Of a stretch of DNA of 64,000 nt, positions 1-64,000 are shown piece after piece (within the stretch, counting starts at the first letter, position 1; each line of letters begins with the position of its first letter). The notes below the pieces were generated by a model. It searched no databases, had not been told where the DNA came from, and worked only from the letters and a program-made list of their open reading frames with translations. The translations under genes and the position numbers were made by a program. Source of the stretch: Acetobacter estunensis (GTDB taxonomy: Bacteria > Pseudomonadota > Alphaproteobacteria > Acetobacterales > Acetobacteraceae); contig NZ_WOTH01000004.1 in the NCBI RefSeq assembly GCF_011516945.1, positions 62,001 to 126,000 of the forward strand, in the 5' to 3' direction.

Positions 1-765
1 CAGAACCCGCACCAGCGTCGGATACTCCGTCACGGCATAACCCGGCACGGAACCGATCCCCAGACCGGAAGAAATGGCGTCAGCCATCGCCACCATGCTG
101 TTGACTTCCAGACGGGCAGGACGACGCTGACCTTCCGGCATTCCGGCTTCCAGCAGCCAGTTCACATGCGGGACGGGAGGATGATAACCCCCGAAGGCAA
201 CGAGCTGATGCGTGGCCAGATCGTCCAGAGAGGCGGGTTGTCCGAACTGCTCCAGATAACGCGGGGACGCGTACACATGCAGGGGAAAATCTGCCAGGTG
301 ACGCTGGATCAGATCCGGTTGGCGGGGAGCGTGCATGCGCACGGCAACATCGGCCTCCCGCATCCCAAGATCGAGATCGTTGTCTTCAAGGATAAGGGAA
401 ATGGAGATGTCCGGGTTCTGCTCCATGAACTTGTGCAGACGCGGCATCAGCCAGCAGCTTCCGAAACCTGTCGTCGTGGTGACACGAAGACGACCGGCAG
501 CCTTTTCCTTGCTCTCGGTCAGGAGTGTCTGGGTCATCTCGAGTTTGGAGAAGACCTCGCGCACCGTCTGATTGAGCGTCTCACCCTGCTCGGTCAGGAT
601 GAGGCCTCGGGCATGGCGATGGAAGAGTGGAACCTGAAGAACATCCTCCAGGGCAGAAATCTGACGTGAAACCGCAGACTGGCTCAGATTCAGCACGTCA
701 CCTGCGTGCGTGAAGGAACCGGCTTCGGCAACAGCGTGGAAGATTCTGAGTTTGTCCCAGTCCAC
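1..765 (-). CDS. LysR-family transcriptional regulator (partial, 3' end beyond the window)
   Basis: Reading the minus strand from a GTG at 765 gives an uninterrupted 255-codon frame that runs off the left edge. It opens with DWDKLRIFHAVAEAGSFT, followed by a helix-turn-helix containing LNLSQSAVSRQISALE, the classic LysR N-terminal DNA-binding domain. The rest matches the effector-binding domain, so only the last few tens of residues are missing. The GTG is preceded by an AGGGAG ribosome site about 6 bases away, which decides the start. It lies 105 bp downstream of trxB on the same strand and may be co-transcribed with it. The target and the inducer are unknown. Confidence 0.88.
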   Translation of the reverse strand, partial: MDWDKLRIFHAVAEAGSFTHAGDVLNLSQSAVSRQISALEDVLQVPLFHRHARGLILTEQGETLNQTVREVFSKLEMTQTLLTESKEKAAGRLRVTTTTGFGSCWLMPRLHKFMEQNPDISISLILEDNDLDLGMREADVAVRMHAPRQPDLIQRHLADFPLHVYASPRYLEQFGQPASLDDLATHQLVAFGGYHPPVPHVNWLLEAGMPEGQRRPARLEVNSMVAMADAISSGLGIGSVPGYAVTEYPTLVRVL

Positions 766-870
766 ACCACTCTCCCTTACATAACTTTGAGCATGCGCCA
801 TCCGGGCTGCGGCGCATCCAATGGGTTTTCGTGACGGAAATATGAGGTCAGGTCAAGTATTCTGCCTCAT

Positions 871-1821
871 TCAGGCAACAATTCCGGCAAGGTGACGTTC
901 CGCGTCGAGGGCCGCCATGCAGCCTGTGCCGGCTGCCGTCACAGCCTGTCGATAAATCTTGTCCTGAACGTCCCCTGCGGCAAAGACGCCGGGCACGGAT
1001 GTGCGGGTGGTGCCGCGTTCAGTGACGATATAGCCCTCTGTGTCGAGCATGAGCTGGTCATGGAAAAGGCCGGTATTGGGGGAGTGCCCGATGGCGATGA
1101 ACACCCCATCGACCGGCAATGTGCTCATCGTCTCGTTGAGTACATTGAGCAGTTTTACACCCGTGACGGTCGGCGGTGTGCCCGAAGCAAGAATGTCAGC
1201 CACGACCGAGTTCCACACGACCGAGACTTTGGGATTGGCCAGTAGCCGGTCCTGAAGGATCTTTTCGGCACGCAGGGAATCGCGACGGTGGATCAGGGTC
1301 ACATGGTCGGCATGATGGGTCAGATAAAGAGCTTCTTCGACCGCTGTGTTGCCGCCACCCACGACCGCGACCCTCTTGCCCCGGAAGAAGAAGCCATCGC
1401 AGGTGGCGCAGGCCGACACGCCAGCCCCCTGAAGGGCTTTTTCATTGGGAAGGCCGAGCCATTTCGCCTGTGCGCCCGTGGCGATGATAACGCTGCGCGC
1501 CAGATAGACATCCCCACCATCGAGTGTCACGCGAAATGGCGAACCGTTACGAAAGTCCACCTTCGTGACAAGATCATGAACGATCCGGGTGCCGACATGC
1601 TCGGCCTGCGCAGCCATCTGCTCCATCAGCCACGGCCCCTGAATGGCGGTGGCGAAACCGGGATAATTTTCCACATCCGTGGTGATCATCAACTGGCCGC
1701 CCGGCTGCATGCCCGCCACCAGAACAGGCGCCAGATTGGCGCGCGCGGCGTAGATCGCGGCGGTGTAGCCAGCCGGGCCCGCGCCGATGATGAGAAGGTC
1801 GGTGGAGGTCGTCGTACTCAT
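871..1821 (-). CDS. trxB: Thioredoxin-disulfide reductase
   Basis: 316 aa, the normal length for bacterial low-molecular-weight TrxB. The cytoplasmic flavoenzyme passes electrons from NADPH through FAD and a redox disulfide to thioredoxin. Visible motifs are the N-terminal FAD fingerprint GAGPAG (residues 13-18), the redox-active CATC at 138-141 followed by DG, the NADPH-binding GGGNTAVEEA, and the C-terminal FAD motif FAAGDVQD. The ATG at 1821 has AAGGAC just upstream. The gene is divergent from the Lrp-type regulator at 1994, with 172 bp between them, and is followed on its own strand by the LysR gene. Confidence 0.97.
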   Translation of the reverse strand: MSTTTSTDLLIIGAGPAGYTAAIYAARANLAPVLVAGMQPGGQLMITTDVENYPGFATAIQGPWLMEQMAAQAEHVGTRIVHDLVTKVDFRNGSPFRVTLDGGDVYLARSVIIATGAQAKWLGLPNEKALQGAGVSACATCDGFFFRGKRVAVVGGGNTAVEEALYLTHHADHVTLIHRRDSLRAEKILQDRLLANPKVSVVWNSVVADILASGTPPTVTGVKLLNVLNETMSTLPVDGVFIAIGHSPNTGLFHDQLMLDTEGYIVTERGTTRTSVPGVFAAGDVQDKIYRQAVTAAGTGCMAALDAERHLAGIVA

Positions 1822-1993
1822 GGCGTCCTTCGCTCTGTCCGTGACGGTAATGCGAAATCCAAAGTGCTGCGGATATGAGCCTGCGGACGCTCAAGGGCAA
1901 CCCGCGGCTTGTGTTTTCCGTTACGCAGGGGCTTTGGACAGGGGCTGGTACCTCCTGTATGCAGCGCGCAGAAGGGTGTGGAGAGACAAAGGC

Positions 1994-2479
1994 GTGACGG
2001 TAGCGGAACTCGATGCGGTGGATCGGCGGATCATTGCCGAGTTGCAGGTGGACGGCCGCATGACCAACGTGGAGCTTGCGCGGCGCGTCGGCATTTCAGC
2101 ACCGCCCTGCCTGCGTCGTGTGCGCCGGCTGGAAGAACTGGGCGTTATCTCGGGCTATCACGCCGATGTGGATGCCGGTGCCTTGGGGTGGCCCATCTCG
2201 TTTTACGCCGTGATCGGTCTGGACAGCCAGAAAGAGGCGGTTCTCTCCCAGTTCGAGGCGCTGGTCGCGACATGGCCGGAAGCGCTCGAATGCCACATGA
2301 TTCGCGGGGGTGACGATTTTCTCGTGCGATTGGCGGCACGGGACACGACGCATGAAAACCAGCTCACCCGCCGCCTGACAGAAGCGCCGCATGTCATGCG
2401 TGTGCAGACGCTTCAGACCATCCGAACCACGCTTTCGCGTCCTCTTGTGGCCGTGGCGGGAGGAGAAGGTGAAACATGA
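1994..2479 (+). CDS. Lrp/AsnC-family transcriptional regulator
   Basis: 161 aa from a GTG start. The frame is open further upstream, but the family N-terminus begins at VAELDAVDRRIIAELQ. GGAGAG lies about 8 bases before the GTG, so that start is preferred. The N-terminal winged helix-turn-helix (TNVELARRVGISAPPCLRRV) is followed by an AsnC/RAM ligand-binding domain with the GGDDFLVRLAARD signature. Such proteins sense amino acids and act as oligomers. It is divergent from trxB. Its stop codon overlaps the start of the downstream glycosyltransferase (ATGA), which suggests translational coupling. The specific regulon is unknown. Confidence 0.9.
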   Translation: MTVAELDAVDRRIIAELQVDGRMTNVELARRVGISAPPCLRRVRRLEELGVISGYHADVDAGALGWPISFYAVIGLDSQKEAVLSQFEALVATWPEALECHMIRGGDDFLVRLAARDTTHENQLTRRLTEAPHVMRVQTLQTIRTTLSRPLVAVAGGEGET

Positions 2480-3624
2480 GTGTCGTTGCGTCTCGTCCGA
2501 CTGTCCGGACGCCGGTGCAGGCTTCGGTCACGCGGATCGGAACGCCGGATATCACGGTGGTTGTTCCCTGTTACCGGGAGGCGGCAAATGTACGGCCGCT
2601 TGTGGAAGCGCTGACGCAGGCGCTCACCGGGCGGGACTGGGAAGTCGTTTTCGTCGATGACAACTCGCCCGATGGAACGATCGAAGTGGTGCGCCAGTTG
2701 GCGCAGACCAACTGGCGTGTGCGTGGCATTTCCCGCATCGGTCGGCGGGGCCTGTCCACGGCCGTGATCGAAGGCGCGCTGTCGTCCTCCGCTCCTTACA
2801 TCGCGGTCATGGATGGCGATCTTCAGCATGACGAGTCCCGTCTGGGAACGATGATCGACAAGCTGGCGGCTGGAGAATGCGATATAGTAGTGGGCAGCCG
2901 CCACGTCGAAGGGGGCGATAACAGCGGACTTGCCAATGCGTGGCGGCACGCCCTTTCGGATGGCGGCATCCGTCTTGCGCAGATGATGATGCCGGTGAAG
3001 CTGAGCGATCCGATGAGCGGCTTTTTCGCACTGCGGCGGGATCTGTTCGTGAAAACCGCTCCGCGTCTTTCGGGTGCGGGCTTCAAGATCCTGATGGACC
3101 TGATTCTTTCCGCCCCGGGGCCTGTACGCGTCGAGGAGGTGCCGTGTGTGTTCCGGCCGCGCCTTGCGGGTGAGAGCAAGCTCGATTTTCTGGTGTTGCT
3201 CCAGTTCCTCGCCCTGATCCTCGACAAGCTGTTTCGTGGCTGGCTGCCCATCCGCTTCATCGCGTTTGCGCTGGTGGGCGCGGTTGGGGTGGTGGTGAAC
3301 ATTCTGGTCATGGAGGCGCTGCGACTGGGGGGAGTGGGTTTTGGAGGGGCGCAGTCGGTCGGCACGATTGTCGCCATGCTGACCAATTTCTGGCTCGATA
3401 ACACCTTCACCTATCGGGATCGCCGGTTGAAAGGTGCCCGGATGTGGGGTGGGCTGATCGTGTTCCTTCTCGTGTGTTCCATCGGCGCGTGGGCCAATAT
3501 CGGCGTGGCCACGCTCTTTCTCGGAACAGGGGAGGACTGGAGCAGCGCTAGCGCGGCGGGTGCGGTGATCGGCGTGGTGTGGAATTACGCCGTGTCGTCC
3601 ACTCTGATCTGGCGCTCGAAATGA
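2476..3624 (+). CDS. Glycosyltransferase family 2 fused to a GtrA-like membrane domain
   Basis: 382 aa in two parts. Residues 25-240 are a GT2 (GT-A fold) catalytic domain of the dolichol/undecaprenyl-phosphate sugar synthase type, with DDNSPDGT near residue 61 and DGD at 113-115 as the nucleotide/metal site. From about 258 on, a GtrA-like domain of four predicted membrane helices begins with RFIAFALVGAVGVVVN. Family knowledge: such proteins load a sugar onto a polyprenyl phosphate at the cytoplasmic face and may help flip it. The start overlaps the stop of the Lrp gene by 4 bp. The GT39-type gene follows after 19 bp and probably uses its product. Confidence 0.9.
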   Translation: MSVVASRPTVRTPVQASVTRIGTPDITVVVPCYREAANVRPLVEALTQALTGRDWEVVFVDDNSPDGTIEVVRQLAQTNWRVRGISRIGRRGLSTAVIEGALSSSAPYIAVMDGDLQHDESRLGTMIDKLAAGECDIVVGSRHVEGGDNSGLANAWRHALSDGGIRLAQMMMPVKLSDPMSGFFALRRDLFVKTAPRLSGAGFKILMDLILSAPGPVRVEEVPCVFRPRLAGESKLDFLVLLQFLALILDKLFRGWLPIRFIAFALVGAVGVVVNILVMEALRLGGVGFGGAQSVGTIVAMLTNFWLDNTFTYRDRRLKGARMWGGLIVFLLVCSIGAWANIGVATLFLGTGEDWSSASAAGAVIGVVWNYAVSSTLIWRSK

Positions 3625-3643
3625 ATGAAACACCTCGCGGATC

Positions 3644-5134
3644 GTGAATCGGCAGCAGTGGACACTGGCGCTCGCGCTTCTGGTCGCGGTCACGGCCCTG
3701 CGCGTCGTTGTAGCGGCCCTCCTGCCGATCACGCCCGATGAGGCTTATTACTGGACATGGTCGCGGGCGCTTCAGCCCGGTTATCTCGACCATCCCTTCA
3801 TGGTGGCCGTATGGATCCGGTTGGGCACCTTCCTGCTGGGCGATGGCGCTCTGGGGATCCGGCTGACCGGTCCGTTTGCGGCGGGCGTAGGAACGCTTTT
3901 CGTCATGATGACGATGCGCGATCTGCTTGTTCTGCGTGATCGGTCGTCCTCTCCTTCATGTGCATCCACGTCTCCCTTTATCGCTGGCGTGCTGTTGAAC
4001 GCGACATTGGCGGTGGGTCTGGGCGCGATCGTGATGACGCCCGACACTCCCCTTCTGTTCTTTCAGTCGATTTTCCTATGGGCGGTCGTCCGTTTGCTTG
4101 TGAGCGGTGACAACCGCTGGTGGCTGGTGCTTGGACTGATGGCGGGCGCTGGTTTCGACAGCAAATACACCATGATCCTGTCCGTTCTCGCACTGGGCGT
4201 GTGGGTGGGTTGGGACGTGCAGGCACGCGTCATGTTGCGCACGGTCTGGCCGTGGGCGGGCCTGATTCTGGCGGTGATCGGAGCGTCTCCCGTGATCGGG
4301 TGGAACGCAGCGCATGGATGGGCCAGTTTCATCAAACAGGGTGGGCGAACCGGGGACTGGAACCCGGCACGGGCGGCGCAATTTCTGGGAGAGTTGGTGA
4401 GCGGCCAGATCGGGTTGCTCACGCCGGGAATATTTCTGCTGGGCGGTCTGGCGCTATGGCATGCTGTGCGGGCGCGAGACCGTGTGGACCGGCTTCTGCT
4501 CTGCCTTATCGGCGTGCCCGCGCTGGTCTTTTTTCAGCACGCGGCGGGGGATCGGGTGCAGCCCAACTGGCCCGTCCTGCTGTATCCGGCCATTGTCCTT
4601 CTGGTGACATGGCAGGGTGCGCGGGGCTGGAAGGCGGCCTCGGCACTCGGGTTTCTGCTCAGTGGTCTGGTGCTGACGCAAGCGTTGACGGGTGCTTTGC
4701 CGTTGGGGCGGCATCTGGACGTCACGTTGCGGCAGGCTGGCGGTTGGTCTCAGTTGATGGATGAGGTGGCAGCCCGCTCACAGGGAGCGGCGTTTGTCGC
4801 ATCCGACGATTACGGCCTGGCATCCGAACTGGCGTTGTGGTTGCCTGACCGGGTGGTGGGAGGTGTCGATCCCCGCTGGGCTTTTGCTGGACGTCCGGAA
4901 CTGACATGCCAGACGGGATGGGGGGTGTTGGTACGGAATGCGCGGCGTTCGTTTCCGACGGATCATCCGTGGCAGAAGGAATCGCAGCCTCTCGGGGAGG
5001 TGGTGCGTGCCCGAAAAGGACGGGAGGCCGAACGCTATGCGCTGTTTCGGGTCCGCTGTCCTCTGTCGGCACAGGCCGAGTCGATTCTTTATCGGCTTCC
5101 CACCAGTCAGGGGCGGGACCGTCATTCTCGATGA
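3644..5134 (+). CDS. GT39/ArnT-like polyprenyl-phosphate-sugar glycosyltransferase
   Basis: 496-aa polytopic membrane protein with a GTG start. The first luminal loop has PDEAYYWTWSRALQPGYLDHP, the acidic-pair motif of the ArnT/PMT (GT39, GT-C fold) family, and many hydrophobic helices follow. Family role: transfer of a sugar from a polyprenyl phosphate donor to lipid A, a protein or another envelope acceptor on the periplasmic side. The gene directly follows the GT2-GtrA gene, so a two-step donor synthesis and transfer pathway is likely. The sugar and the acceptor cannot be read from sequence. It has no strong ribosome site, so the start is less certain than the family call. Confidence 0.88.
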   Translation: MNRQQWTLALALLVAVTALRVVVAALLPITPDEAYYWTWSRALQPGYLDHPFMVAVWIRLGTFLLGDGALGIRLTGPFAAGVGTLFVMMTMRDLLVLRDRSSSPSCASTSPFIAGVLLNATLAVGLGAIVMTPDTPLLFFQSIFLWAVVRLLVSGDNRWWLVLGLMAGAGFDSKYTMILSVLALGVWVGWDVQARVMLRTVWPWAGLILAVIGASPVIGWNAAHGWASFIKQGGRTGDWNPARAAQFLGELVSGQIGLLTPGIFLLGGLALWHAVRARDRVDRLLLCLIGVPALVFFQHAAGDRVQPNWPVLLYPAIVLLVTWQGARGWKAASALGFLLSGLVLTQALTGALPLGRHLDVTLRQAGGWSQLMDEVAARSQGAAFVASDDYGLASELALWLPDRVVGGVDPRWAFAGRPELTCQTGWGVLVRNARRSFPTDHPWQKESQPLGEVVRARKGREAERYALFRVRCPLSAQAESILYRLPTSQGRDRHSR

Positions 5135-5213
5135 TGAGTCGTTCCCGGATGGCAAGGGATTAAGCGTGTTTTAAGCCCCTTCAACCAGCATGCACCGCAA
5201 GTTGGAGAGGTGT

Positions 5214-6422
5214 ATGGCGCGCAACGGGGACAACAAACCGAAGATCGTCGTGATTCGACGCGGTGGCGGTGGTGGCGATGGCCACCACGGTGGCGCGTGG
5301 AAAATCGCGTACGCGGACTTCGTGACGGCCATGATGGCGTTCTTCCTCGTGATGTGGCTCATCAACGCCACGACCGAGCAGCGTCGGCGCGGCATCGCCA
5401 ACTTCTTCAATCCCATGGCGTCAACATCTGCGCCCGCCAGCCAGACTATGTCCGATCCGGGACTGACCCCGCCTACAGCACAGGACGACACGCAGCAGGC
5501 GACCCACAAGACCGGCAATCTGGATATGTCGGAAAAGCCCGATAACGGCGCGGCCCATAAACCGGGTCCAACCCCACACGAAAGCAAGGGCGCCATTGCG
5601 AAGGCTGGTGGATTTGGGCCGGACGTTGCGGTCGTGGTGGGGCGCGATATTGCGGGAAGTGGTTCCGATACGCGTCAGCGGGGCATGTTGCGTACGCCCG
5701 ATCCGTCTTTTCCCGACCGAAGTATCGGCCGCATTGTGTCGGTTCCACCCTCACTGGCGAAGATCGTGCCGATTGGAGGCAGCAAAACCGGCTCTACGAC
5801 CGATGTGGGCGAGAGTGGACAGGTTGATGCGGCAGCTCAGGAACAAAAAGACCTGGAGCATGATGCGCAGCAGATTCATGCTGCCATGGACAAGGACCCG
5901 GCGGCCAGTCAGTTGGCGCCTCAGGTAAAAGTGGAACTGGTGCCGGAAGGTTTGCGGATCCAGTTGTCCGAAAGCGACCGCAAGCCGATGTTCGACACGG
6001 GTTCGGCGCAGCTGAATGCCAACGCTACGCATCTGATGCAATTGATCGCGCCCTACCTCACGGCAATGCCCCAGAACCTTTCAATCTATGGCTATACCGA
6101 TGCGGCAACGTATCGGCGCAAAGGTGAGTCCAACTGGGGACTGTCGGCCGCACGGGCGGATTCGGCGCGGGAGATTCTCGAGCAGGCCGGTTTTCCGGAA
6201 CAGAGGCTGCTGGAAGTGTCGGGGCGTGCGGATCGTCAACTGGCGGACCCGGCGGATCCTGCTTCGGCCGCCAATCGCCGCGTCGTGCTCCTGCTGCATC
6301 GCGAACATGATGTTCCGCTGCCGGACGCAGCCGCCACACCACAGAACAACGCACCCACTGCACCCGCAGGCGCGGTGCTGCCTGCCGGAGAGATATCCGG
6401 TCAGAAGATAAGGACAGACTGA
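5214..6422 (+). CDS. motB: Flagellar motor stator protein MotB
   Basis: 402 aa from the ATG at 5214, which has GGAGAGG at 5204-5210; an in-frame ATG at 5190 lacks such a site. A short basic N-terminus precedes a single membrane helix (WKIAYADFVTAMMAFFLVMW) that carries the proton-binding Asp of MotB proteins. A long proline- and glycine-rich linker follows, then a C-terminal OmpA-like peptidoglycan-binding domain (IYGYTDAATYRRKGESNWGL, LSAARADSAREIL, ANRRVVLLL). With MotA it forms the proton-driven torque unit anchored to the cell wall. The motA ATG begins immediately after this stop codon. The order motB-motA is the reverse of the enterobacterial one. Confidence 0.95.
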   Translation: MARNGDNKPKIVVIRRGGGGGDGHHGGAWKIAYADFVTAMMAFFLVMWLINATTEQRRRGIANFFNPMASTSAPASQTMSDPGLTPPTAQDDTQQATHKTGNLDMSEKPDNGAAHKPGPTPHESKGAIAKAGGFGPDVAVVVGRDIAGSGSDTRQRGMLRTPDPSFPDRSIGRIVSVPPSLAKIVPIGGSKTGSTTDVGESGQVDAAAQEQKDLEHDAQQIHAAMDKDPAASQLAPQVKVELVPEGLRIQLSESDRKPMFDTGSAQLNANATHLMQLIAPYLTAMPQNLSIYGYTDAATYRRKGESNWGLSAARADSAREILEQAGFPEQRLLEVSGRADRQLADPADPASAANRRVVLLLHREHDVPLPDAAATPQNNAPTAPAGAVLPAGEISGQKIRTD

Positions 6423-7289
6423 ATGTTGGTAATTGGCGGCCTGGTTTTTATGCTGCTTTGCGTGTTCGGCTCCTTTGCGGCCTCAGGCGGTGCCATCGTG
6501 CCGCTGGTCAAGTCGATGCCGTTCGAACTGCTCACCATCATGGGAGCGGGCATCGGCACGTTTGTCATGGCAAGCTCCATTGGGGATCTCAAACATGTGC
6601 CGGGTGCGCTGGGTAAGGCCGTCAAGGGACCGAAATTCGGACGGCAGGACTACCTTGAGCTTCTATGCCTGCTGTTTTCGTTCACGCGCCTTGCTCAGAG
6701 CCACGGTGTGATGGCGCTGGAGCAGCATATCGAGACCCCCATGGAAAGCACGATTTTCGGAAAATATCCGAAAATCCGCGACAACCAGCGGGTCCGGCGT
6801 CTGATTTGCGACTATCTGCGCATGATCAGCATGAATATGGACGATCCGTTTCAACTCGATGAGGTGATGTCGCGCGAACTTGCAAAAAATCTCAAGGAAG
6901 ACTGCCACGTCGCGCACAGTCTGCAGACATTGGCGGATGCACTGCCGGCACTCGGAATCGTCGCCGCCGTGCTGGGCGTCATCAAGACCATGGGATCGAT
7001 CAGCAAGCCGCCGGAAGTTCTTGGCGAGATGATCGCGGGCGCGCTGGTCGGCACGTTCCTGGGTGTTCTGCTGGCCTACGGTATTGTAGGCCCGCTTTCC
7101 TCCCGTATCCGCAGCGTTGTGGAAGAGGACGCGCACTATTATGACCTCATCCGTGCGGTCTTCGTCGCGTTCCTGCAGGGCAATGCGCCTCAGGTCAGTG
7201 TGGAGATCGGACGCAAGGATATTCCCGGCGAACTGATGCCGAGTTTCGAGGAGGTCGATACCGCACTCAACGAACTCGCCGTTGGCTAA
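6423..7289 (+). CDS. motA: Flagellar motor stator protein MotA
   Basis: 288 aa with four membrane helices: two near the N-terminus (LVIGGLVFMLLCVFGSFAASGG and the segment after MPFELLTIMGAGIG), then a large cytoplasmic loop, and two near the C-terminus (ALPALGIVAAVLGVIKTMG and GALVGTFLGVLLAYGIVGPL). The loop holds the charged region that contacts FliG. The length and the PALGIVAAVLGVI segment are typical of MotA. The ATG abuts the motB stop codon with no spacer, so the two are translated from one mRNA. No other flagellar genes are visible in the window. Confidence 0.95.
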   Translation: MLVIGGLVFMLLCVFGSFAASGGAIVPLVKSMPFELLTIMGAGIGTFVMASSIGDLKHVPGALGKAVKGPKFGRQDYLELLCLLFSFTRLAQSHGVMALEQHIETPMESTIFGKYPKIRDNQRVRRLICDYLRMISMNMDDPFQLDEVMSRELAKNLKEDCHVAHSLQTLADALPALGIVAAVLGVIKTMGSISKPPEVLGEMIAGALVGTFLGVLLAYGIVGPLSSRIRSVVEEDAHYYDLIRAVFVAFLQGNAPQVSVEIGRKDIPGELMPSFEEVDTALNELAVG

Positions 7290-7315
7290 GCCGCCAAGTG
7301 GAGTGCGGTTGAGAT

Positions 7316-7825
7316 ATGACAGGAGAAGTGAGCGGCAGCGAGGACCTGCGGCGTTACATCACGCCAGCGGGTCTGCGGGTCATGCGCGCGGAACTGTCGC
7401 AACTGGTCCGTGAGGAGCGGCCGTCTGTGGTGGAGGTTGTCTCATGGGCGGCGGGAAACGGAGATCGCTCTGAAAATGGCGATTACATCTACGGAAAAAA
7501 GCGCCTGCGCGAGATCGACCGGCGCATCCGGTTTCTGACCAAGCGTGTGGAAACGGCCATTTCCGTCGAGCCTGCCGAGCAGACGCGCCGCGACCGTGTG
7601 TTCTTTGGCGCGACCGTTACTTATGCGGACGAAAGCGATCGAGAGACGACGGTGACGATTGTGGGTGTGGACGAGGCTGTAACCGAGCGGGGCGAAATCA
7701 GTCTGGTGTCGCCGGTTGCCCGTGCTCTTCTTGGGCGCGGCGTGGGAGACGAAATCACGCTTCATACACCGCGTGGGCCTGAGTTGATCGAACTGCTTGC
7801 CATCTCCTATCCACTTCCAGCCTGA
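7316..7825 (+). CDS. greB: Transcript cleavage/elongation factor of the GreB type
   Basis: 169 aa. The N-terminal coiled coil carries the tip motif GDRSENGDYIYGKKRLREID. The acidic residues there are inserted into the RNA polymerase secondary channel to stimulate cleavage of backtracked RNA. 'YIYGKKRLREIDRRIRFL' is the GreB rather than the GreA form. The C-terminal FKBP-like domain has VFFGATVTY and ISLVSPVARALLGRGVGDE. The gene lies 26 bp after motA on the same strand, and gshB follows closely. Confidence 0.93.
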   Translation: MTGEVSGSEDLRRYITPAGLRVMRAELSQLVREERPSVVEVVSWAAGNGDRSENGDYIYGKKRLREIDRRIRFLTKRVETAISVEPAEQTRRDRVFFGATVTYADESDRETTVTIVGVDEAVTERGEISLVSPVARALLGRGVGDEITLHTPRGPELIELLAISYPLPA

Positions 7826-7891
7826 CCTTCTCCTTTTGCTTGGGATGTGAATTGCCCTAAAGGAGTCGACAGCAGGAAAACGGAGCTTGTC

Positions 7892-8872
7892 ATGACTTCA
7901 GGGCTTGATGTCGCGGTGCAGATGGATCCTCTGGAGGGGATCGACATCAATGGTGATTCGACCTTCGCCATGATGCTGGAAGCGCAGGCACGCGGACACC
8001 GCCTGTTTGTCTATGAAGTCAACAGCATGGCTCTTCTGGAAGGCGGTCATGGCACCTCCACGCAACTGACGGCGCGGGTGCGTCCAGTCCAGGTCCGGCG
8101 TGAAAAGGGCAATCACGCGACTTTCGGAGAGGCGGTGCGGAGCAACCTTGGCGACATGGACGTGATCCTGATGCGTCAGGATCCGCCCTTCGACATGGCC
8201 TACATTACCGCTACTCACCTTCTTGAGCATGTGCACGGCGTTGGGCCGGGACGTGCGTTAGTGGTGAACGATCCGCGTTCGGTGCGCGATGCCCCGGAAA
8301 AGCTGCTGGTCACCCATTATCCGGAACTGATGCCGCCGACTCTGGTGACATGGGACACAGATGAAATCCGCGCGTTCCGCCATCGCTGGAAAGACATCAT
8401 CGTCAAGCCGCTCTTCGGGAATGGCGGCAGCGGCGTGTTCCGTATTCGTGAGGACGACCAGAACCTTAACGCTCTTCTGGAGATGCACTTTGCCCGCTCA
8501 CGCGAGCCGTTGATGATCCAACGCTATGAAGCCGCCGTTCGGCAGGGGGACAAACGCATCATTCTGGCGGACGGTGTGCCCATCGGGGCGATCAATCGCG
8601 TGCCTGCGGAGGGCGAGGCGCGGTCGAACATGCATGTGGGCGGCGTGGCGACACCGGTGAAACTGACGCCGCGCGATCAGGAAATCTGTGAGGCCATCGG
8701 TCCGATGCTGCGTGATCGGGGGCTGATCTTCGTGGGAATCGATGTGATCGGGAACTGGTTGACGGAAATCAATGTGACGTCCCCCACGGGCCTTCAGGAA
8801 CTCGCGCGTTTCGACGGCACCAATCCGGCGGCCACGTTGTGGGATTGCATCGAAGCGCGTCTGACGACCTGA
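7892..8872 (+). CDS. gshB: Glutathione synthase
   Basis: 326 aa from the ATG at 7892. An open in-frame GTG lies 45 bp upstream, but the family N-terminus (MDPLEGIDINGDSTFAMMLEAQ) fits the later start, and CGGAG precedes it. This is an ATP-grasp ligase that joins gamma-glutamylcysteine and glycine. Visible family segments are DSTFAMMLEAQARGH, LLVTHYPELMPPTLVT, the ATP-binding glycine-rich KPLFGNGGSGVFRI, and the Mg/ATP site INVTSPTGLQE near the C-terminus. gshA is not in the window. Confidence 0.96.
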   Translation: MTSGLDVAVQMDPLEGIDINGDSTFAMMLEAQARGHRLFVYEVNSMALLEGGHGTSTQLTARVRPVQVRREKGNHATFGEAVRSNLGDMDVILMRQDPPFDMAYITATHLLEHVHGVGPGRALVVNDPRSVRDAPEKLLVTHYPELMPPTLVTWDTDEIRAFRHRWKDIIVKPLFGNGGSGVFRIREDDQNLNALLEMHFARSREPLMIQRYEAAVRQGDKRIILADGVPIGAINRVPAEGEARSNMHVGGVATPVKLTPRDQEICEAIGPMLRDRGLIFVGIDVIGNWLTEINVTSPTGLQELARFDGTNPAATLWDCIEARLTT

Positions 8873-8880
8873 CGAATGGA

Positions 8881-9060
8881 TCAGCCTGCGGGCGGCTCCT
8901 CGGCAGAGGGTTTGATGCAGCAGGTCTTTTCCTCTTTTTTGCGGTGAAATCTCTGTAAATCCAGCTTGTTATCCAGCCATTTGTAGAGTGGCTCTCTCCA
9001 ATAGAAACCAAACATGGAGGCCCAGATCACGATGCAGAGAAGAATAAGGATTATCTGCAC
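8881..9060 (-). CDS. Small single-pass membrane protein, function unknown
   Basis: 59 aa from a GTG at 9060, with GAGGAG 7 bases upstream; that site sets the start. Residues 2-20 form a strongly hydrophobic helix (IILILLCIVIW...), then a short basic/aromatic region (WREPLYKWLDNKLDL), and a tail with a Cys-Cys pair. It ends 8 bp from the convergent gshB stop. I do not recognise a family. The good ribosome site and the clean helix-plus-tail design argue for a real gene, but its size makes this moderate confidence only. Confidence 0.55.
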   Translation of the reverse strand: MQIILILLCIVIWASMFGFYWREPLYKWLDNKLDLQRFHRKKEEKTCCIKPSAEEPPAG

Positions 9061-9300
9061 GGTGTGACTCCTCTCGTGCGTGGATGGCGGCATCGTCTTC
9101 GTGGCGTGATGCCGGAGTGCATTTCCTGAGTGTAGGAGAATGATCCGCGTGAAAGAAGAGCGAGACGGTGGAAGAGCGATGCAGGGTTGGTGGTTGTGCG
9201 CGGCTGTGGCAATGTGCGCGCCGAACTCTGAGCACGGCCGTCCTTTGCGGAATGCCCCGGTCTGTGTTTGCGGGTTTGAACTTGGGGCAAATGGGGCGTG

Positions 9301-10032
9301 ATGAACGAAGTCTTGCAGAGGGTCCGCAGCGAGTCGGCGGAAGACGTGTCTCGTCAGGGAGAGGCGCACGGGCCGAAGGTTGCTCTGGACGCCGATGCCG
9401 TAAAGGCCGCGTACCGACGCTGGGCCGGTGTGTATGACACCGTCTTTGGCGGTATTTCCGCATTCGGGCGCAAGCGCGCCGTGGCAGCCGTCAATCGCCT
9501 GCCGGGCAGTCGTGTTCTGGAAGTGGGCGTGGGAACGGGGCTTGCGCTGCCGCATTACACTGCGGCCAAGCGGGTCACGGGAATCGATCTTTCGGGCGAT
9601 ATGCTGGCGCGCGCGCGTGAGCGCGTGCGTCGCGATCATCTGACGAATGTCGATGCGTTGCTGGAAATGGACGCTGAGGACACGCGCTTTGCGGATAATT
9701 CATTCGACATCGCGGTGGCCATGTTCGTGGCGTCTGTCGTGCCGCATCCGCGCCGCCTGCTGACCGAACTCAAGCGCGTTGTGAAACCCGACGGTTATAT
9801 CCTGTTCGTCAATCATTTCCTGACGCCCCATGGTGTGCGCGGAGCGATTGAGCGTGGCATGGCGCGGGCGTCCCATTCTCTGGGATGGCACCCCGACTTT
9901 GCGATGGAAGCGCTTCTGCCTCCGGAAGATATCGCGCGGGCGCGTATCGAGCCTGTGCCCCCTGCCGGATTGTTCACCCTCGTCACGCTTCGGCAGGAAG
10001 ACCTTTCTGCTGCGCAGGAAAAAGTCGCCTGA
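9301..10032 (+). CDS. Class I SAM-dependent methyltransferase, PmtA-like phosphatidylethanolamine N-methyltransferase
   Basis: 243 aa. The N-terminal AYRRWAGVYDTVFGG and the SAM-binding motif I VLEVGVGTGLALPHY (residues 72-86) match the Rhodobacter/Acetobacter PmtA type, which methylates phosphatidylethanolamine to phosphatidylcholine at the membrane surface. Motif II GIDLSGDMLARARERV and the later DGYILFVNHF are also present. A GTG immediately precedes the chosen ATG. The ribosome site is weak. The name rests on overall resemblance; another small-molecule methyltransferase role is possible. Confidence 0.8.
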   Translation: MNEVLQRVRSESAEDVSRQGEAHGPKVALDADAVKAAYRRWAGVYDTVFGGISAFGRKRAVAAVNRLPGSRVLEVGVGTGLALPHYTAAKRVTGIDLSGDMLARARERVRRDHLTNVDALLEMDAEDTRFADNSFDIAVAMFVASVVPHPRRLLTELKRVVKPDGYILFVNHFLTPHGVRGAIERGMARASHSLGWHPDFAMEALLPPEDIARARIEPVPPAGLFTLVTLRQEDLSAAQEKVA

Positions 10033-10206
10033 TCCCCGCATTCCGGGTTTGCCTGCGCGTCACGGACAGGGCTGGCTTGTGGCGGCATGAGGGGATGACG
10101 CTTTCTGGTTGCATGAATTTTCGGTAGGGTGGGATGTTTTCCACCCACCTGCCGGAGGCGTGCCGCGCCCTGTCAGGTGGAAGACGTGTTCCCGACTTGA
10201 TGAAAG

Positions 10207-11478
10207 ATGCGCGTGACCATGGCTGTTTCGACGTCCTCCGCCGAGCGAACCTTCAGCCGTAACGGGGGTGTTCCTTCGCCCGTTGTGGCCGGGTATCTGC
10301 TGCTTGCTGCGGGGGTGAGCGGGCTGGCGGGTCTGTCGATGCTGTTGCAGCAGATCGGTCTTCTGCCCGATGATCTGGCGCAAGCGATTGCCCGGTTTCA
10401 CCCTGCGGCCATGTTGCTGCTTGTCGGTGTGCCCGCTTTTCTCGGTGGTTTTGGGCGCCTGTTCCTGAGGCAGGATCTGATAGGGGCCTCATCCAGCGCG
10501 AATCGTCTCGTAAAACCGTTCGATGTCGTCGCATTAGGGTTGATCGCTCTTTCCTTACCCATTTTTCTTGCGGCGTCCGGGACTGTCGCGCCGCTCGGTG
10601 TGGTGGTCTGGTGTGCAGGTGCAGCACTTCTCGCGGCGACCACGCTGGGCGTTGTTCTGGATTCGCATGCGGGCCCGGGCGTGGTGGCGCCTCGTGGTGA
10701 CGATCATCCCGTCGTTCTGGCGCCCTTTTCCATTTTTGTCTGGACGCAGCTTCTGGCCGCCTGCGGCCTGCTCTTCGTCGCACCGGTTCTGGCGGCGTCC
10801 GCCACGCGAGCACTCATCAACGGGGGGCAGGCCATCGTTTCGTTTGCACCGCCGTTGACGCTGATCGTGCTGGTGGCGGCCTTCGGTATGGCCGCACGTC
10901 TGTTCGAGGCACTTGCACCGACGACGGATCGTGCGCGCCATCTGGCGGTGGCGGTCTCCGCCATTGCTGGCTTGGGTGGTCCTGTGCTGTGGGCGCAAGC
11001 AAATCTTGCCCATGTCTCGCAGGCGGTCACTGTCACGGAGAGCAATGTTCTGGCCGCGATGGCCTCGATTGTGTTCACCTTTATCTGGGTGTCGGCTTTG
11101 TGGCGTCGGAAGGTGGCGCTGGGAGCGCAGTCCGGTGTGCCCGTGCTCTGGGCTTCCGGCTTTTTCGTGCTGCTTGCGGCAGGCTGGGCAGGGCAGGGCG
11201 TGCATATGGCCGTTCTGAACGGTGCGGCTTTCGTTCTGTTCGGCGCGCTGTATGGCTGGATCGATGCGCGGACTGAAGGCCGTTATCCGGCCCGTCTGGC
11301 GCAGATTCAGTTCGCTCTCATGTTCTTTGGCGTGGTGTTGGCGGGCGGTAATGACGTCATGAAAACGCTTGGTGGCGGTCTGATGGTGGCTTCGCTCATC
11401 ATGTTGGCCGCCGTTCTTCTGGGAACGATGCGCAACGCTGTGTCGGCCCGGGTGACTTCCCAGGAGATCGGCCGGTGA
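10207..11478 (+). CDS. Degenerate haem-copper oxidase subunit I-like membrane protein (catalytic ligands largely lost)
   Basis: 423-aa protein with about 10-12 hydrophobic helices. Several stretches track cytochrome oxidase subunit I in order: FHPAAMLLLVGVPAFLGGFG resembles the helix II region 'H..IMxFFxVMPxxIGGFGN'; FSIFVWTQLLAACGLLFVAP resembles '[22 protein letters not shown]'; FTFIWVSALW and PVLWASGFFVLL resemble helices VIII-IX. The HPEVY motif of helix VI, the paired Cu-B histidines and the HDTYYVVAHFHY helix X motif are missing or reduced to single His residues. It overlaps ctaB by 4 bp (GTGA). I infer that it cannot be an oxygen-reducing subunit. It may be a relic or a repurposed membrane scaffold. 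Confidence 0.65.
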   Translation: MRVTMAVSTSSAERTFSRNGGVPSPVVAGYLLLAAGVSGLAGLSMLLQQIGLLPDDLAQAIARFHPAAMLLLVGVPAFLGGFGRLFLRQDLIGASSSANRLVKPFDVVALGLIALSLPIFLAASGTVAPLGVVVWCAGAALLAATTLGVVLDSHAGPGVVAPRGDDHPVVLAPFSIFVWTQLLAACGLLFVAPVLAASATRALINGGQAIVSFAPPLTLIVLVAAFGMAARLFEALAPTTDRARHLAVAVSAIAGLGGPVLWAQANLAHVSQAVTVTESNVLAAMASIVFTFIWVSALWRRKVALGAQSGVPVLWASGFFVLLAAGWAGQGVHMAVLNGAAFVLFGALYGWIDARTEGRYPARLAQIQFALMFFGVVLAGGNDVMKTLGGGLMVASLIMLAAVLLGTMRNAVSARVTSQEIGR

Positions 11479-12431
11479 GCGGCGCTGTTGCAGAGGGGCG
11501 TCCCGCACGGCCTCGTTTCGAGACGGCGCGCGTCGGCACAAAGGCGCATGACTGGGTGCAGCTTCTCAAGCCCCGTGTGATTTCGCTGGTGGTGTTCACA
11601 GGGGCGGCGGGTCTGTTCATGGCGCCGGGTCACATGAATCCGGTGATTGCGGCTGTCAGCATCCTGTGCATCTGTCTGGCATCAGGTGCGGCTGGTGCCA
11701 TCAATATGTGGTACGACCGCGACATCGACATCGTCATGCAGCGCACCGCCACGCGCCCCATTCCGGGCGGACGTATTCCCGCGGATGGAACGCTGGCCTA
11801 TGGGCTGGGTCTGTCGGTGTTCTCTGTGGCGCTGATGTGGCTGGCGACGAACGCTCTGGCGGCCGGTATTCTGGCGTTCTCGATCTTTTTCTATGCCGTG
11901 ATCTACACGATGTGGCTCAAGCGCTCGACGCCGCAGAACATCGTGATCGGCGGTGCGGCCGGGGCATTCCCGCCCATGATCGGTTGGGCGGCAGCGACCG
12001 GCTCCATGAGCGTGATGCCCATCGTCATGTTCGCCATTGTCTTTCTGTGGACGCCCCCCCATTTCTGGTCGCTCTCGCTGTATGCCTGCAAGGATTATGG
12101 GCGCGCCGGTATTCCGATGTTGCCGGTGGTCAAGGGAGCGCGTCATACACGCTGGCAGATCCTGATTTACACGGTGCTGCTTCTGGCTGTGTCGCTCGTA
12201 CCGTCTTTTCTGCGTCTGAGCGGACCTCTTTATACAGTGACGGCGCTGGCGCTCGGGCTTGGCTTCATTGCCTGCGCCGTGCGCGTACTGCGTGAAAAGC
12301 AGGATGCGGGCGGTGTCAGTCTGAACGGGGACAAGGCGGCGCGCGTGTCGTTCCGCTTTTCGCTGGCCTATCTGTTCCTGCTGTTTTGCGGCCTGCTCGC
12401 CGATCACGCCCTGATGGGATGGCTTTCATGA
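11475..12431 (+). CDS. ctaB: Protoheme IX farnesyltransferase (haem O synthase)
   Basis: 318 aa, GTG start overlapping the upstream stop. This membrane UbiA-superfamily prenyltransferase attaches a farnesyl group to haem b to give haem O, the cofactor of bo3-type quinol oxidases. The prenyl-diphosphate/Mg site NMWYDRDIDIVMQRTATRP is visible around residues 75-94, and a second acidic region lies near YACKDYGRAGIPMLPVV. About eight helices follow. It sits between the oxidase-like gene and a CoxF-like gene, a remnant of a cytochrome oxidase biogenesis cluster. A bo3 oxidase elsewhere in the genome is its probable customer. Confidence 0.95.
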   Translation: MSGAVAEGRPARPRFETARVGTKAHDWVQLLKPRVISLVVFTGAAGLFMAPGHMNPVIAAVSILCICLASGAAGAINMWYDRDIDIVMQRTATRPIPGGRIPADGTLAYGLGLSVFSVALMWLATNALAAGILAFSIFFYAVIYTMWLKRSTPQNIVIGGAAGAFPPMIGWAAATGSMSVMPIVMFAIVFLWTPPHFWSLSLYACKDYGRAGIPMLPVVKGARHTRWQILIYTVLLLAVSLVPSFLRLSGPLYTVTALALGLGFIACAVRVLREKQDAGGVSLNGDKAARVSFRFSLAYLFLLFCGLLADHALMGWLS

Positions 12432-12568
12432 CAACGACATCCATGGATCTGACCGCCGCTGAGCAGGCTGAACTGACACGTCGTCAGAAAGGTCGTCTTT
12501 TCGGCCTGATTGGTTTCGTGCTCGCCATGGTTGTGATCGTCTACGTTCTGGCGCTGATCCGTCTCTGA
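12428..12568 (+). CDS. Small CoxF-like membrane protein
   Basis: 46 aa. The ATG overlaps the ctaB stop (ATGA). A polar N-terminus with LTAAEQAELTRRQKGR precedes one membrane helix, LFGLIGFVLAMVVIVYVL. The size, the 'L T x x E ... RR..' head and the place directly after ctaB match the short CoxF proteins found between ctaB and ctaG in alphaproteobacterial oxidase operons. No ctaG follows here; the next gene is convergent. Its function is unknown and it is assigned by position and shape only. Confidence 0.7.
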   Translation: MTTTSMDLTAAEQAELTRRQKGRLFGLIGFVLAMVVIVYVLALIRL

Positions 12569-12594
12569 CGGACCAGCGTAACAACCGGCAGGAC

Positions 12595-13395
12595 TCAGCG
12601 CGTCCGTACGAGTTCGTATAATCCGATGGCCGCAGCGACGGAGACGTTGAGGCTCTCCATCGTGCCCGGCATGTAAAGTCCCGCGATCTCATCGCAGTTC
12701 TCGCGGGTGAGTCGGCGCAGACCATCGCCTTCTGAGCCGAGCACGAGCACGGTGCGGCGTCCCTGGAGGGATGCGCCATCCAGACGGTTACCACCGGCAT
12801 CCAGACCGATCGTCCAGAAATCGCATTGACGAAGGGTCTCAAGGCAACGCGAGAGATTGACCACGCGCACCAGCGGCACAATCTCCAGTCCGCCCGAGGC
12901 GGCTTTGGCCAGCGCGGAGCCTTCTTCCGGCGCGTGGCGGTCCTGCACCACAACGCAGGCCGCTCCGAAGGCGGCGGCCGAGCGCAGGATGGCGCCGACA
13001 TTGCGTGGGTCCGTCACCTGATCGAGCACCAGCACGGGGCCGGGGCGCTCAATGGCGTCTTCCAGCGCGATGCCCTCAAGCGGTTCGACAAGGGCCGCAA
13101 CCCCCTGATGCACCGCATCCGCGCCCAGAAGGGCGGTAAAACGGCTCTTGTCGGCGCGTTCGATATGCGGTGGGAGCGGAACAGACAGACGCGCGACGAA
13201 ATCGGCTTCCGCTTCGGGGGAAAGGAGGACGCGCTGGATCGTGCGGTGAGGGTTCTCTAGAGCGGCCTGTGTCGCGTGGATACCGGAGATCCAGTAGGGA
13301 CCGCCCGACTTGCCGTGTCCGCGTCCATGGCGGCGTGCAGGCTTACGGGAGGAGGATGCCGCGTCGGGACGGGCGTGTGGGGGAGGTGTGCGCAT
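12595..13395 (-). CDS. rlmB: 23S rRNA (guanosine-2'-O-)-methyltransferase, TrmH/SpoU family
   Basis: 266 aa. The N-terminal basic stretch and L30e-like substrate-binding domain (WISGIHATQAALENP) are followed by the knotted SPOUT domain. Its three motifs are all present: LDQVTDPRNVGAILRSAAAF, VLVLGSEGDGLRRL and MPGTMESLNVSVAAAIGLY. RlmB methylates G2251 of 23S rRNA in the peptidyl-transferase P loop. It is convergent with the CoxF-like gene (26 bp between stops). Its start lies 110 bp from tRNA-Tyr, which is on the other strand. Confidence 0.94.
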   Translation of the reverse strand: MRTPPPHARPDAASSSRKPARRHGRGHGKSGGPYWISGIHATQAALENPHRTIQRVLLSPEAEADFVARLSVPLPPHIERADKSRFTALLGADAVHQGVAALVEPLEGIALEDAIERPGPVLVLDQVTDPRNVGAILRSAAAFGAACVVVQDRHAPEEGSALAKAASGGLEIVPLVRVVNLSRCLETLRQCDFWTIGLDAGGNRLDGASLQGRRTVLVLGSEGDGLRRLTRENCDEIAGLYMPGTMESLNVSVAAAIGLYELVRTR

Positions 13396-13505
13396 GATCG
13401 GGTGCTATACGCTGGTCTGGGCGGCCCGTCATCACGTTCCGCAGCAGGGAAAACGTCAAAGCACATTGACAGACGCCCTGAAGCCCCTTAATCCGTCGCC
13501 CCAAC

Positions 13506-13591
13506 GGAAGAGTGCCCGAGTGGCTAAAGGGGGCGGACTGTAAATCCGCTGGCGTACGCCTACGTTGGTTCGAATCCAACCTCTTCCACCA
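13506..13591 (+). tRNA. tRNA-Tyr (anticodon GTA), CCA encoded
   Basis: The acceptor stem GGAAGAG (13506-13512) pairs with CTCTTCC (13581-13587) and is followed by ACCA. The anticodon stem GCGGA/TCCGC encloses the loop CTGTAAA with GTA at 13540-13542. A long variable arm and the T-loop GTTCGAATC are present. At 86 nt with a long extra arm it is a bacterial class II tRNA-Tyr. Confidence 0.97.
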
Positions 13592-13872
13592 TTTCCTCCG
13601 CAAAAATATATCGTATTCACTGTTCGCTGCGCGCATCCTTATGGATTTGCCGTCGCAATGTTTGCGTCTGGTTGGGCCGCCAGTGTCTGTGACTGACTTT
13701 AATCCCCTGTGCATTCCCATGCTGAGGCGTTCGATTATCCGCATAACGCATGGACCATTGCGGCCGTCATTTTGTTATGACGGGACGGAAATGGTCTCAT
13801 GCTGTGTCGCTGGGGCGGCCTGTGGAGCCGCCCTCAAACCCCGCCGATTGGCGCTGAGCTTTTCGTCATCAC

Positions 13873-14406
13873 TCAGAAATAGTGGCGCAGATAGACCTTG
13901 GGCACGCCCTCGGTGTTGAAGCACGAGAACACGAACACCGCGATCCAGAGCACGCAACTGGCAATGCAGAACACGCCTGACCATGAGGGAAGGACGGAGC
14001 GTTCGCTGGTCACGATCGGGCGGAAAATGGCGCGATGACCGAGACGCGCCGAGAGCAGGGCGAGTGCGATGGCTAGCAGTTTGGGCGTGAGATAGGCCCG
14101 GCTGCCCACGCGCACGGGGTCGTAGAAGAACAGCAGCACGCCGGTGGCCATCACGACTGCAAAGCTCCAATGCAGTGGACGCATCATGAAACGTGAGATG
14201 GATGTCAGTACATGGCGATCGAGATTCTGTGCCACCGCCAGCACGAATAGAAGCTCGATTCCGAAAAACGCTGCTGACGACAGGATGTGCAGCATTCGGA
14301 TGATGTAGTGAACCGGCTGTAGCCAGAAATGGTACATCCGGCTGTCGAGTGCGGTGAGCAGCGGATAGGGGAGCCGCATGAAGGCCAACGGATGGGTGGA
14401 AGACAT
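13873..14406 (-). CDS. Histidine-rich four-helix membrane protein, function unknown
   Basis: 177 aa from the ATG at 14406. Four hydrophobic segments are visible: around residues 34-60, 79-97, 108-123 and 142-162. Histidines sit at or near helix ends (H33, H40, H65, H79, H124), a layout that could bind haem or metal, although no named motif is complete. I do not recognise the family with confidence; small cytochrome b561/DUF-type membrane proteins are the nearest guess. It is divergent from the FtrB-type gene, with a Fur-box-like sequence in the shared intergenic region, so it probably belongs to the iron uptake locus. Confidence 0.7.
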   Translation of the reverse strand: MSSTHPLAFMRLPYPLLTALDSRMYHFWLQPVHYIIRMLHILSSAAFFGIELLFVLAVAQNLDRHVLTSISRFMMRPLHWSFAVVMATGVLLFFYDPVRVGSRAYLTPKLLAIALALLSARLGHRAIFRPIVTSERSVLPSWSGVFCIASCVLWIAVFVFSCFNTEGVPKVYLRHYF

Positions 14407-14443
14407 GATGACGCTGGGTGCTCCCCGAACTGTACGTTGACTT

Positions 14444-14458
14444 TGATAATTATTCTTA
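14444..14458 (+). promoter_or_regulatory. Candidate Fur-box-like operator
   Basis: TGATAAT-T-ATTCTTA matches the 7-1-7 Fur consensus TGATAAT-n-ATTATCA at 12 of 14 arm positions. It lies between the divergent membrane protein gene and the ferrous iron uptake genes, about 37 bases before the FtrB-type start. A TTGACT at 14437-14442 abuts it, but I see no good -10 at the right distance. This is a candidate only; alphaproteobacteria may use Irr or RirA instead. Confidence 0.4.
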
Positions 14459-14494
14459 ATAGCGATGCACATCAAGACGACCGGAGACCCGCTT

Positions 14495-14824
14495 ATGCGC
14501 CTCAGCCATCTGTTGCCTTTCTGCCTGATCTTCCTGTCCTGCACGGCGAATGCGCAGACCGTGGTGCAACTCACGCTCAAGGACCATCACTTCACGCCTG
14601 ATCATGTTGAAGTACCGGCGGGCGAGAGGTTTTTCATCGAACTTGAAAATCAGGATGACACGACTGACGAGTTCGAGAGCTACGACATGAAATTTGAGAA
14701 AATCATTGTGTCGGGCGGGAAAATTCGGGTCCACGCAGGTCCTCTTCATCCGGGCACCTACACCTTCTTCGACGACTATCACCCTGATCAGGCGCGCGGC
14801 ACCGTAACGGCGGTGGGGAAATAA
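14495..14824 (+). CDS. Periplasmic cupredoxin-like protein of a ferrous iron uptake system (FtrB type)
   Basis: 109 aa from the ATG at 14495, with GGAG 9 bases upstream. A signal peptide (MRLSHLLPFCLIFLSCTANA) is followed by a small beta-sandwich domain ending in PGTYTFFDDYHPDQARGTV, the mark of the Cys-less cupredoxins that accompany FTR1 permeases. The typical type-1 copper cysteine is absent, as in that subfamily. Family role: oxidation or handling of Fe(II) at the outer face before uptake by the permease. The FTR1 gene follows 3 bp later. Confidence 0.85.
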   Translation: MRLSHLLPFCLIFLSCTANAQTVVQLTLKDHHFTPDHVEVPAGERFFIELENQDDTTDEFESYDMKFEKIIVSGGKIRVHAGPLHPGTYTFFDDYHPDQARGTVTAVGK

Positions 14825-14827
14825 GTC

Positions 14828-15670
14828 ATGCTCGGAAGTCTGATAATCGTTTTTCGTGAAGTGATGGAAGCCGGTCTGATTGTGGGGATCGTGCTGGCAG
14901 CCACGCGCGGCATTCCCGGACGCGGCTGGTGGGTGGCGGGCGGCATCGGCGCGGGCGTGGCGGGAGCGGCTCTGCTGGCCTGTTTTGCCGGTGCGCTCTC
15001 GCAGGCTTTTTCGGGCAACGGACAGGACATTTTCTCGGCGTTCGTTCTGTGTCTCGCGGTGGCCATGCTGTCGTGGCACATCATCTGGATGTCCCGGCAC
15101 GGACGCGAGATGGCACAGAATGCGAAGAGCTTCGGTGCTGAGGTGTCTTCGGGCAGCAAATCCCTCTTCGCCATGGCGACGGTCGTGGCCGTGGCGGTAC
15201 TGCGCGAGGGCATGGAAATCGTGCTGTTTCTCTATGGAATCGCGGTGTCGGCGCATGAGAGTGCGGCCAGCATGATTCTGGGCGGACTACTGGGTGTGGC
15301 CTGTGGTGCGGCCCTCTCATGGGCGTTGTATCGCGGGCTTGTCATTATCCCGCTCAAGCATCTGTTCAGTGTGACGAATACATTGGTGGCGTTGCTGGCG
15401 GCCGGGATGGCCAGTCAGGCCGCCGCCCTTCTTGCCAATGACGACCTGATCCCTGCTCTGGGTTTCGACCTATGGGATTCCTCGTGGCTGCTGTCGGACG
15501 GCAGCATGATCGGACGGGCGGCCAAGGCGCTGTTTGGCTACTCCGATCGCCCGATGGGGATTCAGGTTCTCGTGTGGGTGCTGACGCTGCTTGCCCTTCT
15601 CGTGGCCGAGCGCGTCGTACGTCGCCAGCTTCCCAAAGCCCCGATGCGGCGGCAATCCGTCGCAGGCTGA
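14828..15670 (+). CDS. FTR1-family iron permease (FtrC type)
   Basis: 280 aa, seven predicted helices. Both iron-binding REXXE motifs are intact: REVME at residues 10-14 and REGME at 126-130. Family knowledge: high-affinity iron permease working with a periplasmic oxidase or P19-type protein. It starts 3 bp after the cupredoxin gene and is followed after 38 bp by the P19-type gene. Together they form a FtrB-C-A order. Confidence 0.94.
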   Translation: MLGSLIIVFREVMEAGLIVGIVLAATRGIPGRGWWVAGGIGAGVAGAALLACFAGALSQAFSGNGQDIFSAFVLCLAVAMLSWHIIWMSRHGREMAQNAKSFGAEVSSGSKSLFAMATVVAVAVLREGMEIVLFLYGIAVSAHESAASMILGGLLGVACGAALSWALYRGLVIIPLKHLFSVTNTLVALLAAGMASQAAALLANDDLIPALGFDLWDSSWLLSDGSMIGRAAKALFGYSDRPMGIQVLVWVLTLLALLVAERVVRRQLPKAPMRRQSVAG

Positions 15671-15708
15671 AGCGGTTCTTCTGTCTTCATTTTGAAAAGA
15701 GGTCGGTC

Positions 15709-16230
15709 ATGAAAAAAGCTGTTCCCGTCCTGTCCGCGGCGGGGCTTGCCGCTGCGCTGCTCGCATCTCCAGCACTGGCCCGCGAATATCCAGTGGGCGG
15801 TCCGGTCCAGACCCACGATATGGAGATCGCCTCAAGCTATCTCGTGGGCATCGAGATGGCGCCCATGCCGGCGGACATGCCGATGGGTGACGATGTGATC
15901 CATCTGGAGACGGATGTGCATGCTACAGCCGACAACCAGTGGGGTTTCCCCGAGGGGGCGTGGGTTCCGTACCTCAAGATCGATTACACGCTGACCAAGA
16001 AGGGTTCGTCTTTCAAGGCGGCGGGCACCATGCGTTCCATGACCGCCAAGGACGGCCCGCACTACGCCAACAACGTGAAGATGGATGGCCCCGGCGATTA
16101 CACCGTGGTGCTGACCTACAGTTCTCCCGAGGTGAATGGTTTCCTGCATCATGTTGACAAGGAGACGGGCACGCCGGGATTCTGGCAGCCGTTTACCGAG
16201 ACCTTCACCTTCAAATATCCGCAGAAGTAA
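15709..16230 (+). CDS. P19/Tp34-family periplasmic iron-binding protein (FtrA type)
   Basis: 173 aa from the ATG at 15709, with AGAGG about 7 bases upstream. The open frame continues upstream but overlaps the permease gene. A signal peptide ending in ASPALA is followed by the P19 domain. Metal-site segments are YLVGIEMAPMPADMPMGDD, HLETDVHATADNQWGF and, near the C-terminus, FLHHVDKETG; Met, Glu and His from these bind copper and iron in the family. It acts in the periplasm as a dimer feeding the FTR1 permease. A strong terminator follows. The fourth family partner, the ferredoxin-like FtrD, is not found here. Confidence 0.93.
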   Translation: MKKAVPVLSAAGLAAALLASPALAREYPVGGPVQTHDMEIASSYLVGIEMAPMPADMPMGDDVIHLETDVHATADNQWGFPEGAWVPYLKIDYTLTKKGSSFKAAGTMRSMTAKDGPHYANNVKMDGPGDYTVVLTYSSPEVNGFLHHVDKETGTPGFWQPFTETFTFKYPQK

Positions 16231-16256
16231 CAGCGGAATCTTGGAAAACAGGACGG

Positions 16257-16286
16257 AAAGGGGAGAGCAGCGCTCTCCCTTTTTTA
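16257..16286 (+). terminator. Intrinsic terminator after the iron uptake operon
   Basis: GGGAGAGC (16261-16268) and GCTCTCCC (16272-16279) form a stem with a 3-nt loop. It is preceded by AAAG and followed by six T (16280-16285). It lies between the ends of the convergent P19-type and Nudix genes and could serve the plus strand well and the minus strand weakly. Confidence 0.88.
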
Positions 16287-16294
16287 TTGGAGAT

Positions 16295-16993
16295 TCAGCG
16301 ACCGGTCACAGCACGCGCCCGGTAGAGAAACCAGCTCAGAAGACAGTGGGCGTTGGTCGTGTGACGGGGCATGTCGTCCAATGGCACGACCAGAACGGCT
16401 GTGTGCTCGTGCTCGTTCGCCAGTCCTTCCTTGCGGCCCATCATCTGGTTCATTTCAGCTCGTGTGAGCGTGATGTCCACGGCGTAGAGCGTCATTTCTT
16501 CATTGCTGCCGCCGGGAGAAATGAGAACCGGTTCCTCGCGCAGCCGGTAAGGACGATGGCTTGTGCGGGTGAGGTCGATGCCCGTTTCTTCGTGCAATTC
16601 CTGCAACGCCGCCACATCCACCGTATCATTATCGACCATCCCGGCAGGAAGTGCCGCGACCATGCGGCCTGCCGGGAGGCGCGCCTCATTAACGAGTACG
16701 ACGTGCTTTTCCGTTGGAGCATCTTCGATGGTGATGACGGGCATGATGGAAACGGTCGGGCCGCGCAGAATGGCGTAGCAGGGCATCTTCGCCCCGTCGT
16801 GCCGGGCGTCGGCTTCCACCACGATGAATCCCACCCGTGAGCCGAACATCAGCATGTCGCGCACGAGAACGGCGCGAAGCTCAAAGTCGGTGGATGTCTT
16901 TTCCAGCCACATGCGGAAATGACGGGCCTCCAGTGTGCGCTGATGAAGTACGGGTGGAACGGAGGTGGCGAACGTAATGGAGGGCGTGGTCAT
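16295..16993 (-). CDS. Nudix hydrolase, ADP-ribose pyrophosphatase-like
   Basis: 232 aa. A Nudix box is visible at LPAGMVDNDTVDVAALQELHEETGI, quoted here in part: LPAGMVDND, then QELHEETGI. The catalytic EExG is kept, but the canonical Arg of 'RExxEE' is Gln and the loop after PAGMVD is one residue short. The surrounding sequence (MLMFGSRVGFIVVEAD, DEN-like acidic N-terminus) suggests a cytosolic nucleoside-diphosphate hydrolase of the NudF group; the substrate is uncertain. It is convergent with the iron operon across a shared terminator. Confidence 0.8.
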   Translation of the reverse strand: MTTPSITFATSVPPVLHQRTLEARHFRMWLEKTSTDFELRAVLVRDMLMFGSRVGFIVVEADARHDGAKMPCYAILRGPTVSIMPVITIEDAPTEKHVVLVNEARLPAGRMVAALPAGMVDNDTVDVAALQELHEETGIDLTRTSHRPYRLREEPVLISPGGSNEEMTLYAVDITLTRAEMNQMMGRKEGLANEHEHTAVLVVPLDDMPRHTTNAHCLLSWFLYRARAVTGR

Positions 16994-17300
16994 GAGATCG
17001 TTCCTGCAAATATTGTGGATTTTGCAATGAAAAATATCACCATAGCGCCGGAGGGCATGGGGAAGTGCGGGGTGTTCTGGCGGCTTTATCTTCCTGCTTG
17101 CGCCGGTCTTTTTTCGAAACGAAAGGCTGCTCGTTCGAAGAGATCGAGAAGAGGTTCAGCATGAACGTGCCTTCGCCAGTTGCGTTGCCACAGTAAGTAA
17201 TGATGGTGCTTTGGGAAAACCCATGGAGAGATCTGCGTTGAGAGCGGACGGACATATCGCGCAGCAGTCACGGTAGTCCGAAACAGGCAGGAGCGATCGC
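16994..17300 (+). other. Intergenic region, no gene seen
   Basis: 307 bp between the Nudix start and the sugar dehydrogenase start. Short open frames on the minus strand here lack ribosome sites and family features. The region should hold the divergent promoters of both neighbours; I do not see a clear -35/-10 pair. AGGAG just before 17301 serves the dehydrogenase. Confidence 0.6.
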
Positions 17301-18656
17301 ATGGTGTGGAAACGGTGGGGCATGGTCGCGGGTGGCGCGATGGTTGTTGTGGTGCTGGCCGTGGTGATGACGGGAGACCGGCTGCTCTATGCGGAGGAAG
17401 CCACGCTGCATGTCGACGAAGGCGTCGGCCCGCATCCTATCCTGCCTGCGCCCAATCAGACCGTGTTGCCCACCATCAGCATCGCAACACCCATAGGGTG
17501 GAAGAACACCGAACGCCCGGTGGCGGCAAACGGCCTGAATGTACAGGCTTTCGCGCGGGGGCTGGATCATCCGCGCTGGCTCTATCGCCTGCCCAACGGC
17601 GACATTCTCGTGGCGGAAAGCACTTCACCCGACACAGATGTCAAATCGATCAAGAGCCGCATCGCAGGGGTGGTGATGGGAAAGGTCGGCGCGGGCGGTC
17701 CCAGCCCTGACCGCATCATTCTTCTGCGCGACACCAAGGGCACCGGCACGGCGGATGTGCGCGAGGTGTTTCTTGAGCATCTGCACTCGCCCTTTGGGAT
17801 GGCGCTGGTGGGGGACACGCTCTACATCGCGAACGCGGATGCGATCGTGAGCGTGCCGTATCACGAAGGGGACACGCGCATTACCGGCACCCCGCGCAAG
17901 GTGGTGGACCTGCCTTCGGGCTATAATCATCACTGGACGAAGAACATCCTCGCCAGTCCCGATGGACACTCCCTGTTCGTGACAATCGGGTCCAACAGTA
18001 ACGTGGCCGATAACGGGTTGGCGGCGGAAGAGGGGCGCGCGCGGATCGACCGGCTGGATCTCGCGACCGGGCAACTCTCCCCCTATGCGACCGGCCTGCG
18101 CAACCCCAACGGTCTGGCGTGGGAGCCACAGACAGGGGCGTTGTGGGTGGCCGTGAACGAGCGCGACGAGATCGGCAGCGATCTGGTGCCGGATTACATC
18201 ACAGCGGTGAAGGAGGGGGCGTTCTATGGCTGGCCGTGGAGCTATTACGGTCAGCATGTGGACACTCGCGTGAAGCCGGAAAACCCTGACGCCGTCGCAA
18301 AAGCCCTTGTTCCGGATTATGCGCTTGGACCGCACACCGCGTCATTGGGCATCGCGTTTGGCATGGAGGCGACGGCCTTGCCGTCGGAATGGCGCGAGGG
18401 CCTGTTCGTGGCCCAGCATGGTTCGTGGAACCGCCGGCCCAAGAGCGGGTATCGCGTGGTGTTCGTGCCGTTTGTGAATGGCCGTCCCGAAGGGTTGCCG
18501 AAGGAAGTGCTGACCGGCTTTCTCACGCCGGACGAGACGCACACGCATGGTCGCCCCGTGGGGCTGACGGTGGACCGTAGCGGTGCGTTGCTGGTGGCCG
18601 ATGACACGGGGGGCGTGATCTGGCGTGTGACGGGAACCACCTCTCCCACACTGTGA
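17301..18656 (+). CDS. PQQ-dependent sugar dehydrogenase, sorbosone dehydrogenase (GSDH) family
   Basis: 451 aa. An N-terminal membrane anchor (residues 8-24) places the enzyme in the periplasm. The body is a six-bladed beta-propeller of the glucose/sorbosone dehydrogenase family: [102 protein letters not shown] and a closing [17 protein letters not shown]. Such enzymes oxidise aldoses or sorbosone with PQQ and pass electrons to the respiratory chain. No haem motif is present. The actual substrate is not decidable here. AGGAG precedes the ATG. Confidence 0.9.
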
Positions 18657-18716
18657 AAACAGTGGCAGTGCGGTGTCTGATCGACGCGGTTTCCAGAGCA
18701 GGCTAGAGCCTTGGGC

Positions 18717-20150
18717 ATGACATCTGTATCGCCCGTACTCCTCTGGTTTCGTGAGGATTTCCGCCTGACCGACAATGCCGCTTTGTGGGCGGCAGCGCAG
18801 GAGGAGCGTCCTCTCCTGTGCATCTTTGTGCTGGAGGAGGCAGCGCTTCCCGGCGGAGCCGCGCGGTGGTGGCTCGATGGAGCGATTCGCGTGCTCGATT
18901 CCGCGCTACGAAAGCGGGGTGGCGCGCTTCATGTGCTGAGTGGTGCGGCGAGGGAGGTGATTCCTCACCTTGCGCGAGTGGCCGCCGTGCAGGCGGTGCA
19001 CTGGAACCGTCGCTACGATCCGGTGGGGCGGGAGGTCGATACCGCCCTCAAGACGGCTCTGAAGGAAGAGGGAATCGTTGCCCGTAGTTTTGCGGGCGCG
19101 TTGCTGAACGAGCCATGGACCGTCCGAACGAAAGGCGGCGCGCCGTTTCAGGTGTTCACACCGTACTGGCGTGCTGTACGGGCCGCTGAACCGCCGCGTG
19201 TGCCGGTTGCTGAACCGCCCTCTCTTTCCTTTGTGGAGTTGCCGGAGGAGATGAAGCCTCATCTTGTCCCGCTTGACCGTCTGGGTCTGACGCCGACGTC
19301 GCCCGACTGGGCAGGTGGCCTGCGCGACGCGTGGATTCCCGGTGAAGAGGAAGCGCGCGCGCATCTGACAGCGTTCCTCGATACGGACGTGGAAGCGTAT
19401 GCGGAAGAACGCGACCGCCCCGCACAGGACGCCACGTCTCGGCTTTCACCCTATCTGCGCTTCGGGCACATCACGCCCGCACAGATATGGCAGGCGGTCG
19501 AACGATCTGGAAAGGCAGCCGACAAGTTCCTTGCCGAACTGGGCTGGCGCGAGTTTGCGTGGTCGCTGCTGTTCGACCGCCCAGATCTGGCGATGCGCAA
19601 TCTACGCCCGGAGTTCGACGCGCTGCCGTGGCGCACGGACAGCAAGGGGCTGGCGGCGTGGCAGCAGGGTCGCACAGGTTATCCGCTGGTGGACGCCGGG
19701 ATGCGCGAATTGTGGCGCACCGGCTGGATGCACAACCGCGTGCGGATGGTGGTGGCGTCGTTTCTCGTGAAACATCTGCTGATCGACTGGCGAGAAGGGG
19801 AGCGTTGGTTCGCTGACACGCTGGTGGATCACGATCCGGCCAGCAATCCGGTGAACTGGCAGTGGAACGCGGGCACAGGCGTGGATGCGGCCCCTTTCTT
19901 CCGCATCATGAATCCCATCCTGCAATCCCGGAAATTCGACCCGGAGGGCGAGTATATCCGCCGCTGGGTGCCGGAACTGGCACGGGTGCCGGCCTCTCTG
20001 ATCCATGCTCCGTGGGAAGCGGATGCTGACACATTGCGGGCCTATGGCGTTGTGCTTGGACGGGACTATCCGGGTCCGATTGTGGATCACAAGGGCGCAC
20101 GGGCGCGCGCACTCGATGCATGGGGCGAATTCCGCAAGGGGATCGGCTGA
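18717..20150 (+). CDS. phrB: Deoxyribodipyrimidine photolyase (DNA photolyase)
   Basis: 477 aa from the ATG at 18717 (a TTG lies 6 bp upstream). The N-terminal Rossmann domain has LLWFREDFRLTDNAAL. The C-terminal FAD domain has the DNA photolyase signatures LGWREFAWSLLFD, GYPLVDAGMRELWRTGWMHN, RVRMVVASFLVKHLLIDW, and DPASNPVNWQWNAGTGVDAAPFF (shown in part). The enzyme uses blue light to split cyclobutane pyrimidine dimers. The length is normal and no break is seen. Class I CPD photolyase is the best fit; an FeS-type or cryptochrome role is less likely. Confidence 0.94.
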   Translation: MTSVSPVLLWFREDFRLTDNAALWAAAQEERPLLCIFVLEEAALPGGAARWWLDGAIRVLDSALRKRGGALHVLSGAAREVIPHLARVAAVQAVHWNRRYDPVGREVDTALKTALKEEGIVARSFAGALLNEPWTVRTKGGAPFQVFTPYWRAVRAAEPPRVPVAEPPSLSFVELPEEMKPHLVPLDRLGLTPTSPDWAGGLRDAWIPGEEEARAHLTAFLDTDVEAYAEERDRPAQDATSRLSPYLRFGHITPAQIWQAVERSGKAADKFLAELGWREFAWSLLFDRPDLAMRNLRPEFDALPWRTDSKGLAAWQQGRTGYPLVDAGMRELWRTGWMHNRVRMVVASFLVKHLLIDWREGERWFADTLVDHDPASNPVNWQWNAGTGVDAAPFFRIMNPILQSRKFDPEGEYIRRWVPELARVPASLIHAPWEADADTLRAYGVVLGRDYPGPIVDHKGARARALDAWGEFRKGIG

Positions 20151-20217
20151 CCTCTTGCCGGGACAGACGGGGCGCGATACCGGCAGAACCGTCTGGTGTG
20201 TCGAGAGAAAGTGCCTC

Positions 20218-21027
20218 ATGCGTCGTTTCCGTTTCTTTCCGCTTGCTGCGGCCCTTTCCGTTCTTGCGCCCTGTGCGGCTCACGCCGCGCCGCAGGTCGA
20301 GTTCCAGCGGCTGACATGGACGGAAATCCGCGATGCGCTTCACGCGGGTTACGACACGATCATCGTGCCGGTTGGCGGCACGGAGCAGAGCGGTCCCTAT
20401 ATTGCGGTGGGCAAGCACAACGTGCGGGCGCAGGCTCTGGGCGACCTGATCGCGCAGGAACTGGGTAATGCGCTCGTGGCCCCGGTGATTGCCTATGTGC
20501 CGGAGGGCAGCACGTCGCCGCGCACGTCCCACATGCGGTTCCCCGGCACCATTTCCATTCCGGCTTCCGTTTTTACAGGGTTGCTCAAAGGGGCGGCGGA
20601 GAGTTTCCGTGTGCAGGGGTTCCGGCTGGTGGTCTTTATCGGAGACCATGGCGGCTACCGGCGTGACATGTGCCGGACGGCCGCGGAGTTGGACAAAGCA
20701 TGGGCGGCCAGTGGTGCCCATGCTGCCTGCAGCGACGGCTATTACACCGTGGTGGGTGGCGCTTACGCGCAGGCGCTGCGGGCGAAGGGTCTGGGTGCGG
20801 ATATCGGCACCCATGCGGATCTGAGCGACACGTCCCTGATGCTGGCGGTCGATCCCTCGATGGTGCGCAGCACTGCTCTGAGGGCAGCCGTCAAACCGGG
20901 TGTGTCGGAGGGCGTGTATGGAGGCGATCCGCGCCCTGCAACGGCGGAACTGGGTCGGATCGGCATCGACATGCAGGTGAAGGCGGCGGTGGCCGACATC
21001 CGCGCACTTCAGGCGCGTGGGAGATAG
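20218..21027 (+). CDS. Exported creatininase-family protein with altered metal ligands
   Basis: 269 aa from the ATG at 20218. The upstream-open frame overlaps phrB. The signal peptide ends in CAAHAA. The domain is creatininase/amidohydrolase-like: VPVGGTEQSGPYIAVGKHN, SPRTSHMRFPGTISIP and VFIGDHGGYRRDM correspond to the family's GSTEQHGPHLP, metal-site and NGHGGN regions. The His of EQHGPH is replaced by Ser, and the usual TD is KHN. These changes hint at a different metal geometry. Periplasmic location is also unusual for enzymes of this fold. The substrate is unknown. Confidence 0.8.
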   Translation: MRRFRFFPLAAALSVLAPCAAHAAPQVEFQRLTWTEIRDALHAGYDTIIVPVGGTEQSGPYIAVGKHNVRAQALGDLIAQELGNALVAPVIAYVPEGSTSPRTSHMRFPGTISIPASVFTGLLKGAAESFRVQGFRLVVFIGDHGGYRRDMCRTAAELDKAWAASGAHAACSDGYYTVVGGAYAQALRAKGLGADIGTHADLSDTSLMLAVDPSMVRSTALRAAVKPGVSEGVYGGDPRPATAELGRIGIDMQVKAAVADIRALQARGR

Positions 21028-21037
21028 GCGCTTCGGC

Positions 21038-23224
21038 TCAGACCTTGAACGGTTTGGAAGCGTCGAGGAACACCGCGTTCGCGTCCAGTTCGTGTGAGAC
21101 GACGATCAGATAGGCAATGGCGCGGGTGAGTTCGATGCGGGTGGAGATGTTCTCCTCACGGGCCTCGATCTGGCGCAGGATGGCGGTGGCGCGGCGGGCG
21201 ACGCCGGAGGCGCGGTCATACTGGCCGGTAAAGCGACTCATGCGGTTCATCGTGGCCTGAAGCGCCAGCCGGGCCTGAGCCGGGATCTGGTTGCGGGCCA
21301 GCACGTTGCGCAGGCGAATGATGTTCAGTCCGATGGTCATGGCCGCCAGTGTGCCCTGCAGATAGCCTTCGATGGTGGGGGATGGCGTGGGGCCAGCGTG
21401 ACGGATGACGCGGGCGAACCGGTCGATGTTGCGACCGGTCCAGTCCTGCGCAAGCGGAATGGGGCGGGCGATGGCGAGCGCGCGCAGATCCTGCAGCATG
21501 GTCCGGCGCATGCGCCAGCGCTCGGCGGCGGCGTCGAACGGCAGCACGAGTTTGAAGATCGCCACGGCGAACGCCACGCCCATCACGACCGCGCCGGTGG
21601 AATTGAACCACTGGATTTCTTCCCAGCGCCCCTGATTCCATGTGTGGACGAAGTTGGGGAGCAGCAGCGTGTAGGCGGCGGCGTGAAGAGCGGTGGCGGA
21701 ATTACGTGCGGCAAGGCCGCCTGCGATCATGGGCAGTGAGAGGGCCGCCACGAGAGTTTCGTATTCCGACAGGCGTGGAATGACGAGGAAGACGAGGAAG
21801 AACGAGACAAAGGCGGCCCAGAGCGCACCCTTGAGGAAGTTGGAGGTCGCCAGCACCGGATTCTCACGGGTGGCGAACAGGCCGCAGATCAGGGCGACAA
21901 AGGTGATGAAGCCCAGTCCGGTCGGCCAGGCCGTGACTTCCCAGATCAGCCCGGCGACGATGACGGCGATGCCCGCGCGGATGCCGTTATAGGCGGCTTC
22001 GCGCAGGTCACGGTGCGACTGGAGGCGGAAACGGAAATGGTCGCCGCGGATGACCTGATGGCTGGCCTCGAACTCCGAAATGGCGATTTCCAGTTCGCCC
22101 AGAAGCTCGTCGAGCGCATTGTGCAGGATGCGCTGATCGAGCAGCGGGGGAATACGGGGATCCTGCCCAGAACGATCGCCGATCGCGATTTCTTCTGTCA
22201 GCGCATCAACGATGCGCTGCCGGCATTCTGCACGCAAAAGGGCGAGGTCATGACGGAGCGTTTCCACATCCTCGTCACGGTCGAGGCGTGTGGGCACGCT
22301 TTCGAAAAAGGTCCGGGTGAGGATGGCCGTCTTCTGGAAGACCGGCTGCGCCTGATCAAGCGACTGGAGGCGCACGGCCATGCCCAGCCCGCGTGAGAGA
22401 AGGACCGATACGGCTGCCAGAGCCGCGCGTGCGTGATCGCCCTCATGCGCGTGCGGCCCCATTTCCACTTCGCTGAACTCGATCTGGTCGTTGATCGTGA
22501 GCAGGGGGCCGAACAAGGCGCGGGAACGCACAAGGGCGGCCTGATTGCCTTCGAGCAGTCCGGACAGCGCATCCGAGACGCTGACGAGCGCGCTGCGAAG
22601 CTTCTGGCGAATGTTACGTCGCGCCGTTTCAGCCAGATTATGGGCAAAAATCCCGGCCAGAAGCGCCTCGCAGGTGATGCCGAGCACGATGTAGGTCGCG
22701 CGCGACATCGCCACCATGAACACGTTGTCGGGATTGGGCACGGCGCCGAGCGCGATGATGGCGGTGGTGTAGCCCGCCAGAACGAGAGCGTAGGAGCGGA
22801 AATTATGGACAAGCGTGGCCAGCATGCAGCACAGGCCCAGCCATATCCCCAGTGCCGGAAAGAACAGCCACGACGCCTGTGGAAAGGCCGAGATGAGCGT
22901 GATCGACATGATCACGCCGATGGCCGTGCCCACCAGTCGCCATTTCGATTTTGACAGACTCTCGCCGCGCGAACCCTGCGCCACGATCCACACCGTCATG
23001 CCCGCCCATTGTGGATCGTCCAGTTCCATCCACATGGCGATGACCATGGCCATGAGGCAGGCGGCTGTAGTGCGTACGGCGAAGCCAAGCGCTGCCGGTG
23101 TGGGGGCATAAAGCCACCGAAAAGCGGTATTTCGTGATTCGCCCGGCCTGCTTATTGGCCGCAGATGGCTGAGGAACGAGAGGCGCTTGATCAGAAAAAG
23201 CGGAATTCCGGGAAGCGCTGGCAC
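21038..23224 (-). CDS. FUSC-family (AaeB/fusaric acid resistance-like) inner membrane efflux protein
   Basis: 728 aa with the two-fold FUSC layout. An N-terminal block of about five helices begins near FAVRTTAACLMAMVIAMWMELDDPQWAGMTVWI (family hallmark, shown in part: DDPQWAGMTVWIV). A cytosolic region follows, then a second block beginning near IRAGIAVIVAGLIWEVTAW, and a C-terminal soluble domain. Family role: export of aromatic acids or other small molecules, normally with an HlyD-type periplasmic partner. No such partner is adjacent here. It is convergent with the creatininase-like gene, 10 bp between stops. Confidence 0.88.
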   Translation of the reverse strand: MPALPGIPLFLIKRLSFLSHLRPISRPGESRNTAFRWLYAPTPAALGFAVRTTAACLMAMVIAMWMELDDPQWAGMTVWIVAQGSRGESLSKSKWRLVGTAIGVIMSITLISAFPQASWLFFPALGIWLGLCCMLATLVHNFRSYALVLAGYTTAIIALGAVPNPDNVFMVAMSRATYIVLGITCEALLAGIFAHNLAETARRNIRQKLRSALVSVSDALSGLLEGNQAALVRSRALFGPLLTINDQIEFSEVEMGPHAHEGDHARAALAAVSVLLSRGLGMAVRLQSLDQAQPVFQKTAILTRTFFESVPTRLDRDEDVETLRHDLALLRAECRQRIVDALTEEIAIGDRSGQDPRIPPLLDQRILHNALDELLGELEIAISEFEASHQVIRGDHFRFRLQSHRDLREAAYNGIRAGIAVIVAGLIWEVTAWPTGLGFITFVALICGLFATRENPVLATSNFLKGALWAAFVSFFLVFLVIPRLSEYETLVAALSLPMIAGGLAARNSATALHAAAYTLLLPNFVHTWNQGRWEEIQWFNSTGAVVMGVAFAVAIFKLVLPFDAAAERWRMRRTMLQDLRALAIARPIPLAQDWTGRNIDRFARVIRHAGPTPSPTIEGYLQGTLAAMTIGLNIIRLRNVLARNQIPAQARLALQATMNRMSRFTGQYDRASGVARRATAILRQIEAREENISTRIELTRAIAYLIVVSHELDANAVFLDASKPFKV

Positions 23225-23457
23225 AAGGTCTGCCTGATCATGAGGGCATGGAACGGATGACTATGGATACCTCGGTTGAGCAACGTGTCTTGTGGTCAAG
23301 ACCGCATGACTGCCATTTCCATACCGAAGCCCGACAGTTCCAAGTGCCAGCGTATCGCGTGTGCGGCCTGTCGCCAATCCCTTGCGGATGCGCTACGAAC
23401 ACGCTGGAACAGCCCGCATGACGGGTATGGGCTCAGGGAATGTGAGGGAGGACGGCA

Positions 23458-23799
23458 GTGGGACTTTTCACCGATATCGTGGACCGTGTGGGCAACGCGA
23501 TGGGTATGGATCTGCACGCGAAGCTGAACGATCAGCTTCAGTCGTTGCTCCAGCCGGCCACCATTCAGGCTCTGGTGGCCAAGGCCGATGACGCCGGACT
23601 GGGCGACAAGGTGCGCTCCTGGGTCGGTAACGGCGAAAACCTGCCCATCACGCCCGATGAACTGCGTCAGGTGCTAGGCAATTCCGAAGTGCAGGCGCTG
23701 GTCGCAAAGACGGGCCTCCCCGCCGATTCGCTTCTGCCGGCTCTTGCGCACTTTCTTCCGAGCGCCGTCGATACCAAGACGCCTCAGGGCGAAGCCTGA
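23458..23799 (+). CDS. YidB-family (DUF937) protein
   Basis: 113 aa from a GTG with GAGGGAGG about 7 bases upstream. The sequence MGLFTDIVDRVG, then LQPATIQALVAKADDAGLGDKVRSW, WVGNGENLPITPDELRQVLG and ALVAKTGLPADSLLPALAHFLP is the short alpha-helical YidB repeat layout, with the conserved GLGDKVxSWVGxGxNxPI motif. The function of the family is unknown. The next gene starts 12 bp after its stop, so the two are probably co-transcribed. Confidence 0.88.
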   Translation: MGLFTDIVDRVGNAMGMDLHAKLNDQLQSLLQPATIQALVAKADDAGLGDKVRSWVGNGENLPITPDELRQVLGNSEVQALVAKTGLPADSLLPALAHFLPSAVDTKTPQGEA

Positions 23800-23811
23800 G
23801 CGGAGCGCGGC

Positions 23812-24324
23812 ATGACGGCGGGCGAGGGAATATCGAAGGTCGATCTGTGGATTCTCGATCGGGTCTTCCAGCCTCTCGCTGACCGTCTGCCCGAGCGCCT
23901 GCCCGCGTTCGAGTTGGGCATGAGTCTGCTGTTCGGCTCGCTCATGCTGTCAGCGGCCGCGACCGTGGCGATGGTCGTCTTCTTTCACATGGGCATGATG
24001 GACATCCTGTTCGACGGCCTCATCTGGTTCATGTGGGTGTCGTTCTATATCGGCGTGAACCGGCTGCGCGCGCTCATTCGGCCGGGATTCGTGAATCCCT
24101 TGCGGACCATGTTTCTCGGGCTGCGTCCGATCTCGCTGGTGTTTCTGGCCTATGTCGCGTGGCAGGGAACAGGTGTGCCGGGGCTGTATGCGTTGGCGCC
24201 GTGGTTCAACACGCTGGCCAATTTCACGTTCGTGCTCGGGGTCTATCTGGTCTCGTGCAACACCAATCCGCCCGAACGCAAGGCAACGGTCTGGCAAAAG
24301 GACTTCGCGGGCGCGCCGGACTGA
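23812..24324 (+). CDS. Four-helix membrane protein, function unknown
   Basis: 170 aa. A short amphipathic head (VDLWILDRVFQPLADRLPERLP) is followed by hydrophobic segments near residues 34-58, 60-80, 98-117 and 128-150 and a short basic/acidic tail. I do not recognise the family. It lies 12 bp after the YidB-like gene and converges on ribF with 18 bp between the stops. Confidence 0.78.
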   Translation: MTAGEGISKVDLWILDRVFQPLADRLPERLPAFELGMSLLFGSLMLSAAATVAMVVFFHMGMMDILFDGLIWFMWVSFYIGVNRLRALIRPGFVNPLRTMFLGLRPISLVFLAYVAWQGTGVPGLYALAPWFNTLANFTFVLGVYLVSCNTNPPERKATVWQKDFAGAPD

Positions 24325-24342
24325 CGCGGCTCCGCTACAGCC

Positions 24343-25284
24343 TCAGACCGAGAGTTCCGCTTCCAGCAGCACGCGGGCTTCCTGCGCGTCGCGGGCGATC
24401 TGTTCCTTCAGCGCGTCCAGCCCGTCGAACTTGCGCTCGGGGCGGAGCAGGGCGTGCAGGGCGACCGAGAGGGTGGTGCCGTAGAGATCGCCCTCGAAAT
24501 CGAACAGATTGACCTCCAGCCGACTTTCCTGCCCGTCATTGATGGTCGGGCGTCGTCCGATATTGGCGACCCCGAACCGGGCCCGCCCATCCGGCAGTCG
24601 GACGGTTACGGCATAAACACCGCGTGCGGGTTCAAGGTGCCGTCCAAGGGGGATATTGGCGGTGGGAAAACCCAGAAGCCGCCCGCGCTTGTCCCCATGA
24701 TGCACCTCACCACGAATGGACCACGGCCGCCCGAGTTCCTGCGCGGCCCGTTCCGGATAGCCATCCTGCAGCAGGCGGCGGATGCGGGTGGAGGAATAGG
24801 GACCGTTAGCGTCGGTCAGGGCTGGAACCTGCGTAAAGCCCATGCCCAGTTCGGTGGCGCGTTCGGCCAGAAAATCCGTGTTGCCGCCGCGTCTGTGACC
24901 GAAGGCGAAATCGTGCCCGCAGGCGACGTGACGCAACCCGAGTGCATCATGCAAAACGTCGGAGACGAAGCGCTCGGCGGGCATCTGGGAGAAGGCTTCG
25001 TCGAAGCGGATCTGGAACACGTGTTTTACGCCCAACGCGGCCAGAGCGGCAAATCGCTCCTCACTCAGCGTCAGGCGGAAAGGTGGGTCCTGTGGACGAA
25101 ACAGTTCACGCGGATGCGGCTCGAACGTGACGACGGCCAGCGGCTCGTCCGGTCGTGCCATGTGGAGTGTGTGGACCAGATGGGCATGGCCCAGATGGAC
25201 CCCATCGAAATTGCCAAGTGCCGCAACCGCACCTCGCGCTTCCTCGGGGATGGCGCGCCAGTCGGTGTGAAGATGCGCCCTCAT
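24343..25284 (-). CDS. ribF: Bifunctional riboflavin kinase / FAD synthetase
   Basis: 313 aa. The N-terminal FAD synthetase (nucleotidyltransferase) domain has ALGNFDGVHLGH with the HxGH-like site, and later STRIRRLLQDGYPERAAQELGR. The C-terminal riboflavin kinase domain has GRLLGFPTANIPL, GVYAVTVRL, NIGRRPTINDGQESRLEVN (family PTF/N motif and catalytic Glu region) and LFDFEGDLYG. It converts riboflavin to FMN and then FAD in the cytosol. Its ATG overlaps the mtnC stop (ATGA), so it is translated from the same mRNA as the methionine salvage genes. Confidence 0.96.
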   Translation of the reverse strand: MRAHLHTDWRAIPEEARGAVAALGNFDGVHLGHAHLVHTLHMARPDEPLAVVTFEPHPRELFRPQDPPFRLTLSEERFAALAALGVKHVFQIRFDEAFSQMPAERFVSDVLHDALGLRHVACGHDFAFGHRRGGNTDFLAERATELGMGFTQVPALTDANGPYSSTRIRRLLQDGYPERAAQELGRPWSIRGEVHHGDKRGRLLGFPTANIPLGRHLEPARGVYAVTVRLPDGRARFGVANIGRRPTINDGQESRLEVNLFDFEGDLYGTTLSVALHALLRPERKFDGLDALKEQIARDAQEARVLLEAELSV

Positions 25285-25997
25285 GTCCGGGCGGCCGGGT
25301 CCGGCAGATGAAAGAGTCGCGCCACGTCATCGAGAGAATGGGCGACGGGATGATGGTCTCCTGCGACGGTGCCGTCTTCGGGGCGTACCATCTGGCAGGT
25401 GCGCAGCCCGGCCTCGCGGGCGGCATCGAGTTCCGCCACCACGTCGGAGACGAACAGGACATCCGCAGCCTGCCATCCTTCATGGGTGAGGATGGCGCGA
25501 TAGCTGGCGTTTTCCTTCTTGCCGCCCATCTCCAGATCGAGAAAGGCATCGAACAGGGGGGTGAGATCGCCATCGGTGGTGTGGCCGTAGATCAGCCTCT
25601 GCGCCGGGGCTGAGCCAGAGGAATAGACGGCCAGTGTCAGACCCGCGTTTTTCCATGTTCGCAGCGCGGCAGGAACGTCGGCAAACAGCGTCGCCACCAG
25701 TTCGCCGGAAGCATAACCTTCGGCCCAGGCGAGACCTTGCAGGGCCTTGAGTGGGGCCACCTTGGCGTCCGCGTCCATCCAAGCCGTCAGTTGCTCCATC
25801 GGGTCACGTCCGGGAGCGGCGGCGCGGGTTTCCTCAAGCGCCTGTGCGACGACCGGGTTGTCGGCCTGTGTGCGGATCAGGTCCGGCAGCGTGCGACGGG
25901 CGTAGGGGAACAGCACCTTGTGAACGAAGGCGACGGGCAGGGTGGTGCCCTCGATATCGAGAAGGACAACCGAAGGAGAAGAAGGTTGTGTGCTCAT
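25281..25997 (-). CDS. mtnC: Enolase-phosphatase E1 (methionine salvage)
   Basis: 238 aa from the ATG at 25997. HAD-superfamily enzyme with motif I VVLLDIEGTTLPVAFV (Asp nucleophile replacing DxD with DIEG, as in MtnC), motif [12 protein letters not shown], the catalytic lysine region GGKKENASYRAI and the motif IV acidic region FVSDVVAELDAAREAG. It enolises and dephosphorylates 2,3-diketomethylthiopentyl-1-phosphate to acireductone. Start and stop both overlap their neighbours by 4 bp (mtnD upstream, ribF downstream). Confidence 0.95.
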   Translation of the reverse strand: MSTQPSSPSVVLLDIEGTTLPVAFVHKVLFPYARRTLPDLIRTQADNPVVAQALEETRAAAPGRDPMEQLTAWMDADAKVAPLKALQGLAWAEGYASGELVATLFADVPAALRTWKNAGLTLAVYSSGSAPAQRLIYGHTTDGDLTPLFDAFLDLEMGGKKENASYRAILTHEGWQAADVLFVSDVVAELDAAREAGLRTCQMVRPEDGTVAGDHHPVAHSLDDVARLFHLPDPAART

Positions 25998-26539
25998 GCG
26001 ACCGCGGCGGGAAAGCGGAGGGCGATGTCGTCGCCCGTATACTCCGCAATCCATCCGTCCTTGTGAGTGAAGATGCGCAGCGCCACGACATCGGGCATCT
26101 CGCCCGCGTCGAACCAGTGCGGCGTGCCGGTGGGCACGGAGATGAGATCGCCCTGTGTGCAGCCGATATCGTACACGCGACCGTCCACATGCAGCACGAA
26201 ATGGCCGCTGCCATGCACGAAGAACCGCACCTCATCCTCAGAATGTATGTGCTCGGAGAGGAACTTCTCACGCAGCACTTCGCGGCCCGGTGTGTTCACA
26301 TCGATGCGGATCACATCCGCTGACCCCGCCCCGGTTTCTCCCATCAGCCGGTCCAGCCATGGGGCGTAGCATGCCAGCACCGTTTCCGAATCCGCATCGC
26401 GCGGCGGTGGTTCCACATCGGTCCACCGCTCGAAGCGCACGTTGAGGGGGGCGAGTTCGGCGGCGATAACAGCGGGATCGTGTGTGTTGACGACGGGTTC
26501 GCCGGGCTTCGTGTCGTTGAAGATGAGAAGGCTGCTCAT
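25994..26539 (-). CDS. mtnD: Acireductone dioxygenase (methionine salvage)
   Basis: 181 aa from the ATG at 26539 (GGAGG upstream, within the end of mtnB). It is a cupin with the metal site H-x-H-x3-E in EHIHSEDEVRFFVHGSGHF and the fourth ligand His in SVPTGTPHWFD. Depending on metal it converts acireductone to 2-keto-4-methylthiobutyrate (Fe) or takes an off-pathway route (Ni). It overlaps both mtnB and mtnC by 4 bp, so the three are translationally coupled. Confidence 0.95.
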   Translation of the reverse strand: MSSLLIFNDTKPGEPVVNTHDPAVIAAELAPLNVRFERWTDVEPPPRDADSETVLACYAPWLDRLMGETGAGSADVIRIDVNTPGREVLREKFLSEHIHSEDEVRFFVHGSGHFVLHVDGRVYDIGCTQGDLISVPTGTPHWFDAGEMPDVVALRIFTHKDGWIAEYTGDDIALRFPAAVA

Positions 26540-27204
26540 GATGCGCCTCCCTTGAGCTTGCATCGTTCCAGTTCGCAGGCGAGCAGGAACTCCAGCCCTT
26601 CCAGACGGGCAAGAGCCGTGTCCATGTCCGGTCCCCAGACATACACGCCATGGCCCCGGATGATGTAGCCCGCCTTCATGTCGGCCAGATGCGGCTCCAC
26701 CTCACGCGCAAGACGGGCGATGTCCTGATCGTTGGCGAAGAGTGGCACGGGCAGCCGGGTGTCGTGTGTGGTCTGCCCCTCGAACACCTTCAGCACCTCG
26801 TAATCGGCGAGATGCAATGAGGATTCGCGCGTGAGCATCGACAGCACGGTGCTGGCGACCGAATGACCGTGCAGAACAGCGCCGAGGCCGGGAAACCGGC
26901 GATAGATCTGGCAATGCAGCAGCGTCTCGGCGCTTGGCCGATCGCCCTCATGCAGAGCGCGCCCTTCCACGTCCACCTCGATCACACCCTGCGGCGTGAG
27001 GAAGCCTTTGTGGCCGCCCGAGCGTGTGACGGCGAGCCGCCCATCCGCGAGACGAACGCTCAGATTGCCGGCTGTGGCCGGAACCCATCCGCGCTGGTCC
27101 ATGCGCTGGCCGGCACGAATGATCTGCGCGACCGCTTCATTCCATGCGGCATCCTGAGGGCCGGTTCCGGCTGTCCGGTCGGCCGCTATGGCAACGGAGG
27201 CCAT
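26536..27204 (-). CDS. mtnB: Methylthioribulose-1-phosphate dehydratase (methionine salvage)
   Basis: 222 aa. Class II aldolase fold with the zinc-binding motif HGHSVASTV near residue 110 and GHGVYVWG towards the C-terminus. GWVPATAGNLSVRL near the N-terminus is the substrate-binding 'GN.S' segment. It dehydrates methylthioribulose-1-phosphate ahead of mtnC and mtnD. The upstream steps (mtnA, and mtnP or mtnN/K) are not in the window. It is preceded by tatA on the same strand with 29 bp between. Confidence 0.94.
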   Translation of the reverse strand: MASVAIAADRTAGTGPQDAAWNEAVAQIIRAGQRMDQRGWVPATAGNLSVRLADGRLAVTRSGGHKGFLTPQGVIEVDVEGRALHEGDRPSAETLLHCQIYRRFPGLGAVLHGHSVASTVLSMLTRESSLHLADYEVLKVFEGQTTHDTRLPVPLFANDQDIARLAREVEPHLADMKAGYIIRGHGVYVWGPDMDTALARLEGLEFLLACELERCKLKGGAS

Positions 27205-27233
27205 GTCACGGAGTCCTTACGACAACAGGGTAT

Positions 27234-27494
27234 TTAGTGCGTGCTGCTGGAAACCGGCTTCGAGTCGCGCTGCTCGCTCGTGAAGCTGGCCGGTCCCGGC
27301 TGCGGTGCGCCGATACGGTCGTCGGGCTTCGTTGCGCCGTGTTCCATGGACTCGTCGTCCTCGAGATTTCTCTTGAAGGATTTGATGCCCTTGGCGAAAT
27401 CGCCCATCAGCGTGCTGATCTTGCCGCTGCCGCCGAACACGATCAGCACAACGGCCAGAACGATCAGCCAGTGCCAGATACTGAAACTACCCAT
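27234..27494 (-). CDS. tatA: Sec-independent protein translocase subunit TatA/E
   Basis: 86 aa. Short N-terminal helix [17 protein letters not shown], then the hinge [23 protein letters not shown] typical of TatA, and an acidic/polar tail. TatA forms the pore of the twin-arginine pathway, which exports folded cofactor-containing proteins. tatB and tatC are not adjacent. It lies between the CHAP lipoprotein and mtnB on the minus strand. Confidence 0.94.
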
Positions 27495-27663
27495 TGCCTC
27501 GACTCCTCGCGCTGTCCGTCGCGCGGTGCGGAACGCGGACGGGGGCGGCGGTCATTACGGATTGACTGTCAATGGCGGGCAAAACCGCCAGAGAGGCGGG
27601 ATTCACGCGCCCTCTCATTGCATCATTACACGTCTGGCGCGCTGAAAGCCAATGACTCCCGAT

Positions 27664-28146
27664 TCACGAAATCCATCCATTGGGCGGCAGGGGGAGAATG
27701 AAACCGTAGGTGGGATAGACGCTGCGCCCCATCGTGCCGGTGGGAGACCACCACACACGCACGCGCGTCCAGTCATTGCGCGGCGACACATCCACAATAG
27801 GTACGGCGTGATCCACCCGCCCGGGATTCCAGTTTGCCTGATCCACCAGAATGGCCCGGGCATTGCGGACCTCCCGCACGACGGACACATGCCCGTCGGG
27901 CAGGCGGGAGGTGGAGCGGAACACCAACACCGATCCGGGGCGTGGCTGGGGTGAGCGGGCGTAGCGTCCCTGCGCCTGCGCCCACCATGAGGCTGCGGAC
28001 CCGCGCAGGGCGACGGCGGAATGTTCACGAGCCCATGGCGCGCATTGGAGGCTGCCGTGCCAGCTTCGTCCTGTCCCGCCGCCACCGCATGCCGTGAGAA
28101 CAAGGAGGGAGAGCAGGCAGGCGAGGGAGGAGAAGCGTCCGGGCAT
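27664..28146 (-). CDS. CHAP-domain lipoprotein (probable peptidoglycan amidase/endopeptidase)
   Basis: 160 aa. Lipoprotein signal with lipobox LTAC (Cys20). A small CHAP (NlpC/P60-like) domain follows: Cys35 in LQCAPWAREHSAV, His86 in PDGHVSVV and Asn105 in VDQANWNPG form the expected catalytic triad. Family role: cleavage of peptidoglycan amide bonds. It starts 6 bp after recX ends, so the two are probably co-transcribed. The domain is at the short end for the family. Confidence 0.82.
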   Translation of the reverse strand: MPGRFSSLACLLSLLVLTACGGGGTGRSWHGSLQCAPWAREHSAVALRGSAASWWAQAQGRYARSPQPRPGSVLVFRSTSRLPDGHVSVVREVRNARAILVDQANWNPGRVDHAVPIVDVSPRNDWTRVRVWWSPTGTMGRSVYPTYGFILPLPPNGWIS

Positions 28147-28152
28147 GTGACT

Positions 28153-28779
28153 TCAGAGAGCTGTTTTCAGGGCAATGATGCGGTCTTCCGCTTCTTCCCG
28201 GTCCATGGAAAGGGCTGTTCGGACCGTGTCATGAGAGAAGCCGGCGCGGGCGAAGATTCCGGCGATGCGCGCCATATTTTCCGGGCGGGGCGCGTCGCTG
28301 GAAAAAGGGCCGACGCGGCGTTTGCGGGCAAGAACGAGGGCCGCGCCCAGTTCGGTTTCGCGCGCCTGCTCGTCATCGCCCAGAGTCGTGCTCACGGCCT
28401 GTTCGATCGACTCGGGCGCGAGGCCCTTGGTGGCGAGACGCGCCTGCACGGCCCTGCGGGACAGGCCGCTGCGCGCAAGACGCGCTGTGCGGGCTTTTGC
28501 GAAGGCCGCGTCATCGACGGCCCCGAGACGCACCATTTCGGCGGCAATCGTGGCGGCGAGAGGAAGGCGGTCCCGAACGGCGGCTTCCACTTCAGAAATG
28601 TCCTGCCCGTCATCCGCGGCGCGGCGGCCCCAGCGCGTAATCCGGCGTTCGAGCACCTGAGCAAGACCCCGCTCGGTGCTGGCAAAGCGCGCCACATGCG
28701 CGAGGGCGGCAGCGCGAAGGGATGCGGCATCGGGGGGCGGCCCGACAGGGCGGGGCGTGCGGGATGGGGGGCGGGACAT
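28153..28779 (-). CDS. recX: Regulatory protein RecX
   Basis: 208 aa, all helical. RecX-type repeats are visible: AAALAHVARFASTERGLAQVL, GAVDDAAFAKARTARLARSGLSRRAVQARL (shown in part: SGLSRRAVQARLATKG) and the 'LAPESIEQAV' third helix. RecX binds RecA filaments and limits strand exchange. recA is not adjacent. The next gene on the same strand is the CHAP lipoprotein. The promoter side faces the plus-strand rplK promoter. Confidence 0.85.
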   Translation of the reverse strand: MSRPPSRTPRPVGPPPDAASLRAAALAHVARFASTERGLAQVLERRITRWGRRAADDGQDISEVEAAVRDRLPLAATIAAEMVRLGAVDDAAFAKARTARLARSGLSRRAVQARLATKGLAPESIEQAVSTTLGDDEQARETELGAALVLARKRRVGPFSSDAPRPENMARIAGIFARAGFSHDTVRTALSMDREEAEDRIIALKTAL

Positions 28780-28850
28780 GACGGCTGGCAGAGTAACATG
28801 AAACGGCGGTTTTGTGTCATGTCCCAGGGCCGTAGGGGAGGGGCGAACGC

Positions 28851-28879
28851 TTGACTCTGTGCAAATCCCGGCGTATGGG
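28851..28879 (+). promoter_or_regulatory. Sigma-70-type promoter for rplK-rplA
   Basis: TTGACT (28851-28856), 17 bp, TATGGG (28874-28879), about 100 bp before the rplK start. Both hexamers fit the alphaproteobacterial housekeeping consensus and the spacing is ideal. Confidence 0.75.
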
Positions 28880-28981
28880 CCGCCCTCTTACGGAACGCGG
28901 GAGAGTCGTCCGTGCGCCTTCGGGCGTGGGGGCGGTTTCGTCAGAACCGCGGTCCGGGTGCAACATCAAGGAGTCCCGGAT

Positions 28982-29416
28982 ATGGCCAAAAAGATTGTTG
29001 GCTACATCAAGCTGCAGATTCCCGCGGGTAAGGCGAATCCGTCCCCGCCGGTCGGTCCCGCTCTCGGTCAGCGCGGCCTGAACATCATGGAATTCTGTAA
29101 GGCGTTCAACGCGAAGACGCAGGGTCTTGAACCCGGCATGCCGATCCCGGTGGTTATTACCGCCTATGCGGATCGCACGTTCAGCTTCATCACGAAGACG
29201 CCGCCGAACACCTACTTCCTGCTCAAGGCCGCCAAGATTTCCAAGGGCAGCCAGACGGTTGGCAAGGCTGCCGCTGTCGGCAAGGTGACGATGTCCCAGC
29301 TGCGCGAGATCGCCCAGCAGAAGACGCCGGACATGAACGCCAACGATATCGACGGCGCCGTGCGCATGCTGATCGGTTCCGCCCGCTCGATGGGCCTGCA
29401 GGTTGTGGAGGGCTGA
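28982..29416 (+). CDS. rplK: 50S ribosomal protein L11
   Basis: 144 aa from the ATG at 28982, with AAGGAG upstream. [19 protein letters not shown] and [20 protein letters not shown] are the invariant L11 N-terminal domain (the thiostrepton/GTPase-centre side); the C-terminal RNA-binding domain ends with [13 protein letters not shown]11 binds the 1050-1100 region of 23S rRNA and is needed for RelA activation. The usual upstream secE-nusG are absent; recX lies upstream on the other strand. Confidence 0.98.
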
Positions 29417-29420
29417 GATC

Positions 29421-30113
29421 ATGGCAAAGAACAAGCGTCTGACCGCTGCCCGCGCGGCTGTTGATGGTGTCAAGGCTTATGGTCTCGATGAGGCCATCAA
29501 TCTTGTGAAGACCAATGCCAAGGCAAAGTTCGACGAGACCGTCGAGATTGCCCTGAACCTCGGCATCGATCCGCGTCATGCTGACCAGATGGTCCGTGGT
29601 CTGCTGTCCCTGCCCAACGGCACGGGCAAAACCCTGCGCGTTGGCGTGTTTGCCCGTGGTCCGAAGGCTGAGGAAGCCAAGGCTGCCGGTGCCGACGTGA
29701 TCGGCGCGGAAGACCTGATGGAGAAGGTGCAGGCTGGCGAGATCGACTTCGATCGCTGCATTGCCACACCGGACATGATGGGTCTTGTCGGTCGTCTGGG
29801 TAAGGTGCTTGGTCCGCGTGGCCTGATGCCGAACCCCAAGCTCGGCACCGTGACGATGGACGTCAAGGGTGCGGTGCAGGCCGCGAAGTCCGGTCAGGTC
29901 GAATACCGCGCCGAGAAGGCCGGTATCATCCATGCCGGTATCGGCAAGGCCTCTTTCGGCGCCGACAAGCTGGCCGAGAACATCCGCGCGTTCGTTGACG
30001 CCGTGCAGAAGGCCCGTCCCACGGGAGCCAAGGGCACGTACCTCAAGAAGGTCGCCCTGTCCTCCACGATGGGTCCGGGTGTGCGTGTGGACGTGGCGGC
30101 CTTCGGCGGCTGA
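29421..30113 (+). CDS. rplA: 50S ribosomal protein L1
   Basis: 230 aa from the ATG at 29421, 4 bp after rplK. Family segments are [38 protein letters not shown] and the signature [21 protein letters not shown]1 forms the mobile stalk at the E site. In many bacteria it also represses its own operon by binding the L11-L1 mRNA. The 283 bp that follow before rplJ form the L10 leader. Confidence 0.98.
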
Positions 30114-30122
30114 GAAACGATA

Positions 30123-30146
30123 CCGGGCGGTTGAAAGGTCGCCCGG
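30123..30146 (+). other. Hairpin after rplA
   Basis: CCGGGCG (30123-30129) pairs with CGCCCGG (30140-30146) around a 10-nt loop. There is no T-run after it, so it is more likely an mRNA processing or stability element at the rplA/rplJ boundary than a terminator. Confidence 0.5.
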
Positions 30147-30314
30147 CTTCCAGGGGCTGTGCGCATGCGTGCGGCTCCGATCCTGTCCAAGACCGGGCGT
30201 GGCTTTTGCCTCAATGTCGGTTCCGGGTAACTGGAGCGGGCGCGACCGGGAGACGAGGGTGCTGGTTGTGCGGGTTCAGGCTCGTGGGCCATGCGTTCGT
30301 GACAAGGACAGGCG

Positions 30315-30380
30315 AACCGGATCATCGGCTTTTGTCGGTGGTCCTTGGGTAACCGGCTCATCCGCTTCGGTGGGTGGGTC
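30315..30380 (+). repeat. Imperfect direct repeat in the rplJ leader
   Basis: Copy A (30315-30344) and copy B (30351-30380) each begin AACCGG, then [A/C]TCATC and GCTT. They match at about 23 of 30 positions, with a 36-bp period. They lie just before the rplJ ribosome site, in the untranslated leader where L10-L7/L12 autoregulation is expected. Confidence 0.55.
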
Positions 30381-30396
30381 ATGATGGAGACGGGAT

Positions 30397-30921
30397 GTGA
30401 ACCGTACGGAGAAGCGCGAATTCGTCGCCTCCCTCGCGTCCGTGTTCGCCGAGACGTCCCTGGTTGTCGTCACCCGCAATGACGGGTTGACGGTTGCCGA
30501 GGTGACCGATCTGCGACGCAAGGTGCGTGCGGCGGGAGCGACATACAAAGTCGCGAAGAACCGGCTGGCCACTCTCGCCCTGCATGGCACCCAGTTCGAC
30601 GGCATCGCGCCGCTGCTGAAGGGCCCGACTGCGCTTGCGTGGTCGGCTGACCCTGTTGCTGCGGCCAAGGTGGTCGTCGAGTTCGCCAAGACCAATGAAA
30701 AGCTGGTGCTGCTTGGTGGCTCCCTTGGTTCCCAGACGCTTGACGTCAACGGGGTCAAGGCGCTTGCCGAGCTGCCGTCGCTCGACGAACTCCGTGCGAA
30801 GCTGGTGGGGCTCATCTCCACCCCGGCTACGCGCATCGCGGGTGTTCTTCAGGCGCCGGCCGGCCAGCTGGCCCGGGTCTTTGGTGCTTATGCCAGCAAG
30901 GGCGAGGCGGACGCAGCCTGA
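30397..30921 (+). CDS. rplJ: 50S ribosomal protein L10
   Basis: 174 aa from a GTG at 30397 with GGAGACGG just upstream. [20 protein letters not shown] and [20 protein letters not shown] are L10 features, and the C-terminal helix that carries L7/L12 dimers follows. The protein anchors the stalk to L11 and 23S rRNA. In other bacteria the L10-(L12)4 complex represses translation of its own leader. The long leader with paired repeats here fits that. rplL follows after 108 bp. Confidence 0.97.
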
Positions 30922-31029
30922 CACGTTCCTCGGTGCGGCGGAACGTCGTCCGGGGAGAGAAAATGCGCATGACCCGTGTGTTTCGGGTTGTGCAATCACA
31001 GCCGATATCTATATTGGGAAGACCATATC

Positions 31030-31407
31030 ATGGCCGATCTGAACAAACTTGTTGACGAGCTGTCCGCTCTGACCGTCCTCGAGGCTGCCGAGCTGTCGAA
31101 GCTTCTCGAAGAGAAGTGGGGCGTTTCCGCTGCTGCTCCTGTGGCGGTTGCTGCGGCTCCGGGCGCTGCCGGTGGTGCGGCTCCGGCTGAAGAGAAGACC
31201 GAATTCGACGTGATCCTTGCCGCTGCTGGCGACAAGAAGATCAACGTGATTAAGGAAATCCGTGCGATCACGGGTCTGGGTCTGAAGGAAGCCAAGGATC
31301 TGGTCGAGGGTGCGCCCAAGACCGTCAAGGAAGGCGCCAGCAAGGACGAGGCCGAGAAGATCAAGAAGACTCTCGAAGACAACGGCGCAAAAGTCGAAAT
31401 TAAATAA
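31030..31407 (+). CDS. rplL: 50S ribosomal protein L7/L12
   Basis: 125 aa from the ATG at 31030. N-terminal dimerisation helices ([26 protein letters not shown], shown in part), an Ala/Pro/Gly hinge, and the C-terminal factor-binding domain with [18 protein letters not shown] and the terminal [20 protein letters not shown]. It recruits GTPase factors to the ribosome. A strong hairpin lies between this gene and rpoB. Confidence 0.98.
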
Positions 31408-31462
31408 GTTTGCCGTTCTTTCCGGCGAGTTCCTCGGGCTTGCCGGTTTTCGATCTGGTTGT

Positions 31463-31492
31463 CAGGCGGAGGCTGTCTTTGGTCTCCGCCTG
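31463..31492 (+). other. Hairpin in the rplL-rpoB junction
   Basis: CAGGCGGAG (31463-31471) is a perfect 9-bp complement of CTCCGCCTG (31484-31492) around a 12-nt loop. No T-run follows. Position and form match the attenuator/RNase III processing region known between rplL and rpoB in enterobacteria. Confidence 0.65.
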
Positions 31493-31669
31493 TTCGTCTG
31501 TGGTATATTTCCCTACAAGGAAGCTGCAGGCAGGTGCGGACAGATGGCGTGAGACGTCAGGATGTTCGTGGCGTGATGCATTCGGGCCGGACCGCCCGGC
31601 CACCTTTTCCCGGTGTGGGAGCTTGGGGTGGCCGGGTGGTCCGACGGCAGGGACGGGGCAGGATTAAAG

Positions 31670-35842
<4,173 letters not shown>

Positions 35843-35858
35843 GAATCCCGTCTGTTTT

Positions 35859-35882
35859 GTCGGGGAAGGGCGCTTCCCCGAC
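35859..35882 (+). other. Hairpin in the rpoB-rpoC junction
   Basis: GTCGGGGAAG (35859-35868) and CTTCCCCGAC (35873-35882) form a perfect 10-bp stem with the tetraloop GGCG. No T-run follows, so it is probably an mRNA stability or processing structure rather than a terminator. Confidence 0.65.
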
Positions 35883-35977
35883 GCCGACCTGATGTCAATG
35901 AAACGGAGTGCCGGGCAGAATGACCGGCGCCGCGCGGAAAGCGGCCGCGTGATCCCCGTCCTGGAGGTTTTCGGCGC

Positions 35978-40159
<4,182 letters not shown>

Positions 40160-40182
40160 TCTTTCGGATCGCCAGAATAAAG

Positions 40183-40211
40183 AAGCCGGTCCTTCGGGAT
40201 CGGCTTTTTTT
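40183..40211 (+). terminator. Intrinsic terminator after rpoC
   Basis: AAGCCGGTCC (40183-40192) and GGATCGGCTT (40197-40206) form a 10-bp stem with one G-U pair and a TTCG tetraloop, and run into seven T (40205-40211). It ends the rpl-rpoBC transcription unit. Confidence 0.92.
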
Positions 40212-40212
40212 A

Positions 40213-40588
40213 TGGGTTTTCCGCGAATCCTCTGGTCATCGGGGCGATTGCGCGTTAAGAGCGGCTCAATTCGTTGCGTCGCGGCGCCGCAGAGTTCCAA
40301 GCGGGTGCCTGTCTGGAATACGTGACGTGGAAATCTCTGTGACGAATCGGCTGGGTCGCTTGACTCCGCCGCTTCTCGCTCGTAGCTTCCGCGCCCTCGG
40401 TTACCCCCATTCCGGACGGCCTTCAGCGGTCCCGAAAGCAGCAGGGTAAACATGCGGTTTCCCTCAAGGTGCCGGATGTAAAGATAGCCTCTCTGGGTGC
40501 ATGTGCGTCCGGGGAGTGGTTTTGGATGACAGTCGGCAACCGAAGTGAGGGTTCGCCGGCCGAACTGTGTAAGGATCGGGAAAGGCGC
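40213..40588 (+). other. Intergenic region rpoC-rpsL, holds the str operon promoter and leader
   Basis: 376 bp without a credible gene. It contains the promoter at 40360-40388 and an approximately 200-nt untranslated leader before rpsL. The leader frame that runs into rpsL lacks similarity to S12 and is not counted as coding. Confidence 0.65.
40360..40388 (+). promoter_or_regulatory. Sigma-70-type promoter for rpsL-rpsG-tuf
   Basis: TTGACT (40360-40365), 17-bp spacer, TAGCTT (40383-40388). Its -35 box is identical to the one before rplK, and the spacing is optimal. Confidence 0.72.
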
Positions 40589-40960
40589 ATGCCGACCATC
40601 AACCAGCTGATCGCCAAGGGGCGCGAGCCTGCGGCCAAGCGCAACAAGGTGCCGGCCCTTCAGGGCTGCCCGCAGAAGCGCGGCGTTTGCACACGCGTGT
40701 ATACGACCACTCCGAAGAAGCCGAACTCGGCGCTGCGTAAGGTCGCCAAGGTGCGTCTGACGAACGGCTACGAGGTGGTGAGCTACATTCCGGGTGAGGG
40801 ACATAACCTCCAGGAACATAGCGTCGTCCTGATTCGCGGCGGTCGCGTCAAGGATCTTCCTGGTGTTCGCTATCACATCCTGCGCGGCGTGCTCGACACG
40901 CAGGGTATCGCGAAGCGTCGCCAGCGTCGTTCGCTCTATGGCGCGAAGCGTCCGAAGTAA
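40589..40960 (+). CDS. rpsL: 30S ribosomal protein S12
   Basis: 123 aa from the ATG at 40589. [20 protein letters not shown] has the lysine of the streptomycin-sensitive type, and [18 protein letters not shown] has the Asp that RimO modifies in other bacteria. S12 shapes the decoding centre. The open frame runs about 40 codons further upstream without S12 similarity, so the internal ATG is chosen. First gene of the str operon. Confidence 0.98.
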
Positions 40961-40972
40961 GGGAAAACAGGC

Positions 40973-41452
40973 ATGAGTCGCCGTCACCGCGCTGTAAAGC
41001 GCGAGATCCTTCCGGATCCGAAGTTTGGAGATATCGTCATCACGCGTTTCATGAACGCCCTGATGTACGATGGCAAGAAATCGACTGCCGAGGGCATTGT
41101 CTACGGTGCTCTCGATGCGCTGCAGCGTCGCGGTGGCGCGTCCGCGGCGGATCCTGTTGCGATGTTCCATGCGGCCCTCGACAACGTGAAGCCGGCGGTG
41201 GAAGTCCGTTCGCGGCGCGTTGGCGGTGCGACCTATCAGGTGCCCGTTGAGGTTCGTGCGGATCGTCGTCAGGCGCTGGCAATCCGCTGGCTCATCGACG
41301 CTTCCCGTAAGCGCGGCGAGAACACGATGCGTGATCGGCTGTCGAACGAACTGCTCGACGCGATGAACAATCGCGGCGCGGCGGTGAAGAAGCGCGAAGA
41401 CACGCACCGGATGGCGGAAGCCAACAAGGCGTTCAGCCACTACCGCTGGTAA
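40973..41452 (+). CDS. rpsG: 30S ribosomal protein S7
   Basis: 159 aa. [20 protein letters not shown] and the signature [20 protein letters not shown] are typical. The C-terminal region [20 protein letters not shown] is also conserved. S7 nucleates assembly of the 30S head. It is followed directly by tuf; fusA, usually next, is missing here. Confidence 0.98.
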
Positions 41453-41520
41453 GCGACGCTGTTATGTAGATCGGCCCGCGCCGTTGCGTGCAGGCCGGAC
41501 GAAAAGACCAACAACCGCAT

Positions 41521-41536
41521 CCCGCATCAGTGCGGG
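41521..41536 (+). other. Short hairpin before tuf
   Basis: CCCGCA-TCAG-TGCGGG forms a 6-bp stem ending just before the GGAGAGAG ribosome site of tuf. It may tune translation or mRNA stability. Confidence 0.4.
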
Positions 41537-41551
41537 TAACGGAGAGAGACG

Positions 41552-42742
41552 ATGGCAAAGGCTAAATTTGAGCGGAACAAGCCGCACTGCAACATCGGCA
41601 CCATCGGTCACGTTGACCATGGCAAGACGTCGCTGACCGCTGCGATCACCAAGACGCTGGCGAAGGCTGGCGGTGCGGAGTTCAAGGCGTACGACATGAT
41701 CGACGCTGCGCCGGAAGAGCGCGCTCGTGGCATCACCATCTCGACGGCGCACGTCGAGTACGAGACGGCGAAGCGTCACTACGCTCACGTCGACTGCCCG
41801 GGTCATGCCGACTACGTGAAGAACATGATCACCGGTGCTGCCCAGATGGACGGTGCGATTCTGGTTGTGTCCGCTGCTGATGGCCCGATGCCCCAGACCC
41901 GTGAGCACATCCTGCTTGCCCGTCAGGTTGGTGTTCCGGCTCTGGTCGTATTCCTGAACAAGGTCGATCAGGTTGACGATCCGGAGCTGCTTGAGCTGGT
42001 TGAGATGGAAGTGCGTGAGCTTCTTTCTTCCTACCAGTTCCCTGGCGACGAGATCCCCATCATCAAGGGTTCGGCTCTCGTGACCCTCGAGGACGGTGAT
42101 CCGGAAGTCGGCGAAAAGCGCGTCATGGATCTGATGGACGCGGTTGACAGCTACATCCCGCAGCCGGAGCGTCCGGTTGACCGTCCGTTCCTGATGCCGA
42201 TCGAAGACGTGTTCTCGATCTCCGGTCGTGGCACGGTTGTGACGGGTCGCGTTGAGCGTGGCGTTGTCAACACGGGTGACGAAGTCGAAATCGTTGGTAT
42301 CCGTCCGACGACGAAGACGACCGTGACCGGCGTTGAGATGTTCCGCAAGCTGCTTGATCGTGGTGAGGCGGGCGACAACATCGGCGCTCTGCTGCGTGGC
42401 ACGAAGCGTGAAGATGTTGAGCGTGGTCAGGTTCTGGCCAAGCCGGGCTCCATCACGCCGCACAAGAAGTTCAAGGCTGAGGCTTACATCCTCACAAAGG
42501 AAGAGGGTGGCCGTCACACGCCGTTCTTCACGAACTATCGTCCGCAGTTCTACTTCCGCACGACGGATGTCACCGGTGTCGTTCACCTGCCGGAAGGCAC
42601 GGAAATGGTCATGCCGGGCGATAACGTTGCCATGGATGTCGAGCTGATCGCTCCGATCGCCATGGACGAAGGTCTGCGCTTCGCTATTCGTGAAGGTGGC
42701 CGCACCGTCGGCGCCGGTGTCGTGGCGAAAATCACCGACTAA
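41552..42742 (+). CDS. tuf: Translation elongation factor Tu
   Basis: 396 aa. GTPase motifs are G1 GHVDHGKTS (residues 19-27), G2 RGITIS, G3 [12 protein letters not shown] and G4 NKVD. The C-terminal barrels are complete ([25 protein letters not shown]). It carries aminoacyl-tRNA to the ribosome. GGAGAGAG precedes the ATG. A strong hairpin separates it from rpsJ. Confidence 0.98.
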
Positions 42743-42780
42743 TACGGGGCAGGTGCCCATCAGGGCCCTGAACTGGGTGG

Positions 42781-42806
42781 CCCCGGCTGGAGTGATCCAG
42801 CCGGGG
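42781..42806 (+). other. Strong hairpin between tuf and rpsJ
   Basis: CCCCGGCTGG (42781-42790) and CCAGCCGGGG (42797-42806) form a perfect 10-bp GC-rich stem with a 6-nt loop, followed by TCTTACTT. It may be a partial terminator or processing site at the str/S10 boundary. Confidence 0.65.
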
Positions 42807-42874
42807 TCTTACTTGGCGGCGGGACTTCCCGGGCAGACCCTGACCGGATCAGAAAGTTGGACTGAAACAGAACG

Positions 42875-43183
42875 ATGGACAACCAGAACATCCGCATTCG
42901 CCTGAAGGCGTACGATCATCGCGTGCTCGACAACAGCACGAAGGAAATCGTCAACACGGCGAAGCGTACGGGTGCGCGGGTTCGGGGTCCTATCCCGCTG
43001 CCGACGCATATCGAACGGTTCACAGTGAACCGCTCACCCCACGTGGACAAGAAAAGCCGCGAGCAGTTCGAGATTCGGACTCATCGTCGGCTGCTCGACA
43101 TTGTCGAGCCGACCCCGCAGACCGTGGACGCCCTCATGAAGCTCGACCTCGCCGCTGGCGTTGACGTCGAGATCAAACTCTAA
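42875..43183 (+). CDS. rpsJ: 30S ribosomal protein S10
   Basis: 102 aa. [20 protein letters not shown] and [20 protein letters not shown] are the S10 signature; the long loop contacts the 30S head and, in NusG/NusB complexes, transcription. First gene of the S10 operon. rplC follows after 10 bp. Confidence 0.98.
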
Positions 43184-43193
43184 GGTCCAGACG

Positions 43194-43877
43194 ATGCGTA
43201 CCGGATTGATCGCAAGAAAGCTGGGTATGACCCGGCTGTTCAAGGAAGATGGCACTCATGTGCCTGTCACTGTCCTGCATCTCGACGATGTGCAGGTGGT
43301 TGATGCCCGTTCCGAGGAGCGTGATGGCTATACGGCTGTCCAGCTCGGTCTTGGCAAGGCCAAGGTGAAGAACGTCACGAAGCCGAACCGCGGACATTTC
43401 GCCCGCGTGAAGGTTGAGCCGAAGAAGGTGTTGCGCGAATTCCGCGTGGCGGCCGATGCCGTGCTCGAGCCGGGCACCCGTATTCTCGCTTCTCACTTCA
43501 TTGTGGGGCAGAAGGTGGATGTCACCGGCACGAGCAAGGGCAAGGGCTTTGCCGGCGCGATGAAGCGCTGGAACTTCTCCGGTCTCGAAGCCACGCACGG
43601 CGTGTCCATCTCTCACCGTTCTCATGGTTCTACCGGCAACCGTCAGGATCCCGGCAAGACCTTCAAGAACAAGAAGATGGCCGGTCACCTCGGTGACGAG
43701 CGCGTGACGACACTGAATCTGGAAGTGGCAGCGGTCGATCCGGAAAAGAACCTGATCATGATTCGTGGTTCCATCCCGGGTGCGAAGAACGGACTGGTTA
43801 TGGTCCGTGACGCAGTCAAAAAGGCCCGTCATGCAGAGGCGCCGTATCCGGCAGCCGTCGCGACGGCGGAGGGTTGA
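43194..43877 (+). CDS. rplC: 50S ribosomal protein L3
   Basis: 227 aa from the ATG at 43194. [16 protein letters not shown] and the core [18 protein letters not shown] with the Gln methylated by PrmB in other bacteria. It reaches into the peptidyl-transferase centre. The frame also opens 11 codons earlier inside rpsJ; that extension is not L3-like. Confidence 0.98.
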
Positions 43878-43882
43878 GGACC

Positions 43883-44497
43883 ATGGAACTCGATATCAAG
43901 ACCCTCGATAACGGTAGTGCTGGTCAGACCACGCTTCCGGACGAGATTTTTGCGACGGAACCGCGTGCGGACATCATGGCGCGTGTGGTTCATTGGCAGC
44001 TTGCGAAGCGTCGTGCCGGCACCCACAAGGTGAAGGGTATGGCCGAAGTCTCTGGCACGACCAAGAAGCCCTATCGTCAGAAGGGTACGGGTTCGGCACG
44101 TCAGGGTTCGCTTCGCGCGCCGCAGTACCGCACCGGTGGTGTTGTGCATGGCCCGGTCGTTCGTGATCATGGCTATGACCTTCCCAAGAAGGTGCGTCGT
44201 CTGGGTCTCATTTCGGCTCTGTCGCAGAAGGCCAAGGAAGGCAAGCTGATCGTCCTCGATGCCGCCAATGGCGTGACGAAAACGGCCGAGCTGGCAACCA
44301 AGCTGAAGGCGCTGGGGTGGTCTTCCGCCCTGATCGTTGACGGTGTGGTGGATGAAGGGTTCGTTCGCGCGGCCCGCAACCTGCCCAAGATCGACGTGCT
44401 GCCGACGATCGGCGCAAACGTCTACGATATTCTGAACCACGACGTGCTCGCGATTACACGCGCTGGCGTCGAAGGACTGAAGGAGCGCCTGGCATGA
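43883..44497 (+). CDS. rplD: 50S ribosomal protein L4
   Basis: 204 aa from the ATG at 43883. [20 protein letters not shown] is the loop that lines the exit tunnel, and [20 protein letters not shown] is conserved. L4 represses the S10 operon in some gammaproteobacteria; nothing in this leader lets me claim that here. Its stop overlaps the rplW start. Confidence 0.98.
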
Positions 44498-44829
44498 CGA
44501 ATGTTCTTGCGATCCGCCGGAAGGCCGAGAAGCTTTCGCGTGAGGCGCTGTTCGACATCGTCCGCGCTCCGCTGATCACGGAAAAGGCGACGGCGCTGTC
44601 CGAGAAGAACCAGGTGGTCTTCAAAGTTGCGTCCACGGCTTCCAAGCCGGAGATCAAGGTGGCTGTCGAGACGCTGTTCGGCGTCAAGGTGGTTGGCGTC
44701 AACACGCTGGTCCAGAAGGGCAAGACGAAGCGCTTCAAGGGTCGTCCCGGCCAGCGCTCCGACATCAAGAAGGCGTTCGTGCAGTTGGCAGAAGGTCAGT
44801 CAATCGACCTGACCGCGAAGCTGGCCTGA
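44494..44829 (+). CDS. rplW: 50S ribosomal protein L23
   Basis: 111 aa. [20 protein letters not shown] and [20 protein letters not shown] are the L23 landmarks. It sits at the tunnel exit and docks SRP and trigger factor. It overlaps rplD by 4 bp, and rplB starts 16 bp after its stop. Confidence 0.98.
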
Positions 44830-44845
44830 CGCGGGGTACTGATAC

Positions 44846-45676
44846 ATGGCACTGAAGCACTTTAATCCCGTCACGCCGAGCCTTCGTGGCACGGTGCTGG
44901 TGGACCGGTCTGACCTTTGGAAGGGCAAGCCGGTCAAGCAGCTCACCGAAGGCAAGAACAAGAGCGGTGGTCGCAACAATCACGGCCGGACGACGTCGCG
45001 TTTCCGTGGCGGTGGACACAAGCAGTCCTACCGTTACGTGGATTTCAAGCGTCGCAAGCTGGATGTTGTCGGCACGATCGAGCGTCTGGAATACGATCCT
45101 AACCGCACGGCCTTCATCGCTCTGGTGAAGTACGAAGACGGCGAGCTGGCGTACATCCTTGCTCCTCAGCGTCTCAAAGCGGGTGATCAGGTCATCGCGG
45201 GTCATCGCGTGGACATTAAGCCGGGGAACGCGATGCCGCTGGCGTCCATTCCTGTGGGCACGATCATCCATAATATCGAGCTCAAGCAGGGTGCGGGCGG
45301 TAAGCTGGCACGCTCTGCTGGCACTTACGCTCAGCTGGTGGGTAAGGATTCGGGTTATGCCCAGATCCGCCTGCAGTCCGGTGAACTGCGCGTCGTGCGT
45401 GGTGAATGCTTCGCCACCGTTGGCGCGGTGTCCAACCCGGACAATATGAACCAGCACATGGGTAAGGCGGGTCGCAGCCGCTGGCTGGGTCGCCGTCCGC
45501 ATAACCGCGGTGTCGTGATGAACCCGGTCGATCACCCGCATGGTGGTGGTGAGGGTCGCACGTCGGGCGGTCGTCATCCGGTTACGCCATGGGGCAAGCC
45601 GACAAAGGGTTACAAGACCAGGGTCAACAAGCGTACGGACAGTCTGATTATCCGTCGCCGGAAGACCGGCAAGTAA
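44846..45676 (+). CDS. rplB: 50S ribosomal protein L2
   Basis: 276 aa. [18 protein letters not shown] near the N-terminus and the C-terminal [20 protein letters not shown] containing the functionally important His. L2 is required for subunit joining and peptidyl-transferase activity. Length is normal. Confidence 0.98.
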
Positions 45677-45688
45677 GGGGCAAAAGAG

Positions 45689-45967
45689 ATGGCACGTTCC
45701 GTCTGGAAAGGCCCGTTCGTGGACGGGTATCTGCTGAACAAGGCCGAAGCGTCACGCGCTTCGGGTCGCAACGAGGTGATCAAGATCTGGTCACGTCGTT
45801 CGACGATCCTTCCGCAGTTCGTTGGTCTCACGTTCGGTGTCTACAATGGGCAGAAGTTCCTGCCCGTTCAGGTCACTGAGAACATGGTTGGCCATAAATT
45901 CGGCGAGTTCTCACCCACCCGCACCTTCCACGGGCACGGTGCGGACAAGAAGTCGAAGCGAGGCTGA
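45689..45967 (+). CDS. rpsS: 30S ribosomal protein S19
   Basis: 92 aa. [38 protein letters not shown] and [16 protein letters not shown] are the S19 signature. It pairs with S13 in the 30S head. rplV starts one base after its stop codon. Confidence 0.98.
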
Positions 45968-45968
45968 G

Positions 45969-46376
45969 ATGAGCAAACCCAAGCATCCTCGCGTGCTGGC
46001 CGAGACTGAGGCGCAGGCGATCGCACGGAATATCCGTGTGAGCCCGCGCAAGCTCAACCTCGTTGCTGGCCTGATCCGCAACAAGCCGGCTTCGCAGGCT
46101 GTCGCAACGCTGACGTTCTCGAAGCGTCGCATTGCGCAGCAGGTGAAGAAGACGCTCGAAAGCGCGATCGCGAATGCCGAGAATAACCACCAGCTTGATG
46201 TCGATCAGCTGGTCGTCAAGACGGCTGACGTTGGCAAGGCGATCGTGATGCGCCGCTTCCACGCACGTGGACGTGGTCGTTCGGCTCGCGTCGAGAAGTT
46301 CTTCAGTCATCTGAAGATCGTCGTGGCCGAGCGCGCGCCCGAGCCCGAGGCGAAGACGGAAGAGAAGGCGGCCTGA
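45969..46376 (+). CDS. rplV: 50S ribosomal protein L22
   Basis: 135 aa from the ATG at 45969. [20 protein letters not shown] at the N-terminus and the tunnel-lining hairpin [20 protein letters not shown]. The Glu/Ala-rich tail is slightly longer than the enteric form. rpsC follows after one base. Confidence 0.98.
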
Positions 46377-46377
46377 G

Positions 46378-47055
46378 ATGGGACATAAAGTCAATCCGAT
46401 CGGGCTTCGGCTCGGTATCAACCGCACTTGGGACAGTCGCTGGTACGCCGATGCGGACTATTCCAAGCTGCTGCACGAAGACCTCAAGCTGCGTGCTTTC
46501 CTGCGCCGCAAGCTTGCCGGTGCTGGCGTTTCGCGTGTGGTCATCGAGCGCCCGGCGAAGAAGCCGCGCGTGACGATTTACGCAGCGCGTCCGGGTGTTG
46601 TGATCGGCAAGAAGGGTCAGGACATCGATGCGCTCCGTAAGGCGCTTGCAAAGATGGTCGGCACCGATGTGGCGCTGAATATCGTCGAAATCCGCAAGCC
46701 GGAAATCGATGCGACGCTGGTGGCTGAAAATATTGCGCAGCAGCTTGAGCGTCGTGTGGCGTTCCGTCGTGCGATGAAGCGTGCTGTGCAGTCGGCCATG
46801 CGTCTTGGCGCACAGGGAATCCGGATCAACTGTTCCGGTCGTCTCGGTGGTGCCGAAATCGCTCGTATCGAGTGGTATCGTGAAGGCCGGGTGCCGCTGC
46901 ACACGCTTCGTGCCGACATTGATTATGGAACGGCCACTGCGAAGACGACCTACGGCACCTGTGGCGTGAAGGTCTGGATCTTCAAGGGTGAGATCCTGGC
47001 TCATGACCCGCTGGCCCAGGACCGTCGCGCCGCCGAGCAGGCGCCGCAGCGCTGA
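46378..47055 (+). CDS. rpsC: 30S ribosomal protein S3
   Basis: 225 aa. [20 protein letters not shown], the KH-type RNA-binding motif [19 protein letters not shown] and the C-terminal [20 protein letters not shown]. It helps form the mRNA entry channel and helicase. rplP follows after 13 bp. Confidence 0.98.
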
Positions 47056-47068
47056 GGGATAGGAAACC

Positions 47069-47485
47069 ATGCTTTCTCCGAAGCGGACAAAATTCCGCAA
47101 GGCCCATAAGGGCCGCATTCATGGTCTTGCAAAAAGCGGTACGCAGCTGAATTTCGGTGCGTATGGCCTCAAGGCTCTCCAGCCGGAGCGGATCACGGCT
47201 CGTCAGATCGAAGCATCGCGTCGTGCTATCACGCGCGCGATGAAGCGTGCTGGTCGCGTCTGGATTCGTATCTTTCCGGATCTTCCGGTCTCGACAAAGC
47301 CCGCCGAAGTGCGTATGGGCTCGGGCAAGGGATCTCCGGAGTACTGGGTGGCCCGTGTGAAACCGGGTCGTATCCTGTTCGAGATCGAGGGGGTTCCGCC
47401 AGAAGTCGCGCGTGAAGCGCTGGCTCTTGGCGCTGCGAAGCTTCCGATCAAGACGAAGTTCGTGACCCGAATCGGAGAGGCATAA
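47069..47485 (+). CDS. rplP: 50S ribosomal protein L16
   Basis: 138 aa. [19 protein letters not shown] and [20 protein letters not shown] are the L16 signature. It supports A-site tRNA positioning. rpmC follows after one base. Confidence 0.98.
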
Positions 47486-47486
47486 G

Positions 47487-47720
47487 ATGAGCAAGGCAAC
47501 GAAGCCGGCTGATCTGCGTGCGAAATCCGTTGATGAGTTGCAGGCGCTTCTTCTTGATCTGAAGCGCGAGCAGTTCAATCTTCGGTTCCAGCAGGCGACC
47601 GGCCAGAATGAAGGTGCGAGCCGCGTGCGTGTGGTGCGTCGCGATATCGCTCGCATCAAGACGATCGTGGCCGAGACTGCGAAGAAGACTGCCGCGGCTG
47701 GTGCTGCGGCGAATTCCTGA
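47487..47720 (+). CDS. rpmC: 50S ribosomal protein L29
   Basis: 77 aa two-helix protein: [20 protein letters not shown] then [20 protein letters not shown]. An Ala-rich tail makes it a little longer than the enteric form. It sits near L23 at the tunnel exit. Confidence 0.97.
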
Positions 47721-47734
47721 GGGAGCCGCTAATA

Positions 47735-48007
47735 ATGCCGAAGCGCATTCTCAGCGGGCGCGTGACGAGTGACAAGATGGACAAGACGGTTACCGTTCTT
47801 GTTGCGCGTCGCGTGATGCATCCGCTGTACAAGAAGTTCATTCGTCGCTCCAAGAAGTATGCGGCGCATGATGAACTCAACACTTGCAAGATTGGGGATA
47901 CGGTACGCATCGAAGAATGCACGCCGATTTCCAAGCGCAAGACCTGGACCGTCATTTCGCGCAACGGGGATACCGTTGGCGACGCGGCGTCCGGGAACGC
48001 TGCGTAA
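47735..48007 (+). CDS. rpsQ: 30S ribosomal protein S17
   Basis: 90 aa OB-fold protein: [40 protein letters not shown], and [16 protein letters not shown]. It is a primary 16S rRNA binder. Last gene of the S10 group; rplN follows after 16 bp. Confidence 0.98.
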
Positions 48008-48023
48008 CAGGGGTATAAGGTAA

Positions 48024-48392
48024 ATGATCCATCCCGAGACCAACCTCGAGGTCGCCGATAATTCCGGCGCACGTCAGGTGCAGTGCATCAAGGTGCTGGG
48101 CGGTTCCAAGCGGAAGTCCGCCTCGGTCGGCGACGTGATCGTCGTTTCCGTCAAGGAAGCGATTCCCCGTGGAAAGGTGAAGAAAGGTGACGTCCATCAG
48201 GCCGTCATCGTTCGGACGTCCTACCCGGTGCGTCGTGCCGACGGCAGCGCGATTCGTTTCGATCGCAATGCGGCTGTGCTGATCAACAAGCAGCAGGAGC
48301 CGATCGGTACGCGTATCTTTGGCCCGGTGGTCCGTGAGTTGCGTGCGCGCAAATTCATGAAGATCATCTCGCTGGCGCCGGAGGTGCTGTAA
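48024..48392 (+). CDS. rplN: 50S ribosomal protein L14
   Basis: 122 aa. [20 protein letters not shown] and [20 protein letters not shown], then [20 protein letters not shown], are the L14 signature. It forms an intersubunit bridge and is the docking site of RsfS. The stop shares its last base with the rplX start. Confidence 0.98.
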
Positions 48393-48712
48393 TGGCTGCA
48401 CGCATCAGGAAGGGTGACACCGTCGTTGTGACGACGGGTTCTTCCAAAGGGACGCAGGGCGAAGTGCTTGCGGTCCTGACGACCGAGAACAAGGCTGTTG
48501 TGCGTGGCGTGGCAATTGCCAAGCGCCACAAGCGTGCAACGCGTATGGGTGAGGAAGGTGGTATCATCGAGCGCGAAGCGCCGGTGCATCTGTCCAATCT
48601 GGCTCTTGTCGATCCGAAAAGTGGTAAGGCGACGAAGGTCGGCTTCCGTATTCTGGATGGTGGTCGCAAGGTTCGTGTCGCCAAGGCGACCGGCGAAGTG
48701 ATCGAAGGCTGA
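48392..48712 (+). CDS. rplX: 50S ribosomal protein L24
   Basis: 106 aa. N-terminal KOW motif [20 protein letters not shown], then [20 protein letters not shown]. It is an early assembly initiator of the 50S. It overlaps rplN by one base (TAATG). Confidence 0.98.
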
Positions 48713-48723
48713 GGGGGCGAGAG

Positions 48724-49290
48724 ATGGCTACCGAAAATACGCACGCCGTCCCGCGTCTGCAGCAGCGGTACCGGGCCGAGTTGGCTGGCAAGCTGCGGGA
48801 GCAGTTTGGTTACACGAACGTCATGCAGATTCCGCGCCTTGAGAAGATTGTTCTCAATATGGGTGTGGGTGAGGCCGCTGGCGACCAGAAGAAACTGGAC
48901 GCAGCGCTCAACGAGATGATGCTCATCGCTGGACAGCGTCCCGTGAAAACGATTGCGAAGAAGGCGATTGCCGGCTTCAAGATTCGTGAAGGTCTGCCGA
49001 TCGGCTGCAAGGTCACGTTGCGGCGTGCTCGTATGTATGAATTCCTGGATCGTCTGGTCACGATCGCGATGCCGCGCATCCGCGATTTCCGTGGTCTTCC
49101 GGCGACGAAGGGATTTGACGGACGTGGCAACTTCGCCATGGGTCTCAAAGAGCAGATCATCTTTCCCGAGATCGAGTACGACAAGATCGACGAGATCCGC
49201 GGGATGGATATCATCTTCGTGACCAGTGCGAAGACGGATGCCGAGGCCAAGGCGCTGTTGAAAGCGTTCGATCTTCCCTTTATGGGTTGA
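48724..49290 (+). CDS. rplE: 50S ribosomal protein L5
   Basis: 188 aa. [40 protein letters not shown] and [20 protein letters not shown] are L5 landmarks. It binds 5S rRNA and contacts P-site tRNA. A 139-bp gap with a hairpin separates it from rpsN. Confidence 0.98.
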
Positions 49291-49310
49291 CGCCTCACGG
49301 CATGATCGTG

Positions 49311-49335
49311 TTCTGCGGAATTCGGTTTCGCAGAA
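49311..49335 (+). other. Hairpin between rplE and rpsN
   Basis: TTCTGCG (49311-49317) pairs with CGCAGAA (49329-49335), extended by AA/TT with one bulged G. It is followed by TTGCTTT. In E. coli the S8 translational operator lies in the rplE region; I cannot show S8 binding here. Confidence 0.45.
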
Positions 49336-49429
49336 TTGCTTTCCCTGTGTGAGTCCGCTCGGGCAGGGATCAAGAAGGTTTTGGAAAACCGCTGGAATGG
49401 TCCGGCAGGTTCCGGAGGGTAAATCAGGC

Positions 49430-49735
49430 ATGGCCAAGGTTTCCGCCGTCACTCGCAATGCCAAGCGCGCGCATATGGCGCAGCGCGACAAGGCGAAGCG
49501 ACAGGCACTCAAGAATATCGTCATGGACCGCACGCTTCCCATGGAAGATCGTTTCGATGCGTCTCTGAAGCTTGCGGAGCTTCCGCGCAACGGCTCGCGT
49601 GTCCGCGTGCGTCTTCGCTGCAAGTTGACGGGGCGTTCGCGCGGTAATTACCGCAAGTTCGAACTCTGCCGTATAGCGCTTCGTGATCTGGCTTCGAACG
49701 GGCAGATTCCGGGCGTCGTTAAGGCAAGCTGGTAA
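49430..49735 (+). CDS. rpsN: 30S ribosomal protein S14 (zinc-free type)
   Basis: 101 aa from the ATG at 49430. [20 protein letters not shown] and [18 protein letters not shown] are conserved. There is no CxxC pair, so it is the zinc-independent C-minus form. GGAGGG lies a little upstream of the start. The frame is open for 27 codons more but without similarity. Confidence 0.97.
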
Positions 49736-49745
49736 GAGGCGGACG

Positions 49746-50144
49746 ATGTCACTTTCTGATCCTTTGGGTGATATGCTCACCCGTATCCGCAACGCCCAGC
49801 GTGCCCGTCACGCAGCGTGTGTTGCGCCGGCTTCCAAGCTGCGGGCGAATGTGCTCGAGGCTCTGCGTCGTGAAGGTTATATCCGCGGTTTCTCTGTTGA
49901 AGAGGTTCGCGCTGGTATTTCCCAGATTCGCATTGAGCTGAAATATGCTGAAGGCGAGCCGGTGATTAAGGAAATCCACCGCGTATCCCGTCCGGGGCGT
50001 CGCGTGTATTCCAAGATCAAGGAACTGCCGCGGGTCTATGCCGGCCTTGGCGTTTCGATCCTGTCGACGCCGCGTGGCGTTCTGTCCGACGCAGAGGCTC
50101 GCGCCGCCAATGTTGGCGGCGAAGTTCTCTGTCGCGTATTCTGA
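49746..50144 (+). CDS. rpsH: 30S ribosomal protein S8
   Basis: 132 aa from the ATG at 49746. [20 protein letters not shown] at the start and [20 protein letters not shown] near the end are typical. It binds the 16S central domain and represses the spc operon in enterics. rplF follows after 10 bp, with GAGGAGGGG between. Confidence 0.98.
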
Positions 50145-50154
50145 GGAGGGGTAT

Positions 50155-50688
50155 ATGTCGCGCGTTGGCAAATATCCCGTCGAGATTCCGTCGGGTGTTA
50201 CTGTCACCATCAACTCCGGTGTTCTGACTGCTAAAGGCAAGTTGGGGGAGCTTAAGATGCCTCTCTCACCGCTGGTCGAGACGAGCGTTGATGATGGCAA
50301 GGTCGTGGTTAAGCCGCTGGGTTCACTGGCGCAGGCTCGGATGATGTGGGGCACAACCCGCTCACTCGTGGCGTCGATGATCAAGGGCGTTTCTGACGGA
50401 TATTCCAAGGGGCTGGAAATCACGGGCACAGGTTTTCGTGCTGCGGTGCAGGGTTCCAATCTGGTCATGAACCTCGGTTATTCGCATGATGTCGTGTATC
50501 CGATTCCTCAGGGAATCAAGATCACGACGCCGCGTCCGACGGCCGTGCTCGTTGAGGGTATCGACAAGCAGCGTGTTGGTCAGGTTGCGCTTGATATTCG
50601 TAATTTCCGCAAGCCGGAGCCTTACAAGGGCAAGGGTGTGCGTTACGAGACCGAGACCATTCGTCGCAAGGAAGGCAAGAAGAAGTAA
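50155..50688 (+). CDS. rplF: 50S ribosomal protein L6
   Basis: 177 aa from the ATG at 50155. [20 protein letters not shown] and the C-terminal [20 protein letters not shown] are the L6 signature. It lies near the sarcin-ricin loop. The stop shares a base with the rplR start. Confidence 0.98.
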
Positions 50689-51050
50689 TGAGCACTCTTC
50701 AGGAATTGCGGGAGCGTCGGCGCAAGCGTCTTCGGTTCCAGCTCCGCCGCAAGGCCGGCGGGCGTCCGCGCCTGTCGGTGTTCCGTGCAGGCAAGAACAT
50801 CTACGCTCAGGTGATCGACGACAGTGTCGGTCGTACTGTTGCGGCGGCGTCTTCTCTGGACAAGGACTTCAAGTCCGGCGGCACGACCGGTGGAAACCGG
50901 GATGCGGCAGCGGCGGTTGGCAAGCTTGTGGCCGAGCGTGCTGTTGCGGCAGGTGTGAAGCAGGTCGTGTTCGACCGTGGCGCCTATCTGTATCATGGGC
51001 GCGTCAAGGCGCTCGCGGAGGCTGCCCGCGAGGGCGGTCTCTCCTTCTAA
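50688..51050 (+). CDS. rplR: 50S ribosomal protein L18
   Basis: 120 aa. [20 protein letters not shown] and [20 protein letters not shown], then REGGLSF at the end, are L18 features. With L5 it carries 5S rRNA into the 50S. Confidence 0.98.
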
Positions 51051-51064
51051 GGGAGGTCACGTAA

Positions 51065-51643
51065 ATGGCACGTGAACCGAGAGAAGGCGGTCGCGGTCGC
51101 GATCGCGACCAGCGCGCTGACCGCGATGGTGACGATCTGATCGACAAGCTGGTCACAATCAATCGCGTTGCGAAGGTTGTGAAGGGCGGACGTCGTTTTG
51201 CTTTTGCCGCTCTTGTAGTGGTTGGTGACCAGAAGGGTCGTGTCGGCTTCGGTGCTGGCAAGGCTCGCGAGGTTCCCGAAGCGATCCGTAAGGCAACGGA
51301 GAAGGCCAAGCGTGGCATGATCCGCGTTCCGATGAAGGAAGGCCGTACGCTGCATCACGACACTACCGGACACTTCGGTGCCGGTAAGGTCGTGCTGCGT
51401 TCAGCTGATGCCGGCACAGGTATCATCGCGGGTGGTCCAATGCGCGCGGTCTTCGAGAGCCTGGGCATTAACGACGTGGTGGCCAAGTCCCTGGGTACCC
51501 GGAACCCGCACAACATGGTCAAGGCGACATTCGACGCCTTGGAGCGTTGTGCCAGCCCGCGTGCGGTGGCGAACCGTCGTGGCAAGAAGGTTTCGGATAT
51601 TCTCGGCAAGCGTGAGCAGGTTGCGGAGGGTGCTGATGTCTGA
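51065..51643 (+). CDS. rpsE: 30S ribosomal protein S5
   Basis: 192 aa. A charged, Arg/Asp/Gly-rich N-terminal extension is followed by [40 protein letters not shown] and [20 protein letters not shown]. It helps decoding fidelity and mRNA unwinding. The last 8 bp overlap rpmD. Confidence 0.98.
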
Positions 51644-51821
51644 GGGCAAGACTGTTCGCGTCCAGCAGATCGCGTCGGGCAATGGTCGTAAGCCGGGTCA
51701 GCAGGCAACGCTGATCGGGCTGGGGCTTAACAAGATCGGTCGCATCCGTGATCTGCAGGACACGCCGTCCGTGCGGGGCATGCTGCGCAAGGTCGCCCAC
51801 CTGATCAAGGTGGAGGATTGA
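51636..51821 (+). CDS. rpmD: 50S ribosomal protein L30
   Basis: 61 aa from the ATG at 51636 inside the end of rps[21 protein letters not shown] and [20 protein letters not shown] are L30-type. GGAGGG lies just before the start. rplO follows after one base. Confidence 0.97.
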
Positions 51822-51822
51822 G

Positions 51823-52314
51823 ATGAATCTGAACGAACTGCGCGATAACGAGGGTTCCCGTTATCGCAAGAAGCGGCTTGGCCGTGGCATCGGTTCCGGT
51901 AAGGGCAAAACCTCCGGTCGCGGTGTGAAGGGGCAGAAAGCACGTGAAGGCGTTTCGCTGAACGGGTTTGAAGGTGGTCAGCTCCCGCTGTATCGCCGTA
52001 TGCCCAAGCGCGGCTTCAAAAACATCTTCCGCAAGGTCTATGCGCCAATCAATCTTGGTGCGTTGGACAAGGCGATTGAGGATGGCAAGCTGGAAGCTGG
52101 CTCTGTCGTCACCGAAGAGGTTTTGCGCAAGGCGGGACTTATCGGTGCGGGCAAAGTGGATGGCGTGCGTCTGCTGGCGCAGGGCGAAATTTCCCGTCCG
52201 GTGAATGTTGAGGTGTCCGGCGCTTCGGCCGCTGCTGTTGCGGCGGTGGAAAAGGCCGGCGGCTCGGTCAAGACGCTGGTGGCTTCGAAGAAAGCGGCGA
52301 GCGCAGCCTCGTGA
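51823..52314 (+). CDS. rplO: 50S ribosomal protein L15
   Basis: 163 aa. [20 protein letters not shown], then [20 protein letters not shown] and [18 protein letters not shown] are typical. It is a late assembly protein of the 50S. It is followed by two hairpins, the second a terminator-like element before secY. Confidence 0.98.
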
Positions 52315-52320
52315 AAAGGG

Positions 52321-52352
52321 GTGTGGAGGGTTCGCAAGCGGGGCCTCCACAC
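52321..52352 (+). other. First hairpin in the rplO-secY gap
   Basis: GTGTGGAGG (52321-52329) pairs perfectly with CCTCCACAC (52344-52352) around a 14-nt loop. No T-run follows. Confidence 0.6.
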
Positions 52353-52395
52353 AACCTGGCATGTTTGGGTTTGCAGGCGTTGGTGTCTGCCTCGA

Positions 52396-52427
52396 CAGCG
52401 CCCCGCTTCGCGGAGGCGCTGTTTTTT
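52396..52427 (+). terminator. Terminator-like attenuator directly before secY
   Basis: CAGCGCC-CCGC (52396-52406) pairs with GCGG-A-GGCGCTG (52410-52421) to give an 11-bp stem with a 3-nt loop and one bulged A, followed by six T (52422-52427). This is a complete intrinsic terminator, placed only 17 bases before the secY ATG and inside the spc operon. Confidence 0.8.
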
Positions 52428-52443
52428 GTGAAAGGACGGGGTG

Positions 52444-53805
52444 ATGGCCTCGGCGGCTGAACAACTCGCGGCCAATTTCAATCTTGGAGCTTTCGGCAAG
52501 GCGACCGAACTCAAGAAACGCATCTGGTTTACGCTTGGGGCGCTGATTGTCTATCGGCTGGGAACCTATATCCCTGTGCCGGGTATCGACGCGGCCGTGA
52601 TGGGGCAGTTGCTGGCGCAACATCAGGGCGGCATTCTGGGCATGTTCGACATGTTCACGGGCGGCGCGCTTGGACGCATGACGGTGTTTGCCCTGAACAT
52701 CATGCCGTACATCTCGGCGTCGATCATTATCCAGCTGATGTCGACGGCTCTTCCTTCCATGGAAGCTCTCAAGAAGGAGGGCGAGCAGGGACGCAAGAAG
52801 CTCAATCAGTACACCCGCTATCTGACAGTCCTGATCGCATTTTTTCAGGCCTACGGAATCGCCGTGGGGCTTGAACGGATGAGCACCTCCGGTGGATCGG
52901 CTGTGGTGGATCCGGGGCCATTTTTTGTGGTGTCATGCGTGTTCACGCTGGTGGGCGGCACGATGTTCCTGATGTGGTTGGGAGAGCAGATTACGTCCCG
53001 CGGGGTAGGGAACGGAATCTCACTCATCATTTTTGCGGGCATTGTCGCGAACCTGCCTCATGCGATGGCAACGCTGTTTCAGCTTGGATATACGGGTGCG
53101 CTGTCGCCGTTCTTCGTACTGGTTTTTCTGGTGCTGGCAGCGGCTACGATCATGTTCATCGTCTTCATGGAACAGGCCCAGCGCCGGGTGGTGATCCAGT
53201 ATCCCAAACGGCAGATGGGGAATCGCGTGTTCGGCGGTGAAGCAACGCATATGCCGCTGAAAGTGAATACGGCTGGTGTCATTCCGCCGATTTTTGCTTC
53301 TTCAGTGCTTCTTATCCCAGTGACGATCTCGGGCTTCATGAACGCCAAGGGGATGCCCGGCTGGCTCTCGTTCCTCGGGCAGTCGCTTGGGCAGGGGCAA
53401 CCGCTCTACATGGCGCTGTATGCGCTCATGATCGTGTTCTTCTCGTATTTCTATGCGGCTGTGACCTTCAATCCCGAAGAGACGGCGGACAACTTGCGCA
53501 AGCAGGGCGGCTTCATCCCCGGAATTCGTCCCGGTGGGGCCACTGCGGCGTATTTTGATCGGATCCTGACGCGACTTACTTCGATCGGTGCGTTGTACCT
53601 GGTGCTTGTCTGTCTGCTGCCGCAGATTCTGATCAGTCGTTACAATGTGCCGTTCTATTTTGGTGGAACGAGTCTGATCATCATTGTGTCGGTCACGATC
53701 GATACGGTGACCCAGATACAGTCTCATCTTGTCGCGCATCAGTATCAGGGTCTCATCCAGCGGAGCCGACGGAGCAGTCCCAATCGAAGGAGCATCCGTA
53801 AATGA
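52444..53805 (+). CDS. secY: Protein translocase subunit SecY
   Basis: 453 aa from the ATG at 52444 (a GTG directly precedes it). Ten membrane helices. SecY signatures GIDAAVMGQLL, FALNIMPYISASIIIQLM (helix 2, plug side) and LTVLIAFFQAYGIA are present. It forms the SecYEG channel for export and membrane insertion. GGACGGGG precedes the start. Its stop overlaps the adk start. Confidence 0.98.
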   Translation: MASAAEQLAANFNLGAFGKATELKKRIWFTLGALIVYRLGTYIPVPGIDAAVMGQLLAQHQGGILGMFDMFTGGALGRMTVFALNIMPYISASIIIQLMSTALPSMEALKKEGEQGRKKLNQYTRYLTVLIAFFQAYGIAVGLERMSTSGGSAVVDPGPFFVVSCVFTLVGGTMFLMWLGEQITSRGVGNGISLIIFAGIVANLPHAMATLFQLGYTGALSPFFVLVFLVLAAATIMFIVFMEQAQRRVVIQYPKRQMGNRVFGGEATHMPLKVNTAGVIPPIFASSVLLIPVTISGFMNAKGMPGWLSFLGQSLGQGQPLYMALYALMIVFFSYFYAAVTFNPEETADNLRKQGGFIPGIRPGGATAAYFDRILTRLTSIGALYLVLVCLLPQILISRYNVPFYFGGTSLIIIVSVTIDTVTQIQSHLVAHQYQGLIQRSRRSSPNRRSIRK

Positions 53806-54470
53806 ACATCATTTTTCTGGGCCCTCCCGGAGCAGGCAAAGGGACGCAATCCAAGCGTCTGGAGGCCCGCTACGGCATCAGTCAGATTTCCACGGGCGAC
53901 ATGCTGCGTGCGGAAGTGAAGGCTGGCTCCGATATTGGACGCGAAGCCAAGACGCTGATGGATGCGGGCAAGCTGGTGCCGGATTCGATCATTGTCAGCA
54001 TGCTTGAGAAGCGCATTCAGCAGCCTGATTGCGCCAAGGGGTTCATTCTGGATGGTTTCCCCCGGAATGTTGCGCAGGCTGAAGCTCTGGATGTGATGCT
54101 GAAGAGGCTGGGCCGACAGATCGATGTCGTTCTGATGCTTGAAGTGGACGAGAACGCTCTCGCTGACCGAATCGCGGGGCGTTTTTCCTGTGCGAAATGT
54201 GGCGCGAGCTACAATGACGTTTCCAAGCCGACAAAAGTGCCGGACACGTGTGATCTGTGCGGCTCTCATGAATTCGTGAGGCGTGCGGACGATAACCGTG
54301 AGACAGTGGCGTCGCGTCTGACGGCGTATCGCAAGGAAACGTTGCCGTTGCTCCCTTATTACGAAGATAAGGTGACGGTGGCGTTCATCGACGGGATGGC
54401 TCCTATCGATGAAGTGAGCAAACAGATCGACGACACGATGAGTGAGGTCGAGAAGATCACGCAAAAGTGA
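53802..54470 (+). CDS. adk: Adenylate kinase
   Basis: 222 aa. P-loop GPPGAGKGTQ (residues 7-16), the AMP site with STGDMLRAEV and GFPRNVAQA. The LID domain is of the long zinc type, with Cys130, Cys133, Cys150 and Cys153 (FSCAKCG...CDLCG). It equilibrates ATP + AMP with 2 ADP. It overlaps secY by 4 bp. The position between secY and rpsM is the usual alphaproteobacterial one. Confidence 0.98.
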   Translation: MNIIFLGPPGAGKGTQSKRLEARYGISQISTGDMLRAEVKAGSDIGREAKTLMDAGKLVPDSIIVSMLEKRIQQPDCAKGFILDGFPRNVAQAEALDVMLKRLGRQIDVVLMLEVDENALADRIAGRFSCAKCGASYNDVSKPTKVPDTCDLCGSHEFVRRADDNRETVASRLTAYRKETLPLLPYYEDKVTVAFIDGMAPIDEVSKQIDDTMSEVEKITQK

Positions 54471-54611
54471 TCGGTTTAGATTGACTCAGGAGCGCGCCTC
54501 GGTCTATTGCGCGCGCTCTGGACCCCGCTCGCCATGGATGTGGCGAAGGCTGGCGGCAACGATATAGAAATCAACGCTCGGGCGCAGCCGGGCGGATCAG
54601 GAGTGTGCAGC

Positions 54612-54989
54612 GTGGCGCGTATTGCCGGCGTTAATATCCCGACGAACAAACGGGTCGTGATCGGTCTCCAGTACATTTATGGAATCGGTCAGACCAAAGC
54701 TCAGCAGATCTGCAAGACGGTCGGCCTGCCCGACGCGAAGCGGGTGAACGAGCTGAGTGACGATGAGATCATGAAGCTTCGTGAGGTCATCGACAACAAT
54801 TACCGGGTCGAGGGCGATCTCCGTCGTGAGACGGCGATGAACATCAAGCGTCTGATGGATCTGGGCTGCTACCGCGGTCTGCGTCATCGTCGCGGCCTGC
54901 CGGTGCATGGTCAGCGGACCCACACCAATGCCCGTACCCGCAAGGGTAAGGCTGTGGCCATCGCAGGCAAGAAGAAGGTAACGCGCTAA
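54612..54989 (+). CDS. rpsM: 30S ribosomal protein S13
   Basis: 125 aa from a GTG at 54612, with AGGAG 8 bases upstream. [20 protein letters not shown] at the start and [20 protein letters not shown] at the end are diagnostic. The open frame extends 35 codons further upstream without S13 similarity. S13 bridges the subunits and contacts P-site tRNA. The alternative GTG at 54603 would add three residues. Confidence 0.97.
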
Positions 54990-55099
54990 GCGTTCCGCCT
55001 CCGGGCAATCAGGGAAATCCATGGCGCTGTGCGGCGTAATCCGCGCGGTGCCCGGGCGGGCAACGGTCCGCCAGGCAGAGAAAGACAGGGCGTACAGAT

Positions 55100-55492
55100 A
55101 TGGCTAAGGCCGCTGCTCCGCGTATCCGCAAAAAAGAGCGCAAGAACATTATCTCGGGCGTGGCGCATGTGCTCTCCACGTTCAACAACACGATGATCAC
55201 GATCTCCGATGCCCAGGGCAACGCGATCGCGTGGTCGTCTGCTGGTGCGCAGGGCTTCAAGGGGTCGCGCAAGTCCACGCCGTATGCCGCTCAGGTGGCG
55301 GCTGAGGATGCGGGCCGCAAGGCGCGTGAGCATGGCATGGAGACGCTGGACATCGAGGTCTCGGGTCCGGGTTCGGGGCGTGAGAGCGCGCTGCGTGCGC
55401 TTCAGGCTGTTGGGTTCCAGATTGCGTCTATTCGTGATCTGACGCCGGTTCCGCACAATGGCTGCCGCCCGCGCAAGCGTCGCCGCGTCTGA
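55100..55492 (+). CDS. rpsK: 30S ribosomal protein S11
   Basis: 130 aa. [40 protein letters not shown] and [16 protein letters not shown] are the S11 signature; it lines the 30S platform near the Shine-Dalgarno helix. A hairpin follows before rpoA. Confidence 0.98.
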
Positions 55493-55497
55493 TTGTC

Positions 55498-55526
55498 CTA
55501 TGGGTGCGTATTTTGCGCATCCATAG
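55498..55526 (+). other. Hairpin between rpsK and rpoA
   Basis: CTATGGGTGCG (55498-55508) and CGCATCCATAG (55516-55526) form an 11-bp stem with one G-U pair and a 7-nt loop. No T-run follows. It is probably a processing/stability element; rpsD, found here in enterics, is absent. Confidence 0.6.
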
Positions 55527-55611
55527 CGGAATTTCCTGAAGACGTTGCCCCGGCCTTGCGTCGGGGTTTCTGCCGCCCTGTCGCGGTATCCCTATCTGAA
55601 AGGCCGAGACC

Positions 55612-56631
55612 TTGGTGCTCCAGAAAAACTGGCAATCCCTGATCAAGCCGGAGAAGCTGGAAGTCGAACCCGGCTCCGTACCGTCTCGCGTTGCGACCAT
55701 CGTGGCGGAGCCGCTTGAGCGCGGCTTCGGCATGACACTCGGCAACGCCCTGCGCCGTGTCCTTCTGTCATCGCTTCAGGGCGCGGCCATCACCGCGATC
55801 CAGATTGACGGTGTGCTTCACGAGTTTTCGTCTGTTCCCGGTGTGCGCGAGGATGTCACCGACATCGTTCTGAACATCAAGCAGCTTGCTCTCAACATGC
55901 ATGGTGAGGGTCCGAAGCGGATGATGCTCACCGCGACCGGTCCGGGTGAGGTCAAGGCAGGCCAAATCCAGACGGGTCACGGTATCGAGATCATGAATCC
56001 GGATCTTGTCATCTGCACGCTCGATGAGGGTGAGAAGCTTGGCATGGAATTTACGGTCAATGTCGGCAAGGGCTATGTCCCGGCGGCAGCGAACCGTCCG
56101 GAAGATGCGCCGATCGGGCTTATTCCCATTGATGCGATCTACTCTCCGGTGAAGCGCGTGTCCTATAAGGTTGAGCCGACCCGCGTGGGGCAGGTGACCG
56201 ATTATGATCGTCTGCTGCTGACGGTCGAGACGAACGGCGCGGTGACGCCGGAAGATGCGGTGGCTCTCGCTGCGCGTATTCTTCAGGATCAGCTCCAGCT
56301 GTTCATCAACTTCGATGAGCCGCGCCCGGTTGTCACGACGGAGCCGCAGGATGATCTGCCGTTCAACCGTAACCTTCTGCGTAAGGTTGACGAGCTTGAG
56401 CTGTCGGTGCGTTCGGCAAACTGCCTGAAGAACGACAACATCATCTATATTGGTGATCTGGTTCAGAAGACGGAGCAGGAAATGCTTCGCACGCCGAACT
56501 TCGGCCGCAAGTCGCTGAACGAGATCAAGGAAGTCCTCACCACAATGGGGCTTTCCCTTGGTATGAACGTTCCGGCCTGGCCGCCGGAGAACATTGAGGA
56601 TCTGGCGAAGCGGCTCGACGAGCCCTTCTGA
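55612..56631 (+). CDS. rpoA: DNA-directed RNA polymerase subunit alpha
   Basis: 339 aa if read from TTG 55612; GTG 55615 is the alternative, and no ATG is available near the family N-terminus ([20 protein letters not shown]). The N-terminal domain has the dimerisation segment [20 protein letters not shown]. The C-terminal domain, with [20 protein letters not shown] and [12 protein letters not shown], contacts UP elements and activators. The non-ATG start probably lowers translation to match other core subunits. Confidence 0.97.
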
Positions 56632-56655
56632 TCCGCGACAACAGGAGACTTCAAC

Positions 56656-57081
56656 ATGCGTCATGGTGTTGCCGGTCGGAAGCTCGGCGTTACCTCCACC
56701 CATCGCGCGGCCATGTTCCGCAACATGGCCGTTGCCCTGATCAAGCATGAGCAGATCACGACAACGCTGCCGAAGGCGAAGGAACTTCGTCCGGTCGTCG
56801 AGAAGCTGATTACGCTGGGCAAGCGTGGCGATCTGCATGCTCGCCGTCAGGCTTATGCTCAGCTGCGTGATGACACGATTGTCAGCAAGCTGTTTTCGAC
56901 GGTGGCCGAGCGCTACAAGGGTCGCACGGGCGGTTATACCCGCGTCCTGAAGGCTGGCGTGCGTTACGGGGATGCGGCCGATATGGCTGTTATCGAACTG
57001 ATCGATCGTGATGTCGAAGCAAAGGGCAAGGACAGTGGTCCGCGTCCGGTTGCTGAGACAGAGCACGATCTGGCAGCCTGA
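56656..57081 (+). CDS. rplQ: 50S ribosomal protein L17
   Basis: 141 aa. [40 protein letters not shown] and [20 protein letters not shown] are typical. The polar C-terminal tail is modestly longer than in E. coli. Last gene of the block, followed by a strong terminator. Confidence 0.98.
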
Positions 57082-57104
57082 TTCCTCCTACAGGAGCAGG
57101 ATGC

Positions 57105-57134
57105 AGGGCCGACCCTTGGGGTCGGCCTTTTTTT
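57105..57134 (+). terminator. Intrinsic terminator after rplQ
   Basis: GGCCGACCC (57107-57115) pairs perfectly with GGGTCGGCC (57119-57127) around a TTG loop, followed by seven T (57128-57134). It closes the ribosomal protein block. Confidence 0.93.
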
Positions 57135-57197
57135 ATGGTGAATGCGAAGGTATTGGCATCATTTTCAGGCTTTATTGCAACGATATGAAGTTTGAAT

Positions 57198-57216
57198 ATG
57201 GATTTTACAAATCCAT
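57198..57216 (+). promoter_or_regulatory. Perfect palindrome upstream of the SsuA/TauA-type operon
   Basis: ATGGATTT-TAC-AAATCCAT: two 8-bp arms around 3 bp, in a locally AT-rich stretch about 70 bp before the binding-protein start. The form suggests a dimeric repressor or activator site for sulfur-type control, but the regulator is not known. Confidence 0.45.
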
Positions 57217-57288
57217 TCTGTAAGGATGTCGCGTCGAACAGCGAAAACAACGGTTTCATGCTGTGAATATAACGGGAAAGAGCGCGGT

Positions 57289-58335
57289 ATGCGTTTTCAA
57301 GGCACTCTCAGGAAATTGTCGGTCCTAGTCGCGACATTTGTTGGCGTGCTGCTGACTGGCTGTCAGTTTGCCGCTGCCGCACCCATTCGTGTGGGATATA
57401 TCCCGGTATTGGGTTCATCCGCTCTGTTCGTCCTCGATGGCAAGGGTTGGGGTAAAGACGCCGGGCTTGATTTGCAGCTCGTGCGGTTCACATCCGGTCC
57501 ACAGGCGATTCAGGCGCTCGTTTCCGGACGTATCGACGCTTATGTAGCTGGCGTTCTGCCGCTTCTTCAGGTGCGTGCTCGTGGTGTCGATGTAAAGGTT
57601 CTGGCATCCGGTGCAATTGAGGAACTCTCTGTCGCGGCGCGTGGAAAGCTGGCCGAAGGGCTGGAGGCTGGCGATGCCGGAAACCAGTCGCCCACAGCCT
57701 TGGCGCAGAGGATTACGGATTTCACGACGACCACTGGGCATAAGCCAAGATTTGCCGCCCAGCCGCAGGGGTCCGTGCCGGATACGGTGCTGCGCTACTG
57801 GCTCAAGCAGCAGGAAAAGCTGGACCTGAAGACGGTCGATATTGTCGGTATCGATATCGACGCGGCCCAGCAGGCGTTTCTTGCGGGTGCGGTGGACGCG
57901 GCAGTGCTGCGTGAGCCCGCTCTGACGGTGATCCGCCGTCGTCTGCCGGACGCCCGTATTCTGGCGAACGGCCACGAGATGCTTCCCGATCAACCGGGTT
58001 CGGTGCTGGCTGTCGTGAACCCGAATGCGCCGGACCGTGCTGCGTGGAAAAACAAGCTGACGGCGTTGTTTGTGAAGAGCACCACCCTTCTGGCCGAGCA
58101 TCCTGAGGAAGCCGCCCCCTATGTGACGAAGGCGCTCGGTGGTGGATTGCTGCGTGAGGATGTGATTGCACAGGCGCTCAAGGCATCGGCGCATGATTTC
58201 GTCGCAGATCCGGCCCGGATTGTTCCCGGTGTGAAGGCGCTTCAGGATTTCGAAGTGGCGGAAGGACTGCTGCGTTCCGCAACACCAGTGGAAGACCTGT
58301 TCGATCTGACGACATGGCATCAGGCCACGCCGTGA
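57289..58335 (+). CDS. ABC transporter substrate-binding lipoprotein, SsuA/TauA/NitT type
   Basis: 348 aa from the ATG at 57289 (GGGAAAGAG upstream); an open in-frame TTG/ATG-like start at 57226 would place a non-signal segment first. The signal peptide ends in a lipobox, LLTGC. The periplasmic domain begins APIRVGYIPVLGSSALFVLD and contains ALVSGRIDAYVAGVLPLLQV, as in aliphatic sulfonate/taurine/nitrate-type binding proteins. It is the first gene of a three-gene importer. Alkanesulfonates or related organosulfur compounds are the likeliest ligands, but this is inferred from the family. Confidence 0.85.
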   Translation: MRFQGTLRKLSVLVATFVGVLLTGCQFAAAAPIRVGYIPVLGSSALFVLDGKGWGKDAGLDLQLVRFTSGPQAIQALVSGRIDAYVAGVLPLLQVRARGVDVKVLASGAIEELSVAARGKLAEGLEAGDAGNQSPTALAQRITDFTTTTGHKPRFAAQPQGSVPDTVLRYWLKQQEKLDLKTVDIVGIDIDAAQQAFLAGAVDAAVLREPALTVIRRRLPDARILANGHEMLPDQPGSVLAVVNPNAPDRAAWKNKLTALFVKSTTLLAEHPEEAAPYVTKALGGGLLREDVIAQALKASAHDFVADPARIVPGVKALQDFEVAEGLLRSATPVEDLFDLTTWHQATP

Positions 58336-58356
58336 TTCGCTGAACCGGGGACAGTT

Positions 58357-59124
58357 ATGAAGGATTTGCGTTTGGGCGGACGGGAGCGGCTGCTTCTGGG
58401 GACCGTTGGGCTGATGCTGTTGTTTGCCGTCTGGCAGGCCGTTGTCAGATTGCAGCTTGTACCGCCCGGTCTCCTGCCTGCTCCATCCGAACTCTGGCCC
58501 GCGTGGATGTCCGAGATTTCAGGCGGGTTCTGGCAGCAATCCATTCTCGACAGTCTCTCGCATTATGTGCTCGGTCTGTTGATCGGCTCCATTCTAGGCA
58601 ACGGGGCAGGGTTGATTTGTGGGTCCGTGCCGCTGGTTGACGCCGCCACCGGGGGCATTGTCCGTCTTCTGCGCCCCATTCCCGGTCTGGCATGGGTGCC
58701 GTTCGCCATTCTCTGGTTCGGTCTGAACAATGCGGGTGCGACCTTTGTGATCGCCATCTCGGTCTTCTGGATCAATTTCTATGCCGCCTACGGCGCCGTG
58801 AAATCGGTGGATCGCGAACTCTACGAAGTGGCGGCGGCCTTTGGGCATGGGAGTTTTCTGGCGCGTCTGCTTCATGTGACGTTACCGGCCGCGTCCCCGG
58901 GTCTTCTGGCAGGACTGCGCACCGGGTTGGGACAGGGCTGGATGTCGGTTGTGGCAGCCGAATTGTTCGGCGTGCCGGGAATTGGCGCGCGGATGATGCA
59001 GGCGTCGAGCCTGCTCGCGACGGATGTGGTCGTGGTCTACATGGTCACGATGGCGGGGCTGTATGCCCTGACGGATTTTCTGTTCGGTCTGGTGCGTGAC
59101 CGGCTGCTGCGCTGGCAGGGGTGA
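58357..59124 (+). CDS. ABC transporter permease, SsuC/TauC type
   Basis: 255 aa, six membrane helices. The permease EAA loop is visible as VDRELYEVAAAFGHGSFLAR with LLHVTLPAASPGLLAGLRTG. It forms the membrane channel of the SsuABC/TauABC-type importer as a homodimer. It lies 21 bp after the binding-protein gene; its stop overlaps a GTG 9 bp before the ATPase ATG. Confidence 0.9.
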   Translation: MKDLRLGGRERLLLGTVGLMLLFAVWQAVVRLQLVPPGLLPAPSELWPAWMSEISGGFWQQSILDSLSHYVLGLLIGSILGNGAGLICGSVPLVDAATGGIVRLLRPIPGLAWVPFAILWFGLNNAGATFVIAISVFWINFYAAYGAVKSVDRELYEVAAAFGHGSFLARLLHVTLPAASPGLLAGLRTGLGQGWMSVVAAELFGVPGIGARMMQASSLLATDVVVVYMVTMAGLYALTDFLFGLVRDRLLRWQG

Positions 59125-59129
59125 GAGGC

Positions 59130-59909
59130 ATGTCGCTGGTTCGTATCGAGGATACCGGTCTGTCGCATGACGGTGGCAAGAGCTTTGTGTTTCGTCATGT
59201 CGATCTGTCCATAGGGCGTGGTGAGTTCGTGGCCGTGCTGGGTCCATCCGGCGTGGGTAAGTCCACGCTGCTGCGGGTGGTCATGGGGCTGATCGCGCCC
59301 ACCGAAGGGGTGGTGAAGCTGGATACATCGCCCCGGCAGGCTGGAACGCGCAGCACGGCGCTTGTGTTTCAGGATGCTCGGCTGATGCCGTGGCGGAGTG
59401 TGCGCCAGAACGTGGCATTCGGGTTGGAAGGTCTTGGTCTTTCGGCCTCCGAGCGACGTGAGCGGGCGGAGCAGGCCCTGCGTCTGGTGGGGTTGGCGGC
59501 CGAAGGAGGGCGTTGGCCCCGGCAGCTCTCGGGTGGTCAGAGGCAGCGTGTCGGTGTGGCGCGGGCGCTGGTGGTCAATCCTGATCTGCTGCTGATGGAC
59601 GAGCCGTTTGGTGCGCTCGACGCGATTACCCGGACGTCGCTTCAGGAAGAGCTTCTGGGCATCTGGGAAAAGACCCGCAAAACGGTGATGTTCGTGACGC
59701 ATGATATCGATGAGGCGATCCTTCTGGCGGACCGGATTGTCGTTCTTGCGGGCTCTCCGGCCTGTGTGCGTGGCGATCTGACTGTGGGGCCACGCCCGCG
59801 CGACCTTTCCTCTTCCTCCCGGCGCGTTCTGGCGGCTCGACTGCGCAGTCTGATTGCGGGTGAGGACGATCCGGGCAGTGAGGCATGGCTGCGTTCGGTC
59901 GATATCTGA
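59130..59909 (+). CDS. ABC transporter ATP-binding protein, SsuB/TauB type
   Basis: 259 aa from the ATG at 59130, with GAGAGGC before it (GTG 59121 is the alternative and overlaps the permease stop). Walker A GPSGVGKST, Q-loop LVFQDARLMPW, signature LSGGQRQRVGVARAL, Walker B LLLMDEPFGALD and the switch His in FVTHDIDEA are all intact. It powers the importer. The 'RLMPWRSVRQNV' Q-loop context is that of the nitrate/sulfonate/taurine group. Confidence 0.92.
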   Translation: MSLVRIEDTGLSHDGGKSFVFRHVDLSIGRGEFVAVLGPSGVGKSTLLRVVMGLIAPTEGVVKLDTSPRQAGTRSTALVFQDARLMPWRSVRQNVAFGLEGLGLSASERRERAEQALRLVGLAAEGGRWPRQLSGGQRQRVGVARALVVNPDLLLMDEPFGALDAITRTSLQEELLGIWEKTRKTVMFVTHDIDEAILLADRIVVLAGSPACVRGDLTVGPRPRDLSSSSRRVLAARLRSLIAGEDDPGSEAWLRSVDI

Positions 59910-59978
59910 GTACTGTTGACCCTTGGTCACTGTGCCCACACAGTGTGAGTCGTGTTTGAGCAATGACAGGGTGATGGA

Positions 59979-60197
59979 ATGGTACAGGGTTCGGACGATA
60001 CCGAGGATTTTACGCTGGAGAGCGGCATCGGACGTCTGCAGGACAACTCGCCCCAGCGCCGGGCCACAGCGGGCGAGCATGTGGAAGACACGCTCGATCT
60101 GGTGCGCGATATCGTGGTGGACATGCCGCTGGTTGCGGCTGGTACGGTTGCGGTCTGGGGATTGGTGTTGGGTGGCTGGCTGGCTCGCCGTCGTTAA
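59979..60197 (+). CDS. Small membrane-anchored protein, function unknown
   Basis: 72 aa. An acidic N-terminal half (SDDTEDFTLESGIGRLQDN) is followed by EHVEDTLDLVRDIVVDMP and one hydrophobic helix, LVAAGTVAVWGLVLGGWLA, ending in RRR. It resembles the short tail-anchored DUF883-type design, but I do not claim the family. A 7-bp palindrome (CACTGTG-CCCA-CACAGTG, 59928-59945) lies upstream, and a terminator overlaps its stop. Confidence 0.6.
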   Translation: MVQGSDDTEDFTLESGIGRLQDNSPQRRATAGEHVEDTLDLVRDIVVDMPLVAAGTVAVWGLVLGGWLARRR

Positions 60198-60219
60198 CAC
60201 GCGGAGCGTGTTGCTTTTT
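60196..60219 (+). terminator. Intrinsic terminator overlapping the stop of the 72-aa gene
   Basis: AACACGC (60196-60202) and GCGTGTT (60206-60212) with a GGA loop, then GC and five T (60215-60219). The left arm includes the end of the TAA stop codon. Confidence 0.7.
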
Positions 60220-60311
60220 CTGAGGTGATGAAAAGGTCGCTGTGCAACTCGTGCGCGCCCTAATTGTTAACGCCTCATTGAGGGCTCATCGCTCATGAGG
60301 AGAAGAAGACC

Positions 60312-60488
60312 GTGCTGAAGCTTGCCCTGTTTTTTCTGATTGTCTCGATTGTTGCCGGGCTTTTTGGCTTCGGCGGTATTTCCAGCGCGGCTGCTGGCAT
60401 GGCGAAGATTCTGTTCTTCATTGCCCTGATTATCTGTGTGGTGCTGTTTGCGCTGGTGCTGATTGGCGTTGGTGCGGCGTCGAGGTGA
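60312..60488 (+). CDS. DUF1328 (YtjA-like) small membrane protein
   Basis: 58 aa from a GTG at 60312, with AGGAG about 10 bases upstream. Two helices, LKLALFFLIVSIVAGLFGFG then AKILFFIALIICVVLFALVL, with the family's GGISSAAAGMAK link. The function is unknown; relatives are often induced in stress or stationary phase. A terminator follows 34 bp later. Confidence 0.85.
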   Translation: MLKLALFFLIVSIVAGLFGFGGISSAAAGMAKILFFIALIICVVLFALVLIGVGAASR

Positions 60489-60846
60489 GGTCGCACGGCT
60501 TCTGAGAAGATGTATTTGAAAGAGCGTCTGGGGATAAAGTTCTCCAGACGCTTTTTTGTTTGAAGGTTTTGGTGGCTCGCTATAGCGCAATATCTTGCAA
60601 CATGGCGCCTTGTGAGCGGATGACGTGTGGTTCACGTATATCTTCAGGCTTGCAGGTGTCATTGGACCCGAAAAGACGGGTAATCTGATAGTTGCTGTTG
60701 GCTGAGAGGCGAACAGGGGACTGTCAGCTGCGTCCAGACAGCATATGCCTGTGGCTATCGTTATTGGTCGGCACAGCAAGCCCAAGCGCATGTTCAGTGA
60801 TTATGTGGTATGAAACGCCATCGTAACGCTGTTGGATGATGCGGCG
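60489..60846 (+). other. Intergenic region with a terminator, otherwise empty
   Basis: 358 bp between the DUF1328 gene and the b-type cytochrome gene. After the terminator at 60523-60557 I see no credible gene, repeat or clear promoter. It should contain the promoter of the cytochrome pair. Confidence 0.55.
60523..60557 (+). terminator. Intrinsic terminator after the DUF1328 gene
   Basis: AGCGTCTGGGGA (60523-60534) and TCTCCAGACGCT (60541-60552) form a 12-bp stem with one G-U pair and a 6-nt loop, followed by a T-run to 60557. Confidence 0.9.
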
Positions 60847-61563
60847 GTGGACTGGCGACTTCTGAGCGTGATGCTGTGTGTGTCCGCCCTCATCCTTGTG
60901 TTGGGGACAGTCGCTGTCGCTGGGATGCCGGGCCTTGGGCAGGGCTGGGATTTCGCCACACTCAGCGGTTTTTTCGCGCTGGCGACGATTATCCAGATGT
61001 TTGTATTGACGGGAAAACCGCTGCCATGGCCCCGCTATGACGGACGGTTCTTCATGCGGTTGCACGTTGGGTTGGGTGGATTGGTCATGTTGTTCATGAT
61101 CTTGCACGTTGGAGGCGTGCTGCTGGCGGAACCATTGGTTTGGAAGGATATCTGGCCACCAGTTTCGCGAGCCATGCAGGCGGGTGTGCTTGCATGGCTC
61201 TCGCTGCTTTTTCTGTTGCTGATATCTGGCAAGCGCATACGTGGACGGATGTTCGGTACGATCGCATTGTTTCGATCATGGCACCAAGCGGCGGCTATTT
61301 TCCTGTTGTGCAGCGCAGGTTTACATGGATGGTGGAGCGGTTATCGCATTCACAACACTCACGTTTTAGTTGGATGGATTTTCATGATCTGTCTGGCAAC
61401 GTTTTCTCCCGTGTTGCGAAAAGCAATTCATAGAAGCGAAGTCCAGCGACATGCGCTCCGAAGGGTGCGGGGCATGTCTTGGGCCGCTATCCCCGTGATA
61501 ATCGGGGCTGGCGCGGGCAGCGTGGTGGCGCTGTGGTTGTGTGTGTTGTGGTTGAACGGATGA
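60847..61563 (+). CDS. Di-haem b-type membrane cytochrome, ferric-reductase-like
   Basis: 238 aa from a GTG at 60847 (TTG 60832 is possible and adds five residues; neither has a strong ribosome site). About six to seven helices. Two helices each carry a His pair spaced 14 residues: H73/H87 (LHVGLGG...ILHVGG) and H146/H160 (WHQAAAI...GLHGWW). That is the bis-haem spacing of NOX/ferric reductase membrane domains. No flavin or NADPH domain follows. Its stop overlaps the start of a tetrahaem cytochrome gene, so I infer that the two pass electrons across the inner membrane. The direction and substrate are unknown. Confidence 0.7.
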   Translation: MDWRLLSVMLCVSALILVLGTVAVAGMPGLGQGWDFATLSGFFALATIIQMFVLTGKPLPWPRYDGRFFMRLHVGLGGLVMLFMILHVGGVLLAEPLVWKDIWPPVSRAMQAGVLAWLSLLFLLLISGKRIRGRMFGTIALFRSWHQAAAIFLLCSAGLHGWWSGYRIHNTHVLVGWIFMICLATFSPVLRKAIHRSEVQRHALRRVRGMSWAAIPVIIGAGAGSVVALWLCVLWLNG

Positions 61564-61949
61564 GGTACAGGCGCCGTCTCACATGGGGAGGTGTGATAGC
61601 AGCTAGCATTTTAGGGAGTGTCGGATGTTGGTGGATAGATAATTGGGCGCAAAAGAGGGCGTCCGATCGGCCATTGATGCCACTTAGTTTTGCGCATGTG
61701 GATCATGGCGCGTTCAATTGCGTAACGTGTCATCACGACCATAGGGAGCCAAGGCTAGCGTTAAACTCATCTTCGCATACGTGTCTTGCCTGTCATAAGC
61801 ACACACAGTCTTTAGCGCCATTGATGGAAGCGCAGTTTCATGAACTGTGTGAAGGATGCCATCTGACGTTTCGTGAGCAACATCGTCCAAGCGGCCCTGT
61901 GCGGGCGTGTCATGTGTGTCACATGAAGGAAGAGCCTGCTCGTTTTTAA
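61560..61949 (+). CDS. Membrane-anchored tetrahaem c-type cytochrome (class III/c3-like)
   Basis: 129 aa from the ATG at 61560, overlapping the previous stop (ATGA). An uncleaved-looking N-terminal helix (residues 8-24) anchors it to the periplasmic face. Four CxxCH haem sites are CVTCH 54-58, CLACH 75-79, CEGCH 97-101 and CHVCH 117-121. FAHVDHG before the first site, and extra His after the first two (CHHDH, CHKH), supply axial ligands as in cytochrome c3/c7-like proteins. The cytochrome c maturation genes must be elsewhere. Confidence 0.82.
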   Translation: MRYRRRLTWGGVIAASILGSVGCWWIDNWAQKRASDRPLMPLSFAHVDHGAFNCVTCHHDHREPRLALNSSSHTCLACHKHTQSLAPLMEAQFHELCEGCHLTFREQHRPSGPVRACHVCHMKEEPARF

Positions 61950-62098
61950 GGTGAAAATGTGTGAGATGCGGGGTTTTCTGTCTTCGTCAAAGCGGGCAGA
62001 AAGGCAGATATCTTCGGTTTTCTATCGATATTTTATGGTTTTTCCCATGGGGTATCATTTATGAAATATCCGACACTCTGCCTGTGGAATAAATTCAG

Positions 62099-63358
62099 AT
62101 GACAACATCGGTGATCCAAACGGGATTTTTACCGGGAGCAGCACAACGTGTCCATGCTCGCGCAGGTGTGGGGGTGTGGCTGGTCGTCTTGTCAGCAATG
62201 TTCAACCTCATCATGTGTTTTATTAATACGCATGGTTGGTTGCGGGTGAATGCAACACAACTGGCTGTTATTGAACTTTTGATTATGATGGTCGGTATGC
62301 TGGCTGTACGGCGCGCGGTGAATGCGCGCGTGGTCATCATTACGGCATTGGTGATTGGCTACATGGTTGGGGCCAAACTGATTAATCCAGGTTTAAGTTT
62401 TAAATTTGTACATGATTTAGCTATTATTTGGATATTCTTTGAGTTGGGTAAAATGGGAGGGATGGAGCAAGCCCAGATTGCCTTACGTTACATGGTGTTT
62501 CTGATACTTGCATGTGCATTGGTTGAGTTTCTTTTTCCAGTACAATACGGGCAGCAGTTTAATATCTGGCAATACTATGTTCAAAAGGGTGGTTTAAGCG
62601 CAGACACAGTGAATTACTCTAATACCACCTCCTTTGTCTCAGGAAGCAGAAGTGGTTCCAATGCCCGGACGTATTTTCCTTCAATATTTGGAGGGCGACG
62701 AATCGCTTCCATTTTTTTGGAACCTGTGTCGATTGGAAATGTTGCGGGGATTATATTCTGTTGGTGCTTGGCAACATCGCGCAATTATAAAAATGAGCGA
62801 GAGATCGGTCTTTATTTGGCTGTCGCGGCATTTATTGTGTTGGGAGATTCGCGTTTTGCGACAATGTTCTGTTTGGTGGTGACGCTGGTGCGGTTTTCCC
62901 CGTTTCGTGAGTCTGCCATCATAACATTTTTGATGCCTTTTTTCGTTATGATTGCTTTGACGCTGATGGGATCATTGCATGAGATCCCCGGATGGTTGCC
63001 TAGAATTACTCATGATGATTTTTCTGGTCGTTTGTTGTTTTCTGGTCAGTTGCTTGATTACTGGGGTTTGTCGCACTGGTTTGCTCTTTCTCCCTCACCT
63101 GTTTATACTGCGGACACTGGATATGCTTATGTTTCAAATAGTGTTGGTTTGATATTTGCATCAGTCTTGTGGTTTTTGTTTTCATTTTCACGATCTCATT
63201 CAAACGCGCAGCGCCTCATGAGAACTTGTTTGGCGGTTTATTTTGTAACATCGCTGAGTATTGGTGCCGGTATCTTTACAATTAAGACAGCTTCTTTGCT
63301 GTGGTTCCTTTATGGAGCCACAGCTTCCGAAATGGAAAATAGGAGAGTGAAAAACTAG
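62099..63358 (+). CDS. Polysaccharide polymerase-like membrane protein (Wzy/GumE type)
   Basis: 419 aa with about ten hydrophobic helices and one large polar loop (QFNIWQYYVQKGGLSADTVN to GGRRIASIFLEPVSIGNVAG). The RxxSxFLEP-like loop motif and the topology fit O-antigen/exopolysaccharide polymerases such as GumE-like proteins; identity outside the loop is low, so the call is by type. Codon use is far more AT-rich than the rest of the window, a sign of transfer. The start has no clear ribosome site. Its stop codon TAG is made of the 2-bp target duplication plus the first base of an IS element; before insertion it would have been TAA. Confidence 0.72.
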   Translation: MTTSVIQTGFLPGAAQRVHARAGVGVWLVVLSAMFNLIMCFINTHGWLRVNATQLAVIELLIMMVGMLAVRRAVNARVVIITALVIGYMVGAKLINPGLSFKFVHDLAIIWIFFELGKMGGMEQAQIALRYMVFLILACALVEFLFPVQYGQQFNIWQYYVQKGGLSADTVNYSNTTSFVSGSRSGSNARTYFPSIFGGRRIASIFLEPVSIGNVAGIIFCWCLATSRNYKNEREIGLYLAVAAFIVLGDSRFATMFCLVVTLVRFSPFRESAIITFLMPFFVMIALTLMGSLHEIPGWLPRITHDDFSGRLLFSGQLLDYWGLSHWFALSPSPVYTADTGYAYVSNSVGLIFASVLWFLFSFSRSHSNAQRLMRTCLAVYFVTSLSIGAGIFTIKTASLLWFLYGATASEMENRRVKN

Positions 63359-63879
63359 GCCCTGTTAGGGCTTGATCTAGTCTGCTGCGGCAGCGATGTG
63401 GAATGCCACGAGGAACGACGTTGCTGTTTTTTCGTATCTGGTTGCGACAGTGCGCCACTCCTTGAGGCGAACCCAGAGGTTCTCGACAAGATGTCGACAC
63501 CGATAGGCCCATCTGGGGCAGGCCACCGGCGCATCGCGTCGTTTCGCGGAAATGGCGGGAAGGCTATCGAGCATATCTGGAGCCAGCGGCAGTTCATGAG
63601 CCTGTCCGGGAGCCAGCGCAAAACCGAAGGCTTTTCCATGTCCATCAGCGATCACGCAGACTTTCGTGCCATAGCCGCAGCGAGAGCGGCCAAGTGCTTC
63701 ACGATGGTCTCGCTCTTCGAAAGGGGCCCCTTTTTTTGGGCTCCCGCCGTCTTGCACCGCGGGCGAACCGCCTCGATCAGAGGTTCCCAGATCGCCCACC
63801 TCTCATCTGTAAAAGTGCCTGTTCCGTCTCCTTCTTTCATCCCTACAATAGGGGAAGAATTTCAAGATCTAACAGGCCC
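63358..63879 (-). mobile_element. Internally deleted IS5-family element (IS427-like, TA target duplication)
   Basis: Terminal inverted repeats GGCCCTGTTAG (63358-63368) and CTAACAGGCCC (63869-63879) match at 10 of 11 positions. A further CTTGA lies a short distance inside each end. TA is duplicated at 63356-63357 and 63880-63881. The 522-bp length is well short of the roughly 0.8-kb or more of complete relatives. The transposase inside is broken, so the element is a non-autonomous remnant. Confidence 0.85.
63377..63840 (-). pseudogene. Transposase remnant, IS5 family
   Basis: The N-terminal piece (from the ATG at 63840) reads FTDERWAIWEPLIEAVRPRC. It then shifts frame to KKGAPFEERDHREALGRSRC, GYGTKVCVIADGHGKAFGFA, ALAPGQAHELPLAPDMLDSL, and finally APVACPRWAYRCRHLVENLW and VRLKEWRTVATRYEKTATSF. 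Compared with full transposases of this group, the DGT-containing segment with the first catalytic Asp and the GDRGY segment with the second are both gone. The final Glu region (LVENLWVRLKEWR) is kept. It cannot encode an active enzyme. Confidence 0.85.
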
Positions 63880-63921
63880 TAACTTCAGATGTGCGGAATA
63901 TTTTAGGGCAGTTCAGTATCA

Positions 63922-64000
63922 TCAAGTGCCTCGCACTGCCGCCCCCAACTCCCGCAACTGCGCCAATACGTCCGGCAACGTTCGCTCTGTAGCCCGTCCC
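63922..64000 (-). CDS. C-terminal end of an unidentified gene (partial)
   Basis: Reading the minus strand from the right edge gives 25 codons, ending ERTLPDVLAQLRELGAAVRG and a Thr, then TGA (63922-63924). The composition and the helix-like leucine pattern look coding, and the GC content returns to the high value of the rest of the window. Too short to name; it may belong to the polysaccharide locus. Confidence 0.35.
   Translation of the reverse strand, partial: GRATERTLPDVLAQLRELGAAVRGT

Follow-up and report, generated by a model that had tools for sequence, protein, structure and literature searches.

Organization of the Locus

The window, which is the whole stretch of 64,000 nucleotides analysed from Acetobacter estunensis, was found to contain a gene resembling subunit I of cytochrome oxidase (COX1), here called the deranged ctaD. 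The gene lies between a pmtA-like methyltransferase gene and ctaB, and a short ORF comes after ctaB (Table 1). The original prediction had described an intact frame of 423 codons coupled to ctaB, and ctaB in turn coupled to a "CoxF-like" gene. The intact frame was found as described, and at both junctions the genes overlap by four nucleotides. The label "CoxF-like" agreed with the position and size of the 46-aa ORF but found no profile support, as a search of NCBIfam gave no match at E<=1 and Pfam gave sub-threshold matches only. A small ORF resembling it was present after ctaB in some relatives and also in one of 30 loci with an intact ctaD (L078, 42% over 38 aa).

Table 1. Features of the deranged ctaD locus, in positions of the window.
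Feature	Position	Strand	Evidence
pmtA-like methyltransferase gene (conserved upstream; marker of synteny)	9298..10032	+	PmtA model 148.9 bits, below cut-off 390
Deranged ctaD (COX1-like), 423 aa	10207..11478	+	ORF; Pfam COX1 above cut-off; family profile to 1ar1_A E 3.1e-72
Codon of H65, counterpart of H94 (low-spin haem a ligand) in Paracoccus COX1	10399..10401	+	His in 85/85; HMM alignment to 1ar1_A residue 94
PPLTLI (residues 215-220), counterpart of HPEVYI; Cu-B H276 and Y280 lost	10849..10866	+	H276 0/85, Y280 0/85
WAQA (residues 262-265), counterpart of WAHH; Cu-B H325/H326 lost in window protein	10990..11001	+	Family: H325 30/85, H326 2/85
Codon of H333, counterpart of H413 (low-spin haem a ligand)	11203..11205	+	His in 85/85; HMM alignment to 1ar1_A residue 413
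GTGA stop/start overlap of deranged ctaD and ctaB	11475..11478	+	4 nt: GTG at 11475, stop 11476-11478
ctaB, haem O synthase, 318 aa	11475..12431	+	TIGR01473 321 bits, cut-off 210
46-aa ORF, one hydrophobic stretch, coxF-like position	12428..12568	+	4-nt overlap (ATGA) with ctaB stop, ATG at 12428

A ctaB start was counted as overlapping when one was available that shared 4 bases or 1 base with the stop codon of the preceding gene. Such a start was found in 75 of the 85 deranged loci as against 5 of 29 intact loci. Since the overlap was commoner in the deranged than in the intact loci, tight coupling to ctaB appears, from these sequences, to be typical of the deranged lineage.

Relation to ctaD

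The likeness of the 423-aa protein to subunit I, which had been read from its helix order and framework motifs, proved to be real, both by Pfam COX1 and by the fit of the family profile to the COX1 structure of Paracoccus (1ar1_A). In hmmscan, the window protein matched Pfam COX1 with 36.3 bits (cut-off 34.8, E 3.9e-9), so that the COX1-profile search proposed as a check gave a match above the cut-off, near the limit of detection. The Pfam COX1 search of the own genome listed two other oxidase genes and not the deranged ctaD. The NCBIfam equivalog CtaD_CoxA gave 20.2 bits and its cut-off of 670.75 bits was not reached. Among 44 deranged orthologues, 42 matched Pfam COX1 at E<=1e-3, and the profile built from the 44 matched 1ar1_A with 247 bits (E 3.1e-72). 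The same profile fitted the chains of bo3 subunit I less well, the best listed being 9ufb_A (123.6 bits), with 98.6 bits for 1fft_A. When the window protein was searched as a single sequence against solved structures, the matches were weak (best E 0.0096), and its identity to the 57 other proteins of one alignment was 22-50% in all cases but one.

A survey of Acetobacteraceae for conservation of the gene next to ctaB, also proposed earlier, showed the order pmtA-like methyltransferase, deranged ctaD and ctaB in 58 of 58 deranged loci, and both neighbours were present at 27 further deranged copies. In 30 loci with an intact CtaD from other Acetobacteraceae, a ctaB match was present in the fetched flank in 29, and the same methyltransferase was reached within the 1.5 kb flank in 13. 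In a FastTree tree (391 columns), all 85 deranged copies formed one clade with a support of 1.0 on a long branch, where long-branch attraction is possible. Because of the synteny shared with intact ctaD loci, the single clade and the best fit of the profile to aa3-type COX1, the window gene appears to be the ctaD that the lineage had from the start, which has degenerated where it stood.

No intact CtaD was found in the own genome, in which the remaining COX1-family matches were to a CyoB and to a CcoN-like protein of divergent sequence. The CcoN-like oxidase subunit is encoded outside the window (L032:1420-2850, minus strand, G000:C22) and gave 153 bits with TIGR00780 (cut-off 583). Next to it is a long ORF, presumably CcoO-like, in which the haem c motif CxxCH occurs several times.

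Lost and Kept Ligands

The ligand alignment contained 85 deranged copies and 29 intact CtaD proteins; two of the copies (L040 and L041) were identical though from different genomes, so that 84 distinct proteins were compared. Residues were mapped by sequence methods, with MAFFT alignments and with the HMMER profile of the 44 orthologues aligned to solved COX1. The entries ctaD_L032 (wrong ORF) and ctaD_L072 (881-aa ORF, locus without a ctaB match) were dropped from the alignments. Also outside the deranged set were L149 (G029, frame-broken), L130 (G061, gene absent), L131 (G137, longer CtaD-type ORF) and L151 (G091, ctaB at the contig edge). For the numbered COX1 residues we assume the usual roles as Cu-B, haem a3, cross-linked tyrosine, propionate and K-channel positions.

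The original prediction that HPEVY and the Cu-B histidine pair are missing was confirmed in the alignment, where the haem a3 histidine was absent from the window protein as well. The window protein contained none of the Cu-B ligands, and in the family H276 was kept in 0/85 copies, H325 in 30/85 and H326 in 2/85. The haem a3 ligand H411, the cross-linked Y280 and the K-channel lysine were each found in 0/85, whereas E278 was kept in 27/85. The propionate arginines R473/R474 were arginine in 0/85 copies (about 83 being gaps) and R54 in 8/85.

The columns of H94 and H413, which correspond to H65 and H333 of the window protein, contained histidine in all 85 copies. In the independent HMMER profile alignment, H65 and H333 again fell on residues 94 and 413 of 1ar1_A, as counted from the printed coordinates; these two residues we take to be the ligands of the low-spin haem a. 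A total of 167 columns were fixed in the 29 intact CtaD proteins and aligned in the deranged set, and only four of them were fixed in all 85 deranged copies, namely H65, W179, W262 and H333. For two columns chosen in advance, the probability that both belong to these four is 0.0004; this value is approximate, since columns of His and Trp are slow to change in any case. Of 14 histidine columns fixed in the intact CtaD, only H94 and H413 were still fixed in the deranged set.

The protein had been described as stripped of its haem and copper ligands. By alignment, the binuclear centre is gone and the axial pair of the low-spin haem appears to be kept, so that this description was only half right, the part on haem ligands being contradicted by H65 and H333. 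Likewise, the term "dead" oxidase core holds for the residues of the O2-reducing site but not for the two low-spin haem ligands, which are among very few invariant positions. Compared with CtaD/COX1, subunit I of the aa3 cytochrome c oxidase (an A-family haem-copper oxidase), the deranged protein is homologous over nearly its full length, holds the same operon place ahead of ctaB and keeps both low-spin axial histidines. It differs from CtaD/COX1 in the loss of the Cu-B and haem a3 ligands (apart from H325 in the copies counted above), the cross-linked tyrosine, the K-channel lysine and the propionate arginines, and in a genome without a CtaG match.

A tryptophan, W135 of the window protein (10609-10611), was gained in 80/85 deranged copies where alanine was present in 29/29 intact CtaD. 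As a guess, it may fill the former space of a proton channel.

Selection on the Reading Frame

The substitution pattern was examined by the method of Nei and Gojobori. Between the window gene and its counterpart at locus L033 of Acetobacter estunensis, dN/dS was 0.118 (bootstrap about 0.06-0.20), and in the same comparison it was 0.017 for ctaB and 0 for the methyltransferase. In eight other close pairs (dS<0.3), dN/dS of the deranged gene ranged from 0.064 to 0.152. The distant pairs gave about 0.3-0.9, with dS near saturation there. The value of 0.12 to Acetobacter estunensis therefore indicates that the gene is maintained by selection, in agreement with the earlier claim of a maintained open frame. 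Purifying selection on the deranged protein is clear and is looser than on its neighbours.

All 85 deranged copies were open frames, with lengths of 365-520 aa. In five of them (L034, L037, L038, L045 and L056) the search match contained an internal stop, which falls beyond the limits of the stop-free frames analysed. The only copy seen with a frame broken over several reading frames was L149 (G029:C146:18900-24000). The G029 genome is 86% complete, so that an assembly error is possible. L149 was left out of the counts.

Distribution and Company of CtaB, CyoB and CtaA

A single-sequence search of 61 near relatives found the deranged gene in 35, namely the own genome and 34 of the 36 other genomes of the same genus; it was found in none of the 24 genomes from other families. 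Over the whole family, the same kind of search found it in 46 of 299 genomes and 14 of 102 genera. A profile search of 120 genomes added at least eight more carrier genomes among the matches listed. Among those 120 genomes, 23 carriers were recognised. CtaB was over its cut-off in 23/23 of these, and CyoB was present in 23/23, always scoring above 1016 bits (the cut-off of 1020 was narrowly missed in two), whereas CtaA, the haem A synthase, was present in 10/23. Haem O, and not haem A, is therefore the common factor.

Nine non-carriers were searched for CyoB and CtaB. Seven of them (G011, G015, G089, G094, G126, G130 and G176) had neither a CyoB match nor a CtaB over the cut-off. In the eighth (G091) ctaB was at the contig edge and CyoB was absent. 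The ninth (G061) contained CtaB and two CyoB-model matches, one of them over the cut-off, and the deranged ctaD was absent. No profile match to the deranged gene was found in G062, G110 and G136 either; G110 had CtaB over the cut-off, in a genome 82% complete and 7% contaminated. One of the seven, G094, contained a haem A synthase (320 bits) but neither CtaB over the cut-off nor a CyoB match, and its genome is only 82% complete.

In G061, whose genome is rated 100% complete, the deranged ctaD had been cleanly deleted (L130, G061:C7:146000-153000): the pmtA-like gene was followed by ctaB, with the ctaB match starting about 60 bases past the methyltransferase stop. The deranged ctaD is therefore not an absolute requirement.

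The own genome was also searched with profiles for CtaG (Cu-B insertion) and SURF1, and no match to either was found.

Possible Role of the Deranged Protein

The gene is not new to the literature. The earlier report cited as reference 13 in PMC10715153 is presumably Matsutani et al. 2014 (PMID 24862920). From PMC10715153, the gene, the loss of its oxidase function and the idea that it assists assembly by stabilising CtaB are already known: a deranged COX1-like protein of Acetobacter spp., kept with CtaB and not an oxidase, is described there. The window gene is the same gene, being COX1-like, clustered with ctaB and not an oxidase. The assembly role tied to haem O and bo3 supply in the original prediction fits the co-occurrence of CtaB and CyoB, but the idea had been put forward before (PMC10715153). 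In the same paper the protein is said to lack all conserved cofactor-binding residues, whereas in our study both low-spin haem ligands were present in 85/85 copies, which corrects the statement that all cofactor ligands were lost. Our literature search, which reached few subscription papers, found no report of the two kept low-spin ligands and recognised no described one-haem COX1 relic.

The reading we favour, to which we give nearly even chances, is that the protein is a one-haem derivative of CtaD, made alongside CtaB, which either activates CtaB or receives haem O and passes it on. The aa3 oxidase would have been given up in the lineage, and ctaD would have degenerated in place and been reused. 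The haem a3 and Cu-B ligands of the O2-reducing half, the cross-linked tyrosine and the K-channel lysine are lost, and the COX1-like sequence and the low-spin bis-His pair are kept. One haem, O or B, may be bound between H65 and H333, as the alignment suggests. CtaB may need a subunit-I-like partner, a partnership suggested by the neighbouring position of the two genes; the task of this partner would be to activate CtaB, or to accept haem O and hand it over to the bo3/ba3 quinol oxidase. A lineage without an aa3 oxidase that still needs haem O for its quinol oxidase might keep a stub of subunit I for CtaB. More tentatively, the protein could be an oxidase subunit I turned into a one-haem membrane chaperone, whose low-spin bis-His pocket docks haem O from the coupled CtaB before it is handed to the separate quinol oxidase.

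The favoured reading of a one-haem partner of CtaB is supported by the invariant H94/H413 pair, the dN/dS in close pairs, the ctaB overlap, the presence of CtaB and CyoB in all 23 sampled carriers, the pmtA-ctaD-ctaB synteny, the seven of nine searched non-carriers without a CyoB match and a CtaB over the cut-off, and the absence of SURF1 and CtaG matches from the own genome. Counting against it are the lost propionate arginines (R473/R474 and R54), the deletion in G061 despite its CtaB and CyoB-model matches, the broken copy of G029 and the dN/dS of the distant pairs, although dS is close to saturated in these. Also against it, E. coli makes haem O with no such partner known.

The loss of the propionate arginines would suit a structural scaffold without haem, serving to stabilise CtaB, as would the ctaB pairing, constant in the loci examined, and the suggestion to this effect in PMC10715153. 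Such a scaffold leaves unexplained why the two axial histidines are the sole invariant ones when almost every other position fixed in CtaD has drifted, and we consider it rather unlikely. In oxidases, electrons are transferred through the low-spin site with its two axial histidines, which would favour a one-haem electron carrier or a redox or gas sensor in the quinol chain. The position of the gene would then be inherited from the ctaD-ctaB operon, with ctaB as a neighbour by ancestry alone. However, the binuclear centre, the natural electron acceptor, is gone, the ctaB overlap is commoner in the deranged lineage, and of the nine searched non-carriers, seven have neither CtaB nor CyoB over the cut-off; this role seems unlikely to us.

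The overlap with ctaB is compatible with co-production of both proteins and also with a leader cistron, whose frame would be kept solely through the coupled translation of ctaB and for which an overlapping -4/-1 start is available in 75 of the 85 loci. A mere leader would hardly account for the dN/dS of close pairs (about 0.06-0.15), for lengths of 365-520 aa in all copies or for the invariant histidine pair, and ten loci are without such an overlap, which makes this explanation improbable. Slow decay of a pseudogene might be read from the low identity among the aligned proteins, from the frame-broken copy in the incomplete G029 genome and from the deletion in G061. The 85 open frames, the close pairs with their dN/dS well under 1 and the comparison of CtaD-fixed columns, with H65 and H333 invariant, leave it very little credit.

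The role proposed for the one-haem partner is similar to that of SURF1, a haem a chaperone candidate, in the handling of haem between the haem O/A synthases and subunit I. SURF1 belongs to a protein family different from COX1, and the own genome had no SURF1 match. According to a review (PMC7140478), the multimerisation of yeast Cox10, the homologue of CtaB, seems to need newly made Cox1. The proposed haem handling resembles this Cox1-dependent activation of Cox10, which speaks for the favoured reading; in yeast, the partner is a working Cox1. The exit of new haem O from the synthase and its arrival at the oxidase are a poorly understood step, in which much is left to elucidate according to the review (PMC7140478). 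If the deranged protein does bind one haem and work with CtaB, it would offer a natural, simplified and genetically separable form of the step between subunit I and CtaB in manipulable bacteria, and an example of enzyme reuse in which one of two haem sites is retained.

Other Features of the Window

Three ORFs were found on the plus strand at 14465-16230, including an EfeU/Ftr1-like permease (142.8 bits, below the cut-off of 255). The first small ORF we take to be cupredoxin-like and the last to resemble P19/Tp34 iron-binding proteins; a search of NCBIfam at E<=0.001 matched neither of the two. The three ORFs likely encode a ferrous iron uptake system.
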